NCBI RefSeq assembly: GCF_011064845.1
Contig: NZ_CP049015.1
Location: 3,224,001-3,288,000 of the forward strand
DNA: 64,000 nt
Origin: Citrobacter freundii ATCC 8090 = MTCC 1658 = NBRC 12681
Lineage (GTDB): Bacteria; Pseudomonadota; Gammaproteobacteria; Enterobacterales; Enterobacteriaceae
Direction of reading: 5' to 3'
The translations under genes were made by a program, and so were the position numbers. Of the stretch, positions 1-64,000 are shown one piece after another (within the stretch, counting starts at the first letter, position 1; every line of letters starts with the position of its first letter). The notes under the pieces were generated by a model. It saw nothing but the letters and a program-made list of their open reading frames with translations, did no database searches and had not been told where the DNA came from.

Positions 1-708
1 ACAGCTGATCCCAAGGCCATGGCGCACTGCATGCTTAATGGCCTCGGAGTTACCCAACTCCATTGCCATCTGAAATCTCGGCAAATGAGACAACAGCAGG
101 TAATCCACCAGTTCACGCGTACCCGATCCTCGTTCACGCAGGATCCACGGCGAAGCAGCCAGTTGTTCCAGCGTAACGGGTCCCTTTGTAAGCGGTGACG
201 ACGGTGCGGCGAACACCACCAGCTCGTCTTCCAGCCACGGTTCAGAGATAATTTCCGTACTGTGACACGGCCCTTCAATCAGCCCGATGTCTACCCGGAA
301 ATCCAGCACCGCATTGATCACGTCCTGGCTGTTGCCCACGCTAAGCTCCAGCGGCAAATCAGGGAAATCATGCCGATAGCGGGCGATCATGGCAGGGAGA
401 ATATAGTTGCCAATGGTGCTACTGGCATAAACCCGGATAGCGCCATTATCTTCGCGGAAAAGCTGTTCGATTTCGGTCGTTTGCTCGAGTAGCGCCAGCG
501 CCCGTGGGTAGAGCAAGCGCCCGTGTTCGTTGACCACCAATCGTTTACCAACACGGTCAAACAGTTGCACGCCGAGTTGCCCTTCCAGATCGGTAAGTGC
601 CGCACTCACCGCCGACTGCGACAATGCCAGCATGACAGACGCCTGGGTCGTTGAGCCGCTTTTTAATACCTCAGCAAACACTTCAAGTTGTCGCAGGGTG
701 ATATGCAT
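1..708 (-). CDS. yeiE: LysR-family regulator YeiE (3' end cut by window edge)
   Basis: This is a LysR-type transcription factor read on the minus strand from an ATG at 706-708. The frame is open to base 1, giving 236 codons; the last part of the effector domain lies outside the window. The N-terminal 60 residues form the winged helix-turn-helix (start [11 protein letters not shown], recognition segment with [13 protein letters not shown]). The last visible residues contain [12 protein letters not shown], typical of YeiE. YeiE homologues have been linked to sulfite sensing and iron homeostasis. It is divergent from yeiH, a putative sulfate-exporter family gene, the usual arrangement for a LysR regulator and its target. 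Identification rests on recognised sequence and gene order. Confidence 0.9.
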
Positions 709-736
709 AGTCGTTTTCCACCGGATAACCGTTACT

Positions 737-797
737 TATACCCTAAATAATTCGAGTTGCAGCCAGCGCACATGCAACCTGAAGTATGACGGGTATA
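737..797. repeat. Imperfect palindromic intergenic element in yeiE-yeiH region
   Basis: A 61-bp imperfect inverted repeat. The left arm starts TATACCCTAAATAATTCGAG and the right arm ends in TGACGGGTATA, so the two ends are complementary over about 25 bp around a short GC-rich centre. Elements with these ends recur between genes in enterobacterial genomes, but I cannot give a formal family name. It lies just upstream of yeiE, away from the AT-rich stretch (about 800-850) that probably holds the yeiH promoter. Confidence 0.6.
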
Positions 798-886
798 CCA
801 CTTATATAGATTAATTATAAATATATAATCAATTTTATTTTTAAACCACTTCGCCGTACTCTTTTACCCAGATAAAGGAGAAGGAT

Positions 887-1936
887 ATGACAGAACTCAC
901 CTTGCAGACTCATCGTCGTACAGCGTGGCATTTTATTCCGGGGCTCGCCCTGAGTGCAGTTATCACTGGGGTCGCCTTATGGGGTGGATCCATTCCCGCC
1001 GTTGCAGGTGCCGGGTTCAGCGCCCTCACCTTAGCAATCTTGCTGGGGATGGTTCTCGGCAACACCGTCTATCCGCACATCTGGAAAAGCTGTGACGGCG
1101 GTGTGCTGTTTGCTAAACAACATTTATTACGTCTGGGGATCATCCTCTACGGCTTCCGCCTCACCTTCGCGCAAATTGCTGACGTCGGCGTCAGCGGTAT
1201 CGTGATTGATGTGTTAACGCTAAGCAGTACCTTTATGATTGCCTGTTTCCTGGGGCAAAAAGTGTTTGGTCTGGACCGCCACACCAGTTGGCTGATTGGC
1301 GCGGGGAGCAGCATTTGTGGTGCCGCCGCCGTGTTGGCAACCGAGCCGGTAGTGAAGGCGGAAGCCAGTAAGGTAACCGTCGCTGTCGCCACCGTAGTGA
1401 TCTTCGGTACCATCGCTATCTTCCTGTATCCGGCAATGTATCCGCTGCTGGCACACTGGTTTAGCCCGGAAACCTACGGCATTTACATTGGTTCCACCAT
1501 GCATGAAGTGGCACAGGTAGTGGCTGCCGGGCACGCCATTAACCCGGATGCGGAAAATGCCGCAGTTATTGCCAAAATGCTGCGCGTCATGATGCTGGCA
1601 CCGTTTCTTATCCTGTTGGCCGCCCGCGTTAAACAGCTGTCTCCGGCCTCCGGTGGTGAGAAGAGCAAAATCACCATTCCGTGGTTTGCCATCCTGTTCA
1701 TTGTGGTCGCGATTTTTAACTCGTTCCACTTTCTGCCGCAGTCGATAGTGAACATGCTGGTAACACTGGATACCATTTTGCTGGCAATGGCGATGGCCGC
1801 ACTGGGGCTGACCACTCACGTTAGCGCCCTGAAAAAAGCCGGTGCTAAACCGTTACTGATGGCCCTGCTGCTGTTTGTCTGGCTGATTGTAGGCGGTGGC
1901 GCGATTAACCTCGCTATCCACGCGCTGATGGCATAA
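887..1936 (+). CDS. yeiH: Putative sulfate exporter family membrane protein YeiH
   Basis: A 349-residue inner-membrane protein of the UPF0324/YeiH family, the same length as the E. coli protein. The sequence is almost entirely hydrophobic, with about ten predicted membrane spans. Family hallmarks are a glycine/serine-rich segment around residues 143-150 (GAGSSICGAAA) and a polar HEVAQVVAAG segment near residue 206. The start is supported by a strong ribosome site (AAAGGAGAAGG). It is divergent from yeiE, which probably regulates it. Transport substrate is unproven; sulfate or sulfite export is inferred from the family name and from the sulfite link of YeiE. Confidence 0.93.
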   Translation: MTELTLQTHRRTAWHFIPGLALSAVITGVALWGGSIPAVAGAGFSALTLAILLGMVLGNTVYPHIWKSCDGGVLFAKQHLLRLGIILYGFRLTFAQIADVGVSGIVIDVLTLSSTFMIACFLGQKVFGLDRHTSWLIGAGSSICGAAAVLATEPVVKAEASKVTVAVATVVIFGTIAIFLYPAMYPLLAHWFSPETYGIYIGSTMHEVAQVVAAGHAINPDAENAAVIAKMLRVMMLAPFLILLAARVKQLSPASGGEKSKITIPWFAILFIVVAIFNSFHFLPQSIVNMLVTLDTILLAMAMAALGLTTHVSALKKAGAKPLLMALLLFVWLIVGGGAINLAIHALMA

Positions 1937-2007
1937 ACGAGCACGACTCACCTCCATTAACCCGCTATACTTCCTCCTTTTGCATTTGAGTATGGCGGGT
2001 TTAATTT

Positions 2008-2865
2008 ATGAAATACATCGGAGCGCACGTAAGCGCCGCTGGCGGTCTGGCTAACGCCGCTATTCGAGCCGCAGAAATCGAAGCGACCGCATTCGCCCTG
2101 TTCACCAAGAATCAGCGTCAGTGGCGTGCCGCGCCGCTGACCACCGAAATCATTGATGATTTCAAATCTGCCTGCGAGAAGTATCACTATACTTCCGCGC
2201 AAATCCTGCCTCACGACAGCTACCTGATTAACCTCGGTCACCCGGTCAGCGATGCGCTGGAAAAATCGCGTGACGCGTTTCTTGACGAAATGCAACGCTG
2301 CGAACAGCTTGGCTTATCCCTGCTTAACTTTCACCCGGGTAGCCATTTGATGCAGATTCCGGAAGATGAATGTCTGGCGCGCATTGCGGAATCGATCAAT
2401 ATCGCCCTCGCCCAGACCCAGGGCGTTACGGCGGTCATTGAAAATACCGCCGGACAGGGCAGCAACCTTGGCTTTAAGTTTGAGCACCTGGCCGCCATTA
2501 TCGACGGCGTAGAAGATAAATCCCGTGTCGGCGTCTGTATTGATACCTGCCACGCCTTCGCGGCCGGTTACGATTTGCGATCCGTTGAGGAATGCGAAAA
2601 GACCTTTGCGGAATTTGAACGAATTGTCGGCTTCAAGTATCTGCGCGGTATGCACCTGAACGACGCCAAGAGCACGTTTGGCAGCCGCGTTGACCGTCAC
2701 CACAGCTTAGGTGAAGGCAATATTGGCCACGATGCCTTCCGTTGGATCATGCAGGACAATCGTTTTGACGGCATTCCGCTGGTGTTGGAAACCATTAATC
2801 CAGATATCTGGGCAGAAGAGATTGCCTGGCTGAAAGCCCAGCAAACTGAAAAAGCGGTGGCCTAA
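2008..2865 (+). CDS. nfo: Endonuclease IV (AP endonuclease)
   Basis: Cleaves DNA 5' of abasic sites in base excision repair. The product is 285 residues, the normal length. All nine zinc ligands of the TIM-barrel enzyme are present at the expected positions: His69, His109, Glu145, Asp179, His182, His216, Asp229, His231 and Glu261. The start ATG follows an AT-rich stretch with a weak ribosome site, but the N-terminus [13 protein letters not shown] matches the family. The next gene, yeiI, starts two bases after its stop, so the two may be cotranscribed. In E. coli nfo is SoxRS-controlled; I did not find a clear soxbox in the short upstream gap. Confidence 0.97.
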
Positions 2866-2867
2866 TC

Positions 2868-3956
2868 ATGAACGACAGGGAAAAGCAGATCCTTAAGATC
2901 TTGCGCCGCAATCCGTTGATTCAGCAGAATGAAATCGCCGATATTTTGCAGATCAGCCGTTCACGCGTCGCTGCGCATATTATGGATTTAATGCGTAAAG
3001 GCATGATCAAAGGTAAAGGTTATATCCTTACCGAACAGGATTATTGCGTGGTTGTCGGTGCTATCAACATGGATATCCGGGGTGTTGCAGACATCCATTA
3101 TCCGCAGGCAGCCTCTAACCCTGGCAGCATTCATTGCTCAGCAGGCGGTGTAGGACGTAACATCGCCCACAACCTGGCGCTGTTGGGCCGCGACGTACAT
3201 TTAATTTCCGCTGTTGGCAGTGACTTCTATGGCGAAACATTGCTGGAACAAACGCGTCAGGCTGGGGTTAACGTTTCCAGCTGCATTCGTCTGCATGGAC
3301 ACAACACCTCAACCTACCTGTCGATCGCTAATCAACAGGAAGAGACCGTACTGGCCATTAACGATACCCATATCCTGCAACAATTGACGCCGCAGTTGCT
3401 TAACGGTTCGCGAGATTTGATTCGCCATTCCGGTGTCGTACTGGCCGATTGCAATCTGACCGCCGAAGCCATTGAGTGGGTCTTTACTATTGCCGATGAT
3501 ATTCCGGTATTCATTGACACCGTTTCAGAGTTCAAAGCGGAAAAAATGAAAACCTGGTTTACGCGTATTCATACGCTAAAACCCACGCAGAAAGAGCTTG
3601 CGATTTTATGGGGCCAACCTATTCATACTGATGCGGATCGCGTACTGGCCGTCAATAGCCTGCATCAGCAAGGGGTAAAACGCATTTTTGTCTGCCTGGA
3701 AGATGAATCCGTTTTTTGCAGCGAAAAGGACGGCGAACAGTTTTTATTGACGCCGCCTGAGCATACGGTGGTAGACAGTTTTGGTGCCGATGACGCTTTT
3801 ATGGCGGGATTACTGTACAGCTTTCTGGAAGGCAGTGAGTTTCGTGAAAGCGCGCGCTTTGCCATGGCCTGCGCAGCATTATCGCGGGCCAGCGTCAGTA
3901 TCAACAACCCAACGCTCTCTGCGGATAACGCTCTGTATTTGCTGCAAACAGCTTGA
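2868..3956 (+). CDS. yeiI: Putative PfkB-family sugar kinase with N-terminal HTH, YeiI
   Basis: A 362-residue protein with two parts. Residues 1-55 form a winged helix-turn-helix (QNEIADILQISRSRVAAHI), and residues 60-362 form a PfkB/ribokinase fold. The kinase has the early Gly-Gly motif (GGVGRNIAHNLALLG) shared with pseudouridine kinase. The C-terminal anion-hole motif reads GADD near residue 305 instead of the usual GAGD; the catalytic Asp is retained, and as I recall E. coli YeiI has the same variation. The substrate is unknown; strong similarity to PsuK suggests a nucleoside or ribosyl compound. It starts immediately after nfo. Confidence 0.92.
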   Translation: MNDREKQILKILRRNPLIQQNEIADILQISRSRVAAHIMDLMRKGMIKGKGYILTEQDYCVVVGAINMDIRGVADIHYPQAASNPGSIHCSAGGVGRNIAHNLALLGRDVHLISAVGSDFYGETLLEQTRQAGVNVSSCIRLHGHNTSTYLSIANQQEETVLAINDTHILQQLTPQLLNGSRDLIRHSGVVLADCNLTAEAIEWVFTIADDIPVFIDTVSEFKAEKMKTWFTRIHTLKPTQKELAILWGQPIHTDADRVLAVNSLHQQGVKRIFVCLEDESVFCSEKDGEQFLLTPPEHTVVDSFGADDAFMAGLLYSFLEGSEFRESARFAMACAALSRASVSINNPTLSADNALYLLQTA

Positions 3957-3957
3957 A

Positions 3958-3996
3958 TGTCTGCCGGATAGCGCTACGCTTATCCGGCCTACAAAC
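3958..3996. repeat. REP element between yeiI and psuT
   Basis: A single repetitive extragenic palindrome: GCCGGATAGCGCTACGCTTATCCGGCCTACAA spans the short gap between the convergent 3' ends of yeiI and psuT. The GCCGGATA/TATCCGGC arms with an internal bulge are typical of enterobacterial REP sequences. It may protect or terminate both transcripts. Confidence 0.85.
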
Positions 3997-4002
3997 TTTA
4001 TT

Positions 4003-5253
4003 TTATGCCAGTCCGATAAAGAAACCGGCTATTGTGGCGCTCATCAGGTTTGACAGCGTTGCTGCTGCCAGCGCACGCATTCCAAGTTGCGCGATTTCCG
4101 GCGCACGCTGTGGCGCAATCGCCGAAAATGCCCCGACCACGACGCCAATCGAACCGAAGTTCGCGAAACCACACAACGCAAACGAGATAATCGCGATGGT
4201 CTTCACGTCCAGCGTTCCGCCCGTTTGCAGATACGGCGAGAAGTTGAGATAAGCGACAAATTCGTTGATCGCCAGCTTCTGTCCAATCAGACTACCTGCC
4301 AGCGTCGCATCGCTCCAGTCCACGCCCATAATCCACGCCAGCGGGGCTAACACATAGCCAAAGATCCCTTCCAGAGTGGCGTGTCCAAAACCAAACCAAC
4401 CGCCAATTCCGCCGATAATGCCGTTAATCAGCGCGATAATGGCGACAAATGCCATTACCACCGTCGCAACGCCTGCGGCAATCTTCAGCCCGGTCATAGC
4501 CCCACTGGCCGCCGCTTCGATGATGCTTTTCGGTGGTGTTTCAGTAAATGACAGGTTTTCAAAGGTGACGCGAGATTCTTCCGTTGCCGGACTCAGCATA
4601 CGGGCGAACAAAATGCCGCCAGGGATTGCCATCAATGATGCCGCCAGCAAATAGTCAATCGGGACGCCCATTCCGGCGTAACCAATCATCATTGAGCCAG
4701 CAATCGAGGCCATCCCGCTACAAATAGCGGTAAACAGTTCATTACGATTAAGGCGGTCAATAAACGGTTTCACGATTGCCGGGATCTCGTTTTGCCCGAG
4801 GAAAATCGTGGTTACTGCGACAAATGACTCGATCTTACTGATGTTCAACGCCTTCTGGAAAATACCGCCGAGGATGCGGATCAATAGCCCCATCACGCCA
4901 ATGTAATAGAGCAGACTGATGAGTGCGGTCACAAAAATGATAGCCGGGAGCACCCGGAAGGCGAAGATAAACCCAGCCCCGTCAAACAGCACATCCATTT
5001 TTGGCCCAACCAGGGAGCCGAAGATAAATGCGCTACCCGCGTCACTATATGACATCACCTTGTGGACGCCGAGCGCGGCCTGTTCAACCAGCCATTTTCC
5101 CGGCGGGAAATAGAGCATAATACCGCCGATGGCAATTTGCAGTACCAGCGCAGCCCCAACGGTGCGCAGACTAATACGTTTTTTATTTACTGACAGCAGA
5201 AACGCGATGGCCAGTAATACCACCATACCCACAACACTTCTCATTATATCCAT
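4003..5253 (-). CDS. psuT: Pseudouridine transporter (CNT nucleoside permease family)
   Basis: A 416-residue concentrative nucleoside transporter with about ten membrane spans. Central motifs of the family include GQNEIPAIVKPFIDR near residue 155 and GQKLAINEFVAYL near residue 325. E. coli has two close paralogues of equal length, PsuT (YeiM) and NupX (YeiJ). The N-terminus MDIMRSVVGMVVLL and the position directly downstream of psuKG favour PsuT. The start has an AAGGGAA ribosome site seven bases upstream. The E. coli intervening genes rihB, yeiL and the second permease are absent here. It would import pseudouridine for PsuK and PsuG. Confidence 0.85.
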   Translation of the reverse strand: MDIMRSVVGMVVLLAIAFLLSVNKKRISLRTVGAALVLQIAIGGIMLYFPPGKWLVEQAALGVHKVMSYSDAGSAFIFGSLVGPKMDVLFDGAGFIFAFRVLPAIIFVTALISLLYYIGVMGLLIRILGGIFQKALNISKIESFVAVTTIFLGQNEIPAIVKPFIDRLNRNELFTAICSGMASIAGSMMIGYAGMGVPIDYLLAASLMAIPGGILFARMLSPATEESRVTFENLSFTETPPKSIIEAAASGAMTGLKIAAGVATVVMAFVAIIALINGIIGGIGGWFGFGHATLEGIFGYVLAPLAWIMGVDWSDATLAGSLIGQKLAINEFVAYLNFSPYLQTGGTLDVKTIAIISFALCGFANFGSIGVVVGAFSAIAPQRAPEIAQLGMRALAAATLSNLMSATIAGFFIGLA

Positions 5254-5279
5254 AATGAAATTCCCTTCATGTCAGGAAA

Positions 5280-5297
5280 CCCGGCGTTATCGCCAGG
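5280..5297 (-). other. Stem-loop in psuG-psuT gap
   Basis: On the minus strand the 96-base gap holds CCTGGCG, a four-base ATAA loop and CGCCGGG, a 7-bp stem with one wobble. There is only a short run of T after it. It could be an mRNA-stabilising or attenuating hairpin that sets the psuT level relative to psuKG. Confidence 0.3.
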
Positions 5298-5349
5298 TTT
5301 TGGTAGGTTTGATATTCGCGGGCGACCGCATTCTGCCCGGGAAATTCTG

Positions 5350-6285
5350 TCAGGCGAGGCGTTGATACTCCTTCGCAATTTCACAGGCCAGCACCGCGTT
5401 GTTGAACACCAGTTGAATATTTGATTTCAGGCTGTCGCCACCGGTCAGCTCCGCAACTCGCGCCAGCAGGAACGGCGTACTTTCTTTACCCACGACGCCC
5501 TGCTCTTCCGCTTCTTTTACCGCCTGATCTATTGCCGCATTAATTTTTTCTTCTGCCATGGCAAACTGCTCCGGGATTGGATTAGCGACAACCAGGCCTC
5601 CATTAAGACCCGTTTGCCATTTCACCGCCATCGCACGGGCAATCTCTTTAGCGCTGTCCAGACGGATACTGACTTCAAACGGACTGGTACGACAGAAAAA
5701 TGCCGGTAACGCTTGGGTTCGATATCCAATTAACGGCACGCCAAAGGTTTCTAAATATTCAGTCGTTAAGCCAAGATCCAGAATAGATTTTGCACCAGCA
5801 CAAATTACCGTGACATTGGTATGTGCCAGTTCCTGCAGATCCGCGGAAATATCAAACGTATGTTCAGCACCACGATGAACGCCACCAATTCCCCCGGTCG
5901 CAAATACTTTAATTCCAGCCAGCGCGGCAATAATCATCGTAGAGGCAACGGTGGTGGCACCATTTTTCCCTGCCGCGACCACAAATGGCAAATCACGACG
6001 ACTTACTTTCGTAACGCTATGTCCTTCTCGTCCAAGCAATTCAATTTCATCTTTACTTAAACCTACTTTCATTATTCCGCCGATAATGGCAATGGTCGCA
6101 GGAACAGCGCCGTGCTTACGAATAGTTTCTTCTACTTCAATCGCTGTCTGAGCATTCTGCGGAAATGGCATTCCATGAGAAATAATGGTTGATTCAAGCG
6201 CAACAATCGGTTTTTTACTGTTTAATGCTTCCTGGACTTCTGGTGATATTTGTAATAATTCAGAGGAAAGAGTTAATTCAGACAT
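5350..6285 (-). CDS. psuG: Pseudouridine-5'-phosphate glycosidase
   Basis: Splits pseudouridine 5'-phosphate into ribose 5-phosphate and uracil, the second step of pseudouridine breakdown. The product has 311 residues, matching the E. coli enzyme within one residue. Conserved stretches include VALESTIISHGMPFPQN near residue 30, FATGGIGGVHRG near residue 130 and NGGLVVANPIP near residue 230. Its ATG lies inside the last codons of psuK (13-base overlap) behind a GGAGAA ribosome site, so translation is probably coupled. It is followed by psuT in the same direction. Confidence 0.95.
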   Translation of the reverse strand: MSELTLSSELLQISPEVQEALNSKKPIVALESTIISHGMPFPQNAQTAIEVEETIRKHGAVPATIAIIGGIMKVGLSKDEIELLGREGHSVTKVSRRDLPFVVAAGKNGATTVASTMIIAALAGIKVFATGGIGGVHRGAEHTFDISADLQELAHTNVTVICAGAKSILDLGLTTEYLETFGVPLIGYRTQALPAFFCRTSPFEVSIRLDSAKEIARAMAVKWQTGLNGGLVVANPIPEQFAMAEEKINAAIDQAVKEAEEQGVVGKESTPFLLARVAELTGGDSLKSNIQLVFNNAVLACEIAKEYQRLA

Positions 6286-7214
6286 TCTGTGTTCTCCACT
6301 ATTGAGCTAACATTCGCAACAGACAAATCAGGGTTATTGGTATATTCACAGGCTAATGCCATTGATGAACACCCCTGCGCAAATCGAACCGAATCAATAA
6401 AGGGCATGCCGTCTACCCAGCAGGCGGCCAGTCCAGCCATCATCGCATCACCAGCCCCTGTGACATTAATGACGCGAGTTTTAATGGGGAGCGACCAACC
6501 ACAACTCCCCGCAATATCACTGTAATAAACGCCGTCGCCGCCCATGCTGAGCACCAGCCGGTTTAAGCCGCGATCATGAAACCACGCGGCGACTTTGCTA
6601 ACGTCATCACGCCCAGAAAGCGCAATACCGCTGAGCGTTTCGGCTTCAAGGCGGTTTGGTTTGAGGGTGTGAATTTTTGCAAGGCGGCCGCGAATTTTTA
6701 CGCACTTCCAGGCCGACACCGGGTCAACAAACACCGGAACATCTCCGGCGTTTTCCAGTACCCATGCCAGAGCGTCTTCGCTGATATTGCAATCGGCGAT
6801 AATGACTTTTGCCTGCCTAATAAAATCAAAATGCTGTGATAAAAATTCTGCTGAAATATGCTCGGTGATACTCATATCATTAATAGCCACCAGCATTTCA
6901 CCAGTATTATCAAGCAGCGATAAATAACTGGATGTATTCTCTCCGGAAACGATAAGACACTTGTCGACATGTACTCCTGATTGATTAGTTTGTGCCAATA
7001 ATGATTGACCATAAAAATCGTTACCAACCGCTGTTAGCAACCAAGAATTTTTACCCAGCAGCGCGAGATTATGTGCGATATTGCGTCCAACGCCACCGGG
7101 AGTAAATTTTATCTTACCTGGATTCGAATCCGCATAATTTAGAGAAGCATGCGAACACCCAGCAACATCCATATTGGCCGAGCCAATCGTTACGATGTAT
7201 TCCTTTTCACGCAT
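6273..7214 (-). CDS. psuK: Pseudouridine kinase
   Basis: Phosphorylates pseudouridine at the 5' position, feeding PsuG. The PfkB-fold protein carries GGVGRNIAHNLALLG near residue 40 and the catalytic VTGAGDAMMAG motif near residue 255. I chose the ATG at 7212-7214 because it gives MREKEYIVTIGSANMD and 313 residues, exactly the E. coli length, with a GGGGA ribosome site. A longer in-frame start exists 60 bases upstream but lacks support. A palindromic operator candidate lies 75 bases upstream. First gene of psuK-psuG-psuT. Confidence 0.94.
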   Translation of the reverse strand: MREKEYIVTIGSANMDVAGCSHASLNYADSNPGKIKFTPGGVGRNIAHNLALLGKNSWLLTAVGNDFYGQSLLAQTNQSGVHVDKCLIVSGENTSSYLSLLDNTGEMLVAINDMSITEHISAEFLSQHFDFIRQAKVIIADCNISEDALAWVLENAGDVPVFVDPVSAWKCVKIRGRLAKIHTLKPNRLEAETLSGIALSGRDDVSKVAAWFHDRGLNRLVLSMGGDGVYYSDIAGSCGWSLPIKTRVINVTGAGDAMMAGLAACWVDGMPFIDSVRFAQGCSSMALACEYTNNPDLSVANVSSIVENTECLN

Positions 7215-7288
7215 AGCACGTCCCCTGGCAATTAATTTGCCAAAAATGAGTTCGTTAAAAATAACCAACGCCACACATCAGGTTATTA

Positions 7289-7318
7289 GAGCACATGTTC
7301 ACTATCAAACATGTGTTC
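7289..7318. promoter_or_regulatory. Candidate operator upstream of psuK
   Basis: An inverted repeat of two 11-base arms, GAGCACATGTT and AACATGTGTTC (one mismatch), separated by eight bases. Each arm contains the self-complementary core ACATGT. It sits 75 bases upstream of the psuK start, where a dimeric repressor or activator of the pseudouridine operon could bind. No binding protein can be named from sequence alone. Confidence 0.45.
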
Positions 7319-7426
7319 ATAGTAGGCGTGTTTTTGACAAAGTAAATCCATCCACAAGCTATAAAGTCGATAGATATGAACAGAATCACAATTTTTTATA
7401 GATACAGTTTGTCAGGGAGAGAGAAA

Positions 7427-7477
7427 ATGAGAGGTAGTACACAAATTGATCAGGTTAAAAAGCATCTTTGGTCATAA
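7427..7477 (+). CDS. Possible 16-residue small ORF divergent from psuK
   Basis: A short ORF, MRGSTQIDQVKKHLWS, preceded by a good ribosome site (AGGGAGAGAG) at 7413-7422. It lies on the plus strand between psuK and the LysR gene. Upstream are TTGACA at 7334-7339 and TATAAA at 7360-7365, but their spacing is 20 bases, longer than ideal. I know no homologue. It could be a leader peptide, a small protein or chance. Confidence 0.2.
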   Translation: MRGSTQIDQVKKHLWS

Positions 7478-7492
7478 CCGAAGGTTTTTCAG

Positions 7493-7515
7493 ACGCGCCA
7501 GGCGAACTGGCGCGT
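7493..7515 (-). terminator. Strong hairpin just after the LysR-type gene
   Basis: A perfect 9-bp GC-rich stem (ACGCGCCAG / CTGGCGCGT) with a five-base loop, starting one base beyond the LysR stop codon. Its position suggests a terminator for that gene, yet neither strand shows a T-run next to the stem. It may be Rho-assisted or mainly protect the 3' end. Confidence 0.4.
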
Positions 7516-7516
7516 A

Positions 7517-8428
7517 TCAACTAAGCGAAACCAGATCCTCTGGCATATGGTTGTACAAAATCCGCCAGAAGTGCTCAGCCGTTTTATTCAGGCGGGTATC
7601 CATTCTATAAATATAGGCCTGAATAGGCACCATCAACTCCGGCGTGTCCAGACAAACCAGGCGTTTATCCCGTAGTTCGTTCACGATCGTCCACGCTGGC
7701 AGCCAGGCAATACCATGCCCATCCAATGCCATATTCTTCAATAGCTCACTCATCGAAGACATAAACAGCGTACGCGCCGAAATACTACCCACCTCCGCCA
7801 GGTGACGGTTAACCAATCTTCCCATGTAGGATGTGCTGGTATAGTTCAGTATCGGCACCTGCGGCTGATAGATATCAAACAACGCCTTACCCTGTGAATC
7901 CGCAGCACAGACGGGATACAGCTCAGACTCAAACACCTTCAAGCCGCAGAAAGGTGACTGCATTAAGTCTTCATCGCGAAAGGAGATAATGAAATCACTT
8001 TTCCCCTCGCGCAGCGTATTCACTGCCTGGACTACGTCAATCGCTTCGACGTGGTATACAAACTCCTCGCCCCATGCTGACATTGAATGTACTAATCTGG
8101 GCAACATCGTCAGCGACAGAGAATGCGCTGCCGCTATTTTGATATTGGGAACGCCAAGCAGGTTGTGACCACTAAGCTCATCTAAGTTACATTCCAGCTG
8201 TTGCAGCAGGCTACGGGTCTGCGAATGGAATAACTTACCCTCCTCCGTCAGCTGCAGTGGACTCGTCGTACGGTCAAACAGCAACACCCCAACGGCGGAT
8301 TCGAGCGCCTTGATCCGCCGGCTAAATGCCGGTTGGGATAGGTTGCGCTCCTCCGCTGCCTGGGAAAAATGACGACACGCTTCCAGCGTCAAAAAGTCAT
8401 ATAACCATTTTGTCTCGATATTTTTCAT
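7517..8428 (-). CDS. LysR-family regulator closely similar to HypT (YjiE)
   Basis: A 303-residue LysR-type regulator. The helix-turn-helix is at residues 8-62 (NIETKWLYDFLTLE, LSQPAFSRRIKALE) and the effector domain follows. The sequence tracks E. coli HypT along its length, including IKIAAAHSLSL, SYMGRL and SSMSELL. HypT responds to hypochlorite by methionine oxidation; Met116, Met202 and Met226 here fall where I place HypT Met123, Met206 and Met230. I chose the ATG at 8426-8428, which yields the HypT length, over an upstream TTG. It is divergent from the racemase-transporter pair, which it probably controls. A paralogue of HypT rather than the orthologue, judging by location. Confidence 0.85.
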   Translation of the reverse strand: MKNIETKWLYDFLTLEACRHFSQAAEERNLSQPAFSRRIKALESAVGVLLFDRTTSPLQLTEEGKLFHSQTRSLLQQLECNLDELSGHNLLGVPNIKIAAAHSLSLTMLPRLVHSMSAWGEEFVYHVEAIDVVQAVNTLREGKSDFIISFRDEDLMQSPFCGLKVFESELYPVCAADSQGKALFDIYQPQVPILNYTSTSYMGRLVNRHLAEVGSISARTLFMSSMSELLKNMALDGHGIAWLPAWTIVNELRDKRLVCLDTPELMVPIQAYIYRMDTRLNKTAEHFWRILYNHMPEDLVSLS

Positions 8429-8645
8429 GCCTGTCACGCGGATGTTTAAATATGTCAATTAGTCTTAAGCATCATGCCTGAATATGCCCAGAGATGATAT
8501 TCAACATCAGCATCTGTTGATTCGTTTTTTGCATAACACCTTCGTTTTTGACATTAACCTGTTTCTTTACCCATCGACCACGACAGCTTATCGCTGCGGA
8601 ATTTCAGACACCAGCCTGATTACTGGCCTGCTGAGGTGGCAAAAG

Positions 8646-8665
8646 AAACTGCACCCATGCAGTTT
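8646..8665. promoter_or_regulatory. Perfect palindrome in the regulator-racemase divergent region
   Basis: AAACTGCA, four bases, then TGCAGTTT: a perfect 8-bp inverted repeat about 110 bases upstream of the racemase start. LysR regulators bind interrupted palindromes at such distances, so this is a candidate operator for the divergent HypT-like protein. It is followed by TTTTG, so a small terminator is an alternative. The rest of 8429-8777 is AT-rich with no other supportable gene. Confidence 0.4.
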
Positions 8666-8777
8666 TTGCATTGAACCATACATTATTGCATTTCTCCTCA
8701 CGACACACTGCTGTTAAACATAGACACCAGACACACACCAGCCCTGATATTAAATATCGGTAATAGAGGTATATATT

Positions 8778-9497
8778 GTGAAAGGTTTAATTGGCGTACT
8801 TGGTGGTATGGGACCTGCTGCAACCGTCGATCTTTTTAATAAATTCGTCACCTTTACCGCAGCGCAACGCGATCAGGAACATATCCCATTAATTATTTCA
8901 TCCATCCCTGATATTCCAGATCGAACTGATGCGTTAATGCATCATGGTCATTCCCCACTTCCGGCAATGCGTGATTATATGCATAAACTGGAAGATGCTG
9001 GTGCGGAGTGTATTGTGATCCCCTGTAATACTGCCCACTTTTGGTTTAATGAATTAAAAGAGTGCTGTCATACAGAGTTACTCAGTATCGTTGAAACCAC
9101 CATGGATGAAGTCAAAAACTGCGGAAAATCACGTATCGGTTTACTTGCTACCAACGCCACCCTTTACATGGGACTCTACCAAAAAGGCATAGAATCTCTT
9201 GGCTTAACCTGTGTCAGCCCTGATTCATCCGGTCAGGAAAAAGTCATGGATAGTATTTATTGCTTAAAAGCCGGCGATCTTAAGCGGGCACAAACGCTGA
9301 TGAATGAACAGGCTGAAATGCTCTTTTCACGCGGTGCAGAAGTCATTGTACTGGGATGTACTGAAGTCCCCGTCATTCTTGCCAACGCAGTCAAAAACTC
9401 ACCAGATAAATATATTGACTCAACCGGTTCATTAGTACGCGCCGGTATTAAATGGTACGAAAAGCGGGTTGGCAAACATCATCTTCTGGCGCAATAA
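8778..9497 (+). CDS. Aspartate/glutamate racemase family protein
   Basis: A 239-residue PLP-independent amino acid racemase of the Asp/Glu racemase family (YgeA-like). The two catalytic cysteines are visible: Cys83 in PCNTAHFW and Cys194 in LGCTEVP. The N-terminus has the typical LGGMGPAATVDLF. Translation starts at GTG 8778 with AGAGGT seven bases upstream. It is followed by a Dcu-type transporter in the same direction, so D/L interconversion of an imported acidic amino acid is a reasonable inference. Aspartate is the best guess; the substrate cannot be read from the sequence. E. coli K-12 has no gene at this site. Confidence 0.87.
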   Translation: MKGLIGVLGGMGPAATVDLFNKFVTFTAAQRDQEHIPLIISSIPDIPDRTDALMHHGHSPLPAMRDYMHKLEDAGAECIVIPCNTAHFWFNELKECCHTELLSIVETTMDEVKNCGKSRIGLLATNATLYMGLYQKGIESLGLTCVSPDSSGQEKVMDSIYCLKAGDLKRAQTLMNEQAEMLFSRGAEVIVLGCTEVPVILANAVKNSPDKYIDSTGSLVRAGIKWYEKRVGKHHLLAQ

Positions 9498-9572
9498 CAG
9501 CCGTCACCAGTTTAATAAAGCATTAAACAAACACTTATTTTAATAACAAATTATTCTCTGGCGGAGGCCATT

Positions 9573-10871
9573 ATGGTTTGGTTAGAAATTATCGTCGTGT
9601 TGGGTGCAATATTTTTTGGTATCCGCCTCGGCGGAATAGGTATCGGTTTATGCGGCGGGCTGGGGCTGGCTATTTTAACGTTGGGATTTGATCTACAAAT
9701 TGGTTCGCCCCCCGTTGACGTTATTCTCATTATTATGACAGTTGTCGTGGCAGCATCGGCGCTACAGGCCGCCGGAGGTATGGATTATCTGGTTCGCGTA
9801 GCCGGTAATTTCATGCGGCGTAATCCTAAATATATCAATATTATTGCACCGATTATCACCTGGTCGATGACCATTATGGCCGGAACAGGGTTCATTGTAT
9901 TTTCTACCCTACCGGTGATTGCCGAAGTCGCCAAAGAGTCCGGTATCCGCCCTTCTCGTACGCTCGCCGGCTCCGTGGTCGCCTCTCAGGTGGCGATATC
10001 CGGTTCGCCGATCAGTGCCGCAATGGCGGCGATGCTGACCATTATGGAAGGCAACGGTGTCACCTTTATCCAGGTTATGGCGGTATGTCTGCCAGCTTCG
10101 TTTGTTGCCGCGATGGCCGCCGCTTTTATCGCCTCACGTCAGGGATGCGAGCTACAAGATGATGAAGTCTATCTTGAACGCCTGCAAAAAGGGTTGGTGC
10201 GTAAATATGAAGGGCAAAACAGCACTGTACCGGGTGCCAAACTCTCAGTCGCCCTGTTCATGTTGGCAACGGTCGTCATCGTTATTCTTGCCGCCTGCCC
10301 GCAGCTACGCCCCGGATTTGATGCCGGCAACCCAATGAATACCCGGGATATCATCATTATTTGTATGCTATCTGCCGCTTGCCTGATGGTGGTGTTATGC
10401 AAAACATCAACCGATGCTATTGTCCTGACCTCCACATTTCGAGCAGGGATGAGTTCACTGGCCGTCATTCTCGGGATTGTTACATTGGGAACGACCTTCA
10501 TTGATGCCCACTTAGCGGAGATTAAGGATATCGCAGGCGATATTCTACAGGCTTATCCGATGCTGTTGGCGCTGGTGCTGTTTGGTACCTGCGCGCTTCT
10601 CTACTCGCAAGGCGCCACAACACCGCTGATTATCCCTCTGGCCGTTGCACTCGACGTACCTACATGGGCGATTCTGGCCTCCTATGTGGCGGTAACCGGG
10701 GTGTTTGTTCTACCAACATACCCGACTTCGCTGGCGGCAATGGAGTTCGACACCACAGGGACAACACGCGTGGGCAAGTATGTCTTAAACCATCCGTTTA
10801 TGCTGCCAGGACTGGGTGGGATCATTGCTGGCGTTGCCTTTGGTTTTATCATAGCGCCAATGATTGCCTGA
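9573..10871 (+). CDS. Dcu-family C4-dicarboxylate/aspartate transporter
   Basis: A 432-residue membrane protein matching anaerobic C4-dicarboxylate carriers DcuA/DcuB in length and motifs: RLGGIGIGLCGGLG near residue 18, RRNPKYINIIAPI near residue 82, AGTGFIVFSTLPVIAEVAKE near residue 103 and a SGSPISAAM motif near residue 145. About ten membrane spans are expected. Dcu carriers exchange aspartate, fumarate, malate and succinate. Start ATG follows GGCGGAGG. It forms a two-gene unit with the racemase, suggesting uptake of aspartate-like acids. It is a third Dcu-like protein in context, not clearly orthologous to DcuA or DcuB. Confidence 0.87.
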   Translation: MVWLEIIVVLGAIFFGIRLGGIGIGLCGGLGLAILTLGFDLQIGSPPVDVILIIMTVVVAASALQAAGGMDYLVRVAGNFMRRNPKYINIIAPIITWSMTIMAGTGFIVFSTLPVIAEVAKESGIRPSRTLAGSVVASQVAISGSPISAAMAAMLTIMEGNGVTFIQVMAVCLPASFVAAMAAAFIASRQGCELQDDEVYLERLQKGLVRKYEGQNSTVPGAKLSVALFMLATVVIVILAACPQLRPGFDAGNPMNTRDIIIICMLSAACLMVVLCKTSTDAIVLTSTFRAGMSSLAVILGIVTLGTTFIDAHLAEIKDIAGDILQAYPMLLALVLFGTCALLYSQGATTPLIIPLAVALDVPTWAILASYVAVTGVFVLPTYPTSLAAMEFDTTGTTRVGKYVLNHPFMLPGLGGIIAGVAFGFIIAPMIA

Positions 10872-10911
10872 ACCGTTTTACATATCTATCTTCAGGCAGC
10901 AGTTAATCGAT

Positions 10912-10941
10912 AAAAAAAGGGGCAGAGAAATCTCTGCCCCT
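10912..10941 (-). terminator. Intrinsic terminator of the fru operon
   Basis: On the minus strand a 10-bp perfect GC-rich stem (AGGGGCAGAG / CTCTGCCCCT, loop of four) is followed by a run of seven T. It lies just beyond the fruA stop and ends fruBKA transcription. It also separates the operon from the convergent transporter gene. Confidence 0.9.
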
Positions 10942-10956
10942 GATGTCAGCATTAAA

Positions 10957-12645
10957 TCATGCCGCTTTTGCCACAACCTCATCTTCCGGGCGCTTCAGCA
11001 CCGCGTAGGAGAGACCGGCTACCAGCGTACCGGCAATAATGGCCAGCAGGTATCCCAGTACCGGCGTAATTGCACCTGGAATTAACAGGACGAAAAGCCC
11101 GCCGTGTGGCGCCATCAGTTTCGCACCCACTGCCATCGAGATAGCACCGGTAATCGCACCACCAACGATACAGCAAGGCAGAACGCGCATCGGGTCACGT
11201 GCAGCGAATGGAATAGCCCCTTCGGTGATAAAACACAGGCCCAGTACCAGCGCTGCTTTGCCGCCTTCCTGCTGCGCTTTGTCGAACTTACGGCGCGCAA
11301 CCAGCGTTGCCAAACCCAGAGCCAGCGGGGGAACCATACCTGCCGCCATGATGGCCGCCATCGGCGCATAAGTTTGCGTACTCAGCAGACCCACACCGAA
11401 AGCATACGCCGCCTTGTTAACCGGACCACCCATATCGGTACACATCATGCCGCCAAGAATCGCTCCAAGCAGCACCGCATTCGCCGTACCCATGGTTTGC
11501 AGCCAGTGGGTCAGACCTTCCAGAATGCCAGCCACCGGTTTGCCGATCAGGTAAATCATGGCCAGACCAACCACCAGGCTTGAGAACAGCGGAATGATCA
11601 GGATCGGTTTCAGCGCTTCCATACTCTGCGGGAGTTTCAACTTCGTGCTGATAAGCTTCGCCACATAACCGGCAAGGAAACCAGCAATAATCCCGCCAAT
11701 AAAGCCGGAACCGGTGCTCACCGCCAGCATACCGCCGATAAGACCCGGCGTCAGACCAGGACGGTCAGCGATGGAAAACGCGATATAACCTGCCAAAACC
11801 GGCACCATCAGCGCAAAAGCTGAACCACCGCCAATCTGCATCAGCGCCGCCGCCAGCGTACCCTGCTCTTTAAACGCTTCGATACCAAAAGCGAACGAGA
11901 GTGCAATACACAGACCGCCAGCAACCACCATCGGCAGCATGTAAGAGACACCCGTCAGCAGGTGACGATATGCCCCCGCGCTCTCTTTCTTACTTTCGGT
12001 TGCTGAAGTCTGCGCTTTACCGGTTGGCTGGTACGGTGTTGCTTCTTCCAGCGCTTTGTCCAGCTCCTGCTTGGTTTTCTTCAACGCAAGACCCGTAGAG
12101 GTGCGGTACATCGGTTTGCCGGCAAACTTCGCCAGATCAACTTCAATGTCAGCTGCCACAATCACCAGATCCGCCTGAGCCACTTCTTCCGGCGTAATGG
12201 CATTGCCTGCGCCAACAGAACCTCGGGTTTCAACCTTCACCCACCAGCCACGTTTTTTCGCTTCTGTTTCAATCGCTTCAGCAGCCATAAACGTATGAGC
12301 AACACCGGTCGGACACGCCGTCACTGCCACTACACGTTTTGGACCACTGCTGGCCACAGGTGCTGTTGCAACCGGGGCACTGTAAGGTTTTGCATGGCCC
12401 TTCGCTTCGCTGAGGAACAGTTCAGGGTGCGCAACCGCACGACCAATGTCGCCCAGCCAGACTTTTTTGCCGTTCAGCGAACTGTCGGCAGGAAGCGTAT
12501 CGCCCAGAACAATTGCCAGTTCGGCATCATTCGGATTATCAATAATTTCCAGATGTGCTTTCTGTGCCGCCGCTCCAAGAAGGGTTTTCGCCATGTAAGC
12601 GCGAGCCTGGCCGAGATTAGCGTCAATAATCAGCAGCGTTTTCAT
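10957..12645 (-). CDS. fruA: PTS fructose-specific EIIBC component
   Basis: Inner-membrane fructose permease that phosphorylates fructose to fructose 1-phosphate during uptake. The 562 residues show a degenerate IIB' domain (1-100), a IIB domain with the phosphocysteine motif VTACPTGVAHTFMAAEAIE (Cys near 112) and a IIC membrane domain from about residue 225. Length equals the E. coli protein within one residue. Last gene of fruB-fruK-fruA, 16 bases after fruK, and closed by a strong terminator. Regulated by Cra from the sites upstream of fruB. Confidence 0.97.
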   Translation of the reverse strand: MKTLLIIDANLGQARAYMAKTLLGAAAQKAHLEIIDNPNDAELAIVLGDTLPADSSLNGKKVWLGDIGRAVAHPELFLSEAKGHAKPYSAPVATAPVASSGPKRVVAVTACPTGVAHTFMAAEAIETEAKKRGWWVKVETRGSVGAGNAITPEEVAQADLVIVAADIEVDLAKFAGKPMYRTSTGLALKKTKQELDKALEEATPYQPTGKAQTSATESKKESAGAYRHLLTGVSYMLPMVVAGGLCIALSFAFGIEAFKEQGTLAAALMQIGGGSAFALMVPVLAGYIAFSIADRPGLTPGLIGGMLAVSTGSGFIGGIIAGFLAGYVAKLISTKLKLPQSMEALKPILIIPLFSSLVVGLAMIYLIGKPVAGILEGLTHWLQTMGTANAVLLGAILGGMMCTDMGGPVNKAAYAFGVGLLSTQTYAPMAAIMAAGMVPPLALGLATLVARRKFDKAQQEGGKAALVLGLCFITEGAIPFAARDPMRVLPCCIVGGAITGAISMAVGAKLMAPHGGLFVLLIPGAITPVLGYLLAIIAGTLVAGLSYAVLKRPEDEVVAKAA

Positions 12646-12661
12646 TATGCCTCTCCTGCTG

Positions 12662-13600
12662 TCAGTTAAACGGTTTTAAGTCGACACGCGCCATCATTGC
12701 GGCCAACTGAGGACGATCGGTAATGCCTACATTGCTTTGGCTTACTGCCAGGGCGGCAACAGCCGTCGCCAGACGCAGGGTATGTTCACTGGACTCACGC
12801 ATCAGCAGGCCGTAAATCAGACCGCCAACCATTGAATCACCCGCGCCGACGGTGCTGACCACCTCAACTGACGGCGGTTTAGCAATCCATTCACCTGAAG
12901 CGTTAACCCACAGCGCACCTTCCGCGCCGAGTGAAATCACCACGTGAGCAATACCCTGCTCGCGCAGCGCATGCGCCGCATCAATCACATCTTTCATTTC
13001 CGGCAGTTTGCGGCCTGCCCAGATTTCCAGCTCACGACGGTTTGGTTTCACCAGCCACGGTGCCGCTTTCAGACCCGCCACCAACGCTTCACGACTACTA
13101 TCAAAGATAATGCAAGGACACTGACTGCGCAGGCGCGTCATCCAGTCGGTGAAGGCTTCCGGGCTTACGCCGGTCGGCAAACTGCCGCTGACGCACACCA
13201 TGTCGAACTGGCCCAGCCAGCTCAGCGAGTCATTCACAAAGCGTTCCCAGTCAGCCGGGGTGACTTCAAAGCCGGAGAAATTAAAGTCAGAAACTTCACC
13301 GTCTTTTTCGGTCAGTTTGACGTTGATACGGGTACGCCCTTGTACAACCTGAAAACGGTTGGCAATACCCAGTTCGCTGAACAACTGCTGAAAACCATCC
13401 TGGTTGTCTTTACCCAGGAAGCCGCCCACAGTGACATCGATACCTAAATCCTTCAAAACCTTAGCGACGTTAATTCCTTTCCCTGCCGCGTGCAGACCGG
13501 TGGTTTTAACCAGGTTCACTTCACCGCGTTCAATTTCCGGGCAAAAGCCCACCAGGTCGTAAGCCGGGTTAAGGGTGATAGTCGCAACACGTCTGCTCAT
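12662..13600 (-). CDS. fruK: 1-phosphofructokinase
   Basis: Converts fructose 1-phosphate to fructose 1,6-bisphosphate. A PfkB-family kinase of 312 residues, with the N-terminal substrate-site segment HAAGKGINVAKVLKDLG near residue 37 and the catalytic STVGAGDSMVGG near residue 250. Its start codon overlaps the fruB stop (ATGA-type arrangement at 13600), showing translational coupling. Middle gene of the fru operon. Confidence 0.97.
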   Translation of the reverse strand: MSRRVATITLNPAYDLVGFCPEIERGEVNLVKTTGLHAAGKGINVAKVLKDLGIDVTVGGFLGKDNQDGFQQLFSELGIANRFQVVQGRTRINVKLTEKDGEVSDFNFSGFEVTPADWERFVNDSLSWLGQFDMVCVSGSLPTGVSPEAFTDWMTRLRSQCPCIIFDSSREALVAGLKAAPWLVKPNRRELEIWAGRKLPEMKDVIDAAHALREQGIAHVVISLGAEGALWVNASGEWIAKPPSVEVVSTVGAGDSMVGGLIYGLLMRESSEHTLRLATAVAALAVSQSNVGITDRPQLAAMMARVDLKPFN

Positions 13601-14730
13601 TACGCGCCCTCCCCCAGACCTGCCGCGATGGCTTCTCCAATCGCCTTCAGCGCCTGTTCAGCATCTTCGCCCTGTGCGGTAAAGCGCAGGTGATGTCCTT
13701 TTTTCACACCTAATGCCACAACTTTCATCAGACTGCGTCCATTCGCCGGTTTGCCGGTTCCATCAAGATTTGTCACGGTAATTTCACTGTTAAATTGTTT
13801 AATCGTATTCACCAGCATGGTGCCCGGGCGGGCATGTAACCCATGCTCATTGCGCACAATAAATTCGGCGCTCAGTACATCATCAGTTAAGGCGTCATCG
13901 CTGGTCAGCAGCGCCAGCACCGTTGCCGCATCGGCTTTCAACAAACGGTCAGCTTTATTATTCAGCAGCACATCGCCAAGGCGCTTCAGCACGGCAACCG
14001 GTTGATCGTCATTCATGGCGACGGTCACCAGCAGGGCTGCCGCTTCACCTTCTACATCGAATGTTGTTGCTGCACGGCTGACCGCAACAGCGCTACGCAC
14101 GTTGCCTTCAGCACAGTCATTCAGCCAGATCCCCTGACCGAGATTCATCGGCTGCTCATTGATTGCTCTGGCCACAAAGGTGGCGTCAACCGCACCGACT
14201 TCTTTCAGTCGTGCCGCGTTGAGTGCCTGCAGCGTCACCAGCGAGTTGGCCACGACATCCAGCGACAGCGTTTCGTTATCAAGCTTCAGCTGTTCGCTTT
14301 GCTTTTCGCCCATCAGCAGCGCACGCAGTTCTTCCGCCGTGGTCGCAGATTTCAGCTGTTCAGCGACGGAGTCATCGCTCAGCACGTGTGTCAGCTGACG
14401 CAGTAAACCGAGATGTTCATCAGAGCTTGCGGCGATGCCGATTGCCACATAAGCAACCTGCCCTTCGCCCCAGGTCACGCCCTGCGGAAACTGAAAAACC
14501 TGCACACCGGTTTTCAGCACCTGACCGCGCGTGTCCGTCGTACCGTGAGGAATCGCAATACCGTTGCCGAGGAACGTGGACGTCTGTTGTTCGCGCGCCA
14601 GCATGCCATCGACGTAGCCTTCCGCGACGTTACCCGCCTGCACTAAGGCAGCGGCAACCTGGCGAATAGCCTCTTCTTTATTCCCGGCCTGTTCGCCCGG
14701 GTGAATATCCTGAACAGATAACTGGAACAT
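13600..14730 (-). CDS. fruB: PTS fructose-specific EIIA/HPr fusion (FPr, DTP)
   Basis: Phosphocarrier that passes phosphate to FruA. The 376 residues contain an N-terminal EIIA domain with the active histidine in AIPHGTTD near residue 62, a central linker domain, and a C-terminal HPr domain with the histidine in [13 protein letters not shown] near residue 300. First gene of the operon. Cra boxes lie 22 and 89 bases upstream, the known control arrangement in E. coli. Start follows a GGAGA-type ribosome site. Confidence 0.97.
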
Positions 14731-14751
14731 GGTTCTCCTCTCCCGCTGATT

Positions 14752-14763
14752 TGAAACGATTCA
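14752..14763. promoter_or_regulatory. Cra (FruR) operator, fruB-proximal
   Basis: TGAAACGATTCA matches the Cra consensus TGAAACGTTTCA with one change. It lies 22 bases upstream of the fruB start, where bound Cra would block early transcription. Confidence 0.85.
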
Positions 14764-14818
14764 GCTAACATGAGAAAAAAGGCGTCACCTGACTCCATCA
14801 GTTATGGCGAGATGACGC

Positions 14819-14830
14819 TGAAACGTTTCA
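14819..14830. promoter_or_regulatory. Cra (FruR) operator, fruB-distal
   Basis: TGAAACGTTTCA is a perfect palindromic Cra box 89 bases upstream of fruB. With the proximal site it forms the paired operator typical of fruBKA, relieved by fructose 1-phosphate. Confidence 0.92.
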
Positions 14831-15098
14831 AGAAGTCTTGCTCTTTTTTCTTCAGCACACAAGTAAAGTTGACAAATTACTTGCTGAATTTAGAGATAAC
14901 GCACATTTTCTCTGCGAGGGAGAAAAAACTGCTGACGGAAAAACGGCGTCAGCTTGTCAGATTCAGCAACGTCAGCAAACAGCATTCTTTGACTGAAATG
15001 CTATTTTGATTTTTGATGCCGATTTTGATTTGGCTCCCTGTTTATTTTCTGACAAGCGGCGTAAACTCCGCGTCTCTTCACATCATTGATATCAAAAC

Positions 15099-16280
15099 AT
15101 GCATAACACCCCCGTAGCCGCCACACCCAAGGCGTTTGATTTAACGTCTTCGGCGTTCCTGCTTGTCGCATTTCTGACGGGTATCGCCGGTGCGTTGCAG
15201 ACGCCAACGCTTAGCCTTTTTCTGACGGATGAAGTCCATGCCCGTCCCGGCATGGTCGGGTTCTTTTTTACCGGCAGCGCCGTGATCGGCATTTTGGTGA
15301 GTCGGTTTCTGGCCGGGCGCTCGGATAAAAAAGGCGATCGCAAAAACCTGATTGTGTTTTGCTGCGTGCTGGGGATGCTGGCCTGCGTGCTGTTCGCCTG
15401 GAACCGTAACTATTTTATTCTGCTGTTTATCGGGGTATTCCTCAGCAGCTTTGGATCGACTGCCAACCCGCAAATGTTCGCTCTCGCCCGTGAACACGCC
15501 GATCGCACAGGTCGGGAAGCCGTCATGTTCAGCTCAATATTACGTGCGCAGGTTTCGCTGGCCTGGGTAATTGGCCCACCGCTGGCCTACGCGCTGGCCA
15601 TGGGGTTCAGCTTTACGGTGATGTATCTCAGCGCAGCGGTGGCGTTTGTTGTCTGCGGCGTAATGGTCTGGTTATTTTTACCCTCGATGAGTAAAAACGT
15701 GCCGCTCGCAACAGGCGCAGTTGAAGCCCCGCGCCGCAATCGACGCGACACGCTGCTGCTGTTTGTTATCTGCACATTAATGTGGGGCACTAATAGTCTC
15801 TATATCATTAATATGCCGCTGTTTATCATCAACGAACTGCATCTGCCGGAAAAACTGGCTGGCATCATGATGGGTACCGCTGCCGGACTGGAAATCCCGA
15901 CCATGTTGATTGCTGGCTATTTTGCAAAGCGTCTGGGCAAACGTCTGTTGATGAGAATTGCCGTCGTCGCCGGATTCTTCTTTTATGCCGGTATGCTGCT
16001 GGCTCACTCTCCGGCGATATTACTTGGCTTACAGCTGCTGAATGCGATTTACATCGGCATCCTCGGCGGAATTGGCATGCTCTATTTCCAGGATCTGATG
16101 CCAGGACAGGCAGGCTCAGCAACGACCCTGTATACGAATACCATTCGCGTGGGCTGGATTATTGCCGGATCGCTGGCGGGGATTGCCGCTGAAATCTGGA
16201 ACTATCACGCGGTGTTCTGGTTTGCGCTGGTGATGATCGTCGCTACCGTCGTGTGCCTTGCGCGCATCAAGGACGTTTAA
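15099..16280 (+). CDS. setB: Sugar efflux transporter SetB (MFS)
   Basis: A 393-residue major facilitator protein with twelve predicted spans, identical in length to E. coli SetB. Typical segments include [20 protein letters not shown] near residue 25 and an MFS loop motif [15 protein letters not shown] near residue 68. It exports sugars such as lactose or glucose analogues; the physiological role is unclear. Divergent from fruBKA. Its last four bases overlap the 3' end of yeiW on the other strand. Confidence 0.94.
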
Positions 16281-16531
16281 GGCGCGGTCAGCGCTTCAAG
16301 CTCGATGAGATAAACCATGGCATGGTGCGTCGTCTGTCCGCACATTTCCGCACTGGGCTGTAAACCGCCACACACTTTTGGTCGTAGCGGCGAAGCAAAA
16401 ATTTTGCAACGCAGGGATTCATCCAGCTGAACGCATGGCGTATTAGCAGGTTTGCCATCAGGCATGCCAGGGATGGGACTGGAGATTGAAGGCGCGGTGC
16501 AGCATGCACCACAATCCGGACGGCATTCCAT
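16277..16531 (-). CDS. yeiW: YeiW, cysteine-rich UPF0153 family protein
   Basis: A small 84-residue protein with many cysteines: the N-terminal CRPDCGACC cluster (Cys3, 7, 10, 11) and further cysteines near residues 33, 42, 54 and 64. The UPF0153 family is described as a zinc/iron-chelating domain. The function is unknown. The ATG at 16529-16531 gives the length I recall for E. coli YeiW; a longer upstream start in another frame lacks homology. Convergent with setB, overlapping by four bases. Confidence 0.85.
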
Positions 16532-16688
16532 ACAGTACTCTCTTTATCGTAAACCATCGGATTGTGCGGAAAGCGCACAGTACCACCTTTTTGGCACCAG
16601 CAAAAGCATCAATTCCGCTTGCCTGAATGCCCCGGCGCGAGTAGTTTTACGCGATATTTTAGACACTCCTCACTACAGGATTTTTTCG

Positions 16689-17261
16689 ATGCCAAGAGCG
16701 AACGAAATTAAAAAAGGTATGGTACTGAACTACAACGGCAAACTGCTGATTGTAAAAGATATCGATATTCAATCACCGTCCGCACGTGGTGCAGCTACGC
16801 TGTACAAAATGCGTTTTTCTGATGTGCGTACCGGTCTGAAAGTTGAAGAGCGCTTCAAAGGCGACGATATCGTGGATACCGTCACCCTGAGCCGCCGCGG
16901 GGTTGATTTCTCCTACGTCGATGGCAACGAATATATCTTTATGGATAAAGAAGACTATACCCCGTATACCTTCACCAAAGACCAGATTGAAGAAGAGCTG
17001 CTGTTCATGCCGGAAGGCGGTATGCCGGATATGCAGGTACTGACCTGGGACGGCCAACTGCTGGCGCTTGAACTGCCGCAGACCGTAGACCTGGAAATCG
17101 TTGAAACCTCACCGGGTATTAAAGGTGCTTCAGCGAGTGCGCGCAACAAGCCAGCAACCCTGAGCACCGGTCTGGTGATCCAGGTTCCTGAGTATCTTAG
17201 TGCGGGTGAAAAAATCCGTATTCATATCGAAGAACGTCGCTATATGGGCCGTGCAGATTAA
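16689..17261 (+). CDS. efpL: Elongation factor P-like protein EfpL (YeiP)
   Basis: A 190-residue EF-P paralogue that helps ribosomes through difficult proline-containing motifs. It has the three beta-barrel domains of EF-P. The domain I loop carries Arg33 (SPSARGAAT) where EF-P has the modified Lys34, the mark of the EfpL branch. The ATG at 16689 starts [18 protein letters not shown], matching E. coli YeiP exactly in length; the frame is open further upstream but without homology. A large foldback element begins about 55 bases after the stop. Confidence 0.95.
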
Positions 17262-17316
17262 TCTCCTGTCGTTACAGGTGAACCAAAGATAATGGCATGT
17301 TATCTCTGGCAAAATG

Positions 17317-17902
17317 TTCCGTTCACTTTAGTGGTATCACTTCTCTGAAACCATACTGCCTGTGAACGTGTTAAGGGTACTATCGCCGTACCCTTAACAA
17401 TCCCGGCTCCCGGCGGGAAAATTGCCACTTCGTGGTTCCCTCCGCTTATTCCTCCAGGCTACCGGGCCGGGCGCGAGGTAGCGTCCCTGCAAAACGCGCC
17501 CTGAACCCGCATCCATGCGGGTTCTCCCGGCCTTACGGAAACACGTCGGCAATTTTCAGCCGGACCAGCCCACACCTGACCACCTGCGTTTTTTGTTTAA
17601 ACAGCAAAACAGATTTAACTGGAAGCCAGAGCGTTAAAGCGATGACCCCGGTCCGGCTGAAAAACGATGAGGCGTTGACGGCTGACCGGGGCTGCCCGCA
17701 GGGATGCGGGCAGAGGGGACGGCCTGCAAGGATGCAGGCTCGGCACCGACCCGACAGGCAGACGGCATAAGACGAATAACTCGCGCAGCGATGATTTTCC
17801 CGCCGGGAGCCTGGGATGCAAGGGAGGCGGCGGTGAGCCTCCCTTGCACGTTCACGGGTAACGGCGTTTCAGAGAAATGACTCCACTGAGGTGAACGGAA
17901 CC
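17317..17902. repeat. 586-bp foldback (nested inverted-repeat) non-coding element
   Basis: Two diverged copies of one sequence face each other. Outer arms 17317-17352 and 17867-17902 match at 31 of 36 bases. Inside them GTGAACGTG (17363-17371) pairs with 17848-17856. Each half then has its own perfect hairpin: 17371-17399 (11-bp stem) and 17818-17849 (12-bp stem). Next come 18-base perfect arms at 17406-17423 and 17795-17812, and 14-base perfect arms at 17554-17567 and 17651-17664. Small hairpins with GGAT in the loop lie at 17694-17713 and 17723-17740, with the opposite-strand counterpart at 17504-17525. No coding frame is supportable. It fills most of the 715-bp gap between efpL and torD. 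A non-autonomous mobile element or structured RNA locus are both possible. Confidence 0.85.
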
Positions 17903-17976
17903 CTATGCCGCAATCAAATATTCTCCATAATGCTTTACTGACTGGCATTACAGCGCAGGCTGTCCCTTTGTCATTT

Positions 17977-18609
17977 TCAGCGCTGACTGCTGAAATAAAA
18001 ATCATCCATCAGCAGCGACTCCAGATACTGTTCATCCTCTTGCATAAAACGTACTATCAGATTAACCGCCTGAGGATAAAACCCCTCGTTATCCCGCACC
18101 AGACAAGCGTCGCGAAATAACGGTGCCCAGCACAGAATATGATGATGCAAAAAGTAATACTGCGCGGAGAATTTCTCCTCTTTAGCAACCATCCTCGCCA
18201 TTAATGCCAACTGTACGGCAATATGATCGGAGGGTTCATTCTCCCGAGCCGCCAGCCCTTGCTCAACCAGCAGCACATTCATTTGCAGACGTTCTTCTGC
18301 CGCCGTCGTGTGTGGATAGTGCCCCGCATAGGGAGAAACACTAGCCGGCGGGGCCAGCAGAAACAACGAGGCAAAATCTGCGGCCAACTCAAGCTGTCGG
18401 GAGTCGCGCCGCAGAACCCGGCCCAGGCTACGCTCAAAACGTTTAACATTGGCAGATAATCCGGGGATCGCCTCGAGTGAGGCAATCCATGCCTGGCTAT
18501 TGCCATTTTCCAGACTGGCGAGCTGTTTTTCATCCAGCTCACGAAATAACAGTTGCGAAAACCACTGGTACACAGCCGCCCGCTGCTGATGAATTTGATT
18601 ATGCTGCAC
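17977..18609 (-). CDS. torD: TorD-family molybdoenzyme chaperone
   Basis: Cytoplasmic chaperone that binds the TorA signal and helps molybdenum cofactor insertion before Tat export. The all-helical 210-residue protein shows the family core LELAADFASLFLL near residue 73 and the ENEPSDHIAVQLALM motif near residue 123, equivalent to the EPxDH motif of TorD. Its start overlaps the torA 3' end by 11 bases, indicating coupling. Last gene of torCAD. Confidence 0.92.
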   Translation of the reverse strand: MQHNQIHQQRAAVYQWFSQLLFRELDEKQLASLENGNSQAWIASLEAIPGLSANVKRFERSLGRVLRRDSRQLELAADFASLFLLAPPASVSPYAGHYPHTTAAEERLQMNVLLVEQGLAARENEPSDHIAVQLALMARMVAKEEKFSAQYYFLHHHILCWAPLFRDACLVRDNEGFYPQAVNLIVRFMQEDEQYLESLLMDDFYFSSQR

Positions 18610-21097
18610 TGGTCCCCTCCTCTTTCACAATCTGCGGACCACCGAAAGCCGTCACCTGCGGGGCTTTCTGCTGATAACGCTCGACCTCCACCAGCACGGT
18701 ATGTGCTGAAGGCCCCTGGGCCAGCTGTGAAGTACCGATATCCGCACTCAGCACGTTCGGGTCGCCATAGGTGCATAATGTTCCGGCTTTCCCCCCTTCC
18801 TGCGGGGAGTACCACGCGCCTTCATGAATACGGACCACGCCAGGGGTAAAATCCGGACTGATTACCACGCCAGCCAGTACCTGACCACGAGCGTTAAAAA
18901 CGCGGGCGATATCACCGGCTTTTAAGCCACGAGTGGTGGCATCCTGTTCGCTGATATAAAGCGGCTCTCTTCCGGCAACTGCATAGGTGCTGCGAAACGC
19001 CTCGCTTGAGCACAACTGGGAATGTAGACGTTTATCCGGATGGCAGGATTGCAAATGCAGCGGGTATTTATCTTTTTTGCCGCTATGGGTACGCTCAAAG
19101 GGTTCCATCCACACCGGATACCCCGGACAATCCTCATAGGCAAAGCCCGCGATGGTTTTGCTGTAGATTTCAATAAGACCTGACGGCGTTCCCAGCGGAT
19201 TCAGGTCTGGCTGCTCACGAAACTCGCCGTGACGTACCCACGGCTGACCCGGCGGATATTCAATATATCCGTCACCCTGCCAGAACGTTGTGAAGTCCGG
19301 TAAGGTAACACCGAGCGACGCCCCCATCTTCACACCTTCGTCATAAAGCGCCTGTATCCACTGCATTTCATTCCGGTTTTCACGGTACACCGCTTCCTTA
19401 TCAAATCGCTTACACAGCCCGGCAAAGATGTCAAAATCATGCCGCGCTTCGTATTGCGGTTTAACAATCTGATGCAGCGCCATCAGCCCTTTATTCGAAT
19501 GCGTGCCGAACTGCTCAATATCGTTACGTTCAAAACGGGTGGTCACAGGCAGAACGATATCGGCAAAACGGCACGACGCGGTCCATTGGTGATCTAACAC
19601 CACCACGGTTTCCAGCTTTTTCCACGCGTCGATCATGCGGTTCCTGTCCTGCTGGGCGTGGAATGGATTGGCCGCACTGTAGATCGCCATTTTGATGTCA
19701 GGATACGTTAACGTCTCACCGTTGAAGGCAATCTTGTTGCCTGGCGCAAGCAGGCAGTCAACGATACGCGAAGTGGGGATATGCTCCGATGCGCCGCGAA
19801 AATCCGCTTTGTACTTCGCCTGCGGGGGATTAGTAATACTCCCCAGCCCGGAGAGCACTGGCCCGGTCGATGTTACCGTCCCACCCCCGTTATAGTGCCA
19901 GCCAAATCCGACCCCGCCGCCGGGCAAACCAATTTGACCGACCATACTGGCCAGTACCACCAGCATCCACGGATACTGCTCACCGTGGTGCATGCGTTGT
20001 ACGCACCAACCGCCCATAAACTGTGTCCTGCCTTTCACCAACAGGCGGGCGAAGTCTCGGATCTGCTCTGCTGTCAGCCCGCAGATTTCAGCCGCCCATT
20101 CGGCATTTTTCGGCTGCTTATCACTCTCGCCCAGCAGGTACGGTAAAAACTGTTCAAAGCCGACGGTGTAATCGGTAATAAACGCCGTGTCGTACAGTTT
20201 TTCTTCGTACAGGGTATGCGCCAGTGCCAGCATTAACGCGACATCGGTTTGTGGCCGCAACGCCAATTGCTCGCAGCCAAGATAGTTTTGAGATTTGCTA
20301 CGCACTGGATCAACGCTGATAACGCGCATCTTATTCTGCGCTACCGCCTCTTTAATCTGCTGCCAGTAGCCAAATGCATCGTGATCGGGAACCAAAAACT
20401 CGATCTGCAAGTTCTTGATCGGATCGCAACCCCACAACACGATGGTATTGCTGTTTTGAATCACCAGCGGGAGTGACGTCTGCTGCTCATAAACTTCCAG
20501 TGAACCAATCACATGCGGTAAAATGACCTGGGCCGCTGCCGCAGAATAGTCGCCGACAGTTGTCACATAGCTACCATGCAGACCAAGTCCCCGGTCCATC
20601 GCCCCGCCCGCTTTATGGTATTTGCCTACCATTTGCCAGTCAGCAAGCCCGGTAAATACGCCTGATGAACCATAAGTTTTTTGCACCCGCTCCAGCTCTT
20701 CGTACAACAAATCCAGCGCCTGATCCCAACTGACCCGTACAAAACGGTTATCTCCGCGCTGGCTGCGATCCGACTCCTCACGTTTAAGCAGCCAGTCCAG
20801 ACGCACCATCGGGTAGCGCACCCGCGACGGGTTGTAGACCACTTCACGCACCGCGTTCAGCATATCGCAGGGATATTTGTCATGTTTGAACGGACGGGTT
20901 TCGGTCCACTCACCGTTGACCACTTTGGCTTCAAAAGCGCCATAGTGCGAACCTGATTGAATCCACTGTTCGGGATTTTCCCCCGCCGCCCACACTTTTG
21001 ATATCAGCGGATTAGGCGCCAGTGCGCTGGCAGCACCCACCGCCAACATACCGCTGAGAAAACGGCGGCGGGACGGATTAAAGTCATGAATATCCAT
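18599..21097 (-). CDS. torA: Trimethylamine-N-oxide reductase, molybdopterin subunit
   Basis: Periplasmic terminal reductase of TMAO respiration, 832 residues. A twin-arginine signal (SRRRFLSGMLAVGAASALA) occupies residues 9-27. The DMSO-reductase fold has the molybdenum-ligand serine in GDYSAAAAQVILP near residue 185 and WCVQRMHHGEQYPW near residue 373. There is no N-terminal Fe-S cysteine cluster, as expected for TorA/DorA enzymes. It receives electrons from TorC, encoded nine bases upstream, and is matured by TorD. Confidence 0.94.
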   Translation of the reverse strand: MDIHDFNPSRRRFLSGMLAVGAASALAPNPLISKVWAAGENPEQWIQSGSHYGAFEAKVVNGEWTETRPFKHDKYPCDMLNAVREVVYNPSRVRYPMVRLDWLLKREESDRSQRGDNRFVRVSWDQALDLLYEELERVQKTYGSSGVFTGLADWQMVGKYHKAGGAMDRGLGLHGSYVTTVGDYSAAAAQVILPHVIGSLEVYEQQTSLPLVIQNSNTIVLWGCDPIKNLQIEFLVPDHDAFGYWQQIKEAVAQNKMRVISVDPVRSKSQNYLGCEQLALRPQTDVALMLALAHTLYEEKLYDTAFITDYTVGFEQFLPYLLGESDKQPKNAEWAAEICGLTAEQIRDFARLLVKGRTQFMGGWCVQRMHHGEQYPWMLVVLASMVGQIGLPGGGVGFGWHYNGGGTVTSTGPVLSGLGSITNPPQAKYKADFRGASEHIPTSRIVDCLLAPGNKIAFNGETLTYPDIKMAIYSAANPFHAQQDRNRMIDAWKKLETVVVLDHQWTASCRFADIVLPVTTRFERNDIEQFGTHSNKGLMALHQIVKPQYEARHDFDIFAGLCKRFDKEAVYRENRNEMQWIQALYDEGVKMGASLGVTLPDFTTFWQGDGYIEYPPGQPWVRHGEFREQPDLNPLGTPSGLIEIYSKTIAGFAYEDCPGYPVWMEPFERTHSGKKDKYPLHLQSCHPDKRLHSQLCSSEAFRSTYAVAGREPLYISEQDATTRGLKAGDIARVFNARGQVLAGVVISPDFTPGVVRIHEGAWYSPQEGGKAGTLCTYGDPNVLSADIGTSQLAQGPSAHTVLVEVERYQQKAPQVTAFGGPQIVKEEGTSAA

Positions 21098-21106
21098 ACA
21101 TTATCC

Positions 21107-22240
21107 TTACTTTTTGTTGGTGTCAGACACATCGCTGGCGTGGGTCTGGAGGTATTTCAACAACGTACGTTCCTCCACCGGATTAAGCCGGTAATAGGTC
21201 GACATGGCTTTCAATCCAGCGATCCAGCCATTAGCGGTATATCGGGTCGTAGGAGGAGTGCTATGACAGGCGCTACAGGTGGATTGCAGCATTTGATCTG
21301 AGTACTCCCAGATTGGCGCAAGTGTGCTGATAAAGTCCTGATCGGTGGTCCAGGCGGTGACGCTCACCTGCTGCCATTCCTGATGTGAATCAGGATCGAC
21401 CTGGGTTTGTAGCACTTTTACGTTCGCCATCAGGGGCTCATCGAGCACGGCGGAGAAAACGCGTTTCCCCATATACTGGGTGATCACCCGTCCACGCCCT
21501 TTGCTTTCACGCCAGCCCGTAATTTCGAGCTGGACGTTACTGCCTTCTTTTTTCAGCACCTTGGCCTCGGTGGCGGGAAATAACAGCGCCTTCCCTGCCG
21601 GACTTTCTGCCGTTGCCGCCAATGATTTTTCGCTTAATGAGAACAGTGTGGACGCATCCGTTGGCGTATCTCCCTGACGCTGTAGCTGCTTAAAGCGATC
21701 GCGAAAACCGCTGCTCATATCGGGTTTGTGATGGGCTATTCCTTTGTGGCAATCGATACAGTTACTGTCTTTTGCTGCCGCCGCGGTCATTTGCGCCGCC
21801 GCATTTGCCGATTGCTTGCCATGATCCATTGCCTCATAGCTATGGCAGGATTTACACGCCGCTGAATTATTCGCGCTCATGCGCGCCCACTCCCGTTGGG
21901 CCAGCTCCGAGCGTTTGGCTGCAAACTTTTCCGGAGTGTCGATAGAAGGAGAAATAAAGGTGTGATAGAGATCGTTTAAGGCTTCAGTTTTACGAATAAG
22001 CGTTGGCACAACGCCCGGTGGAATATGACAATCCTTACACTCAGCCCGCACGCCAGACGCGTTGCGAAAATGCACGCTGGTTTTATATTCCTCTCCAGCC
22101 GTGCGCATCGAGTGACACGATAAACAAAATTCGGTGGTACTGGTGTAATGAACGCCTTGCCACGTTCCCCAAATAGCCAAGGCCATTACTACCGCCCCGA
22201 CGAATGCGCACCACAATGCGTTCTTTCTTATCCACGACAT
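21107..22240 (-). CDS. torC: Pentahaem c-type cytochrome TorC
   Basis: Membrane-anchored cytochrome that carries electrons from menaquinol to TorA. Residues 1-30 form a single anchor. Five CxxCH haem sites are visible: CLSCH, CKDCH, CKSCH, CIDCH in the NapC/NrfH-like part, and CSACH near residue 330 in the C-terminal domain. I chose the ATG at 22238-22240 because GGAGG lies five bases upstream; the ATG four codons earlier overlaps that site. Haem attachment needs the Ccm system encoded later in this window. Confidence 0.93.
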   Translation of the reverse strand: MSWIRKNALWCAFVGAVVMALAIWGTWQGVHYTSTTEFCLSCHSMRTAGEEYKTSVHFRNASGVRAECKDCHIPPGVVPTLIRKTEALNDLYHTFISPSIDTPEKFAAKRSELAQREWARMSANNSAACKSCHSYEAMDHGKQSANAAAQMTAAAAKDSNCIDCHKGIAHHKPDMSSGFRDRFKQLQRQGDTPTDASTLFSLSEKSLAATAESPAGKALLFPATEAKVLKKEGSNVQLEITGWRESKGRGRVITQYMGKRVFSAVLDEPLMANVKVLQTQVDPDSHQEWQQVSVTAWTTDQDFISTLAPIWEYSDQMLQSTCSACHSTPPTTRYTANGWIAGLKAMSTYYRLNPVEERTLLKYLQTHASDVSDTNKK

Positions 22241-22404
22241 GCTTGCCTCCATTTTTTAATAGCGACACGCTAAGGGATAATAAAAATCAAAAATAGAGAC
22301 AGCGAAAGCAGATTATAGGAACAGCAGCCACTCTATGAGGTGAGTCAAATAGTAAAGATCAGAAATTCGTAATATAGTGACCATCTGTAAATAAGGAATT
22401 TCTT

Positions 22405-23877
22405 ATGCTAACACTGACGCTCAATAGAGAAAGCCGTACTCCGCTGCAACTGCAGATATTTCAATTTTATTTCCAGGCAATTCAGCAGGGTGATTTGCTT
22501 TGTGGAGACAAACTCCCCTCTATTCGCGAGCAGGCTCAGGTATTGCACGTTGCTAAAATAACGGTAGTGATGGCCTATGATAAGCTGATGGCGGCTGGGT
22601 TAATCAAGAGCCGACACGGCATTGGCTATGAAGTGATATTCACCACGCCTGTACGTATAACCCCAACTCATGTGCCCGTAACCCAAGGCTCCCCACCGGT
22701 AAAACCTAAAGCTGCCGGGGTCTCTACCGATGTTTACGCCGAGCCTGGACGAGAGTGCTACTGCCGGATGGGCGTCCCCGACCCCAACGCTTTTCCCTGG
22801 TCAAGCTGGCGGAAATGGAATAATGCTCCAAGCATACTTAAAGAACAATTATTTACCCGGTATCATTCACCAAATGGATTATTTTCACTACGTGAGCAAC
22901 TGGTCAGATACCTTAATTTATCCCGCGGAATTAATACCCGAGCAGAGAACATCATCATTACCAACGGGATTCAGGAAGGATTATCACTACTCAGCCAAAT
23001 ATTTATTATTCATCATGCTGTCAGTCAGCAAAAAAAGTGCCATATTGTGACCGAATCCCCTTGTTATTCTGGCGCATGGCATCTCTTTAATTATTACGGT
23101 GCAGACATTACGTCAATTGCCGTAGATAACCACGGGCTGCAAACAGATAATTTACCCGAGTATGAAACCCAGCTTTGTTATGTTACTCCAGCTCATCAGT
23201 ATCCGATGGGAAGTGTGCTTTCGCTGGAGCGCCGTCAGTCATTATTAACGTGGGCGCAACGCGTCGGCGCTTACATCATTGAAGACGATTACGATGCCGT
23301 TTTTACCTATGGGGACAATCCCCTTCCCGCGCTGAAAGCCATGGATTATCACAACCGGGTTATCTATATGGGGACATTTTCTAAAACACTGGGGCCAGGC
23401 GCACGGCTTGGCTATCTTATTTGCCCTGATGAACTGCTTCCGGCGGTACAGAACATGAAAGCGCTCAATAACAACGGCAGTCAGTGGTTGTTGCAGCAAT
23501 TTTTAGCCGAACTGATGCAAAATCAGGTTTTTTATACGCATATCAGCAAGCTGGCCTGCAGCTATGCGACGCGCCTCACTCTGTTACGCGATGGCCTGTC
23601 CACTCTGTTTCCCGAAGGGAAAATCGCTGGCGCAACGGCAGGTCTGCACCTCTCGTTACGCATTGCCAGACATACCGAATTCATCGCCAGGTTGCAACAA
23701 AGCTGCCTGTTGGCTGGGATCCGTTTCGACACTCTGCCGGATATAGAAAATGGATCAGAAGCCGCATGGCGCAAAGAAAACAGCGATGCTGTTATGTTTT
23801 TTGGTTTTGGTGGATTGCAGATACAGCAGATCAATAAAGTGCTGACAGTGCTGGAGCAGGCGCTCGCGCAGCCTTGA
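22405..23877 (+). CDS. MocR/GntR-family regulator with aminotransferase-like domain
   Basis: A 490-residue fusion. Residues 8-75 form a GntR winged helix-turn-helix (SIREQAQVLHVAKITVVMAYDKL). Residues 115-490 form a fold-type I PLP aminotransferase domain with the cofactor lysine in GTFSKTLGPGARLGY near residue 330. MocR proteins such as PdxR and GabR sense PLP or amine compounds. It is divergent from torCAD across 164 bp, so it may regulate that operon. The usual TorTSR sensor genes are not present here. Its start is preceded by AAGGA inside a near-palindrome ATAAGGAATTTCTTAT. Effector unknown; similarity to YjiR-type proteins is general. Confidence 0.85.
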   Translation: MLTLTLNRESRTPLQLQIFQFYFQAIQQGDLLCGDKLPSIREQAQVLHVAKITVVMAYDKLMAAGLIKSRHGIGYEVIFTTPVRITPTHVPVTQGSPPVKPKAAGVSTDVYAEPGRECYCRMGVPDPNAFPWSSWRKWNNAPSILKEQLFTRYHSPNGLFSLREQLVRYLNLSRGINTRAENIIITNGIQEGLSLLSQIFIIHHAVSQQKKCHIVTESPCYSGAWHLFNYYGADITSIAVDNHGLQTDNLPEYETQLCYVTPAHQYPMGSVLSLERRQSLLTWAQRVGAYIIEDDYDAVFTYGDNPLPALKAMDYHNRVIYMGTFSKTLGPGARLGYLICPDELLPAVQNMKALNNNGSQWLLQQFLAELMQNQVFYTHISKLACSYATRLTLLRDGLSTLFPEGKIAGATAGLHLSLRIARHTEFIARLQQSCLLAGIRFDTLPDIENGSEAAWRKENSDAVMFFGFGGLQIQQINKVLTVLEQALAQP

Positions 23878-23882
23878 TGAAT

Positions 23883-23915
23883 AACAGGGATTGCGCCTGT
23901 AGCGCAATCCCTGTT
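23883..23915. terminator. Bidirectional hairpin between convergent genes
   Basis: A perfect 13-bp stem (AACAGGGATTGCG / CGCAATCCCTGTT) with a seven-base loop fills the 45-bp gap between the MocR gene and uxuA, whose 3' ends face each other. There is no strong T-run on either strand, but the position fits a shared terminator. Confidence 0.65.
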
Positions 23916-23922
23916 GTTAGAC

Positions 23923-25113
23923 TTACAGCAGGTCGCGGAACTGCGTTTGTTTCAGCGCCAGCTCAACGCCGCGGACTTCTGCCAGTCCTTTCAGGCGACC
24001 AATCGCCGAGTAGCCCGGATTGGTTTTCTTGTGCAGATCGTCAAGCATCTGGTGCCCATGATCCGGACGCATCGGGATAGGACGCAGGTCGCCCGCCTTT
24101 TTACGCCGCTGCTCTTCGCTCAAAATGGCAGCCACCACCGATACCATATCCACATCACCCTGCAGGTGCGCACCTTCGTGGAACGTTTTCGGGTTATCTT
24201 CACGACAGGTCGAGCGCAGGTGCGTGAAGTGGATACGATCGCCAAAGGTTTCGATCATTTTCACCAGATCGTTATCAGCGCGCACGCCGTAAGAACCGGT
24301 ACACATGGTGAAACCATTATTAATACTGTCGACGGTTTCTTTCAGCCACTGCATATCTTCGATAGTCGAAACGATACGCGGCAGGCCGAGGATCGGGCGC
24401 GGCGGATCGTCAGGATGCACGGCCAGACGCACACCGACTTCCTCTGCCACTGGCACAATCGCCCGCAGGAATACCGCCATATTTTCGCGCAGATCGTCTT
24501 TACTGATGCCGCCATATTCAGCAAGGCGAGCACGAAACTGATCCAGCGTATAGCCCTCTTCTGCGCCAGGCAGGCCAGCAATGATATTGCGTGTCAGCTT
24601 TTCAATTTCTGCATCGCTCATGGCATTGAAGTAGTCCAGCGCCTGGCGTTGTTCTTCGTCGGTATAATCCGCTTCAGCTCCCGGGCGTTGCAGAATGTGC
24701 AGCTCGAAAGCCGCAAAGGCAATCTGGTCAAAACGCAGCGCTTTGGAACCATCCGGCAGCTGATATTCGAGGTCGGTACGCGTCCAGTCGAGGATCGGCA
24801 TGAAGTTATAGCACACGGTATCGATGCCGCAGGTCGCAAGATTACGGATACTCTGCTGATAGTTGGCAATCCACGTTTGATATTGACCTGAACGCGTTTT
24901 GATATCTTCGTGGACAGGGATACTTTCCACCACCGACCAGGTCAGCCCTTTTTCAGCCAGAATGGCCTGACGCTGTTGAATTTCTTCTACCGGCCACACT
25001 TCACCGTTAGGAATATGGTGCAAGGCGGTTACAACACCCGTTGCGCCAGCCTGACGCACATCATCAAGCGATACCGGATCGTTAGGTCCGTACCAACGCC
25101 AGGTTTGTTCCAT
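23923..25113 (-). CDS. uxuA: Mannonate dehydratase
   Basis: Removes water from D-mannonate to give 2-keto-3-deoxygluconate in glucuronate breakdown. The 396-residue protein begins [20 protein letters not shown] and shows the metal-site regions [17 protein letters not shown] near residue 112, AVHPDDPP near residue 230 and RPDHGHQ near residue 350, as in E. coli UxuA (about 394 residues). In E. coli it sits beside uxuB far from here. In this genome it is divergent from yeiQ, an UxuB-related oxidoreductase. Confidence 0.96.
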
Positions 25114-25129
25114 TGTTTTACCTCACAAG

Positions 25130-25141
25130 TTGTTATACCAA
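25130..25141. promoter_or_regulatory. Candidate UxuR/ExuR operator before uxuA
   Basis: TTGTTATACCAA differs by one base from the palindrome TTGGTATACCAA known for the hexuronate regulators ExuR and UxuR. It lies 17 bases upstream of the uxuA start. Supported by gene context; binding is an inference. Confidence 0.55.
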
Positions 25142-25185
25142 ATTAAATCACCTTAATGACGACTACCATACAGGTATCCGTTAGA

Positions 25186-25217
25186 TGATCAACACATTGC
25201 CGATGATTGGTTGATCA
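25186..25217. promoter_or_regulatory. Inverted repeat in uxuA-yeiQ divergent region
   Basis: TGATCAAC at 25186-25193 and GTTGATCA at 25210-25217 are perfect inverse copies with a 16-base spacer. The right half also reads TTGGTTGATCAA, a GntR-family-like half-palindrome. It is central in the divergent promoter region and could serve both genes. Confidence 0.4.
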
Positions 25218-25315
25218 AGCTCACATTCCCCGGATAAATGAGGCACACCAATTCAATTTGTTGTCATATAACTTTATACTGCCATTGTTAATTTATGGTT
25301 AATCAGGTGTATTTA

Positions 25316-26782
25316 ATGAAAACTATTGCCTCAGCGCCACTGGCGGAAAATGTCATGATGCCGCAGTACGACCGCCAGCAATTAAAAACGCGGATTGTAC
25401 ATTTTGGTTTCGGTGCTTTTCACCGCGCCCATCAGGCGTTACTCACCGACAGGGTGCTGAATGCGCAGGGTGGAGACTGGGGTATTTGTGAGATCAGTCT
25501 GTTCAGCGGCGATCGACTGATGAGCCAACTGCGCGAACAGGATCATTTATTTACCGTGCTGGAGAAAGGGGCCAACGGCAACCAACCGATTGTTATCGGC
25601 TCCGTCAACGAATGTCTCAACGCCAGGCTGGATTCACTGGCGGCTATTATTGAAAAATTCTGCGAGCCTCAGGTGGCTATTGTCTCGTTAACCATTACGG
25701 AAAAAGGCTACTGCATCGATCCGGCTACAGGCTCGTTAGACCTCAGTAATCCACGTATTGCTCACGATCTGCAAACACCGACTGAACCGCACTCTGTCCC
25801 AGGAATTATTGTTGAAGCGCTACACCGCCGGCGTGAACGCGGGCTACAGCCGTTTACCGTCCTCTCTTGCGATAATATCCCGGACAATGGTCATGTGGTA
25901 AAAAACGCCGTACTGGGAATGGCGGAAAAACGTTCACCAGAACTGGCAACCTGGATTCAGGAGCATGTCAGCTTCCCGGGTACCATGGTGGATCGCATTG
26001 TTCCTGCCGCTACCGAAGAGTCACTGGCTGAAATCGCACGCGAGCTGGGCGTTGCCGATCCTTGCGCAATCAGCTGCGAACCGTTTATCCAGTGGGTGAT
26101 TGAAGATAATTTTGTGTGTGGCCGCCCACAATGGGAAACGGCGGGTGTTCAGATGGTCGAAAACGTCTTGCCGTGGGAACAAATGAAACTGCGGATGCTG
26201 AACGGCAGTCATTCGTTTCTGGCTTATCTCGGTTATCTGGCCGGGTTCCAGCACATCAGCGACTGCATGCAGGACAGCGCATTTCGTGAAGCCGCCTACC
26301 GTCTGATGCTCAACGAACAGGCGCCTACGCTGCAAATTATCGACGTTGATTTAGACCAGTATGCCCTTAGCCTGTTGGAGCGTTTTGCCAACCCAGCGTT
26401 GAAACATAAAACCTGGCAAATTGCGATGGACGGTAGCCAGAAATTACCCCAGCGCATGTTGGAAGGGATCCGCGTACATTTAGCCCGCCAAAGCGAATGG
26501 CCGCTGCTGGCGCTCGGTGTCGCAGGCTGGATGCGTTATGTGAGCGGCGTGGATGACTCAGGCGCAGCAATTGATATTCGTGACCCACTAAGTGAGAAAA
26601 TTGCCGCTCTGGTTAAACAGAGTACTGAATCAGAACGTGTCAGCGCCCTGCTTTCGCTGCGCGAAATTTTCGCTACCGATCTCGTCCAGAATCCGCAGTT
26701 TGTCGCGGCCATTCAGCAGGCCTGGCAACGCATTGCCCAATACGGTGCGCATCAGGCTGTCATTGATACGTTAAAAAGTTAA
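25316..26782 (+). CDS. yeiQ: Mannitol dehydrogenase/fructuronate reductase family protein YeiQ
   Basis: NAD-dependent polyol/uronate oxidoreductase of the long-chain mannitol dehydrogenase family, 488 residues like E. coli YeiQ. Family motifs: RIVHFGFGAFHRAHQALLTD near residue 25 (nucleotide binding), TITEKGYCIDP near residue 122 and the catalytic KLRMLNGSHSFLAYLG near residue 293. I chose the ATG at 25316 with AGGTG upstream; an upstream start adds seven unsupported residues. Reaction presumed D-fructuronate to D-mannonate or a similar pair. Divergent from uxuA, whose substrate is D-mannonate. Confidence 0.92.
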   Translation: MKTIASAPLAENVMMPQYDRQQLKTRIVHFGFGAFHRAHQALLTDRVLNAQGGDWGICEISLFSGDRLMSQLREQDHLFTVLEKGANGNQPIVIGSVNECLNARLDSLAAIIEKFCEPQVAIVSLTITEKGYCIDPATGSLDLSNPRIAHDLQTPTEPHSVPGIIVEALHRRRERGLQPFTVLSCDNIPDNGHVVKNAVLGMAEKRSPELATWIQEHVSFPGTMVDRIVPAATEESLAEIARELGVADPCAISCEPFIQWVIEDNFVCGRPQWETAGVQMVENVLPWEQMKLRMLNGSHSFLAYLGYLAGFQHISDCMQDSAFREAAYRLMLNEQAPTLQIIDVDLDQYALSLLERFANPALKHKTWQIAMDGSQKLPQRMLEGIRVHLARQSEWPLLALGVAGWMRYVSGVDDSGAAIDIRDPLSEKIAALVKQSTESERVSALLSLREIFATDLVQNPQFVAAIQQAWQRIAQYGAHQAVIDTLKS

Positions 26783-26800
26783 CGATTTCTGCCATTAAAC

Positions 26801-26823
26801 AGGACGAAGCGCGTCTTCGTCCT
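26801..26823 (+). terminator. Hairpin after yeiQ
   Basis: AGGACGAAG, five bases, CTTCGTCCT: a perfect 9-bp stem 18 bases after the yeiQ stop. No T-run follows, so termination may be incomplete and yeiR could receive read-through. Confidence 0.45.
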
Positions 26824-26901
26824 CTCACCCCTTCTCTTTTTCACCGTTTTTCGCCAGGATTGTTAAATGCCATTACGGTAATTTATGATTCTGGAGTAAA
26901 T

Positions 26902-27888
26902 GTGACTAAAACCAATCTCATCACCGGTTTTCTCGGCAGTGGCAAAACCACCTCTATTCTTCATTTATTGGCAAACAAAGATCCTGCTGAGAAGTGGGCC
27001 GTGCTGGTTAATGAGTTTGGCGAAGTTGGCATTGATGGCGCGCTACTGGCTAACAGCGGTGCGCTGTTAAAAGAGATCCCCGGCGGCTGTATGTGCTGCG
27101 TTAACGGTCTGCCGATGCAGGTTGGTCTCAATACGCTGCTACGTCAGGGAAAACCTGACCGTCTGCTCATTGAACCCACCGGCCTCGGCCACCCTAAACA
27201 GATTCTGGATTTACTCACCGCACCGGTTTACGAACCGTGGATCGATCTGCGTGCGACCCTCTGTATTCTTGACCCGCGGCTGTTACTGGATGAAAAAAGC
27301 GTCGCCAATGACAATTTCCGCGACCAGCTGGCCGCCGCAGATATCATTGTTGCCAACAAAACCGACCGTGCCACGACGGGAAGCGAAGACGCCCTGCAAA
27401 GCTGGTGGCAACACTATGGAGGTAATCGCCAGTTAGTTCATGCCGACCATGGACAAATTGACGGACAGCTACTGGATTTGCCCCGACTAAACCTGGCAGA
27501 GCTTCCTGCAAGCGCGGAGCACGCCCATAGTCATGCCGACAAAAAGGGGCTAGCAGCGTTGAGTCTACCCGCACAGCAGCGCTGGCGTCGTAGCCTGAAC
27601 AGCGGACAGGGCCATCAGGCCTGCGGTTGGATTTTTGACGCCGATACTGTGTTCGATACTATCGGTCTGCTGGAATGGTCGCGTCTTGCTCCTGTTGGAC
27701 GAGTGAAGGGGGTAATGCGTATTAAAGAAGGACTGGTACGCATTAACCGCCAGGGAGACGACTGGCATATAGAGACGCAAAACGTCGCGCCACCAGATAG
27801 TCGTATTGAACTCATCGCCGATACCGAGACCGACTGGAATGCGCTACAGAGCGCATTGTTGAGACTTCGTTTAGGCGCTAGCGCGTAA
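26902..27888 (+). CDS. yeiR: Zinc-binding GTPase YeiR (COG0523 family)
   Basis: A 328-residue P-loop GTPase of the metal-chaperone family. It has the Walker A motif GFLGSGKTT at residues 9-17, the metal-binding CxCC motif Cys63-Met-Cys65-Cys66 (GGCMCC), and NKTD near residue 158. A histidine-containing segment (EHAHSHAD) lies near residue 207. The start is GTG 26902 with GGAG upstream, giving exactly the E. coli YeiR length; an upstream ATG adds 14 unlikely residues. Proposed to handle zinc; client protein unknown. Confidence 0.93.
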   Translation: MTKTNLITGFLGSGKTTSILHLLANKDPAEKWAVLVNEFGEVGIDGALLANSGALLKEIPGGCMCCVNGLPMQVGLNTLLRQGKPDRLLIEPTGLGHPKQILDLLTAPVYEPWIDLRATLCILDPRLLLDEKSVANDNFRDQLAAADIIVANKTDRATTGSEDALQSWWQHYGGNRQLVHADHGQIDGQLLDLPRLNLAELPASAEHAHSHADKKGLAALSLPAQQRWRRSLNSGQGHQACGWIFDADTVFDTIGLLEWSRLAPVGRVKGVMRIKEGLVRINRQGDDWHIETQNVAPPDSRIELIADTETDWNALQSALLRLRLGASA

Positions 27889-27922
27889 GGTTGCCTTCGT
27901 TTTTTAGCAATGGTAAACGACG

Positions 27923-28636
27923 ATGAAAACCCGATACCCTCTAATCCTCCTGCTTAATATTGTGGGCCTGGCACTGTTTCTGTCCTGGTATATTCCAGCC
28001 GGGCATGGGTTCTGGTCTTCACTGGATACGGGCGTTTTCCGCTTCTTTAATCATAAACTGGTGGAAAGTCCGCTGTTCTTATGGGTTGTTGCTATAACCA
28101 ATAACCGGGCATTTGATGGCTGCTCATTGCTGGCAATGGGCGCATTGATGCTGCACTTTTGGCTCAAAGAGACATCGGAAGGTCGCCGACGCATTGTGGC
28201 TATCGGTTTGGTTATGCTGCTTACCGCAGTGATATTAAATCAGCTGGGCCAGGCGCTTATTCCCGTTAAACGTGCCAGCCCAACCCTGATGCTGGATAAT
28301 ATTTATCGCGTCAGCGAACTGCTGCATATTCCGACCAAAGATGCGTCGAAAGACAGTTTTCCTGGCGATCACGGCATGATGTTGCTTATTTTTTCCGCAT
28401 TCATGCTGCGTTATTTCGGAAAAGTCGCAGGAATAATCGGCCTCATTATCGCTGTGGTTTTTGCCTTCCCACGCGTAATGATTGGCGCCCACTGGCTCAC
28501 CGATATCGTGGTTGGTTCCATGACGGTGGTCTTGATTGGCCTCCCCTGGTGGCTAATGACGCCATTAAGCGACCGATTAGTCACTCTGTTCGTGAATTAT
28601 CTACCCGGCAAAAACAAACAATTTTTAAACAAATAA
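27923..28636 (+). CDS. lpxT: Lipid A 1-diphosphate synthase
   Basis: Inner-membrane enzyme that moves phosphate from undecaprenyl pyrophosphate to lipid A. The 237 residues (E. coli length) form a PAP2 phosphatase fold: KRASPT near residue 115, DSFPGDHGMMLLIFSAF near residue 147 and AHWLTDIVVGS near residue 191, which together hold the catalytic His and Asp. The gene starts 34 bases after yeiR. Confidence 0.94.
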   Translation: MKTRYPLILLLNIVGLALFLSWYIPAGHGFWSSLDTGVFRFFNHKLVESPLFLWVVAITNNRAFDGCSLLAMGALMLHFWLKETSEGRRRIVAIGLVMLLTAVILNQLGQALIPVKRASPTLMLDNIYRVSELLHIPTKDASKDSFPGDHGMMLLIFSAFMLRYFGKVAGIIGLIIAVVFAFPRVMIGAHWLTDIVVGSMTVVLIGLPWWLMTPLSDRLVTLFVNYLPGKNKQFLNK

Positions 28637-28650
28637 CGCAGAGTAATTAA

Positions 28651-28684
28651 CATCATCAGGGATACTTCTGATTCCCTGATGATG
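28651..28684 (+). terminator. Hairpin after lpxT
   Basis: CATCATCAGGGA and TCCCTGATGATG form a perfect 12-bp stem with a ten-base loop, 14 bases after the lpxT stop. The T-run is missing, so this is a probable but atypical terminator. Confidence 0.5.
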
Positions 28685-29049
28685 CCTGGCAATATTTCAT
28701 CATTCTGATTGTCATTCTCCTGTCATCTTATTCATGTTTAAAATGAGTAAGTTGCGTGTTTTTTACCCTGATTGTTCTTAATTTAGACAATGCCGTTTAT
28801 TCACTTTCTGTATCAATTTTTCTTATAAGAAATCACGTAAAATCACTCGCATTGACCGGAACGATCGGGTAATCTCGAACACGTTTTGCCTCGCGGGATA
28901 ATTATTCCCTTTCAGAATAAATTTGTGCGTTCTGCCACAGATTTGACCTTAAGGAATTGTCTCATCGTGCGATGGTAATTAGTCTCGTCACGTTTGGCAT
29001 TTTTTATAACGATATTTATCGTTAAGGACTTCAAGGGAAAACAAACAAA
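28685..29049 (+). promoter_or_regulatory. Long upstream region of mepS
   Basis: About 365 bp without a gene, AT-rich in its middle. It presumably holds the mepS promoter and an untranslated leader. No operator or RNA element can be named with confidence. Confidence 0.4.
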
Positions 29050-29619
29050 ATGGTCAAATCTCAACCGATTTTGAGATATATCTTGCGGGGCATACCCGCG
29101 ATAGCAGTTGCGGTTCTGCTTTCTGCATGTAGCACAACGAACACCGCCAGGAATATGCATTCTGAGACGCATGCTGTGGGCAATGGAGATAACTCTTCAC
29201 TGCAAGCCTCTCAGGATGAATTTGAAAATATGGTACGTAATATCGATGTTAAATCACGTATTATGGACCAATATGCTGACTGGAAAGGCGTGCGTTACCG
29301 CCTTGGCGGCAGCACCAAAAAAGGCATTGATTGTTCAAGCTTCGTACAGCGTACGTTTCGTGAGCAATTTGGTTTAGAGCTTCCTCGCTCAACCTATGAA
29401 CAACAGGAAACGGGTAAATCCGTTTCGCGCACTAATCTGCGTACAGGCGATCTGGTTCTGTTCCGTGCTGGCTCTACTGGCCGACACGTCGGTATTTATA
29501 TCGGCAACAACCAGTTCGTACATGCCTCGACCAGCAGTGGCGTTATCATTTCCAGCATGAACGAGCCTTACTGGAAAAAACGTTACAACGAAGCTCGCCG
29601 GGTTCTAAGCCGCAGTTAA
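29050..29619 (+). CDS. mepS: Murein DD-endopeptidase MepS (Spr), outer-membrane lipoprotein
   Basis: Cuts peptidoglycan cross-links to allow wall growth. A 189-residue NlpC/P60 hydrolase. The signal peptide ends in the lipobox LLSAC with lipidated Cys27. The catalytic triad residues are Cys95 in GIDCSSFVQ, His146 in RHVGIYIG and His158 in FVHAS. One residue longer than the E. coli protein. Levels are controlled by Prc/NlpI proteolysis in E. coli. Followed by a strong terminator. Confidence 0.95.
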
Positions 29620-29661
29620 TTTCGTTTGGCAGCTATCCCTTGGCTATCCTGATGAGACATA

Positions 29662-29694
29662 TAAAAAAGCACTGCTGCGGCGGTGTTTTTTTTT
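29662..29694 (+). terminator. Intrinsic terminator of mepS
   Basis: CACTGC, TGCG loop, GCGGTG stem, preceded by six A and followed by nine T: a canonical intrinsic terminator 43 bases after the mepS stop. Confidence 0.88.
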
Positions 29695-29791
29695 GCTTTG
29701 CCCTTGTGACTAAGAAAAATCTCACAACATGAGTCATTTCAGGTTATATTCATACAGGATAAGTGGTTACTTCAGGTAAACATAAGGAACT

Positions 29792-31351
29792 ATGTTAAGG
29801 CGCTCCTCTTCTTCCGATCGGAAACTCCTGCTCACCTGCGTTATAACGGGGATAGTCGTCGCGTTACTCGTCAGCTCACTGCAGTTTTTTATGTCATGGC
29901 ATCAACGAAACGCAAAGTACGACACGCTAACGTCTAACATACAAAACTATATTGAAAGTTTCTTCGCTGACCTTGAAACCACCACCAACACACTGCAACC
30001 TCTGGTAAAAGACACCTGCTCGCAAGCTTCAGCTCAACTCACTTCCAGCGCCGCGTTTAGCCTGAATGTGCGGGCCTTTTTGCTGGTAAAAGACGGTATC
30101 GCTTTCTGCTCTTCAGCAACCGGTTCAATGAATACGCCTCTTCAGCAATTGGTTCCCGTGCTGGACATGACGAAAGATATCGATATGGATCTCCAGCCCG
30201 GTACGCCAATGATGCCGAATAAACCGGCAATACTCATTTGGTATCGCAATCATTCATTACAGAACAGCGGCGTTTTTGCCACCCTGAATGTTAACCTGGC
30301 ACCCTATCTTCTCTATAACGCCCGGCAAGATGATTTCAACGGTGTGGCACTCATCGTCGGGAAGACGGCTATCACCACGTTTTCCAAACAATTAATCCCC
30401 GTGTCTGAACTCCCTGCTCTCCCATCATATAATGCAGCCTTGTCTACATTCCCGTTGGAGGTGCGTTTTTACGCGGATCGGTGGACGTATAAAGATGTTG
30501 GATACGCCATCATGCTCGGATGCATGGCCGGGATCATGACCGCTCTCCTTCTCTGGTACTACATCTATGCCGTCCGTTTACGCCCGGGGAAAGATATCCT
30601 TAACGCCATCAAACACAATCAGTTTTATGTGGTGTACCAGCCCGTGGTAGAGGTGCAAACGCTGGAGGTGAAAGGTGTTGAGGTACTATTACGCTGGCAT
30701 CACCCGACCACCGGTGAGATCCCCCCGGATGCCTTTATTCATTACGCAGAATCACAGAAAATGATTGTGCCGCTAACCCAGCACCTCTTTAAGCTGATAG
30801 CCCAGGACGCGCCGATGCTGCAAAAAGTGTTACCCGCTGGCGCAAAATTGGGGATCAATATCGCGCCAACGCACTTACACGGCGAGACGTTTAAAGATGA
30901 TATTCAACGCCTGTACGCCTGCCTTCCCGCGAACTATTTTCAACTGGTGCTGGAAATCACCGAGAGGGATATGCTGCATCAAAACAAGGCAATCGAGCTA
31001 TTTGAATGGCTGCATTCAGCAGGTTTTGAGATTGCCATTGATGATTTTGGCACCGGTCATAGCGCACTTATTTATCTGGAACGCTTTACCGTTGACTACC
31101 TGAAAATCGATCGCGGCTTTATTAACGCCATTGGGACGGAAACCCTGACCTCTCCGGTTCTGGACGCCGTGTTGACACTCTCTAAACGTCTTAATATGCT
31201 GACGGTTGCTGAAGGGGTAGAAACACCTGAGCAAGCCCGTTGGCTGCGCGAACGTGGAGTACATTTTTTCCAGGGATACTGGATTAGCCGCCCATTAAAG
31301 CTTGCTGATTTCGTGCGTTGGATGGCGCAGCCCAATAAGCCGACGTGGTGA
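29792..31351 (+). CDS. pdeN: c-di-GMP phosphodiesterase PdeN (Rtn)
   Basis: A 519-residue membrane protein. A span at residues 12-33 is followed by a periplasmic CSS-motif domain (cysteine near 72 and FCSSATG near 107), a second span near 245, and an EAL domain from about 265. The signature reads EVL instead of EAL (GVEVLLRWHHP), which is common in active enzymes. Catalytic-loop residues are kept: LEITERD, AIDDFGTGHS, LKIDRGF and AEGVET. CSS domains sense periplasmic redox state through disulfides. Confidence 0.92.
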   Translation: MLRRSSSSDRKLLLTCVITGIVVALLVSSLQFFMSWHQRNAKYDTLTSNIQNYIESFFADLETTTNTLQPLVKDTCSQASAQLTSSAAFSLNVRAFLLVKDGIAFCSSATGSMNTPLQQLVPVLDMTKDIDMDLQPGTPMMPNKPAILIWYRNHSLQNSGVFATLNVNLAPYLLYNARQDDFNGVALIVGKTAITTFSKQLIPVSELPALPSYNAALSTFPLEVRFYADRWTYKDVGYAIMLGCMAGIMTALLLWYYIYAVRLRPGKDILNAIKHNQFYVVYQPVVEVQTLEVKGVEVLLRWHHPTTGEIPPDAFIHYAESQKMIVPLTQHLFKLIAQDAPMLQKVLPAGAKLGINIAPTHLHGETFKDDIQRLYACLPANYFQLVLEITERDMLHQNKAIELFEWLHSAGFEIAIDDFGTGHSALIYLERFTVDYLKIDRGFINAIGTETLTSPVLDAVLTLSKRLNMLTVAEGVETPEQARWLRERGVHFFQGYWISRPLKLADFVRWMAQPNKPTW

Positions 31352-31450
31352 TCGCAGTATGCGATTCATATATTCTCACTCGCCGCTACATCTCTTATCT
31401 TTCAGGCATGATGCCCGTCGGGTTGTGGCAGGAAAAGGAAATCGCTTTTA

Positions 31451-33265
31451 ATGATCCCTCGCGTATTGCTTCTGTTTATCACCCTCATCGGGTTTAGCGC
31501 CCAGGCGCAATCCATCAAAGAAAGCTATGCTTTTGCCGTGCTGGGTGAACCGAAGTACGCGTTTAACTTTAATCACTTCGATTATGTTAATCCCGCAGCC
31601 CCTAAAGGTGGTCAAATCACCCTCTCCGCCATTGGCACATTTGACAACTTTAACCGCTATGCAATGCGAGGTAATCCCGGCGCACGTACCGAAACGCTTT
31701 ACGATACGCTGTTTACAACCTCTGACGATGAGCCTGGTAGCTATTACCCGCTCATTGCCGACAGCGCACGCTATGCTGACGACTATTCCTGGGTAGAAAT
31801 TGCCATTAATCCACGAGCGCGTTTTCACGATGGATCACCCATTACCGCCCGCGACGTCGCATTCACCTTCCACAAATTTATGACTGAAGGCGTGCCACAG
31901 TTTCGTCTGGTCTACAAGGGAACAACGGTAAAAGCCATCGCGCCATTAACCGTACGCATTGAATTAGCCAAACCGAGTAAAGAGGACATGCTCAGCCTGT
32001 TTTCATTACCCGTGATGCCAGAGAAGTACTGGAAAGACCATAAGCTCAGCGATCCCTTATCATCGCCACCGCTCGCCAGCGGCCCTTATCGCATTACCAA
32101 ATGGAAGATGGGCCAGTATATTGTCTATTCGCGCGTCAAAGATTATTGGGCCGCTAATCTACCCGTCAATCGTGGACGCTGGAACTTCGATACCATCCGC
32201 TACGACTATTATCTGGATGATAACGTCGCCTTTGAAGCGTTTAAGGCCGGTGCGTTTGATCTGCGTCTTGAAAATGATGCCAAAAACTGGGCGACGCGTT
32301 ATACCGGGAAAAATTTTGCGAATCATTACATCATCAAAGATGAACAAAAAAATGAATCCGCCCAGGATACGCGCTGGCTGGCTTTTAATATTCAGCGTCC
32401 GGTGTTCAGTGACCGACGGGTGCGGGAAGCCATCACGCTGGCCTTTGATTTTGAATGGATGAATAAAGCCCTGTTCTATAACGCCTGGAGCCGGACCAAC
32501 AGCTATTTTCAGAATACCGAATATGCTGCGACAAAATACCCCGATGCAGATGAACTGGTGGTACTCGCGCCCTTGAAAAAAGATCTCCCTCCTGAGGTCT
32601 TCAGCCAAATCTATCAGCCGCCAAAATCAAAAGGCGATGGCTACGATCGTGAGAACTTGCTGAAAGCCGATACCTTGCTGGAACAAGCCGGATGGGTACT
32701 CAAGGGGCAGCAGCGCGTAAACAGCGTCAGCGGTAAACCTCTGAGCTTTGAACTATTGCTCCCGGCGGGCAGCAACAGTCAGTGGGTGTTGCCGTTCCAG
32801 CACAACCTGCACCGCTTAGGCATTACCATGAACATCCGCCAGGTTGATAACTCACAAATTACCAACCGCTTACGCAGTCGCGACTATGACATGATGCCAA
32901 GGTTGTATCGCGCAATGCCGTGGCCGAGTTCAGACCTGCAAATTCTGTGGGCTTCTCAATATATTGACTCCAGCTATAACGCCCCCGGTGTGCAAAGCCC
33001 GGTTATCGATAAGCTGATCGGTCAAATCATTGCCGCGCAAGGTGATAAAGCCAAACTGATCCCACTCGGCCGGGTACTGGACAGAGTTTTAACCTGGAAT
33101 TACTACATGTTGCCGATGTGGTTTATGGCCGAGGATCGTATCGCCTGGTGGGACAAATTTTCGCATCCGGCTATTCGCCCAATTTATACCATTGGCCTCG
33201 ACAACTGGTGGTATGACGTCAACAAAGCGGCGAAACTGCCCGCAGCCAGACGGCAGGGAGAATAG
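31451..33265 (+). CDS. yejA: Periplasmic oligopeptide-binding protein of Yej ABC transporter
   Basis: Solute-binding protein of the microcin C/peptide importer YejABEF. The 604 residues start with a Sec signal peptide cleaved near residue 19 (GFSAQA). The SBP type 5 fold shows FNHFDYVNPAAPKGG near residue 40, typical of the YejA branch. It delivers oligopeptides to YejB and YejE. Starts the yejABEF operon; the next gene begins one base after its stop. Confidence 0.95.
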   Translation: MIPRVLLLFITLIGFSAQAQSIKESYAFAVLGEPKYAFNFNHFDYVNPAAPKGGQITLSAIGTFDNFNRYAMRGNPGARTETLYDTLFTTSDDEPGSYYPLIADSARYADDYSWVEIAINPRARFHDGSPITARDVAFTFHKFMTEGVPQFRLVYKGTTVKAIAPLTVRIELAKPSKEDMLSLFSLPVMPEKYWKDHKLSDPLSSPPLASGPYRITKWKMGQYIVYSRVKDYWAANLPVNRGRWNFDTIRYDYYLDDNVAFEAFKAGAFDLRLENDAKNWATRYTGKNFANHYIIKDEQKNESAQDTRWLAFNIQRPVFSDRRVREAITLAFDFEWMNKALFYNAWSRTNSYFQNTEYAATKYPDADELVVLAPLKKDLPPEVFSQIYQPPKSKGDGYDRENLLKADTLLEQAGWVLKGQQRVNSVSGKPLSFELLLPAGSNSQWVLPFQHNLHRLGITMNIRQVDNSQITNRLRSRDYDMMPRLYRAMPWPSSDLQILWASQYIDSSYNAPGVQSPVIDKLIGQIIAAQGDKAKLIPLGRVLDRVLTWNYYMLPMWFMAEDRIAWWDKFSHPAIRPIYTIGLDNWWYDVNKAAKLPAARRQGE

Positions 33266-34360
33266 ATGGGCGCTTATCTGATTCGACGTCTGCTGCTGGT
33301 GATCCCAACGCTTTGGGCCATCATCACCATCAACTTTTTTATCGTGCAAATTGCCCCCGGCGGTCCGGTTGAACAGGCCGTCGCCGCCATTGAGTTCGGG
33401 CAAAGCGGGGCATTACCTGGCGCGGGTAGCGAAGGCGTTCGCGCCAGCCATGCGCAAACCGGCGTTGGTAACATCAGCGACAGTAATTATCGCGGCGGCC
33501 GGGGTCTGGACCCGGAAGTCATCGCGGAAATCACTCGGCGCTACGGGTTCGATAAGCCCATTCATGAGCGTTATTTCAAAATGCTTTGGGACTATATTCG
33601 TTTCGATTTCGGCGACAGCCTGTTTCGTAGCGCCTCTGTGCTGACGCTTATCAAAGACAGCCTGCCGGTTTCCGTTACGCTGGGCCTATGGAGTACGCTC
33701 ATCATCTATCTGGTGTCGATACCCCTTGGGATCCGCAAAGCGGTTCACAACGGCAGCCGTTTTGATGTCTGGAGTAGCGCATTTATTATTATTGGCTATG
33801 CCATTCCGGCCTTTCTGTTTGCCATTTTGCTGATCGTCTTTTTTGCCGGGGGCAGCTACTACGACCTGTTCCCGCTGCGCGGGCTGGTTTCCGCCAATTT
33901 TGACTCCCTGCCCTGGTATCAGAAAGTGACCGACTACCTTTGGCATATTACCCTGCCGGTGCTGGCGACGGTAGTTGGTGGGTTTGCCGCGCTGACTATG
34001 CTGACCAAGAACTCATTTCTGGATGAGGTGCGCAAACAGTATGTCGTCACCGCACGCGCTAAAGGGGTCAGCGAGAAAAATATTCTGTGGAAACATGTGT
34101 TTCGCAATGCCATGTTGCTGGTGATCGCCGGCTTCCCGGCGACGTTTATCAGCATGTTTTTTACCGGTTCGCTGCTGATTGAGGTGATGTTCTCGCTTAA
34201 CGGTCTGGGACTACTGGGGTATGAATCCACCGTATCGCGCGACTATCCGGTAATGTTTGGCACACTCTATATCTTCACCCTGATCGGTCTGCTGCTGAAT
34301 ATCCTCAGCGACATCAGCTATACGCTGGTCGATCCCCGTATTGATTTTGAGGGACGCTAA
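33266..34360 (+). CDS. yejB: Yej ABC transporter permease YejB
   Basis: Inner-membrane permease of 364 residues with six predicted spans. The N-terminal span [20 protein letters not shown] and the EAA-like loop ([20 protein letters not shown] near residue 255) are typical of the DppB type. Stop and next start overlap by one base with yejE (TAATG), a coupled operon junction. Confidence 0.95.
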
Positions 34361-35385
34361 TGTCGCGATTAAGCCCCGTCAATCAGGCCCGCTGGGCGCG
34401 CTTTCGCCACAACCGTCGCGGCTACTGGTCGCTGTGGATTTTTCTGGTGCTGTTCGGTCTTAGTCTGTGTTCAGAACTGATTGCCAATGATAAGCCGTTA
34501 CTGGTGCGCTACGACAATAGCTGGTATTTCCCCCTGTTCAAAAACTACAGTGAAAGCGACTTCGGCGGACCGCTGGCGACCCGGGCTGATTATCAGGATC
34601 CGTGGCTACAGCAGCGCCTGGAAAACCAGGGCTGGATCCTGTGGGCACCAATACGCTTTGGGGCCACCAGCATTAACTTTGCCACCGATAAGCCCTTCCC
34701 TTCCCCGCCTTCTGCACAAAACTGGCTGGGAACAGACGCCAACGGCGGTGATGTACTGGCACGGATCCTCTACGGCACACGTATTTCGGTCTTATTTGGC
34801 TTAATGCTCACCCTGTGTTCGAGCGTGATGGGCATTATGGCTGGCGCAATACAGGGCTATTATGGCGGCAAGGTGGACCTGTGGGGGCAACGATTCATTG
34901 AAGTTTGGTCCGGTATGCCAACGCTGTTTCTCATCATTCTACTGTCGAGCGTTGTCCAGCCTAACTTCTGGTGGCTGCTGGGTATTACCGTGTTGTTTGG
35001 CTGGATGAGCCTGGTTGGCGTGGTGCGCGCGGAGTTTTTACGTACCCGAAACTTTGATTATATTCGTGCCGCTCAGGCGCTCGGCGTGAGCGATAGCAGT
35101 ATTATTCTGCGCCATATGCTACCCAATGCGATGGTTGCCGCTCTGACCTTTTTACCGTTTATTTTGTGCGCCTCGATAACCACTCTAACCTCGCTGGATT
35201 TTCTTGGGTTTGGCTTACCGCTTGGCTCGCCATCGCTGGGAGAACTTCTGTTACAGGGTAAAAACAACCTGCAGGCACCGTGGCTTGGCATCACCGCGTT
35301 CATCTCCGTTGCCCTGCTCTTATCGCTTCTGATCTTTATTGGTGAAGCGGTACGCGACGCGTTCGATCCCAACAAGGCGATTTAA
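34360..35385 (+). CDS. yejE: Yej ABC transporter permease YejE
   Basis: Second permease, 341 residues, DppC type. An N-terminal span near residue 25 is followed by a periplasmic loop, then the permease core with the EAA loop IRAAQALGVSDSSIILRHMLP near residues 232-252. It pairs with YejB in the membrane. One base separates it from yejF. Confidence 0.95.
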   Translation: MSRLSPVNQARWARFRHNRRGYWSLWIFLVLFGLSLCSELIANDKPLLVRYDNSWYFPLFKNYSESDFGGPLATRADYQDPWLQQRLENQGWILWAPIRFGATSINFATDKPFPSPPSAQNWLGTDANGGDVLARILYGTRISVLFGLMLTLCSSVMGIMAGAIQGYYGGKVDLWGQRFIEVWSGMPTLFLIILLSSVVQPNFWWLLGITVLFGWMSLVGVVRAEFLRTRNFDYIRAAQALGVSDSSIILRHMLPNAMVAALTFLPFILCASITTLTSLDFLGFGLPLGSPSLGELLLQGKNNLQAPWLGITAFISVALLLSLLIFIGEAVRDAFDPNKAI

Positions 35386-35386
35386 G

Positions 35387-36976
35387 ATGACACAACCTCT
35401 GTTAGCTATTGACAATTTATCGGTAGGTTTTCGTCAACAAGAGACCGTGCGCACCGTGGTCAACAGTCTGTCACTGCGCGTTGATGCCGGACAAACGCTG
35501 GCGCTGGTGGGGGAGTCCGGCTCAGGTAAAAGCGTGACCGCGCTATCTATTTTACGGTTATTGCCCTCCCCTCCGGTCGTCTACCTTTCCGGCGACATCC
35601 GTTTTCATGGTGAATCATTACTTCACGCCGATGAGCAAACGCTTCGCGGCGTGCGGGGGAATAAAATCTCCATGATTTTCCAGGAACCAATGGTGTCACT
35701 GAACCCGCTCCACAATCTGGAAAAACAGCTTTATGAAGTGCTGTCGCTGCATAGGGGAATGCGTCGGGAGGCCGCGCGAGCAGAAATCCTGACCTGTCTG
35801 GATCGCGTCGGCATCCGTCAGGCGGCCAAACGTCTCGCAGACTACCCGCACCAACTGTCCGGCGGGGAACGCCAGCGCGTGATGATTGCCATGGCATTGC
35901 TAACACGACCGGAGCTGCTGATTGCCGATGAACCGACTACCGCGCTGGACGTTTCCGTTCAGGCACAGATCCTGCAACTACTGAGGGAACTACAGCGCGA
36001 GCTGAACATGGGATTACTGTTCATCACCCACAACCTCAGCATTGTGAAAAAGCTGGCCGATACCGTGGCAGTCATGCAAAACGGTCAGTGCGTTGAGCAA
36101 AATAAAGCAGCACAGTTGCTCACTGCGCCCACGCATCCCTACACGCAGAAATTGCTAAACAGTGAACCTTCCGGCGACCCGGTACCTTTACCGGCCGGAC
36201 AAGCCCCGCTGCTGGAAGTGGAAAAACTGCACGTCGCCTTCCCCATCCGCAAAGGTATCCTGAAGCGTGTGGTGGACCACAACGTCGTGGTTAACAATAT
36301 CAGTTTCTCTCTGCGGCCCGGTGAAACGCTGGGGTTGGTCGGTGAGTCTGGGTCGGGGAAAAGCACTACCGGACTGGCGCTCCTGAGGTTAATCTCCTCA
36401 CAGGGAAGTATTGTGTTCGATGGTCAGGCGCTGCATACCTTAAATCGTCGCCAGCTGTTGCCGGTCCGTCACCGTATTCAGGTGGTATTTCAGGATCCCA
36501 ACTCCTCGCTTAACCCACGCCTGAGCGTGCTACAGATTATCGAGGAGGGGTTACGCGTTCATCAGCCAACCCTGTCAGCCGAACAACGCGAGGCGCAGGT
36601 GAAAGCGGTGATGACGGAAGTGGGACTGGATAGCGAAACGCGGCATCGTTACCCGGTTGAGTTTTCCGGCGGTCAGCGTCAACGTATTGCCATCGCCAGA
36701 GCATTGATTCTCAAACCTTCCTTGATTATCCTGGATGAGCCAACATCATCGCTAGACAGAACCGTACAGGCGCAAATCCTGACGTTGTTAAAGTCCTTAC
36801 AGGAAAAGCATCGGCTGGCTTATATTTTTATCAGCCATGATTTGCACGTAGTACGCGCGTTATGCCATCAGGTTATTGTGCTACGTCAGGGAGAGGTTGT
36901 GGAGCAAGGGCAATGCGAGCACGTATTTAACGCGCCACAGCAAGCCTATACGCGTCAGCTGCTTGCGCTAAGCTGA
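35387..36976 (+). CDS. yejF: Yej ABC transporter double ATPase YejF
   Basis: A 529-residue protein with two fused ABC ATPases that power the transporter. Domain 1 has Walker A GESGSGKS near residue 42, signature [16 protein letters not shown] near residue 160 and Walker B LLIADEP. Domain 2 has GESGSGKS near residue 320, [15 protein letters not shown] near residue 427 and LIILDEP. Each has the oligopeptide-binding C-terminal extension. The ATG at 35387 is one base after the yejE stop. Confidence 0.95.
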
Positions 36977-36979
36977 CGC

Positions 36980-37321
36980 TCAAAACGGATTGTTATTTGA
37001 AAACGGCTCTGCGATGGCCACGCCGAAGTTTTTCAGTCTGCAGGTCGCGGCAAATTCATCCTGGCGATTCACAAACAGGCACGGCTCCCCTTCACATTCC
37101 AGTACGGAACAAGGAACCTCAATGTCGCTGAGGGCCTGGCTGAGCTTATGCATGACTGACCATGCGCTGTCACCATCAGGGCTGAGCAATTTGAGCGCCA
37201 CCAGGCTGTTCTCATTGCTCTGACCGTTTTGCGGAATCGGTTCAACCTTTGAACCTGCGAAACCCACCGACCAACGATAGCTCTGCGGCAGACGATGAAC
37301 GATTGAGAGTTGTAATGTCAT
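36980..37321 (-). CDS. yejG: Conserved protein YejG
   Basis: A 113-residue protein of unknown function, highly conserved among enterobacteria (ends [19 protein letters not shown]). I chose the ATG at 37319-37321, which begins [17 protein letters not shown] and matches the E. coli protein apart from one N-terminal residue. Convergent with yejF. Its upstream region contains a perfect FNR-type palindrome. Confidence 0.9.
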
Positions 37322-37408
37322 CACTTTCTTTCCCTGGAAGCACAATCACTTCACAATTATTTTACATCAATATTAACACATCATTGACAATACGTCTTCA
37401 GACAGTTG

Positions 37409-37420
37409 GTAAACGTTTAC
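37409..37420. promoter_or_regulatory. LacI/PurR-type palindrome upstream of yejG
   Basis: GTAAACGTTTAC is a perfect 12-bp palindrome with the central CG of LacI-family operators (PurR, CytR, Cra relatives). It lies 88 bases upstream of yejG. The regulator cannot be identified; PurR would prefer GCAAACGTTTGC. Confidence 0.4.
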
Positions 37421-37606
37421 ACCCTGTCTTTATGCCGCTTTCCGAACCAGGTAATTAAAATTATTCAATGGTTCTGGCATATTTCCGGGCTATATGTACT
37501 CGTTTCTGCGATCTAACTCAACCTTTTTAACTACAATGATGTGACTTTTTACATAAATTGATTTTACATAAAATAAACATAACCAGGGGAAATGATAGAT
37601 TTGCGG

Positions 37607-37620
37607 TTGATGTATATCAA
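37607..37620. promoter_or_regulatory. Consensus FNR site between yejG and bcr
   Basis: TTGATGTATATCAA fits TTGAT-N4-ATCAA exactly, the FNR consensus. It lies downstream of bcr and 286 bases upstream of yejG. On the minus strand a TATGTT -10-like sequence near 37576-37581 would place a start near 37570, about 43 bases from the site centre, suitable for an activated promoter toward yejG. Confidence 0.6.
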
Positions 37621-37622
37621 CT

Positions 37623-37644
37623 CTGGAGGCCTTAAGGCCCCCAG
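37623..37644 (-). terminator. Hairpin after bcr
   Basis: CTGGAGGCC and GGCCCCCAG form a 9-bp stem with one mismatch around TTAA, 13 bases past the bcr stop. No T-run is present, so it is a possible terminator only. Confidence 0.4.
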
Positions 37645-37657
37645 GATGTGTAATAGA

Positions 37658-38848
37658 TCACCGTTTTTGGGCGCGACTGGCGTAAAGACAGAAGAGAATT
37701 GAACAGGTAGCGCAAAATGCGATCGACCATATCATTGGCCAGGCTGAGTTAAAGGTCGCCAGAGACAACAGCGCCCCAACGATGGCACCAATGCCGAAGC
37801 GGAATGTCCCTGCCAGCGATGACGCCGTTCCTGCCATATGTGGAAATTCATCCAGAATAACCGCCATGGCGTTAGATGACACCATCGACACACAGCCAAC
37901 AAACGCCGCAACGCCCACAACCAGGGCCCAGAACCCCAACCCAAACAGTGTGCTAAAGACCATCCAGCCAGCCATCACGAACTGGATCCACAGACCGGTA
38001 CGGAACATATTCAATGCCCCAACCCGACGCACAAAGCGGCTGTTGATGATAGTCATCACGAACAGGAATACGATGTTCAGTGCGAAGTAATAACCGAAAT
38101 GTTGCGGTGAAACGTGGTTGATCTCAATGTAGACAAAGGGTCCGGCGCTCAGAAACGAGAACATCCCGGCAAAACTGAATCCGCTGGCCAGCATATAGCT
38201 CAGCACACGTTTATGACGAAACAGCGAGGCAAAGTTGCCAATAGTAGTACGCAGGCGAAACGGCTGGCGACGCTCTACCGGCAGAGTCTCTTTGATCAGT
38301 GTAAGGATCATCACCGACGCCAGAATAGCTGCCATGGCGAGGATCCAAAAGATATAGTGCCAGCTCAGCCATACCAGCACCCAGCCACCGATAATCGGTG
38401 CCATTAATGGCGCAATTGTCGTGACCAGCATGACGAATGACATCATGCGCGAAAACTCTTCTTTCGGATAGATATCACGCATCAGGGCGTTGATAACCAC
38501 GCTCGCCGCCGCCGCAGCCAGGCCGTGGAAGAAACGCATCACGATCAGTTGATCGATGGTTTGCGCCAGTGCGCAGGCCACTGCCGCCGCCGCAAACACC
38601 AGCGTCCCGCCCAGGATCACTGGCTTGCGTCCAAGGCTGTCTGCCATTGGCCCATAGAACAGTTGCCCCACTGCGAACCCCAGAATATAGGTACTGAGGG
38701 TCATCTGCGCGCTACCTGCTGGCACACCAAACTGTTCAGAGATAACAGGCAGCGCCGGAAGATACATATCAATCGACAACGGCATCAACATGGCTAACAA
38801 GCCAAGGATAAAGACAATGGCAATTGACGAGTTCTGCCGGGTGGTCAC
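37658..38848 (-). CDS. bcr: Bicyclomycin/sulfonamide multidrug efflux pump (MFS)
   Basis: A 396-residue drug/proton antiporter with twelve spans. Typical MFS motifs are DMYLPALP near residue 28 and the loop [18 protein letters not shown] near residue 70. E. coli Bcr exports bicyclomycin, sulfathiazole and some peptides. It follows rsuA with a 15-base gap on the same strand and is probably cotranscribed. Confidence 0.95.
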
Positions 38849-38863
38849 ATTTAGCTCCTGAAA

Positions 38864-39571
38864 TTAACGCGGGGTTAAGTTAACGCTGGCGATTTCTTCT
38901 TCAGTCAAAGGACGGTATTCACCTGGCGCCAGATCCTCATCAAGCCTGATGTCACCAATCCGTTCACGGTGCAGTTCCACAACGTGGTTACCCACCGCGG
39001 CAAACATACGTTTAACCTGATGATAGCGCCCTTCGCTGATGGTCAAGCGCACCTGAGTTGGCGTAATCACTTCCAGCACGGCCGGTTTGGTCAGATCTTT
39101 CTCATTGTGCAACTGTACACCATGGGCAAACTGTTCGGCGGTATCATCTGCCACTGGCGACTCCAGCGTCACCAGATAGGTTTTCTCACAATGGTGACGA
39201 GGAGAGGTGATGCGATGCGACCACTGTCCGTCATCGGTCATCAGCACCAGTCCAGTGGTGTCGATATCCAGACGCCCTGCCGCATGCAGTTTGTAGGCAA
39301 CCGGTTCATCAAGGAAATAGAGCACCGTCGGGTGATCGGGATCATCCGTTGAGCAAACATAACCCTGAGGCTTATTCAGCATAAAATAGCGCGGGCCATT
39401 TTGTTGAACCAGGGAATTACCGTCATATTCTACGTCGTGTTCTGGCAGCAGCTTAAAAGCGCTATTTCTGACGATTTCACCGTCGACGGTAACGCGGTTA
39501 GCACGGATCTCACGCCCGGCAATAGCGCGGCTGACGCCGAGTTGCTGAGCGATAAATTTATCAAGTCGCAT
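38864..39571 (-). CDS. rsuA: 16S rRNA pseudouridine-516 synthase
   Basis: Makes pseudouridine 516 in 16S rRNA. The 235-residue protein has an N-terminal S4 domain ([20 protein letters not shown]) and the catalytic aspartate in [17 protein letters not shown] near residue 102. It is four residues longer than E. coli RsuA at the C-terminus. Divergent from radD. Confidence 0.96.
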
Positions 39572-39721
39572 GTGTGTGATTTTGCCTGTAAAAATACGAG
39601 AATCGGGTTTACGCCCGAAAAGTGGGACCGTTATCCGCCCAGTATAGCGGCGTTACACCATCCCTCAAGAGAAATGATTCATGGCATACTACTCCTTGTT
39701 ATTGTTTATTATAGTGAGCCC

Positions 39722-41482
39722 ATGATTTTTACTCTTCGCCCGTACCAAAAAGAAGCCGTGGACGCCACGCTCAACCATTTTCGCCACCACCGCACCCCGG
39801 CGGTTATCGTCCTGCCAACCGGCGCGGGCAAAAGTCTGGTGATTGCCGAGCTGGCCCGCGTAGCGCGTGGTCGCGTACTGGTACTGGCGCACGTCAAAGA
39901 ACTGGTCGCACAAAACCATGCGAAATATTGTGCGCTGGGGCTGGAAGCCGATATTTTTGCCGCAGGCCTGAAGCGTAAAGAGAGCCACGGAAAAGTAGTA
40001 TTTGGCAGCGTACAGTCGGTAGCGCGTAATCTGGACGCCTTTCAGGGAGAATTCTCCCTGCTTATCGTCGATGAATGCCATCGCATTGGCGATGATGAAG
40101 AGAGTCAGTATCAGCAAATCCTCACTCACCTGACCAAAGTAAATCCTCACTTACGCCTGCTCGGACTTACCGCCACACCTTTTCGTTTGGGCAAAGGCTG
40201 GATTTATCATTTTCATTATCACGGAATGGTGCGCGGCGATGAAAAAGCACTGTTTCGCGACTGCATTTATGAATTACCGCTGCGCTACATGATTAAACAC
40301 GGCTACCTGACGCCGCCAGAACGCCTCGACATGCCGGTAGTGCAATATGACTTCAGCCGCCTGCAGGCGCAAAGTAACGGCCTGTTTAGCGAAGCGGACC
40401 TGAATCAGGAGCTGAAAAAGCAGCAGCGAATAACGCCGCATATCATCAGCCAGATTGTCGAGTTTGCCCAGACGCGTAAAGGGGTGATGATTTTCGCCGC
40501 CACAGTTGAACACGCCAAAGAAATTCTGGGTCTGCTGCCTGCTGACGACGCCGCACTTATCACCGGAGACACGCCTGGCGCCGAACGCGACGTGCTGATT
40601 GAAGAGTTCAAAGCCCAACGTTTTCGCTATCTGGTGAATGTGTCGGTCCTGACCACTGGCTTCGATGCCCCGCACGTCGACCTTATCGCCATTCTTCGCC
40701 CGACCGAGTCAGTTAGCCTTTACCAACAAATTGTCGGTCGTGGGCTGCGCCTGGCGCCGGATAAAACCGACTGTCTGATCCTCGATTACGCTGGTAACCC
40801 GCACGACCTGTACGCGCCGGAAGTTGGTGCGCCGAAAGGGAAAAGCGACAACGTTCCGGTACAGGTGTTCTGTCCTGCCTGCGGCTTTGCCAACACCTTC
40901 TGGGGCAAAACAACGGCCGACGGCACGCTGATTGAGCACTTTGGCCGCCGCTGTCAGGGATGGTTTGAAGATGATGACGGCCATCGCGAACAGTGCGATT
41001 TTCGTTTCCGTTTTAAAAACTGCCCGCAATGCAACGCGGAAAATGACATCGCCGCCCGCCGTTGTCGGGAGTGCGACGCGGTACTGGTTGACCCAGATGA
41101 CATGCTGAAAGCCGCGCTCAGGCTTAAAGATGCGCTGGTTCTGCGCTGCAGCGGGATGGCGCTACAAAATGGGCAGGATGAAAAAGGCGAATGGCTGAAA
41201 ATTACCTATTACGATGAAGATGGCGCCGACGTCAGCGAACGCTTTCGCCTGCATACTCCCGCGCAGCGAACGGCCTTCGAGCAACTGTTTATTCGCCCGC
41301 ACACCCGAACGCCCGGCATTCCCTTACGCTGGATAACCGCCGCCGATATCCTCGCCCAGCAGGCGCTGTTACGTCATCCTGATTTCGTGGTCGCGCGCAT
41401 GAAAGGTCAGTACTGGCAGGTCCGTGAAAAGGTCTTCGATTATGAAGGACGCTTTCGTCGGGCACATGAATTACGCGGTTAA
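39722..41482 (+). CDS. radD: RadD DNA repair helicase-like protein (YejH)
   Basis: Superfamily 2 ATPase acting with RecA and RecG in double-strand break repair. The 586 residues (E. coli length) contain Walker A PTGAGKS near residue 35, DECH near residue 113, LTATPFRLG and the helicase C motif [10 protein letters not shown] near residue 340. Four-cysteine zinc-binding segments (CPACGF, CPQCN, CREC) lie at residues 385-460. I chose the ATG at 39722 ([15 protein letters not shown]); the frame is open upstream but overlaps rsuA without homology. Confidence 0.95.
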
Positions 41483-41606
41483 TCGTACTTTTGATTGATG
41501 TACCAGCCGTTTGAGTATAGAATCTCGCCCGCTTTTGCATACGCAAAGCAGATCACTTACCTGTTGCTGGGTCGCCTGTAGCAGGAATTATTAAAGAGAG
41601 ATTTAA

Positions 41607-41891
<285 letters not shown>

Positions 41892-41908
41892 TCGCAAACA
41901 AGTTGAAG

Positions 41909-41936
41909 AAAAACCCCGCCAAGGCGGGGTTTTTTT
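41909..41936 (+). terminator. Intrinsic terminator of rplY
   Basis: ACCCCGC, CAAG loop, GCGGGGT, then seven T. Canonical intrinsic terminator 20 bases after the stop. Confidence 0.93.
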
Positions 41937-41972
41937 ATGGGATTTTGTAATCGATACTGATGGTTCTCGTCG

Positions 41973-42004
41973 ACCGGATAAGGCGTTTACGCTCTCACCC
42001 GGCA
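41973..42004. repeat. Partial REP element between rplY and yejK
   Basis: CCGGATAAGGCGTTTACGC is the conserved half of a REP repeat; the other half is eroded to TCACCCGGCA. It lies between two convergent genes. Confidence 0.6.
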
Positions 42005-42011
42005 AACGGTT

Positions 42012-43019
42012 TTATTTCCCGCCCGACGTGCGACGCTGCAGCTGGTCGCGCAGGTTCGGCGGCGTACCTTTGATGGTCAAAGTATCTGTAGCCGGATCCC
42101 AGAAAATACGTTCACCCAGTAGCATGGCGTCGAAGTTGATGGTTAACCCACCGCCGCTTCCGGCAAATTTGGTTAACTGACGCAGCGTACTGCGATCTGC
42201 CGGGAAGCTCTCTTCCAGCTCGTAGCCTTTATCAGCGGTAAATTCGCTGAAGCTAACTTCACTGACGCCGGAAAGCTCTTTGGACAGCGACTCCAGCTCG
42301 ATCTCTTCACCGGCTTGTAGCTGTTCGTTGCAGTAGCTGTACACCTGCTGGCGCACGTTCTGGCGTTCAGCTTTATCGAGCTGCGCCTCGGCAGTAAAGT
42401 CATCGACCGCCTGCAGCAGGCCACGGTTTTGCGCTTTGGCGTTCAGACCTTCGCTGGCACCGAGGAAATCCATAAAGAAATCGGCAACTTTGCGCCCTAC
42501 CCGCCCTTTCAGGAACGTCAGATAGCGCGTGGACTCCGGATTGGTTTCCCATTCGGTTAAATCAATACGCGCCACGATATCCGCATGATTGATGTCCAGA
42601 TAGTGCGTCGGATTGATATCCAGATTTTCATTGACGCGCATGCTGCTTAAATTGTTCAGCACGGCGACCAACAGATACTCTACCGCCAGATAGCGGTAAT
42701 GGCAGAACAGGACAATGCCGCCGTCGGCAAAAGGATATTTCGCCAGCTCGTCCCGCAAGCGTCCGGTCGCGGCACGACTAAATGCCAGAAAATCCTCTTC
42801 GCCCTGACGCTGTAAACGCAGCGTTTGTGCCAGTTCACTCTCTTCGCTAAACAGGCCATAAGCTTTATTCTTGGCGCTATATACCCGATGCAGCTCAGCC
42901 ATCATATCGACAACCGTCGCTGTCGGTTCCAGTAATGAATCGCGCAAGACCAGCTCAAGGTTCTGCTCGTCACGTTTGATAAGCTGGTGCAGGGCAATCT
43001 GGTTGATATCCAGACTCAT
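42012..43019 (-). CDS. yejK: Nucleoid-associated protein YejK (NdpA)
   Basis: A 335-residue nucleoid-associated protein of the NA37 family, the E. coli length. It begins [19 protein letters not shown] and has a basic C-terminal tail (LQRRTSGGK). Reported to interact with type II topoisomerases. Divergent from yejL. Confidence 0.94.
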
Positions 43020-43153
43020 GATAAACTCTCCTTTTAGACCGGGCGGTATTCAACCACCTGCCGGGCAGTGACGCAATAGAAGATAAAAAAGCAGAAAAAA
43101 AACTGTCTGTACGGTAATATGTTGCCCTTTCATGAACAGACTGATTTCGATTT

Positions 43154-43381
43154 ATGCCACAAATTTCCCGCTATAGTGACGAACACGTTGAACAACTGCT
43201 GAATGAGATGCTCAACGTACTGGAAAAACATAAGGCGCCGACCGACCTTTCCCTGATGGTACTGGGAAATATGGTGACTAACCTTATCAATACAAGCATC
43301 GCACCGGCCCAGCGCCAGGCGATTGCCAACTCTTTTGCCCGCGCATTACAGTCTTCGGTAAACGACGACCAAGCGCATTAA
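43154..43381 (+). CDS. yejL: UPF0352 protein YejL
   Basis: A 75-residue small helical protein conserved across gamma-proteobacteria ([18 protein letters not shown]). Function unknown. It lies 31 bases before yejM in the same direction and is probably in one operon with it. Confidence 0.93.
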
Positions 43382-43412
43382 GAGCCTGCTCCGGGGAAAC
43401 GAACAACAGTTT

Positions 43413-45173
43413 ATGGTAACTCATCGTCAGCGCTACCGTGAGAAAGTCTCCCAGATGGTTAGCTGGGGGCACTGGTTTGCCTTGTTCAACATTCTGTTGG
43501 CCGTGGTACTCGGTAGCCGTTACCTGTTTGTCGCCGACTGGCCGACAACGCTTGCAGGTCGTATTTATTCCTATGTAAGCCTGGTCGGACATTTTAGTTT
43601 TTTGGTGTTTGCCACCTATCTGCTAATCCTGTTTCCCCTGACGTTTATCGTCATGTCCCAGAGGCTGATGCGATTCTTATCAGCTATTCTGGCGACGGTG
43701 GGCATGACGCTGTTGCTAATCGACAGCGAAGTTTTCACCCGCTTCCATTTGCACCTCAACCCGATCGTCTGGGAACTGGTCATCAATCCTGACCAGAATG
43801 AAGCGGCGCGTGACTGGCAACTGATGTTTATCAGCGTACCAGTGATTTTGTTAATTGAAATGCTGTTTGCGACCTGGAGCTGGCAAAAGCTGCGTAGCCT
43901 GACGCGTCGTCGCCACTTCGCCAAACCATTAGCCGCATTCTTCTTCATTTGCTTTATCGCCTCGCACGTGGTGTATATCTGGGCGGATGCCAATTTCTAT
44001 CGCCCGATTACCATGCAGCGCGCGAATCTGCCGCTCTCCTACCCGATGACGGCGCGTAAGTTCCTGGAAAAACATGGTCTGCTGGATGCGCAAGAGTATC
44101 AGCGTCGCCTGATCGAGCAGGGGAATCCGGAAGCAGTTTCTGTGCAGTACCCGCTGAGCGAACTGCGTTATCGCGATATGGGCACCGGCCAGAACGTCCT
44201 GCTGATCACCGTCGACGGCCTGAACTATTCACGCTTTGAAAAGCAGATGCCTGCGCTGGCTGAATTCGCCGGGCAGAATATCTCCTTTACGCGTCACATG
44301 AGCACTGGCAACACCACGGATAACGGGATTTTTGGCCTGTTTTACGGCGTCTCACCAAGCTACATGGATGGGATTTTATCGACCCGAACGCCTGCGGCGT
44401 TGATTTCCGCGCTGAACCAGCAGGGCTATCAGTTAGGGCTATTCTCTTCGGATGGCTTTACCAGCCCGCTTTATCGCCAGGCGCTGCTGTCAGATTTCTC
44501 CATGCCAAGCGTGCAGACGCAATCTGACGACCAAACCGCAAGCCAGTGGATTAACTGGCTGGGACGCTACGCGCAGGAAGATAACCGCTGGTTCTCGTGG
44601 GTCTCCTTTAACGGGACCAACCTTGATGACAGCAACCAGAAGAACTTTGCCAAACGCTATGCCAGCGCCGCTCAGGATGTGGATGCCAACATCAACCGCG
44701 TTATTAGCGCCCTGCGCGACTCCGGCAAACTGAACAACACGGTGGTGATTATTACCGCAGGTCGGGGCGTGCCGCTGACGCAGGAAGAGAACAACTTTGC
44801 CTGGTCGCGAGGCCATCTGCAGGTTCCTCTGGTTATTCACTGGCCGGGAACGCCTGCTCAGCGCATCAATAGCCTGACCGATCATACGGACCTGATGACA
44901 ACGCTGATGCAGCGCCTGCTGCACGTCAGTACACCTGCTAACGAATACTCGCAGGGGCAGGATCTGTTCAATGCAACCCGCCGCCATTACTGGGTTACTG
45001 CCGCTGACGGCAGCACGATGGCCGTTACCACACCCGAGATGACGCTGGTGCTGAACAACAACGGTAATTATCAGACCTATAATTTGCGCGGCGAGAAAAT
45101 AAAAGATCAGAAACCGCAGCTAAGTCTGCTGTTACAGGTTCTGACGGATGAGAAGCGATTTATTGCTAACTGA
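43413..45173 (+). CDS. yejM: Inner-membrane LPS-synthesis regulator YejM (PbgA/LapC)
   Basis: Senses periplasmic LPS and controls LpxC degradation through LapB. The 586 residues have five N-terminal spans (about residues 20-190) and a periplasmic domain of the arylsulfatase/alkaline phosphatase fold (LLITVDGLNYSRF near residue 263, TGNTTDNGIFGLFYG near residue 300). The catalytic metal residues of true sulfatases are incomplete, as usual for this family. The gene is essential in E. coli. The stop codon lies inside a hairpin. Confidence 0.95.
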   Translation: MVTHRQRYREKVSQMVSWGHWFALFNILLAVVLGSRYLFVADWPTTLAGRIYSYVSLVGHFSFLVFATYLLILFPLTFIVMSQRLMRFLSAILATVGMTLLLIDSEVFTRFHLHLNPIVWELVINPDQNEAARDWQLMFISVPVILLIEMLFATWSWQKLRSLTRRRHFAKPLAAFFFICFIASHVVYIWADANFYRPITMQRANLPLSYPMTARKFLEKHGLLDAQEYQRRLIEQGNPEAVSVQYPLSELRYRDMGTGQNVLLITVDGLNYSRFEKQMPALAEFAGQNISFTRHMSTGNTTDNGIFGLFYGVSPSYMDGILSTRTPAALISALNQQGYQLGLFSSDGFTSPLYRQALLSDFSMPSVQTQSDDQTASQWINWLGRYAQEDNRWFSWVSFNGTNLDDSNQKNFAKRYASAAQDVDANINRVISALRDSGKLNNTVVIITAGRGVPLTQEENNFAWSRGHLQVPLVIHWPGTPAQRINSLTDHTDLMTTLMQRLLHVSTPANEYSQGQDLFNATRRHYWVTAADGSTMAVTTPEMTLVLNNNGNYQTYNLRGEKIKDQKPQLSLLLQVLTDEKRFIAN

Positions 45174-45193
45174 TTAATTATAAATCAGTTAGC
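45165..45193 (+). terminator. Hairpin across the yejM stop codon
   Basis: GCTAACTGATT and AATCAGTTAGC form a perfect 11-bp stem around a seven-base AT loop, including the TGA of yejM. No T-run follows. It may stabilise or end the yejLM transcript just before the tRNA promoter. Confidence 0.45.
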
Positions 45194-45204
45194 GAGACAT
45201 GCTC

Positions 45205-45232
45205 TTGCATTCGTAGCGGAAAGCAGTAGTAT
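45205..45232 (+). promoter_or_regulatory. Promoter of tRNA-Pro
   Basis: TTGCAT at 45205-45210 and TAGTAT at 45227-45232, with a 16-base spacer, lie 15 bases before the mature tRNA. The G/C-containing stretch after the -10 box resembles stringently controlled tRNA promoters. Confidence 0.55.
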
Positions 45233-45247
45233 TAGCAGCCATAGCGT

Positions 45248-45324
45248 CGGCACGTAGCGCAGCCTGGTAGCGCACCGTCATGGGGTGTCGGGGGTCGGAG
45301 GTTCAAATCCTCTCGTGCCGACCA
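45248..45324 (+). tRNA. proL: tRNA-Pro (anticodon GGG)
   Basis: A 77-nt tRNA with encoded CCA. The acceptor arms CGGCACG and CGTGCCG pair; the TpsiC arm has GGTTCAAATCC; the anticodon GGG is at 45282-45284. It reads CCC/CCU proline codons. Position between yejM and narP matches E. coli proL. It serves as integration target for the island downstream and remains intact. Confidence 0.97.
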
Positions 45325-45331
45325 AAAATCC
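45277..45331. repeat. Proximal attachment repeat (attL) in tRNA-Pro
   Basis: A 55-bp sequence from the anticodon arm of tRNA-Pro to seven bases past its CCA. It is repeated in the same orientation at the far end of the island, in two pieces: 48855-48864 and 50076-50120 (plus four duplicated bases 50072-50075). This is the signature of tRNA-targeted site-specific integration. Confidence 0.93.
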
Positions 45332-45334
45332 TCG

Positions 45335-45364
45335 AAAAACCAGCCTGTTACGGCTGGTTTTTTT
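45335..45364 (+). terminator. Terminator of tRNA-Pro
   Basis: AACCAGCC, six-base loop, GGCTGGTT, then seven T in total. It directly follows the attL repeat and ends the tRNA transcript. Confidence 0.9.
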
Positions 45365-45369
45365 ATGCC

Positions 45370-45748
45370 TGTTTTCTGAGCGCTCCGCGTTCCTGGCATC
45401 ATTAATGATGTACGTGATAACTCCAAATATTGCGTGTGAGGAATTGTAGCCATCACCATCTTCTGACAGCGCTTCCCTTCTCCCGTTCTCCAGATTTATC
45501 AGGTGGGGCTGAGGGTGAGTTCGGTATCACTTTATCCTGAATTCCCCATCTATCGCGCATATCAGCAGCGAACCATCACAGGCTGAAAGCGACGCATCCA
45601 CAACAAGTAGCGCCCCCTGGATTATCCCTTCCCTGAAATGTGAACGCGATGCCCGTATGAAATAAGTCGCTGCGGGCTGGCTGATTAGCTGCTGATCGAG
45701 GGAGATCCTTGTTTCAACGTAATCATTGGCAGGTGAAGGGAAGCCCAT
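45370..45748 (-). pseudogene. UmuD-like S24 peptidase with one in-frame stop
   Basis: From the ATG at 45746-45748 the frame reads MGFPSPANDYVETRISLDQQ, clearly UmuD-like. After 73 residues (ending AIDGEFRIK) there is TGA at 45527-45529. Without any frame change the same frame then continues YRTHPQPHLINLENG and FGVITYIIND, which is the normal UmuD/HumD C-terminal half. A single CGA-to-TGA change explains this. No further stop occurs before the attL terminator, so the 3' end may also be altered; the limit given is approximate. A GGAGG site precedes the ATG. The serine region reads RASRSHFRE, one residue shorter than UmuD's. Confidence 0.85.
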
Positions 45749-45750
45749 GG

Positions 45751-45954
45751 CTATAGTCCTCCGTTTGGATTGAACAGCTGAAAGGTACGGTTCTCCCCTT
45801 CCTGCGTTGATACATCGCGGAATGTTGTCACATACCACTCGATCCATTCGTTAGCCTGCTTCATCGTCCAGTTCCAGTTAACCTTGCTCAGTTCCTGGAC
45901 AAACCGCTGTGTGGTGGCATCAATTAACCCCTCTTGGATACCGGATAAAAACAC
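45751..45954 (-). CDS. SOS-associated hypothetical protein (67 aa)
   Basis: A 67-residue protein beginning at GTG 45954, nine bases after a LexA box, with an aromatic-rich middle (NEWIEWYVTTFRDVS). A shorter start at an internal ATG (MKQANEWIEW) is possible. Its stop is two bases before the umuD-like start, and the GGAGG of that gene lies in its 3' end, so the two form an operon. I do not recognise the family; the context is a phage SOS module. Confidence 0.55.
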   Translation of the reverse strand: MFLSGIQEGLIDATTQRFVQELSKVNWNWTMKQANEWIEWYVTTFRDVSTQEGENRTFQLFNPNGGL

Positions 45955-45962
45955 AGTATAAA

Positions 45963-45982
45963 TACTGTATATACACCCAGCA
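45963..45982. promoter_or_regulatory. LexA box in the dinI-umuD divergent region
   Basis: TACTGTATATACACCCAGCA contains CTG-N10-CAG with an AT-rich centre, the LexA consensus. It lies 14 bases before the dinI-like start and 8 bases from the start of the opposite ORF, so one site can control both directions. The flanking ACAGTATAAATACTGT is a further palindrome that may form an overlapping second site. Confidence 0.8.
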
Positions 45983-45996
45983 AAAGGCTACAAGCA

Positions 45997-46239
45997 ATGT
46001 TCGTGGAACTCGTTTATGACAAAAGGAATTTTGATGGTTTGCCCGGAGCAAAAGATATCATTCTGGGAGAATTGACTAAGAGGGTTCAGCGGATCTTCCC
46101 CGATGCTGATGTTCGGGTTAAACCGATGATGACACTATCGGCGATCAACACTGACGCCAGCAAACATGAGAAGGAGCAGATAAGCCGTACTGTTCAGGAA
46201 ATGTTTGAAGAGGCTGATATGTGGCTAGTTTCAGATTAA
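45997..46239 (+). CDS. DinI-like damage-inducible protein
   Basis: An 80-residue protein of the DinI family. It shows the DinI layout: an N-terminal strand (MFVELVYDKRN), GAKDIILGELTKRVQRIFPDA, and the acidic C-terminal helix ending EADMWLVSD that contacts RecA in DinI. It lies beside a LexA box with AAAGG as ribosome site. In phages such proteins (Tum, MsgA, ImpC-like) tune the SOS response or induction. Complete and probably functional. Confidence 0.85.
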   Translation: MFVELVYDKRNFDGLPGAKDIILGELTKRVQRIFPDADVRVKPMMTLSAINTDASKHEKEQISRTVQEMFEEADMWLVSD

Positions 46240-46456
46240 ACGCCTTGAACCGTCATATTGCTTAAGTACAATCCACCGTGACTGGCAATCATTCAATACT
46301 CGCACTATCGAACGTTCGCCAGTCGGCCGCAATCATGCTCTTGCATACGGTGTGGTTGCGGCAACTCTTGTTACAGTTCACCATCAATTGGCCAGCCAGG
46401 TCATCTTTAATGATTTCCGTTATTACGCCAAATATCGGCAAAGGAACACTGCTTGA
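46229..46456 (+). pseudogene. Possible degenerate phage ORF after dinI-like gene
   Basis: A 75-codon open stretch without a start codon follows the dinI-like gene. It reads protein-like (RNHALAYGVVAATLVTVHHQ and FNDFRYYAKYR) and ends at TGA 46454. An alternative GTG start at 46221 in another frame (ASFRLNALNRH) may be the lost N-terminus, separated by a frameshift. No family recognised. The following 46457-46723 is AT-rich with nothing supportable except the probable promoter of the next gene. Confidence 0.3.
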
Positions 46457-46723
46457 TATGATTCAGTAACCTATGGTTATCATATATTGGAACAAAATGA
46501 CAATTTCAAAAAAAATAATATCAATGAAAATTATTCACCATTGAACAATCCTTTGCAACAACCAGTTATTTTGTATATCCGTTGCTTATCAGTTTTAATA
46601 TCACATGATCCTTCCCGCCTCATGTTGATACTGATAGAATGTTTCCATGTGACTGATATCAAAAAATATGTATTCAACATTCTTGTAGTTATTGGATAGG
46701 TATAAAACACGGATTGCTTAAAA

Positions 46724-47581
46724 ATGAACTCTTCTATTACCATTGTTACAGCATTTTTCGATATAGGACGAGGAGACTGGACGAGTAATAAAGGTTTCTC
46801 TCCTCACTTAGAGAGAACAGCTGATACCTATATTCAGTACTTTGAAAATCTGTCTAAATTGGATAATGACATGGTCATTTTTACATCCAGTGAACTTAAA
46901 CCCAAAATTGAAGCAATTAGAAATGGGAAAAACACTGTTGTAGTGGCTTTAGATATTAATAAGAAATTTCAAAGCATAAAAAAAAGAATTGCACGAATTC
47001 AAAAAGATAATGAGTTCATTAGCAAACTTGAAACTCGCCAGTTGATAAATCCCGAATACTGGTCCCCAGACTATGCACTGGTTTGCAATCTAAAAACATA
47101 TTTTGTAAACAGAGCTATAGAGTTAAATCTTGTGAATGATGATATGGTTGCATGGGTTGACTTTGGTTACTGTCGTAGTGCAGACGTAACCAGAGGGTTA
47201 TCTCGATGGGACTATCCTTTTGACCGCAACAAAGTAAATTTCTTTACAGTTAAAAAAGGTTTGACCGTCAAAACTATCCATCAGGTTTTTGACCACATGA
47301 TTAACAATCGTTCCTATATTATTGGTGGGGCAATTGTAGCAACACAAAAGAAATGGAAAGAGTTTTACAAACTGGTTTGTCAGTGTCAAATAAAAACACT
47401 CAGAAATAATATAGTTGATGACGATCAGGGTGTTTTTATAATGTGCTATCATTACAACCCTAAATTAATAAAACTAAATTACCTGGGTAAGAACCGCTGG
47501 TTTAATCTATTTAAACTATTCGGAAGAAAAGATTTAATTACTTTATTAAGAAGATTAAAGGTCTCTCTTATAGGTAAATAA
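46724..47581 (+). CDS. HtrL/YibB-family glycosyltransferase-like protein
   Basis: A 285-residue protein of the HtrL/YibB (WlaTC) family, the same length as E. coli YibB. Family features include TAFFDIGRGDW near residue 9, NPEYWSPDYALVCNLK near residue 107, the DxG-type segment WVDFGYCR near residue 146 and SYIIGGAIVATQ near residue 197. YibB has been linked to LPS core gene clusters and homologues to lipooligosaccharide synthesis, so a surface glycan-modifying role is inferred. The gene is strongly AT-rich, a sign of acquisition. It stands alone in the island; a phage lysogenic conversion gene is a possible origin. Confidence 0.8.
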   Translation: MNSSITIVTAFFDIGRGDWTSNKGFSPHLERTADTYIQYFENLSKLDNDMVIFTSSELKPKIEAIRNGKNTVVVALDINKKFQSIKKRIARIQKDNEFISKLETRQLINPEYWSPDYALVCNLKTYFVNRAIELNLVNDDMVAWVDFGYCRSADVTRGLSRWDYPFDRNKVNFFTVKKGLTVKTIHQVFDHMINNRSYIIGGAIVATQKKWKEFYKLVCQCQIKTLRNNIVDDDQGVFIMCYHYNPKLIKLNYLGKNRWFNLFKLFGRKDLITLLRRLKVSLIGK

Positions 47582-47693
47582 TTTTTAATTGAGGTATGAA
47601 CAATGCCGATTCTAACCAGCCCCGGCATTGTTTTGCTTTTTCCTGCGCAGCCTGTCCCTGAAAAAATACTTTTTCCGCCTCTGCATCATGAAC

Positions 47694-47822
47694 CTATTGT
47701 GTGCCGTCCCATTTAACGTATCCCCCTTCGGGAGCCACTGATACAACATTATCAGGCAGGGACCCCAGCGTCTCAACCCACATGGGGAAATTAGAGCCGG
47801 TTAAAAGTTGTGAGCCACTCAT
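47694..47822 (-). pseudogene. Tail-fibre-like short ORF (42 aa), probable phage remnant
   Basis: From ATG 47820-47822 the frame reads MSGSQLLTGSNFPMWVETLG and then VVSVAPEGGYVKWDGTQ before TAG. The P-W...LP-V-V...G-Y-V-K-W-D-G-T layout resembles the end of phage tail-fibre or fibre-assembly proteins. It may be a truncated C-terminal piece or a small intact gene. A 23-bp palindrome lies just upstream. Confidence 0.5.
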
Positions 47823-47827
47823 TTATG

Positions 47828-47850
47828 TTACTCAGACCAAGTCTGAGTAA
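47828..47850. promoter_or_regulatory. 23-bp near-perfect palindrome in island
   Basis: TTACTCAGAC, CAA, GTCTGAGTAA: a perfect 10-bp inverted repeat. It sits six bases upstream of the tail-fibre-like ORF and 170 bases upstream of the next plus-strand gene. It could be an operator, an RNA hairpin over the ribosome site or a recombination site. The stretch 47851-48019 has no other feature I can support. Confidence 0.5.
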
Positions 47851-48019
47851 GGCTATCACACATAACTAAATTTAATTTATGGTGCAGGGAGTAGACAGTG
47901 TACATATCAATATTTACTTCTCAACGATGATCTGCGTCGTTTAAGACCGACATCACTATATTAAGGGAAGTGCATATATATGATGATATTGACTTTTATT
48001 CACACGGAGCTAAAGTTAA

Positions 48020-48646
48020 ATGTCTAAACGTAAGTCTAAAATTTACGAAAATCCCGGTCTTGACTCAACAATCTTTGTTGAACCGCAGCAAATTGCCAAT
48101 ACAGCCAATGCATTTCGTGAAGTGGTAAATAGCCTTAATAATGGCTATCTAGACGTACACGATGTTAGACGGAATGTCCTTTATACCAACGCAACTTTAG
48201 CAATTGAGCTTTATTTTAAAGCATTCTTGGTCAAAAGAATTCCTGCGCCTTACGATTTCACCATCGAAAATGGCCAGGCTACAAAAGCTGAATTCGATGA
48301 TGAAAACCGCGTGACTAATTGGCATTCACGCCTAGATCTTCTTGAAGAACATAAAACGCACAACTTAAAAAAGCTTTTCAATGCACTTAGCGACACACAA
48401 AAAAAATGTGTCACACAAGAGATTTTGCAAACATGTAACACGATCCAGACCGCTACGGATCTATTGCAATTCCTTGACACTATTAGGAACTACTTTGTTG
48501 ATAAGCGTTATGAATTCCAAGAATTCATCTATGGTGTTCCAAAAGACTCAAATATTATCTATACCTTGATTCCCGTCTTAAATGCCATTGGTAAAGTGCT
48601 TGCTAACCCACCAAATGCACCATTTCCAGACATGACTTTGTTATAA
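48020..48646 (+). CDS. Hypothetical protein, weak HEPN-like features
   Basis: A 208-residue helical protein. The segment NATLAIELYFKAFLVKR near residue 57 and a later H-x-L-K-K-LF (near 118) and RNYFVDKRYEFQEF (near 160) resemble the layout of some HEPN-domain proteins in defence and toxin systems. The histidine of the usual Rx4-6H motif is not evident, so catalytic activity is doubtful. AT-rich, unlike the backbone. The ribosome site is weak (GGAGC eleven bases upstream). No antitoxin partner is visible. The following 48647-48854 contains nothing I can support. Confidence 0.5.
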   Translation: MSKRKSKIYENPGLDSTIFVEPQQIANTANAFREVVNSLNNGYLDVHDVRRNVLYTNATLAIELYFKAFLVKRIPAPYDFTIENGQATKAEFDDENRVTNWHSRLDLLEEHKTHNLKKLFNALSDTQKKCVTQEILQTCNTIQTATDLLQFLDTIRNYFVDKRYEFQEFIYGVPKDSNIIYTLIPVLNAIGKVLANPPNAPFPDMTLL

Positions 48647-48854
48647 GGAAGGTTATAGTTTCAATGTTATTAAGCTCCTTTTTAGAAACATAAAGGTCTA
48701 ATCTGATCTAAAGCATCTAAACAACATGGGAGAAACGTCCCCTAACCTATTGATGTATATAGAGCAGATTTTGTCATAAAAGCACTGTTTGTTTACACAT
48801 GCAAATAGCAATTAGAACCAGCAATGGCGCGGCTCTCAGTGTTTCATAAGCGGT

Positions 48855-48864
48855 GTCATGGGGT
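48855..48864. repeat. Distal attachment repeat, part 1 (interrupted attR)
   Basis: GTCATGGGGT equals the first ten bases of the 55-bp tRNA-Pro repeat. Its last four bases (GGGT) are the left target duplication of the insertion sequence that follows. Confidence 0.85.
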
Positions 48865-48943
48865 TGTAAGTAGCCCGCATAATCGTGCCATTCACATTTA
48901 GAGATCATCCGGCATAATCAATCTGCCAACGAAGGAGATCGCT

Positions 48944-49210
48944 ATGCGTAAAGCCCGTTTTACTGAGCATCAGATTATCGCTGTGATTAAGTCGGTTGAA
49001 ACCGGACGAACTGTTAAAGATGTCTGCCGGGAGGCCGGTATTTCTGAAGCCACCTACTACAACTGGAAGTCCAGATACGGCGGCATGGAGGCTTCTGATA
49101 TTAAAAAGATCAAAGATCTTGAGGACGAGAACCGACGTCTCAAACAGATGTTTGCCGACCTGAGCCTTGAGAACCGGGCGCTGAAAGACGTTATCGAAAA
49201 AAAGCTTTAA
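48944..49210 (+). CDS. IS3-family transposase OrfA
   Basis: An 88-residue DNA-binding protein with a helix-turn-helix (VKDVCREAGISEATYYNWKSR) and a C-terminal leucine-zipper helix (residues 58-88). The slippery heptamer A-AAA-AAG at 49198-49204 lies four codons before the stop and permits a -1 shift into OrfB. GAAGGAG gives a strong ribosome site. Confidence 0.93.
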   Translation: MRKARFTEHQIIAVIKSVETGRTVKDVCREAGISEATYYNWKSRYGGMEASDIKKIKDLEDENRRLKQMFADLSLENRALKDVIEKKL

Positions 49211-50055
49211 AACCAGCCTTTAAGCGTGAGCTGGTCACTCATCTGGTAACGACATTCGGACTCAGTATCCGTCAGGCCTGCCGGAGTCTGAACCTGAGCA
49301 GAACGGTTTACCATTACCGCCCGGATCCCACGCGTGACGAACCCGTTATTGTCGCGTTACAGGCAGTGGCAGAGCGATACCCACGATACGGTTTTCCAAA
49401 ACTTTTCCAGGTGTTGCGGCGGCAGGGACACCCGTGGAATCACAAAAGGATCCATCGTATTTATTGTCTGCTGAAGCTGAATTTTCGCCGAAAGGGCAAA
49501 CAGCGGTTGCCGGTGCGTAATCCTTCGCCACTGGCCACGCCGGAAGCACTGAACCAGAGCTGGTCTGTTGATTTTATGCATGATGCCCTGGTCTGTGGCC
49601 GTCGTTTTCGCACGTTCAATGTCGTTGATGACTTTAACCGTGAGGCGTTGTCGATTGAAATCGATCTGAATCTGCCAGCTCTGCGCGTGGTCCGTGTACT
49701 CGACAGGATTGCGGCAAATCGCGGCTATCCGGTCATGCTACGTATGGATAACGGTCCGGAATTTATCTCACTGGCACTGGCTGAATGGGCAGAGAAACAT
49801 GCAGTAAAACTGGAGTTTATCCAGCCGGGTAAGCCGACGCAGAACGCTTTTATTGAGCGCTTTAACCGAACATACCGTACAGAAATACTCGATTTTTATC
49901 TGTTCAGAACGCTGAATGAAGTGCGGGAAATCACGGAAAGATGGGTGTCAGAATATAACTGTGAACGCCCTCATGAATCACTGAACAATATGACGCCGGA
50001 GGAATATCGGCAACACAATCATTTGGCCGGGATCTCAAAAAATGCATGGAACTAA
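49204..50055 (+). CDS. IS3-family transposase OrfB (catalytic domain)
   Basis: The catalytic half, reached by -1 frameshifting at A-AAA-AAG; the first coordinate is the shift point, not a start codon. About 283 codons, open throughout. The integrase-core DDE residues are visible: Asp in WSVDFMHD, Asp in RMDNGPEF and Glu in NAFIERFNRTYRTEIL. The N-terminal part has the HTH_21 region (YPRYGFPKLFQVLRRQG). Appears intact, so the element may still move. Confidence 0.93.
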   Translation, partial: ALKPAFKRELVTHLVTTFGLSIRQACRSLNLSRTVYHYRPDPTRDEPVIVALQAVAERYPRYGFPKLFQVLRRQGHPWNHKRIHRIYCLLKLNFRRKGKQRLPVRNPSPLATPEALNQSWSVDFMHDALVCGRRFRTFNVVDDFNREALSIEIDLNLPALRVVRVLDRIAANRGYPVMLRMDNGPEFISLALAEWAEKHAVKLEFIQPGKPTQNAFIERFNRTYRTEILDFYLFRTLNEVREITERWVSEYNCERPHESLNNMTPEEYRQHNHLAGISKNAWN

Positions 50056-50071
50056 AACGGGTCTATTTACA

Positions 50072-50120
50072 GGGTGTCGGGGGTCGGAGGTTCAAATCCT
50101 CTCGTGCCGACCAAAAATCC
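50072..50120. repeat. Distal attachment repeat, part 2 (attR)
   Basis: 49 bases identical to 45283-45331 of the tRNA-Pro locus. The first four (GGGT) are the right target duplication of the insertion sequence; the remaining 45 complete the 55-bp repeat begun at 48855. It marks the original right end of the island. Confidence 0.93.
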
Positions 50121-50121
50121 C

Positions 50122-50151
50122 AAAAAAACCAACCTTAGGGTTGGTTTTTTT
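50122..50151 (+). terminator. Terminator after attR
   Basis: CCAACC, TTAG loop, GGTTGG stem with A-rich left side and seven T on the right. It resembles the terminator that follows attL and is probably the ancestral tRNA-Pro terminator displaced by the island. Confidence 0.85.
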
Positions 50152-50319
50152 ATGTCTGAGATTCATCATTCCTGAGAATTACTACGGCTTTCAGTACAGG
50201 TTTTACTACTTACCCATGCACAAATTGGGGTAAAATTTATCCTCTCATCAGCGTGATGAATCTGGACGATTGATGCGCTGAAAACAATAATGATACTAAT
50301 AAAAACTCAGGAGAATAGT

Positions 50320-50967
50320 ATGCCTGAAGCAACGCCTTTTCGGGTGCTGATTGTTGACGACCACCCACTGATGCGGCGAGGAATTAGTCAATTATTGCAA
50401 CTTGATCCCGCCTTTAACGTAGTCGCGGAAGCGGGTGATGGCGCCAGCGCTATCGACCTGGCAAACCGCCTGGACCTTGATGTGATCCTACTGGATCTCA
50501 ATATGAAAGGGATGAGCGGACTGGATACCCTGAATGCGCTGCGTCGGGATGGCGTCACCGCGCAAATTATTATTCTTACCGTATCGGATGCCGCCAACGA
50601 TGTGTACGCTCTAATTGATGCCGGTGCGGATGGTTATTTGCTTAAAGACAGCGATCCTGAAGTCCTGCTGGAGGCTATTCGCAGTGGTGCCAAAGGTGGT
50701 AAAGCCTTTAGTACCCGCGTCAGCGAATATTTGCGCGAGCGCGACCTGTTTGGCGCCCAGGAAGACCCATTCAGCGTTCTCACCGAACGCGAACTGGATG
50801 TGTTACATGAACTTGCTCAGGGGCTATCGAACAAACAGATTGCATCAGTGCTGAATATTTCTGAACAGACGGTGAAGGTGCATATTCGCAATCTGCTGCG
50901 CAAACTCAACGTGCGTTCTCGTGTAGCTGCCACCATTCTATTTTTACAAACACGCGGCATGCAGTAA
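50320..50967 (+). CDS. narP: Nitrate/nitrite response regulator NarP
   Basis: A 215-residue response regulator. The receiver domain has acidic residues near 12-14, the phosphorylated Asp59 in LLDLNMKG and Lys near 109 (YLLKDSD). The LuxR-type DNA-binding domain begins near residue 145 (LTERELDVLHELAQGLSNKQ). I chose the ATG at 50320 with CAGGAGA upstream; an upstream ATG lacks a ribosome site. Paired with sensors NarX/NarQ, not in this window. It activates the nap operon at the far end of this block. Confidence 0.96.
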   Translation: MPEATPFRVLIVDDHPLMRRGISQLLQLDPAFNVVAEAGDGASAIDLANRLDLDVILLDLNMKGMSGLDTLNALRRDGVTAQIIILTVSDAANDVYALIDAGADGYLLKDSDPEVLLEAIRSGAKGGKAFSTRVSEYLRERDLFGAQEDPFSVLTERELDVLHELAQGLSNKQIASVLNISEQTVKVHIRNLLRKLNVRSRVAATILFLQTRGMQ

Positions 50968-50974
50968 TCAGATA

Positions 50975-51060
50975 TTGCCCGATGGCGCTACGCTTATCGG
51001 GCCTACAAGCCACGTGCATCAGTAGGCCGGATAAGACGCTTTGCGTCGCCATCCGGCATC
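50975..51060. repeat. BIME: two inverted REP elements between narP and ccmH
   Basis: A REP at 50976-51008 (GCCCGATGGCGCTACGCTTA) and an inverted one at 51022-51058 (CCGGATAAGACGCTTTGCGT) with a 13-base linker. They lie between the convergent narP and ccmH genes, the usual REP location. Confidence 0.88.
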
Positions 51061-51068
51061 TTCCACTC

Positions 51069-52118
51069 TTACTTCTCCTGCGGCGTTAGCTGCTCCATCG
51101 CCTGCTTAATGCTGCGTTCTATCACCGCCCGACGGGTATCATTGGCCGGTAATAATTTCAGCATCATCTCCCACGCCGCAACCGCCTCGCCAAAGCGCTG
51201 CTGTTCAAAAGCGTTAAACGCATACATGCTGAGAACCCGCACGTTGGCATGTTCGCCGCGTACCAACTGGCGTAGCAGCTCCCCTCCCCGACGGTTATCA
51301 TCAGGATCGGAAGAACGGGTCAGCGCTTCCGCATAGCCCAGCGCAGCATCGCTGTTTTTCGGATCCAGTCGATAAGCATTGGCATAGGCTTCAGTGGCCG
51401 TACTGGCGTTACCAAGTACCATGCCAATGCGCCCAAGCATGATCCAACCTTCAACGTTGGTAGGATCGGCTTGTAAGCGAGTGCGCAGACCCAACGCCAG
51501 ACGCGTCATATCTTCTTCATTGAGCGGATCAGCTTTTGGATCCAACGCCCGCTCCAGCAGCATAGGTGCCTGAGCGGTGGCCTGTTGCCAGACCTGAACC
51601 TGCTTATAGTTGCCGGTTTCATAATAGCTCACTGCGCCAACCCCCAGCGCCACCACGATGCCGGGCACAAACAACCCGAACCCACCGCGTTTGCCATCCG
51701 GGATAACGTCATCAGGAAACTCTTCCTGTTTTACCCGGACACGTCGGCGAGTACGGGCGAAAATAATCCAGCCACCCAGACCAATCGCAACCATCGGCAT
51801 CACCCACAAAAGCACAGTAAGCGGCGTCAACGGCGGATCGTAAGTGACGAAATTGCCGTAGCGGGCCACCATGTAGTCGACAATCTCTTTCTGACTTTTT
51901 CCTTCCTGCATCAGTTCGTACACTTTCTGACGCAGGTCGGTGGCAATCATCGAGTTAGAATCGGCAATACTGTTGTTCTGACATTTAGGACAGCGCAACT
52001 GTTCGGTAAGCTGACGGAACTGCTGCTCCTGCGCTTCATCCTTAAACTGCATCACATCGATGGTCGCAAGGGCGGATCCCGAGATAACCAGCATCAGCAG
52101 GCCCAGTAAAAATCTCAT
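51069..52118 (-). CDS. ccmH: Cytochrome c maturation protein CcmH (CcmH-CcmI fusion)
   Basis: Part of the haem lyase that joins haem to apocytochromes. The 349 residues combine a signal peptide (residues 1-18), the thiol-redox motif LRCPKCQN (Cys43, Cys46), two spans near residues 105 and 152, and a C-terminal TPR region equal to CcmI of other bacteria. This fusion is normal in enterobacteria. Start overlaps ccmG. Last gene of nap-ccm. Confidence 0.96.
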   Translation of the reverse strand: MRFLLGLLMLVISGSALATIDVMQFKDEAQEQQFRQLTEQLRCPKCQNNSIADSNSMIATDLRQKVYELMQEGKSQKEIVDYMVARYGNFVTYDPPLTPLTVLLWVMPMVAIGLGGWIIFARTRRRVRVKQEEFPDDVIPDGKRGGFGLFVPGIVVALGVGAVSYYETGNYKQVQVWQQATAQAPMLLERALDPKADPLNEEDMTRLALGLRTRLQADPTNVEGWIMLGRIGMVLGNASTATEAYANAYRLDPKNSDAALGYAEALTRSSDPDDNRRGGELLRQLVRGEHANVRVLSMYAFNAFEQQRFGEAVAAWEMMLKLLPANDTRRAVIERSIKQAMEQLTPQEK

Positions 52119-52672
52119 TGCGCAGCCTCCTTACTGTACTTATCCCACAACGGTTTGATCTCGCTCTCCCACACCCTGGCATTCAAATCGCCGGCATGGC
52201 GATAGCGAATAATACCTTTCCCGTCGATCAGGAACGTCTCCGGCGCGCCGTACACGCCAAGATCCAGACCAAGCATACCGTCGCCGTCAAACAGGCTTAA
52301 TGAGTAAGGATTGCCCAGCTCTTTCAGCCAGACAATGGCTTTCTGACGATCGTCTTTATAGTTCAGCCCCACCACCCGCACGCCCTGCGCAGACAGCTGA
52401 TTCAGGTACTGATGTTCGGCGCGACAGGTCGGACACCAGGTCGCCCAGACGTTCAGCAGTACCGGTTTGCCCTGGGTCAGCACATCGGCCTGATAATGCT
52501 GCCCCGGATTTTCCAGCGACTCCAGGCGGAATGTCGGAACGGGTTTGCCGATCAGCGCCGACTCCAGATTAGTGGGATCGTCCCCCTGAGCGTTACGCGC
52601 CAGCTGCCACAGCAGCGCCGCCGCAATGATCAGAAAAATAATAAACGGAATTAACAGTGCGTTGCGCTTCAT
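52115..52672 (-). CDS. ccmG: Thiol:disulfide interchange protein CcmG (DsbE)
   Basis: Membrane-anchored periplasmic thioredoxin-like protein that reduces apocytochrome or CcmH cysteines. The 185 residues have an anchor at 5-22 and the active site WATWCPTCRAEH (Cys80, Cys83). Overlaps its neighbours by four bases on both sides, showing tight coupling. Confidence 0.96.
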   Translation of the reverse strand: MKRNALLIPFIIFLIIAAALLWQLARNAQGDDPTNLESALIGKPVPTFRLESLENPGQHYQADVLTQGKPVLLNVWATWCPTCRAEHQYLNQLSAQGVRVVGLNYKDDRQKAIVWLKELGNPYSLSLFDGDGMLGLDLGVYGAPETFLIDGKGIIRYRHAGDLNARVWESEIKPLWDKYSKEAAQ

Positions 52673-54624
52673 ACAGCCTCCGACGCATTTTTTTGCACCG
52701 CGGCACGAGGACGCGTGCGCTGACGATAGCGTGGATCAAACAGGCAGAACAATCCGCCCAGCGCCATCAGCAATCCTCCGGCCCAAATCCAGCGAATAAA
52801 CGGTTTGTAGTACAGACGCACAGCCCATGCGCCGTTATCCAGTTCTTCACCCAGCGCAGCGTACAGATCGCGTGTGAATCCGCCGTCAATTGCCGCTTCA
52901 GTCATCATCGAACTGGTGCTGTTATAGAAGCGTTTTTCCGCATGCAGCGTGGCTTCTGGTTTACCATCTCGGGTAACGCCAATAATGGCGACACCGCCCC
53001 GGTAGTTAGGTCCGGTAATATCTTTCACTTCGCGGAACGTGAACTGATAGTTATGGATACTGACGCTATCACCTGCCTTCATGCGCACATCGCGTTCAAC
53101 ACTGTAGTTCTGGCTAAAGGCAATACCGACAATAGTAATCGCCAGCCCAACGTGGCCCGACACCATGCCCCAATAGCTTGGTGTTAACTTCGTTCCGCGG
53201 GAAACTCGCAGGAACGCTTCGGACACCGCCAGCACGAATATCCAGCATGCCATCGCCAGACCCACCACCGTCATAGCGGCAATGCGATCCTCAAACAGCC
53301 ACGGCAGCAGCAGCGACATAACAAGCGTGGTGACAAACGCGATAATCAGTAACGTTTTCAGTTTACGCGGTCGGTCACGGCCCCAGCGCACTAATGGCCC
53401 TATTCCCAGCAACAGCGCGAACGGTGCCATCAGCCAGGTAAACATGGTGTTGAAGAACGGCTCGCCAATCGAAATGCTGCCCAGCCCCAGCTGTTTGTGC
53501 ACCAACGGCAGCAGCGTACCCAATAGCACCACCAGCATGGCGGCAATCAGCAGAACGTTGTTGCCCAACAGCAGAGATTCACGCGACCACAGCGCGTTAT
53601 TTACCCGTGAGCGGACCTTGTGACCGCGAACCGCAAACAGCAGCAGGGAGCCGCCAATCACTAATACCATAAAGGCCAGAATAAACATCCCGCGCGACGG
53701 ATCGGAGGCAAAAGCATGCACCGACACCAGCACGCCGGAGCGCACCAGGAAAGTCCCCAACAGGCAAAGCGAGAATGCGCAGATTGACAGCAGCAGCGTC
53801 CAGGCTTTAAAGCTGGCACGCTGTTCGGTGACCGACAACGAGTGCATCAGCGCCGTTCCCACCAGCCATGGCATAAACGAGGCATTTTCAACTGGATCCC
53901 AGAACCACCAGCCGCCCCAGCCCAGCTCGTAATAGGCCCAGGCGGAACCGAGCACAATACCCAGCGTCAGGAACACCCACGCCGCCAGCGTCCACGGACG
54001 CGAAAAACGGGCGAAGGTACTGTCCAGTCGGCCACTCATCAACGCGGCAATCGCAAACGCAAAGGCCACGGAGAAACCGACATACCCCATGTACAGCAAC
54101 GGCGGATGGAAAATCAGCCCCGGATCCTGCAACAGCGGGTTCAGGTCGCGCCCTTCAATAGGGAAGTTGGGCAACGTACGGGCAAATGGATTGGAGGTAA
54201 ACAGAATAAACAGCAGAAAGCCAACGCTGACCATCCCCATCACCGCCAGCACGCGGGCGACGATGTCCAGCGGCATACGCTGGCTGAATGCCGCAACGGC
54301 GAACGTCCAGCCGCTCATCAGCAGTACCCACAGCAGCAGAGAGCCTTCATGCGCGCCCCAGGTTGCTGCCACCCGATACCAGACCGGAAGCTGGGTATTG
54401 GAGTTGCTGGCGACGTAGGTGACGGTAAAGTCATTAACCACGAAGGCGTTGACCAGAATCAGGAATGCGCCCATCACACAGATAAACAACACCCAGGCAA
54501 AGGGCCGCGCGGAAGCCATCATCCGTACATCGCCGCGCGCTACGCCCCACAGCGGATAGACCGACAGCAGTAACGCCACGCCTAGCGCAAGGCACAACAG
54601 CGCATTGCCAATTTCAGGCATCAT
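52669..54624 (-). CDS. ccmF: Haem lyase subunit CcmF
   Basis: Large inner-membrane protein, 651 residues, that receives haem from CcmE and attaches it to apocytochromes. About 14-15 spans. The tryptophan-rich WWD motif [19 protein letters not shown] lies near residue 235, and further histidines of the haem sites (HPPLLYMGY near 173) are kept. Four residues longer than the E. coli protein, at the C-terminus. Confidence 0.96.
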
Positions 54625-55100
54625 GACGTTTTATCCTTATACACGCTTTCCGGACGACGATGGTTTTCCTGCATCGCTTTTTCAACTTCCGGCGGGGTGT
54701 AATTTTCATCATGTTTGGCCAGAACCTCTTTGGCCTGTACATGATTTCCCTCGTCCAGTTCGCCCTGAACAACAACACCCTGCCCTTCGCGGAAAAGATC
54801 CGGCAGAATACCTTCATAGGTTACATCCACCACACCTTCGGCGTCATAGATGCTGAAATTCACCTTTAATGACTGCGGATCGCGCTTTACGCTACCGGGC
54901 ATCACCATACCGCCCACGCGCAGACGCTGACCGACTTCAGGCATCTGCTGCGTTTCGCGCTTACCGTAGAGTATCTCTCCCGGCGTATAGAACAGGTCAA
55001 TATTGGAACGCAGCGCATAAAGCACCAGCGTAATGGTCAAAGCCAGACCCGCCAGTACCGCACAGGCTATCCATAACCGATTTTTACGTCGAATATTCAC
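54621..55100 (-). CDS. ccmE: Haem chaperone CcmE
   Basis: Periplasmic haem carrier that binds haem covalently through the histidine of LAKHDENY near residue 130. The 159 residues have an N-terminal anchor (residues 8-29) and a beta-barrel domain. Overlaps ccmF and ccmD by four bases. Confidence 0.96.
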
Positions 55101-55309
55101 GCCGCCTCCCGTTGCACTTGCGCCGCACGCATACGTGCTTCTCTCGCCCGCTGCTGCGCTACACCGCGTAAAATTGCGCGATGCTGTAACGTGGAATGCA
55201 CTACCAGCACCACCAGCGGGATAACACTCATCGCTACGGCAAGCCAGACATACAAGGCGTAGCCGCCCATCGCGAAAAAATCACTCCATGATGCAAATGC
55301 AGGGGTCAT
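55097..55309 (-). CDS. ccmD: CcmD, small membrane adaptor
   Basis: A 70-residue single-span protein that helps release holo-CcmE from the CcmABC complex. I chose the ATG at 55307-55309 ([16 protein letters not shown]), which matches E. coli CcmD and overlaps ccmC by four bases; the 12-codon longer frame lies inside ccmC. The C-terminal tail is basic. Confidence 0.95.
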
Positions 55310-56043
55310 TGGCGGCCTCTTTTTAAGATCAGTTCGCTCACCCACGGGCGGCGTTTTTCCATCATCAAAATCAGGTTACGCATGCGCATCAGCGCCAGCG
55401 TGACAAACAGTAACAGGTAGCCGACGATCGCCAGACGCAGCGGCGTACGCATCGCCGGATCGATGCTTTGCTGCATGCGGGTAGAACCCTGATGCAGCGT
55501 ATTCCACCACTCAACCGAGTAGTGGATAATCGGTAAGTTGACCACGCCAATCAGCACCAGAATACCGGCGGCACGACCTGCCAGACGGCGGTCATCAAAG
55601 GCATGCCACAGCGCAATGGCGCCAACGTAGAGAAACAGCAGCACCAGTTCAGAGGTGAGTCGGGCATCCCAAACCCACCAGGTTCCCCACATCGGTTTGC
55701 CCCATGCGGAACCTGTCACCAGCGCAATAAAGGTAAACACTGCACCAATCGGCGCCATCGCAGCCAGCGCCAGATTGGCCATTTTCATCTGCCAGACCAG
55801 GCCGATAAACGCGGCAACGGCCATCGAGGCGTAAATGCCCATCGACCAGATTGCCGCCGGAACGTGCAGATAAATAATGCGATAGCTCTGCCCCTGCTGA
55901 TAGTCTGCAGGCGCAAAACCAAAGCCCCAGACCCATCCCGTTATCAGTACCACCGCGCTGGCAATCGCCAGCCACGGGATAAACCAGCCACAGATCTGAT
56001 AGAGCCGAGGGGGCATCGCCAATTGATGAAGTGTTTTCCACAT
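55306..56043 (-). CDS. ccmC: Haem-handling membrane protein CcmC
   Basis: Loads haem onto CcmE. The 245 residues (E. coli length) have six spans and the WWD motif WGTWWVWDARLTSELVLLF near residue 114, with flanking histidines near 60 and 180. About 75 bases separate it from ccmB, the largest gap in the cluster; no separate promoter is evident. Confidence 0.96.
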   Translation of the reverse strand: MWKTLHQLAMPPRLYQICGWFIPWLAIASAVVLITGWVWGFGFAPADYQQGQSYRIIYLHVPAAIWSMGIYASMAVAAFIGLVWQMKMANLALAAMAPIGAVFTFIALVTGSAWGKPMWGTWWVWDARLTSELVLLFLYVGAIALWHAFDDRRLAGRAAGILVLIGVVNLPIIHYSVEWWNTLHQGSTRMQQSIDPAMRTPLRLAIVGYLLLFVTLALMRMRNLILMMEKRRPWVSELILKRGRQ

Positions 56044-56119
56044 AGTTCAGTCACCAGACTCCATAAATTAAAATCCGTTGTGCCGGAGCGCCTTGCCCGG
56101 CCTGCACATCTAATTCTCG

Positions 56120-56779
56120 TTACTGCACGCTTATCCGTAACGCCGCGGCTGTGGCAAACGGGCTTAACGTGGCGCTGCCGACCAGCAACGCACCCAGAAT
56201 CGCCATGTACCCTTCAACCGGTAAGTGCATAGAAGCCGCATCCATCGCGGCGGTCGCAAAAATCAGTAAGGGTATGGTGAGCGGGAGTACCAGCACGCTT
56301 AACAGCACGCCACCGCGCTTTAAGCCCACCGTCAACCCTACGCCCGGCGCGCCGAGAAAACCCAGCGTCGGCGTTCCGAGTAACAAGGTCAGCGCCATAA
56401 TTTTCCAGCCGTACATATCCATGCCCAGCAACAGCGCCACCAGCGGCGAGAGGATCAGCAGCGGCAGACCTGTCACGACCCAGTGCGCCATCACTTTCGC
56501 CAGCACCACGGCCGGTAGCGGTAACGGCAGCAGCATCAGTTGCTCAAGGCTGCCATCCTGTAAGTCATCACGAAACAGGCGTTCCAGCGCCAGCAATGAC
56601 GCCAGCAGCGCCGCAACCCAGATGATGCCCGGCGCTATGCGCGCCAGCAGCTGTGGCTCCGGCCCAATACTCAGGGGGAACAGCGTAATAACAATCAGGA
56701 AGAACCATAAAGGATTAGCAATTTCCGCACTATGACGAAACGCAACTCGCAGTTCTAAACGAAAGATTCGCCACATCAT
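56120..56779 (-). CDS. ccmB: Cytochrome c maturation ABC permease CcmB
   Basis: Membrane partner of ATPase CcmA, 219 residues, six spans. The pair uses ATP to free holo-CcmE rather than to export haem. The loop [20 protein letters not shown] near residue 68 is characteristic. Overlaps ccmA by four bases. Confidence 0.96.
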
Positions 56780-57396
56780 TGCGTTGCCCTCTCACTGGTC
56801 AGCGCAATGCGTCGCACTTTATCGGTCTCGACATTGAGCGGTTGGTGGGTGGTGAGAATAACAATACCGCCCTGCTCCGTATGCTGCGCCATACGCTGAG
56901 TCAGTCGCTCAACGCCGTTCACATCAATGGCGGTAAAGGGTTCATCGAGGATCCACAGTCGGGCGCGGGTCAACCACAAACGGGCCAGCGCCACGCGCCG
57001 CTGTTGTCCGGCGGAAAGTTGGTTCACTGGGATATCTTCATATCCGGCAAGTCCCGCCTGCGCCAGCGCAGCCAGACACTGCGCGATGTCGCCGTCATGA
57101 TGGAAGAAACGCAGGTTCTCCAACGCCGAAAGCCGGGTTTTTATCCCCGGCTGATGTCCAATCCACAGTAGTTGCTGATGGTAGCTGTCCCGCACGTGAT
57201 GCAGCGGTTGCTCTTGCCAGCAAACCTCCCCTGCGTCGGGACGCGCCAGCCCGGTAAGCAACCGCAGCAGAGTGGTTTTCCCTGCGCCGTTGCTGCCGGT
57301 AATTTGTACCCATTCCCCTGCGTTGACGCGAAATGACAACTCGCTGAACAGTATTCTGTCATCCCGCTCGCAAAGTAATTCTCTGGCTTCAAGCAT
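56776..57396 (-). CDS. ccmA: Cytochrome c maturation ATPase CcmA
   Basis: A 206-residue ABC ATPase: Walker [10 protein letters not shown] near residue 35, signature [14 protein letters not shown] near residue 130 and Walker B LWILDEP near residue 150. Starts at ATG 57396 shortly after napC (20-base gap) in the same direction, so ccm is read through from nap as in E. coli. Confidence 0.96.
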
Positions 57397-57416
57397 ACCT
57401 GGTTATCTACATCCTG

Positions 57417-58019
57417 TTAAAAGCCCGGTTTGACTTCGCGCATATCAGGCAGTTTGTGCGCTATCCCTTTATGGCAGTCAATACAGGTTTGCCCGTCTTT
57501 CACGGCCTGGTCGTGCATTTTGGCCGCGACGCCTTTCTGGGCGGTTAAATCCATAAACTCGAAGTTGTGACAGTTTCGACACTCTTGCGAATTGTTATCT
57601 TTCATACGCCGCCACTCATTTTGCGCCATCGTTAAACGATGATCTTCAAATTTCTGCGGTGTATCTATTAACCCCAGTGCTTTCGCGTACAGCTCTTTAC
57701 TGGCCTTGATCTTACGGATCATTTTCGGGCCCCACTCGTGTGGGACGTGGCAATCAGGGCAAGTCGCTCGCACACCACTGCGGTTGTTGTAGTGTACGGT
57801 TTCCATGTATTCCTGGTACACCGTATTGCGCATTTCGTGACAGCTAATGCAGAACTCTTCTGTATTGGCCTTTTCCATACCGGTATTAAAGCCGCCCCAG
57901 AAAATAATGCCGCCCACAAAGCCGATTAACAACAGCGTGCCGAGCGCCAGACGGCTGGGGCGACGCCACCATTGCCAGACGCGCTTAATCCAGCCTGGTT
58001 TACGGTTAGAATTTTCCAT
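57417..58019 (-). CDS. napC: Tetrahaem quinol dehydrogenase NapC
   Basis: Membrane-anchored cytochrome passing electrons from quinol to NapAB. The 200 residues have an anchor at 24-46 and four haem sites: CISCH, CPDCH, CRNCH, CIDCH. Ends LPDMREVKPGF. Homologous to the N-terminal domain of TorC in this window. Last nap gene. Confidence 0.97.
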   Translation of the reverse strand: MENSNRKPGWIKRVWQWWRRPSRLALGTLLLIGFVGGIIFWGGFNTGMEKANTEEFCISCHEMRNTVYQEYMETVHYNNRSGVRATCPDCHVPHEWGPKMIRKIKASKELYAKALGLIDTPQKFEDHRLTMAQNEWRRMKDNNSQECRNCHNFEFMDLTAQKGVAAKMHDQAVKDGQTCIDCHKGIAHKLPDMREVKPGF

Positions 58020-58028
58020 AATGACCTC

Positions 58029-58478
58029 TTATTTCCCGTAACCTTTCGAGGGGGTGAAGGTATTTTCAACAATCGGCGCGGCGTCAGCCTGCGGAACGTG
58101 ACATTGCAGACAGAAATAACGACGCGGCGCAACCTCAGCCAATACCTTGCCGTCGCTATCCATAAAGTGCGTCGGACTGATGCGCGGCGCACCGGTGGTA
58201 CGATAGCTTTCCACACCGTGGCATTGCAGGCAGCGGTTGGTGTTAGTCGTCACCTGATATCCTTCAACGCTGTGCGGAACCATCGGCGGCTGATTCACAT
58301 AGTTCAGCGGCATACGCACTTGCTCTTTCGGCATGCGAATCGCCCCTTCCTGTGTTCCTGAGACTTCCGGTGACTGGCTCAGATCCACTCCGTTTGCAGC
58401 CCAAACTGCCCCACTGACTAGCAAGGCCAGCGCGGCCATCCATTGACTCAGCGCTTTAATCAGGTCATGGCTTTTCAT
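58029..58478 (-). CDS. napB: Dihaem cytochrome NapB
   Basis: Small periplasmic subunit of nitrate reductase. The 149 residues have a Sec signal ending near residue 28 (GAVWA) and two haem sites, RCLQCHGVE and FCLQCHVPQ. I chose the ATG at 58476-58478, which has GGGAGCG upstream and gives the E. coli length. Four-base overlap with napH. Confidence 0.96.
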   Translation of the reverse strand: MKSHDLIKALSQWMAALALLVSGAVWAANGVDLSQSPEVSGTQEGAIRMPKEQVRMPLNYVNQPPMVPHSVEGYQVTTNTNRCLQCHGVESYRTTGAPRISPTHFMDSDGKVLAEVAPRRYFCLQCHVPQADAAPIVENTFTPSKGYGK

Positions 58479-59338
58479 GATTTCGCTCCCGAACTCCATC
58501 GTGTTGTTATTGTAAAAACATCCTCAGAACAGACATCCACACAGCGACCGCAGGCCATGCAATCGCGACTGGTTACCTGCACCGGACTTTGCTCATCCAG
58601 CACCGGCGCACGTAGCACATGCGGTTCCGGGCAAACATGAAAACAATCCATACAGCGGTTACATCTGTTACGTTCTTTTGCCGAAACGGTTAATGCACCT
58701 TTGCTTCCCACCACGCTATACAGCGCACCCAGTGGGCAGAGATGCCCGCACCAGCCATGCTCAACGACCAGTAAATCAAATAAAAACAGCGCGAGGATCA
58801 GCAACGCTCCGCTACCGAATCCCATTACCAGGCTACGTCCCAGCAAAGAAACCGGGTTTATCCACTCCCACAGCAGCGTACCAGTCAGCGCTGAACCGAC
58901 CAGAATGACTACCAGCAGGACGTACCGTATATGGCGCGGCAGGGTTGCGGACTGATTCAGGTCAAACCTTCTGCGCAGCCAGCTGGCTAAATCGGTGACC
59001 GGGTTCATGGGACAAACCCAACTGCAAAACAGTCGCTTACCGGCCAGGGCATACAGCACAGTAATGATGGCTGCCCCCGTTAATGCCACCGTCGCTGGCA
59101 GATGCCCACTGGCCAGGCTTTGCAGAGTAATCAGCGGATCGGTGAACGGGATAGCGTCCAGCAACAGGCTGCTACTGTAGTTGCCATGCAGGATCCAAAC
59201 ACCTAGCCACGGGCCGCTAAGGAACATCGCCAGTATCAGAAACTGACTCAGACGACGCAGCAGCAGCCAGCGATGACTCCTCCACCATCCTTTTTTTGCC
59301 TGCGCTTCACGCCCGGCATCACGTTTACGATTTGCCAT
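58475..59338 (-). CDS. napH: Membrane ferredoxin-type protein NapH
   Basis: A 287-residue quinol-linked Fe-S membrane protein with four spans, two cytoplasmic CxxxCP motifs (CSWVCPMNP near 88 and CGHLCPLG near 195) and two 4Fe-4S sites ([14 protein letters not shown] and [14 protein letters not shown]). With NapG it forms an ubiquinol route to NapC. Overlaps napG. Confidence 0.96.
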
Positions 59339-60020
59339 TGTTCCCCTCCAGCCAACCGAAGCGGTAATGGTGTCCTAACTCCCCTTTCGCCAGCGACAAC
59401 GGCAGCACTTTTATTGCTGGCTGCTCCAGTACGCAGACTTTTTCGCATTTCCCACAGCCGGTACAGGCATCGCTGTGCACGGTAGGAATAAACCGCGCAT
59501 GCTTGCCGGTACGCATGTTACGGTCCAGCTCCAGGGTGATCGCCTCATCGATTTTCGGGCACTCGCGATAGCAAACGTCACAGCGTAATCCCTGATAGTT
59601 GAGGCAGTTTTCGTGATCCAGCAGTACCGCCAGCCCCATACGCGAATCGTCAATGGATTCAATTTCTCTGTCCAACGCGCCGCTGGGGCAGACTTTGGCG
59701 CACGGAATGTCCTCACACATTTCGCAGGGAATATCACGGGCGATGAAATATGGCGTACCAGCCGCCAGCCCGGAGGCCAGCGTCGCCAGCTTCAGCGTGT
59801 CATACGGACATGCCTGAACGCACTGACCGCAACGTACGCAGGCGCTGGCGAATGCCTCCTCGCTCAGTGCACCAGGCGGGCGCAACCGCACGCCGGTTGC
59901 GCGTGCGGTTTGTTGTTGCAACCCCAGCGCCACGCCAACGACGGCCAGCCCGCCCGCTGCGCGAACCATATCGCGCAGAAAGCGGCGGCGGCCATTTTGG
60001 GGTTTTGCTGACCGGGACAT
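59325..60020 (-). CDS. napG: Ferredoxin-type protein NapG
   Basis: Periplasmic Fe-S protein, 231 residues. A twin-arginine signal ([15 protein letters not shown]) covers the first 42 residues, followed by four 4Fe-4S sites starting [16 protein letters not shown] and ending [14 protein letters not shown]. Works with NapH in quinol oxidation. Confidence 0.96.
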
Positions 60021-60026
60021 AACGCG

Positions 60027-62513
60027 TTACACCTTCGCCAGTTTCACGGCGCACTTCTTGAAATCCGTCTCTTTTGAGAGCGGATCCGTCGCATCCAGCG
60101 TCAGGTTGTTCACCAGCTGTGCGGCGTCGAAGAACGGCATGTACACCAGCCCCTGCGGCGGACGGTTACGACCGCGTGTTTCAACAATCGAAATCACTTC
60201 GCCACGACGGGAAATCACTTTGACCTTATCGCCACGACGCAGATCGCGTGCTTTTGCATCCAGCGGGTGGATGAACAGCACAGCTTCCGGGAAAGCGCGG
60301 TGCAGTTCAGGCACACGACGCGTCATACTGCCGGTATGCCAGTGTTCCAGAACACGTCCGGTGGATAGCCACAGGTCATATTCTTTATCCGGCGCTTCAG
60401 CAGCAGGCTCAAACGGCAGCGCGAAGATAACCGCTTTACCGTCCGGTTTACCGTAGAACTTGTAGCTTTCACCTGCTTTCACGTAAGGGTCGTTGCCTTC
60501 GCTGTAGCGCCACTGGGTCTCTTTGCCTTCAACGACCGGCCAGCGTAAACCGCGGGCTTTGTGGTAATCGTCAAATGGCGCAAGGTCATGCCCGTGGCCG
60601 CGACCAAACCAGGCGTACTCTTCGAACAACCCTTTTTGCAGATAGAAGCCCAGCTCGCGGGATTCATCATTCAGTTGATCTTCAGCCAGTTCAGTCACCG
60701 GGAATTTTGTCACTGCTGGCGTGGCAAACAGCACGTCATACAGCGTTTTGCCACGCAGCTCCGGCTTTTGTGCCAGCAGCTCTTCGGGCCACACTTCTTC
60801 TGTTTTGAAGCGACGAGAGAACTGCACCAGTTGCCACAGATCCGACTTCGATTCGCCCGGTGCTTTAATCTGCTGACGCCAGAACTGTGTACGGCGTTCA
60901 GCGTTACCGTAGGCACCCTCTTTCTCTACCCACATCGCAGTCGGCAGGATCAGGTCAGCAGACAAGGCGCTGACCGTCGGGTACGGATCGGAGACGATGA
61001 TGAAGTTACGCGGATCGCGCCAGCCCGGCATACGCTCCTCATTGATGTTCGGACCAGCCTGCATGTTGTTTGTACACATCGCCCAGTAGACATTGAGCTT
61101 GCCATCTTTCAGCGCGCGGTCTTGCGCCACGGCGTGCAGACCGATTTTTGCCGGAATGGTCCCTGACGGAATATTCCAGTGCTTCTCGCAGATATCGCGG
61201 TGTTTTTCGTTTGTCACCACCATGTCCGCAGGCAGACGATGGGAGAATGTACCGACTTCACGCGCGGTGCCGCAGGCGGAAGGCTGGCCGGTCAGAGAGA
61301 ACGGGCCGCAGCCTGGCTGGGAGATTTTGCCAGTCAGCAAGTGCAGGTTATAGACCAGGTTGTTGGCCCATACACCGCGGGTGTGCTGGTTAAAGCCCAT
61401 CGTCCAGTAGGAGATGACTTTTTTCTTCGGATCGGCATACAGCTGCGCCAGTTGTTCCAGTTGATCTTTTGGTACGCCGGTCATTTCGGCGGTTTTATCC
61501 AGCGTGTACTCAGCAACGAAGGCTTTGTAATCCTCAAAGCTCATCGGTTCAGAGGCATCGGATCCCGGGTTTTTCGCCGTTTTTTCCAGCGGATGGGTCG
61601 GACGCAGACCGTAGCCGATGTCCGTCACGCCTTTACGCAGGTTGACGTGCTTGCTAAAGAAATCCTGGTTAATCGCATTGTTTTGAATGATGTAGTTCGC
61701 GATGTAGTTGAGGATCACCAGATCGGTTTGCGGCGTGAAGACCATACCGTTATCCGCCAGCTCAAAGCTGCGGTGCTGGAAAGTGGAGAGAACCGCGACG
61801 TTGACGTTAGGATCGGACAGACGACGGTTGGTGATGCGCGACCACAGGATCGGGTGCATCTCTGCCATATTCGCGCCCCACAGGACGAAGGCGTCTGCAT
61901 GTTCGATATCGTCATAGCAGCCCATCGGTTCATCCATACCGAAGGTACGCATAAAGCCGACTACCGCTGAGGCCATGCAGTGACGTGCGTTCGGGTCGAT
62001 GTTATTGGAACGGAAACCCGCTTTAAACAATTTGGCAGCGGCATAACCTTCCCAAATCGTCCACTGGCCAGAGCCGAACATGCCGATAGATTCCGGGCCT
62101 TTCTCTTTCATCGACGTTTTGAATTTCTCTTCCATCACGTCAAAAGCCTGGTCCCAGCTAATCGGGGTGAACTCACCTTCTTTGTGATATTTGCCGTCTT
62201 TCATGCGCAGCATCGGCTGCGTTAAACGGTCTTTTCCGTACATGATTTTCGGCAGGAAGTAACCTTTGATGCAGTTAAGCCCACGGTTAACCGGCGCATC
62301 CGGATCGCCCTGGCATGCCACAACACGCCCTTGCTGCGTTCCGACCAATACGCCGCAGCCCGTCCCGCAAAAACGGCACGGGGCTTTGTCCCATTTGATG
62401 GCTTCTTGCTGACCGACTACCGCGCGGGCAACGCCCGGCACGCTTAACCCGGCAGCCGCCGCAGCGGCCGCAACGGCGTTAGCTTTCATAAAGCTACGAC
62501 GACTGAGTTTCAT
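60027..62513 (-). CDS. napA: Periplasmic nitrate reductase catalytic subunit NapA
   Basis: Reduces nitrate to nitrite in the periplasm. The 828 residues have a Tat signal ([19 protein letters not shown]), a 4Fe-4S site [14 protein letters not shown] near residue 47 with its fourth cysteine in NCIKG, and the molybdenum-ligand cysteine in [11 protein letters not shown] near residue 181. It overlaps napD by four bases; NapD binds its signal peptide. Confidence 0.97.
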
Positions 62514-62773
62514 GGTGTTTCCTCACCTTGCTCATCCTGCTGGTGATAAACCAGCGACACCGCCAGCACGCCCGCAACGTTGCGCACTGACTCAATTGTT
62601 TTCATTAGCGTTTCACTTTGCTCAGCTTCCACCACCACAATCAACTGACCACTTTCCACATCGCTGAGGGCAACTTCGCAACCGGGAAAGGAACGCAACT
62701 GCGTGGCGATATCGTTGATATGCTGGCTTTTGGCCTGAACGACCAGGCTGCAGACCTGCCAGTTATTGTCCAT
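62510..62773 (-). CDS. napD: NapA maturation chaperone NapD
   Basis: An 87-residue ferredoxin-fold chaperone binding the NapA twin-arginine signal. I chose the ATG at 62771-62773 with GGAG upstream, giving the E. coli length; the longer frame is inside napF. Overlaps napF by 11 bases. Ends [10 protein letters not shown]. Confidence 0.95.
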
Positions 62774-63254
62774 GGTTGTACTCCGCGTTAATGGCTGATA
62801 CCGGGCAGATAGCGACACAGGCGCCACATCCGTTACAGTCCTGATTGTCGAGCTGCGGCTGATAAATGCCGGACAGCGTGGGGCGAAAGGTTATTGCCAT
62901 GGGCTCACAGCTATCCTGACAGCGGTGACATTCAACGGACTGATGTGCGAGACAGTTTTCCCCAATCGCAAAGTTCAGATCCCATGCCCTGGTGTGGCGC
63001 GGAAGAAAAAGTGATTCGGGACAGGCTTCTGCGCAGGCATAGCAAAAGCTGCACTCGCCGTGTTTGAAATTTACGCTCGGGTAACCACCCTGGCCTCGCT
63101 GCAGGATGTCGGTTTCGCACGCCTGGATGCAGGCGTCACAACGGAGGCAATGGGCCAGAAAGTGAGAGTCTTCCTTGCTCCACGGCGGACGGATCCCTGC
63201 ACTGGCGTTTCGCCAACTGCCTGTCAACATGCCTCGACGGGATAAATCAACCAT
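62763..63254 (-). CDS. napF: Ferredoxin-type protein NapF
   Basis: Cytoplasmic Fe-S protein thought to help NapA cofactor assembly. The 163 residues carry 4Fe-4S motifs CLRCDACIQACETD, CSFCYACAEACPESL and CNGCGACVAICPVSA, plus CHRCQDSCEP. First gene of napFDAGHBC-ccm. Promoter and activator sites are described separately. Confidence 0.96.
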   Translation of the reverse strand: MVDLSRRGMLTGSWRNASAGIRPPWSKEDSHFLAHCLRCDACIQACETDILQRGQGGYPSVNFKHGECSFCYACAEACPESLFLPRHTRAWDLNFAIGENCLAHQSVECHRCQDSCEPMAITFRPTLSGIYQPQLDNQDCNGCGACVAICPVSAINAEYNHGQ

Positions 63255-63343
63255 GACATTGTCCTTCCATAATGACGCCCTCCCTCGGCGGGTTGAACGA
63301 CATAAAAAAACTGCACTATTTATGAGTAGTTATTTTTAGCCGT

Positions 63344-63349
63344 AAGATA
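63344..63349 (-). promoter_or_regulatory. Inferred -10 box of napF
   Basis: TATCTT on the minus strand. Counting 44.5 and 64.5 bases from the NarP and FNR site centres puts the start at 63338, six bases after this box. Consistent with the E. coli nap promoter architecture as I know it. Confidence 0.6.
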
Positions 63350-63374
63350 TTTCAGGATGTGTTAGAGGTGCATA

Positions 63375-63390
63375 CCCCAATTGGGGTAAA
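63375..63390. promoter_or_regulatory. NarP (NarL) 7-2-7 binding site of napF
   Basis: TACCCCA-AT-TGGGGTA: two heptamers in perfect 7-2-7 inverted arrangement, the form NarP requires. Centre at 63382.5. Confidence 0.9.
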
Positions 63391-63395
63391 TGCTG

Positions 63396-63409
63396 TTGCC
63401 GGATCAAAG
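63396..63409. promoter_or_regulatory. FNR site of napF
   Basis: TGTTGCCGGATCAA; on the minus strand TTGAT-CCGG-CAACA, one good and one weaker FNR half-site. The centre at 63402.5 is exactly 20 bases from the NarP centre, matching -64.5 and -44.5 in E. coli. The rest of 63410-63655 is AT-rich and presumably holds the eco promoter. Confidence 0.8.
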
Positions 63410-63655
63410 GAGTGTTGAGTTGGCGGGAAAAAATGCGCTTTTGCTCACATTTCAATGAGTTATATAGCCACGTATATAGCGATTCAATATTAAGATAATA
63501 ATCTCATGTTTAAGATGATTCTTAGAATATATCGCTACATTGAACGTAAACCATTGCTGGATACACTTAAAATATAAGTAAATACAGATTAATTGATGAT
63601 GCGAATATGTTAACCTGCCCCTGACTCGTTCAAAAGACAGAAGAAAGGAAACACT

Positions 63656-64000
63656 GTGAACAATAAGATGAAGACAATTGTCCCTGCCGTACTTTTCGCC
63701 GCCTTTACCAGCACTTCTGCATTGGCTGCCAGTAACGATAGCGCCGCTCAGCCGCTGGAAAAAGTCGCCCCTTATCCTAAGGCGGAAAAGGGTATGAAGC
63801 GCCAGGTTATCCAGCTTACCCCAGAGAAAGATGAATCTACTCTGAAAGTAGAACTGCTGATCGGACAAACGCTGGAAGTTGACTGCAACCAACACCGCCT
63901 GGGTGGCGAGCTGGACAGCAAAACGCTGGAAGGTTGGGGATATGACTACTACGTCTTCGACAAAGTCACATCTCCGGTTTCAACCATGATGGCCTGCCCG
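63656..64000 (+). CDS. eco: Ecotin, periplasmic serine protease inhibitor (3' end outside window)
   Basis: Dimeric inhibitor of trypsin-like proteases. 115 codons are visible. A signal peptide ends near residue 24 (TSTSALA), followed by [20 protein letters not shown]. The reactive loop STMMACP, with the P1 methionine, is at the window edge. I prefer GTG 63656 because AAAGGAAA lies at normal distance; ATG 63668 ([10 protein letters not shown]) is the alternative and matches the annotated E. coli start. Confidence 0.93.

Follow-up and report, generated by a model that had tools for sequence, protein, structure and literature searches.

In the 64,000-nucleotide stretch of the Citrobacter freundii chromosome analysed here (the window), the interval between efpL (yeiP) and the convergent torD is occupied by a long, imperfect palindrome, whose features are collected in Table 1. 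An earlier note had recognized it as a nested foldback of 586 bp and had suggested a non-autonomous mobile element, a pair of inverted copies, or a structured RNA locus acting as a CsrA sponge.

Anatomy of the foldback between efpL and torD

Aligned with its own reverse complement, the 586-bp body matches from end to end (379 of 589 positions, E 6e-61 with +1/−1 scoring), and most of the anatomy described earlier is accurate to the base: the 18-base arms (17405–17422 and 17794–17811), the 14-base arms (17553–17566 and 17650–17663) and both perfect hairpin stems (17370–17380 with 17388–17398, and 17817–17828 with 17837–17848) are exact, and the GGA-loop hairpins that it had reported were located as hairpins 1 and 2 of the right module. 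The outer arms do form an inverted repeat, with 30 matches in 36 ungapped positions instead of the 31 in 36 claimed, and the limits 17317–17902 proved too narrow for the element, its homology to other copies running from about 17280 to 17950. The GGA hairpins of one half lie on the minus strand, so that each half reads outward from the centre. The two stems whose differing sequences and common pairing had been pointed out (GTTAAGGGTAC and TGCAAGGGAGGC) are separate from the CsrA-like hairpins.

Open reading frames over the body reach at most 123 amino acids, the five largest match no Pfam family at E values up to 1, and the element has no transposase gene of its own, as is proper to a MITE. 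The right repeat of the window copy runs up to 17950, with half of a terminator directly after it; the left repeat and the other terminator half have been lost, so this copy is probably unable to move. Elsewhere in the window lie an Rfam isrN small RNA (49209–49351, minus strand, 150.9 bits), a tRNA (45248–45321, plus strand) and an L25 leader (41560–41585, plus strand).

Table 1. Features of the efpL–torD region in window coordinates.
Feature	Positions	Strand	Basis
efpL/yeiP	16689–17261	+	start inferred from length of C. freundii homologue
Element as it stands, IS4-type MITE, left end truncated, right end intact	17280–17950		homology to other copies, their ends and target duplications, empty site; left limit approximate
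Left outer arm remnant (type B end), inverted repeat lost	17280–17316		left-end alignment; best repeat-like stretch has 7/17 mismatches
Foldback body of the earlier note	17317–17902		self-alignment, arm check
Perfect hairpin beyond left module; stem varies among copies, pairing kept	17369–17399	−	sequence check
Left RNA module, outward, TwoAYGGAY-like	17409–17572	−	RF01731 match, R1 match, covariation in its family
ANGGA-loop hairpin 2, left module (loop within 17481–17490)	17469–17501	−	fold, sequence check
ANGGA-loop hairpin 1, left module	17503–17524	−	fold, sequence check
Centre between modules, 71 bp, not conserved between genera	17573–17643		comparison of centres
Right RNA module, outward	17644–17807	+	R1 match, fold, pair counts
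ANGGA-loop hairpin 1, right module	17692–17713	+	fold, sequence check
ANGGA-loop hairpin 2, right module	17721–17739	+	fold, sequence check
Perfect hairpin beyond right module	17817–17848	+	sequence check
Right inverted repeat, IS4 type, 3/17 mismatches to consensus	17934–17950	−	end scan; compared with K-12 IS4
Surviving half of target terminator	17951–17970		empty-site comparison
torD, convergent neighbour	17977–18609	−	ORF list and homologue

IS4-type ends, dispersal and landing sites

When the flanks of the copies were aligned, the copies extended past the limits first given, and many terminated in TAATGCCgtTCAGTTAA-like repeats. These are the ends of IS4 of E. coli K-12, whose repeats are TAATGCCGATCAGTTAA and TAATGCCAGTCAGTTAA and which is flanked by a 12-bp duplication; the family thus has IS4-like inverted repeats at its termini, of which the window copy keeps only the right one. 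Repeat pairs were found at 37 of the 74 loci scanned, some of the 37 being one site in two genomes, and 16 of the 37 are bordered by clean target duplications of 10–14 bp (at least 10 bp, at most one mismatch), against 1 of 2399 in a shifted control. Two of these 16 sites (L120 and L122) belong to other genera; they were included since an inspection of 26 loci had already revealed their ends. Measured between the repeats, 33 of 39 copies are 501–802 bp long.

Matches to the element occur in 15 of the 17 same-genus genomes (none in G013 and G014) and in 1 of 23 other relatives, and when named genomes were scanned for an exact 32-base pattern, 40 stretches came up, all from Citrobacter and Trabulsiella. 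In E. coli, 5375 of 5426 genomes contain matches, at a median of 4 places, none of which covers 80% of the query. The possibility raised earlier that the sequence is only a unique local inverted duplication is ruled out, since it is multicopy. The inverted repeats, target duplications, empty sites and dispersal all favour the mobile-element reading, and the suggested pair of inverted copies is likewise sound, two facing, diverged copies making up the element; judged from sequence, the two readings hold jointly, as a non-autonomous IS4-type element of two facing diverged copies. Mobility is well supported by the IS4-type repeats, the 10–14-bp duplications and the dispersal, and the element is almost certainly a MITE, presumably moved by an IS4-group transposase. 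Genome G004 carries an intact transposase of this type (39% to InsG) between matching ends with a 12-bp duplication; a search of the 17 genus genomes with InsG turned up similar genes in only 2.

C4-type RNA matches lie near two copies, at 2252–2436 of L010 and 1255–1345 of L008, with C4 above threshold in L010 and isrK and c4-a1b1 below threshold in L010 and L008. C4-type RNAs are linked to phage immunity regions. A phage origin of the element was dropped, no match being found among phages at the sensitivity used.

Between efpL/yeiP and torD, 12 of the 17 genus genomes have an empty site, a gap of 40–42 bp with a bidirectional terminator, and the other 5 carry the element or a remnant. The copy of G010 at this site lies in the orientation opposite to that of the window, as does the copy in a C. 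freundii record. Three genomes (L081, L083 and L084) have shorter hybrids here, and the L081 hybrid resembles the left (type B) end at both of its ends, as would result from recombination between the inverted arms.

Of 37 sites, 13 passed a rule for terminator-like targets and 24 failed it; among the 16 clean sites 10 passed, and among 1622 random places 20. This rule replaced a first automated one, which had given 6 of 39 sites, because the stems ran into A/T tracts; the control was redone under the new rule, and a lower length limit (1400 in place of 1500) took the sites from 39 to 37. This comparison shows that the element often lands in terminator-like sites and has a preference for predicted terminators.

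Paired putative RNA modules and their relatives

Read outward, each half forms a closed structure of about 164 nt with two ANGGA-loop hairpins. Once arm units covering less than 80% of the query had been dropped, ANGGA was present in loop 1 of 109 of 112 units and in loop 2 of all 112, with G (136), T (66), A (18) or C (1) as the variable base. On the outward strand GGA is enriched over shuffled sequence in the left arms (6.6 against 4.1) and not in the right arms (4.7 against 4.7). For the alignments A1 and A2, units containing N, cut by contig ends or covering less than 85% of the core were removed, which left 107 (102 distinct), A1 including one E. coli and one Klebsiella unit. Pairing is kept in 98.6% of cells across 62 left arms, and double-sided changes occur at 19 of 49 pairs, a count that none of 500 shuffles reached (mean 6.5; the shuffles ignore sequence relatedness), and structures slid along the alignment pair at only 31–48%. 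The 40 right arms, which are less variable, pair at 99.0% and show double-sided changes at 2 pairs, as many as were reached by 90 of 500 shuffles.

A covariance model built from the left arms (R1) scores 206 bits on the left module of the window, whose sequence was among those building it, and 114.4 bits (E 2.6e-23) on the right half. It gives 55 matches over 38 sources, matches E. coli and Klebsiella sequences, both of which were in its building alignment, and picks out 36 of 149 family genomes when at most 19 candidates per genome are scored under stricter filters. Modules are paired outward at 16 of 26 loci (L112–L137), and L124 in G044 holds three such pairs in tandem, about 640 bp apart. 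At yegH–asmA (L031 and L033) a related foldback survives in part: one half is left in E. coli 17MR471 and some of the other half in MG1655, which looks as though the two lineages had lost different arms by deletion. In alignment A3, which spans genera and was fitted to the model, double-sided changes are seen at 48 of 49 pairs. RNA structure is thus strongly supported, as far as alignments can tell, for the left arm and the wider family; the selection on structure proposed by the earlier note, and the covariation by which it was to be checked, stand for these (the left-arm stems covarying strongly) and are weak for the right arm.

The closest known RNA is TwoAYGGAY (Rfam RF01731), which likewise has two GGA-loop hairpins inside a closing stem. 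Its model aligns over its full length (1–168 of 168) with the left half of the window element (17409–17569, E 2.7e-4), at 37.6 bits against a gathering threshold of 43 bits, and has no match in the right half up to E 10. At E 0.05 it found only L024 (38.0 bits) of 15 loci tried, and in whole-genome searches at E 0.001 it had matches in 4 of 17 genus genomes and 0 of 14 control genomes, the cut-off being exceeded in one genus genome, by the G015 copy (45.4 bits). R1 in turn finds none of six TwoAYGGAY loci from other orders (L099, L102, L104, L106, L108 and L110) at E values up to 1. The other-order loci that were inspected have a similar layout; in L099, L102, L104 and L110 a perfect hairpin follows that differs between loci, as in the window element, and after this hairpin CGCCGACAGGGCGAAA is common to L099 and L110. 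According to the available parts of the two papers, TwoAYGGAY was discovered in a screen of bacterial RNAs (PMC2864571) and was proposed to bind CsrA because it contains two matches to the CsrA motif (PMC4333381); these parts report no mobility.

A proposed CsrA-binding MITE and its alternatives

Our preferred explanation is that the element is an IS4-type MITE with a divergent pair of TwoAYGGAY-like RNA modules, which would act through read-through as CsrA decoys or tags; to this explanation as a whole we assign a probability of about 0.5. In the predicted mechanism, insertion in a terminator would break that terminator, so that neighbouring transcripts would run into the element, and because the halves face apart, a transcript arriving from either side would end in one sense module, whose paired ANGGA hairpins may then bind CsrA, either as a decoy or as a tag on the transcript. 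For CsrA as the ligand of the module, by analogy, we see the chances as even: ANGGA or GGA stands in the hairpin loops, as in CsrA sponges, and csrA is present in all six genus genomes tried of the 17. We infer this part from the ANGGA loops and from the sub-threshold match to TwoAYGGAY, a family predicted by others to bind CsrA. Read-through as the route of expression is a tentative and somewhat unlikely component. In full-length RNA the long foldback is predicted to be favoured over the local folds by about 70 kcal/mol (−337.3 against −266.9 kcal/mol) and would mask the sense module. The model therefore works only if the RNA folds during transcription, is processed, or starts inside the element. 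Further points against the explanation are the weak right-arm covariation, the lack of a conserved promoter, the sub-threshold or missing TwoAYGGAY matches, the failure of R1 to find the other-order loci, the unenriched GGA of the right arms, the sites that fail the terminator rule and the rarity of InsG-like genes.

It is doubtful that a transposase-dependent element multiplies CsrA-binding modules through enterobacterial genomes as mobile regulator decoys, transcribed by the host via terminators and in sense either way. If this were true, the CsrA system would be tuned by the many copies that a genome carries, or single mRNAs would be tied to it. Should CsrA bind, the free level of a global regulator would be set in part by transposon copy number, and genes adjoining insertions would become linked to CsrA.

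The modules may also act as RNA without CsrA, as mRNA 3′-end stabilisers, RNase III sites or ligands of another RNA-binding protein. Crude ORF calling, by which 64 of 95 loci given were classified, placed 34 copies between tandem, 23 between convergent and only 7 between divergent genes; copies thus tend to gene 3′ ends, as such a role would have it, with some sites counted repeatedly in overlapping fetched sets (without L142–L181 the figures are 25, 16 and 6 of 47). The long foldback would, moreover, be a double-stranded RNA substrate, and double-stranded RNA is linked to RNase III. However, this explanation, which we regard as unlikely, leaves unaccounted for the conserved ANGGA loops in both hairpins of both arms, as well as the cross-genus conservation of GGA, found in 52 and 48 of 55 loops (A(N)GGA in 46 and 41).

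The pairing might instead have been maintained without any RNA role, in a plain IS4-type MITE whose arms are kept matched at the DNA level by quasi-palindrome correction through template switching. Short perfect stems, the usual substrate of such correction, are present in the element, and the weak right-arm covariation is in agreement with it. So is the lack of a conserved promoter: the centres of 19 pairs range from 21 to 334 bp and differ in sequence between genera, so that no shared promoter is evident, and a promoter scan gave 1 site against 0.5 expected. (The same scan and comparison leave unsupported another candidate, twin small RNAs from a conserved promoter in a shared centre.) Correction of this kind is, however, at odds with the long-range closing helices, whose partners, up to about 155 nt apart, pair at 98–99% with double changes, and with the retention of ANGGA in the loops while its N varies. 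The mismatches are also stranded. The ratio of G-U to A-C cells is 27:6 and 21:7 on the outward strand, where alone G-U is clearly in excess, against 15:13 and 9:7 on the antisense strand (counted by position, 16:6 and 11:7 against 7:10 and 6:7), and the outward strand folds better than the antisense one (−66.1 against −48.5, and −62.1 against −57.2). Furthermore, the palindrome between the arms is not kept, left and right arms being on average 66.7% identical (37 pairs) with internal pairing of 98.6% and 99.0%; selection, if it is the cause of the kept pairing, would act on each half and not on the long palindrome. We hold a plain MITE to be distinctly unlikely, and the module to have been very probably selected as RNA. 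It is highly improbable that the palindrome works at the DNA level, on behalf of the transposase or host nucleoid factors, say by forming a cruciform. Such a role would fit a body that is an imperfect inverted repeat over almost its entire length, and the recurrence of outward pairs (16 of 26 loci); against it stand the divergence between arms that each preserve their own fold and the strand specificity of the mismatch bias.

The putative CsrA-binding MITE is worth comparing with known systems, of which MITEs, IS4 and TwoAYGGAY are each already familiar; in the open-access main texts searched, no description was found of a MITE with TwoAYGGAY-like RNAs or of the divergent-pair layout. With IS4 (insG) of K-12, compared chiefly at the ends, the element shares near-identical terminal repeats and a 12-bp target duplication, whereas it has no transposase gene and its cargo is a non-coding palindrome. 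Dispersed intergenic repeats that fold are also represented in E. coli by ERIC, BoxC and PU-BIME, families that are much shorter as given in the available part of PMC2267715; the E. coli copies of the present family may correspond to the RSA repeats of older lists. The PATEs of Haloquadratum similarly bear palindromes and have no transposase; being described in the part of PMC3119063 available as IS605-related and devoid of terminal inverted repeats and target duplications, they are ruled out as the identity of the present family, which has both. CsrB, CsrC, RsmY and RsmZ carry, like the element, paired hairpins with GGA loops (motif in the available text of PMC4383904), whereas the element has two ANGGA hairpins per strand and is dispersed in many copies, and an Rfam scan over it gave no match to these four families. 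Finally, the module resembles TwoAYGGAY in its closing stem and two GGA-loop hairpins, the left half aligning over model positions 1–168, and differs in that the window copy is sub-threshold and the modules form a divergent pair carried on a MITE. A motif like that of an orphan RNA family is hereby joined to a defined mobile element, which suggests a reason for its multicopy scatter.
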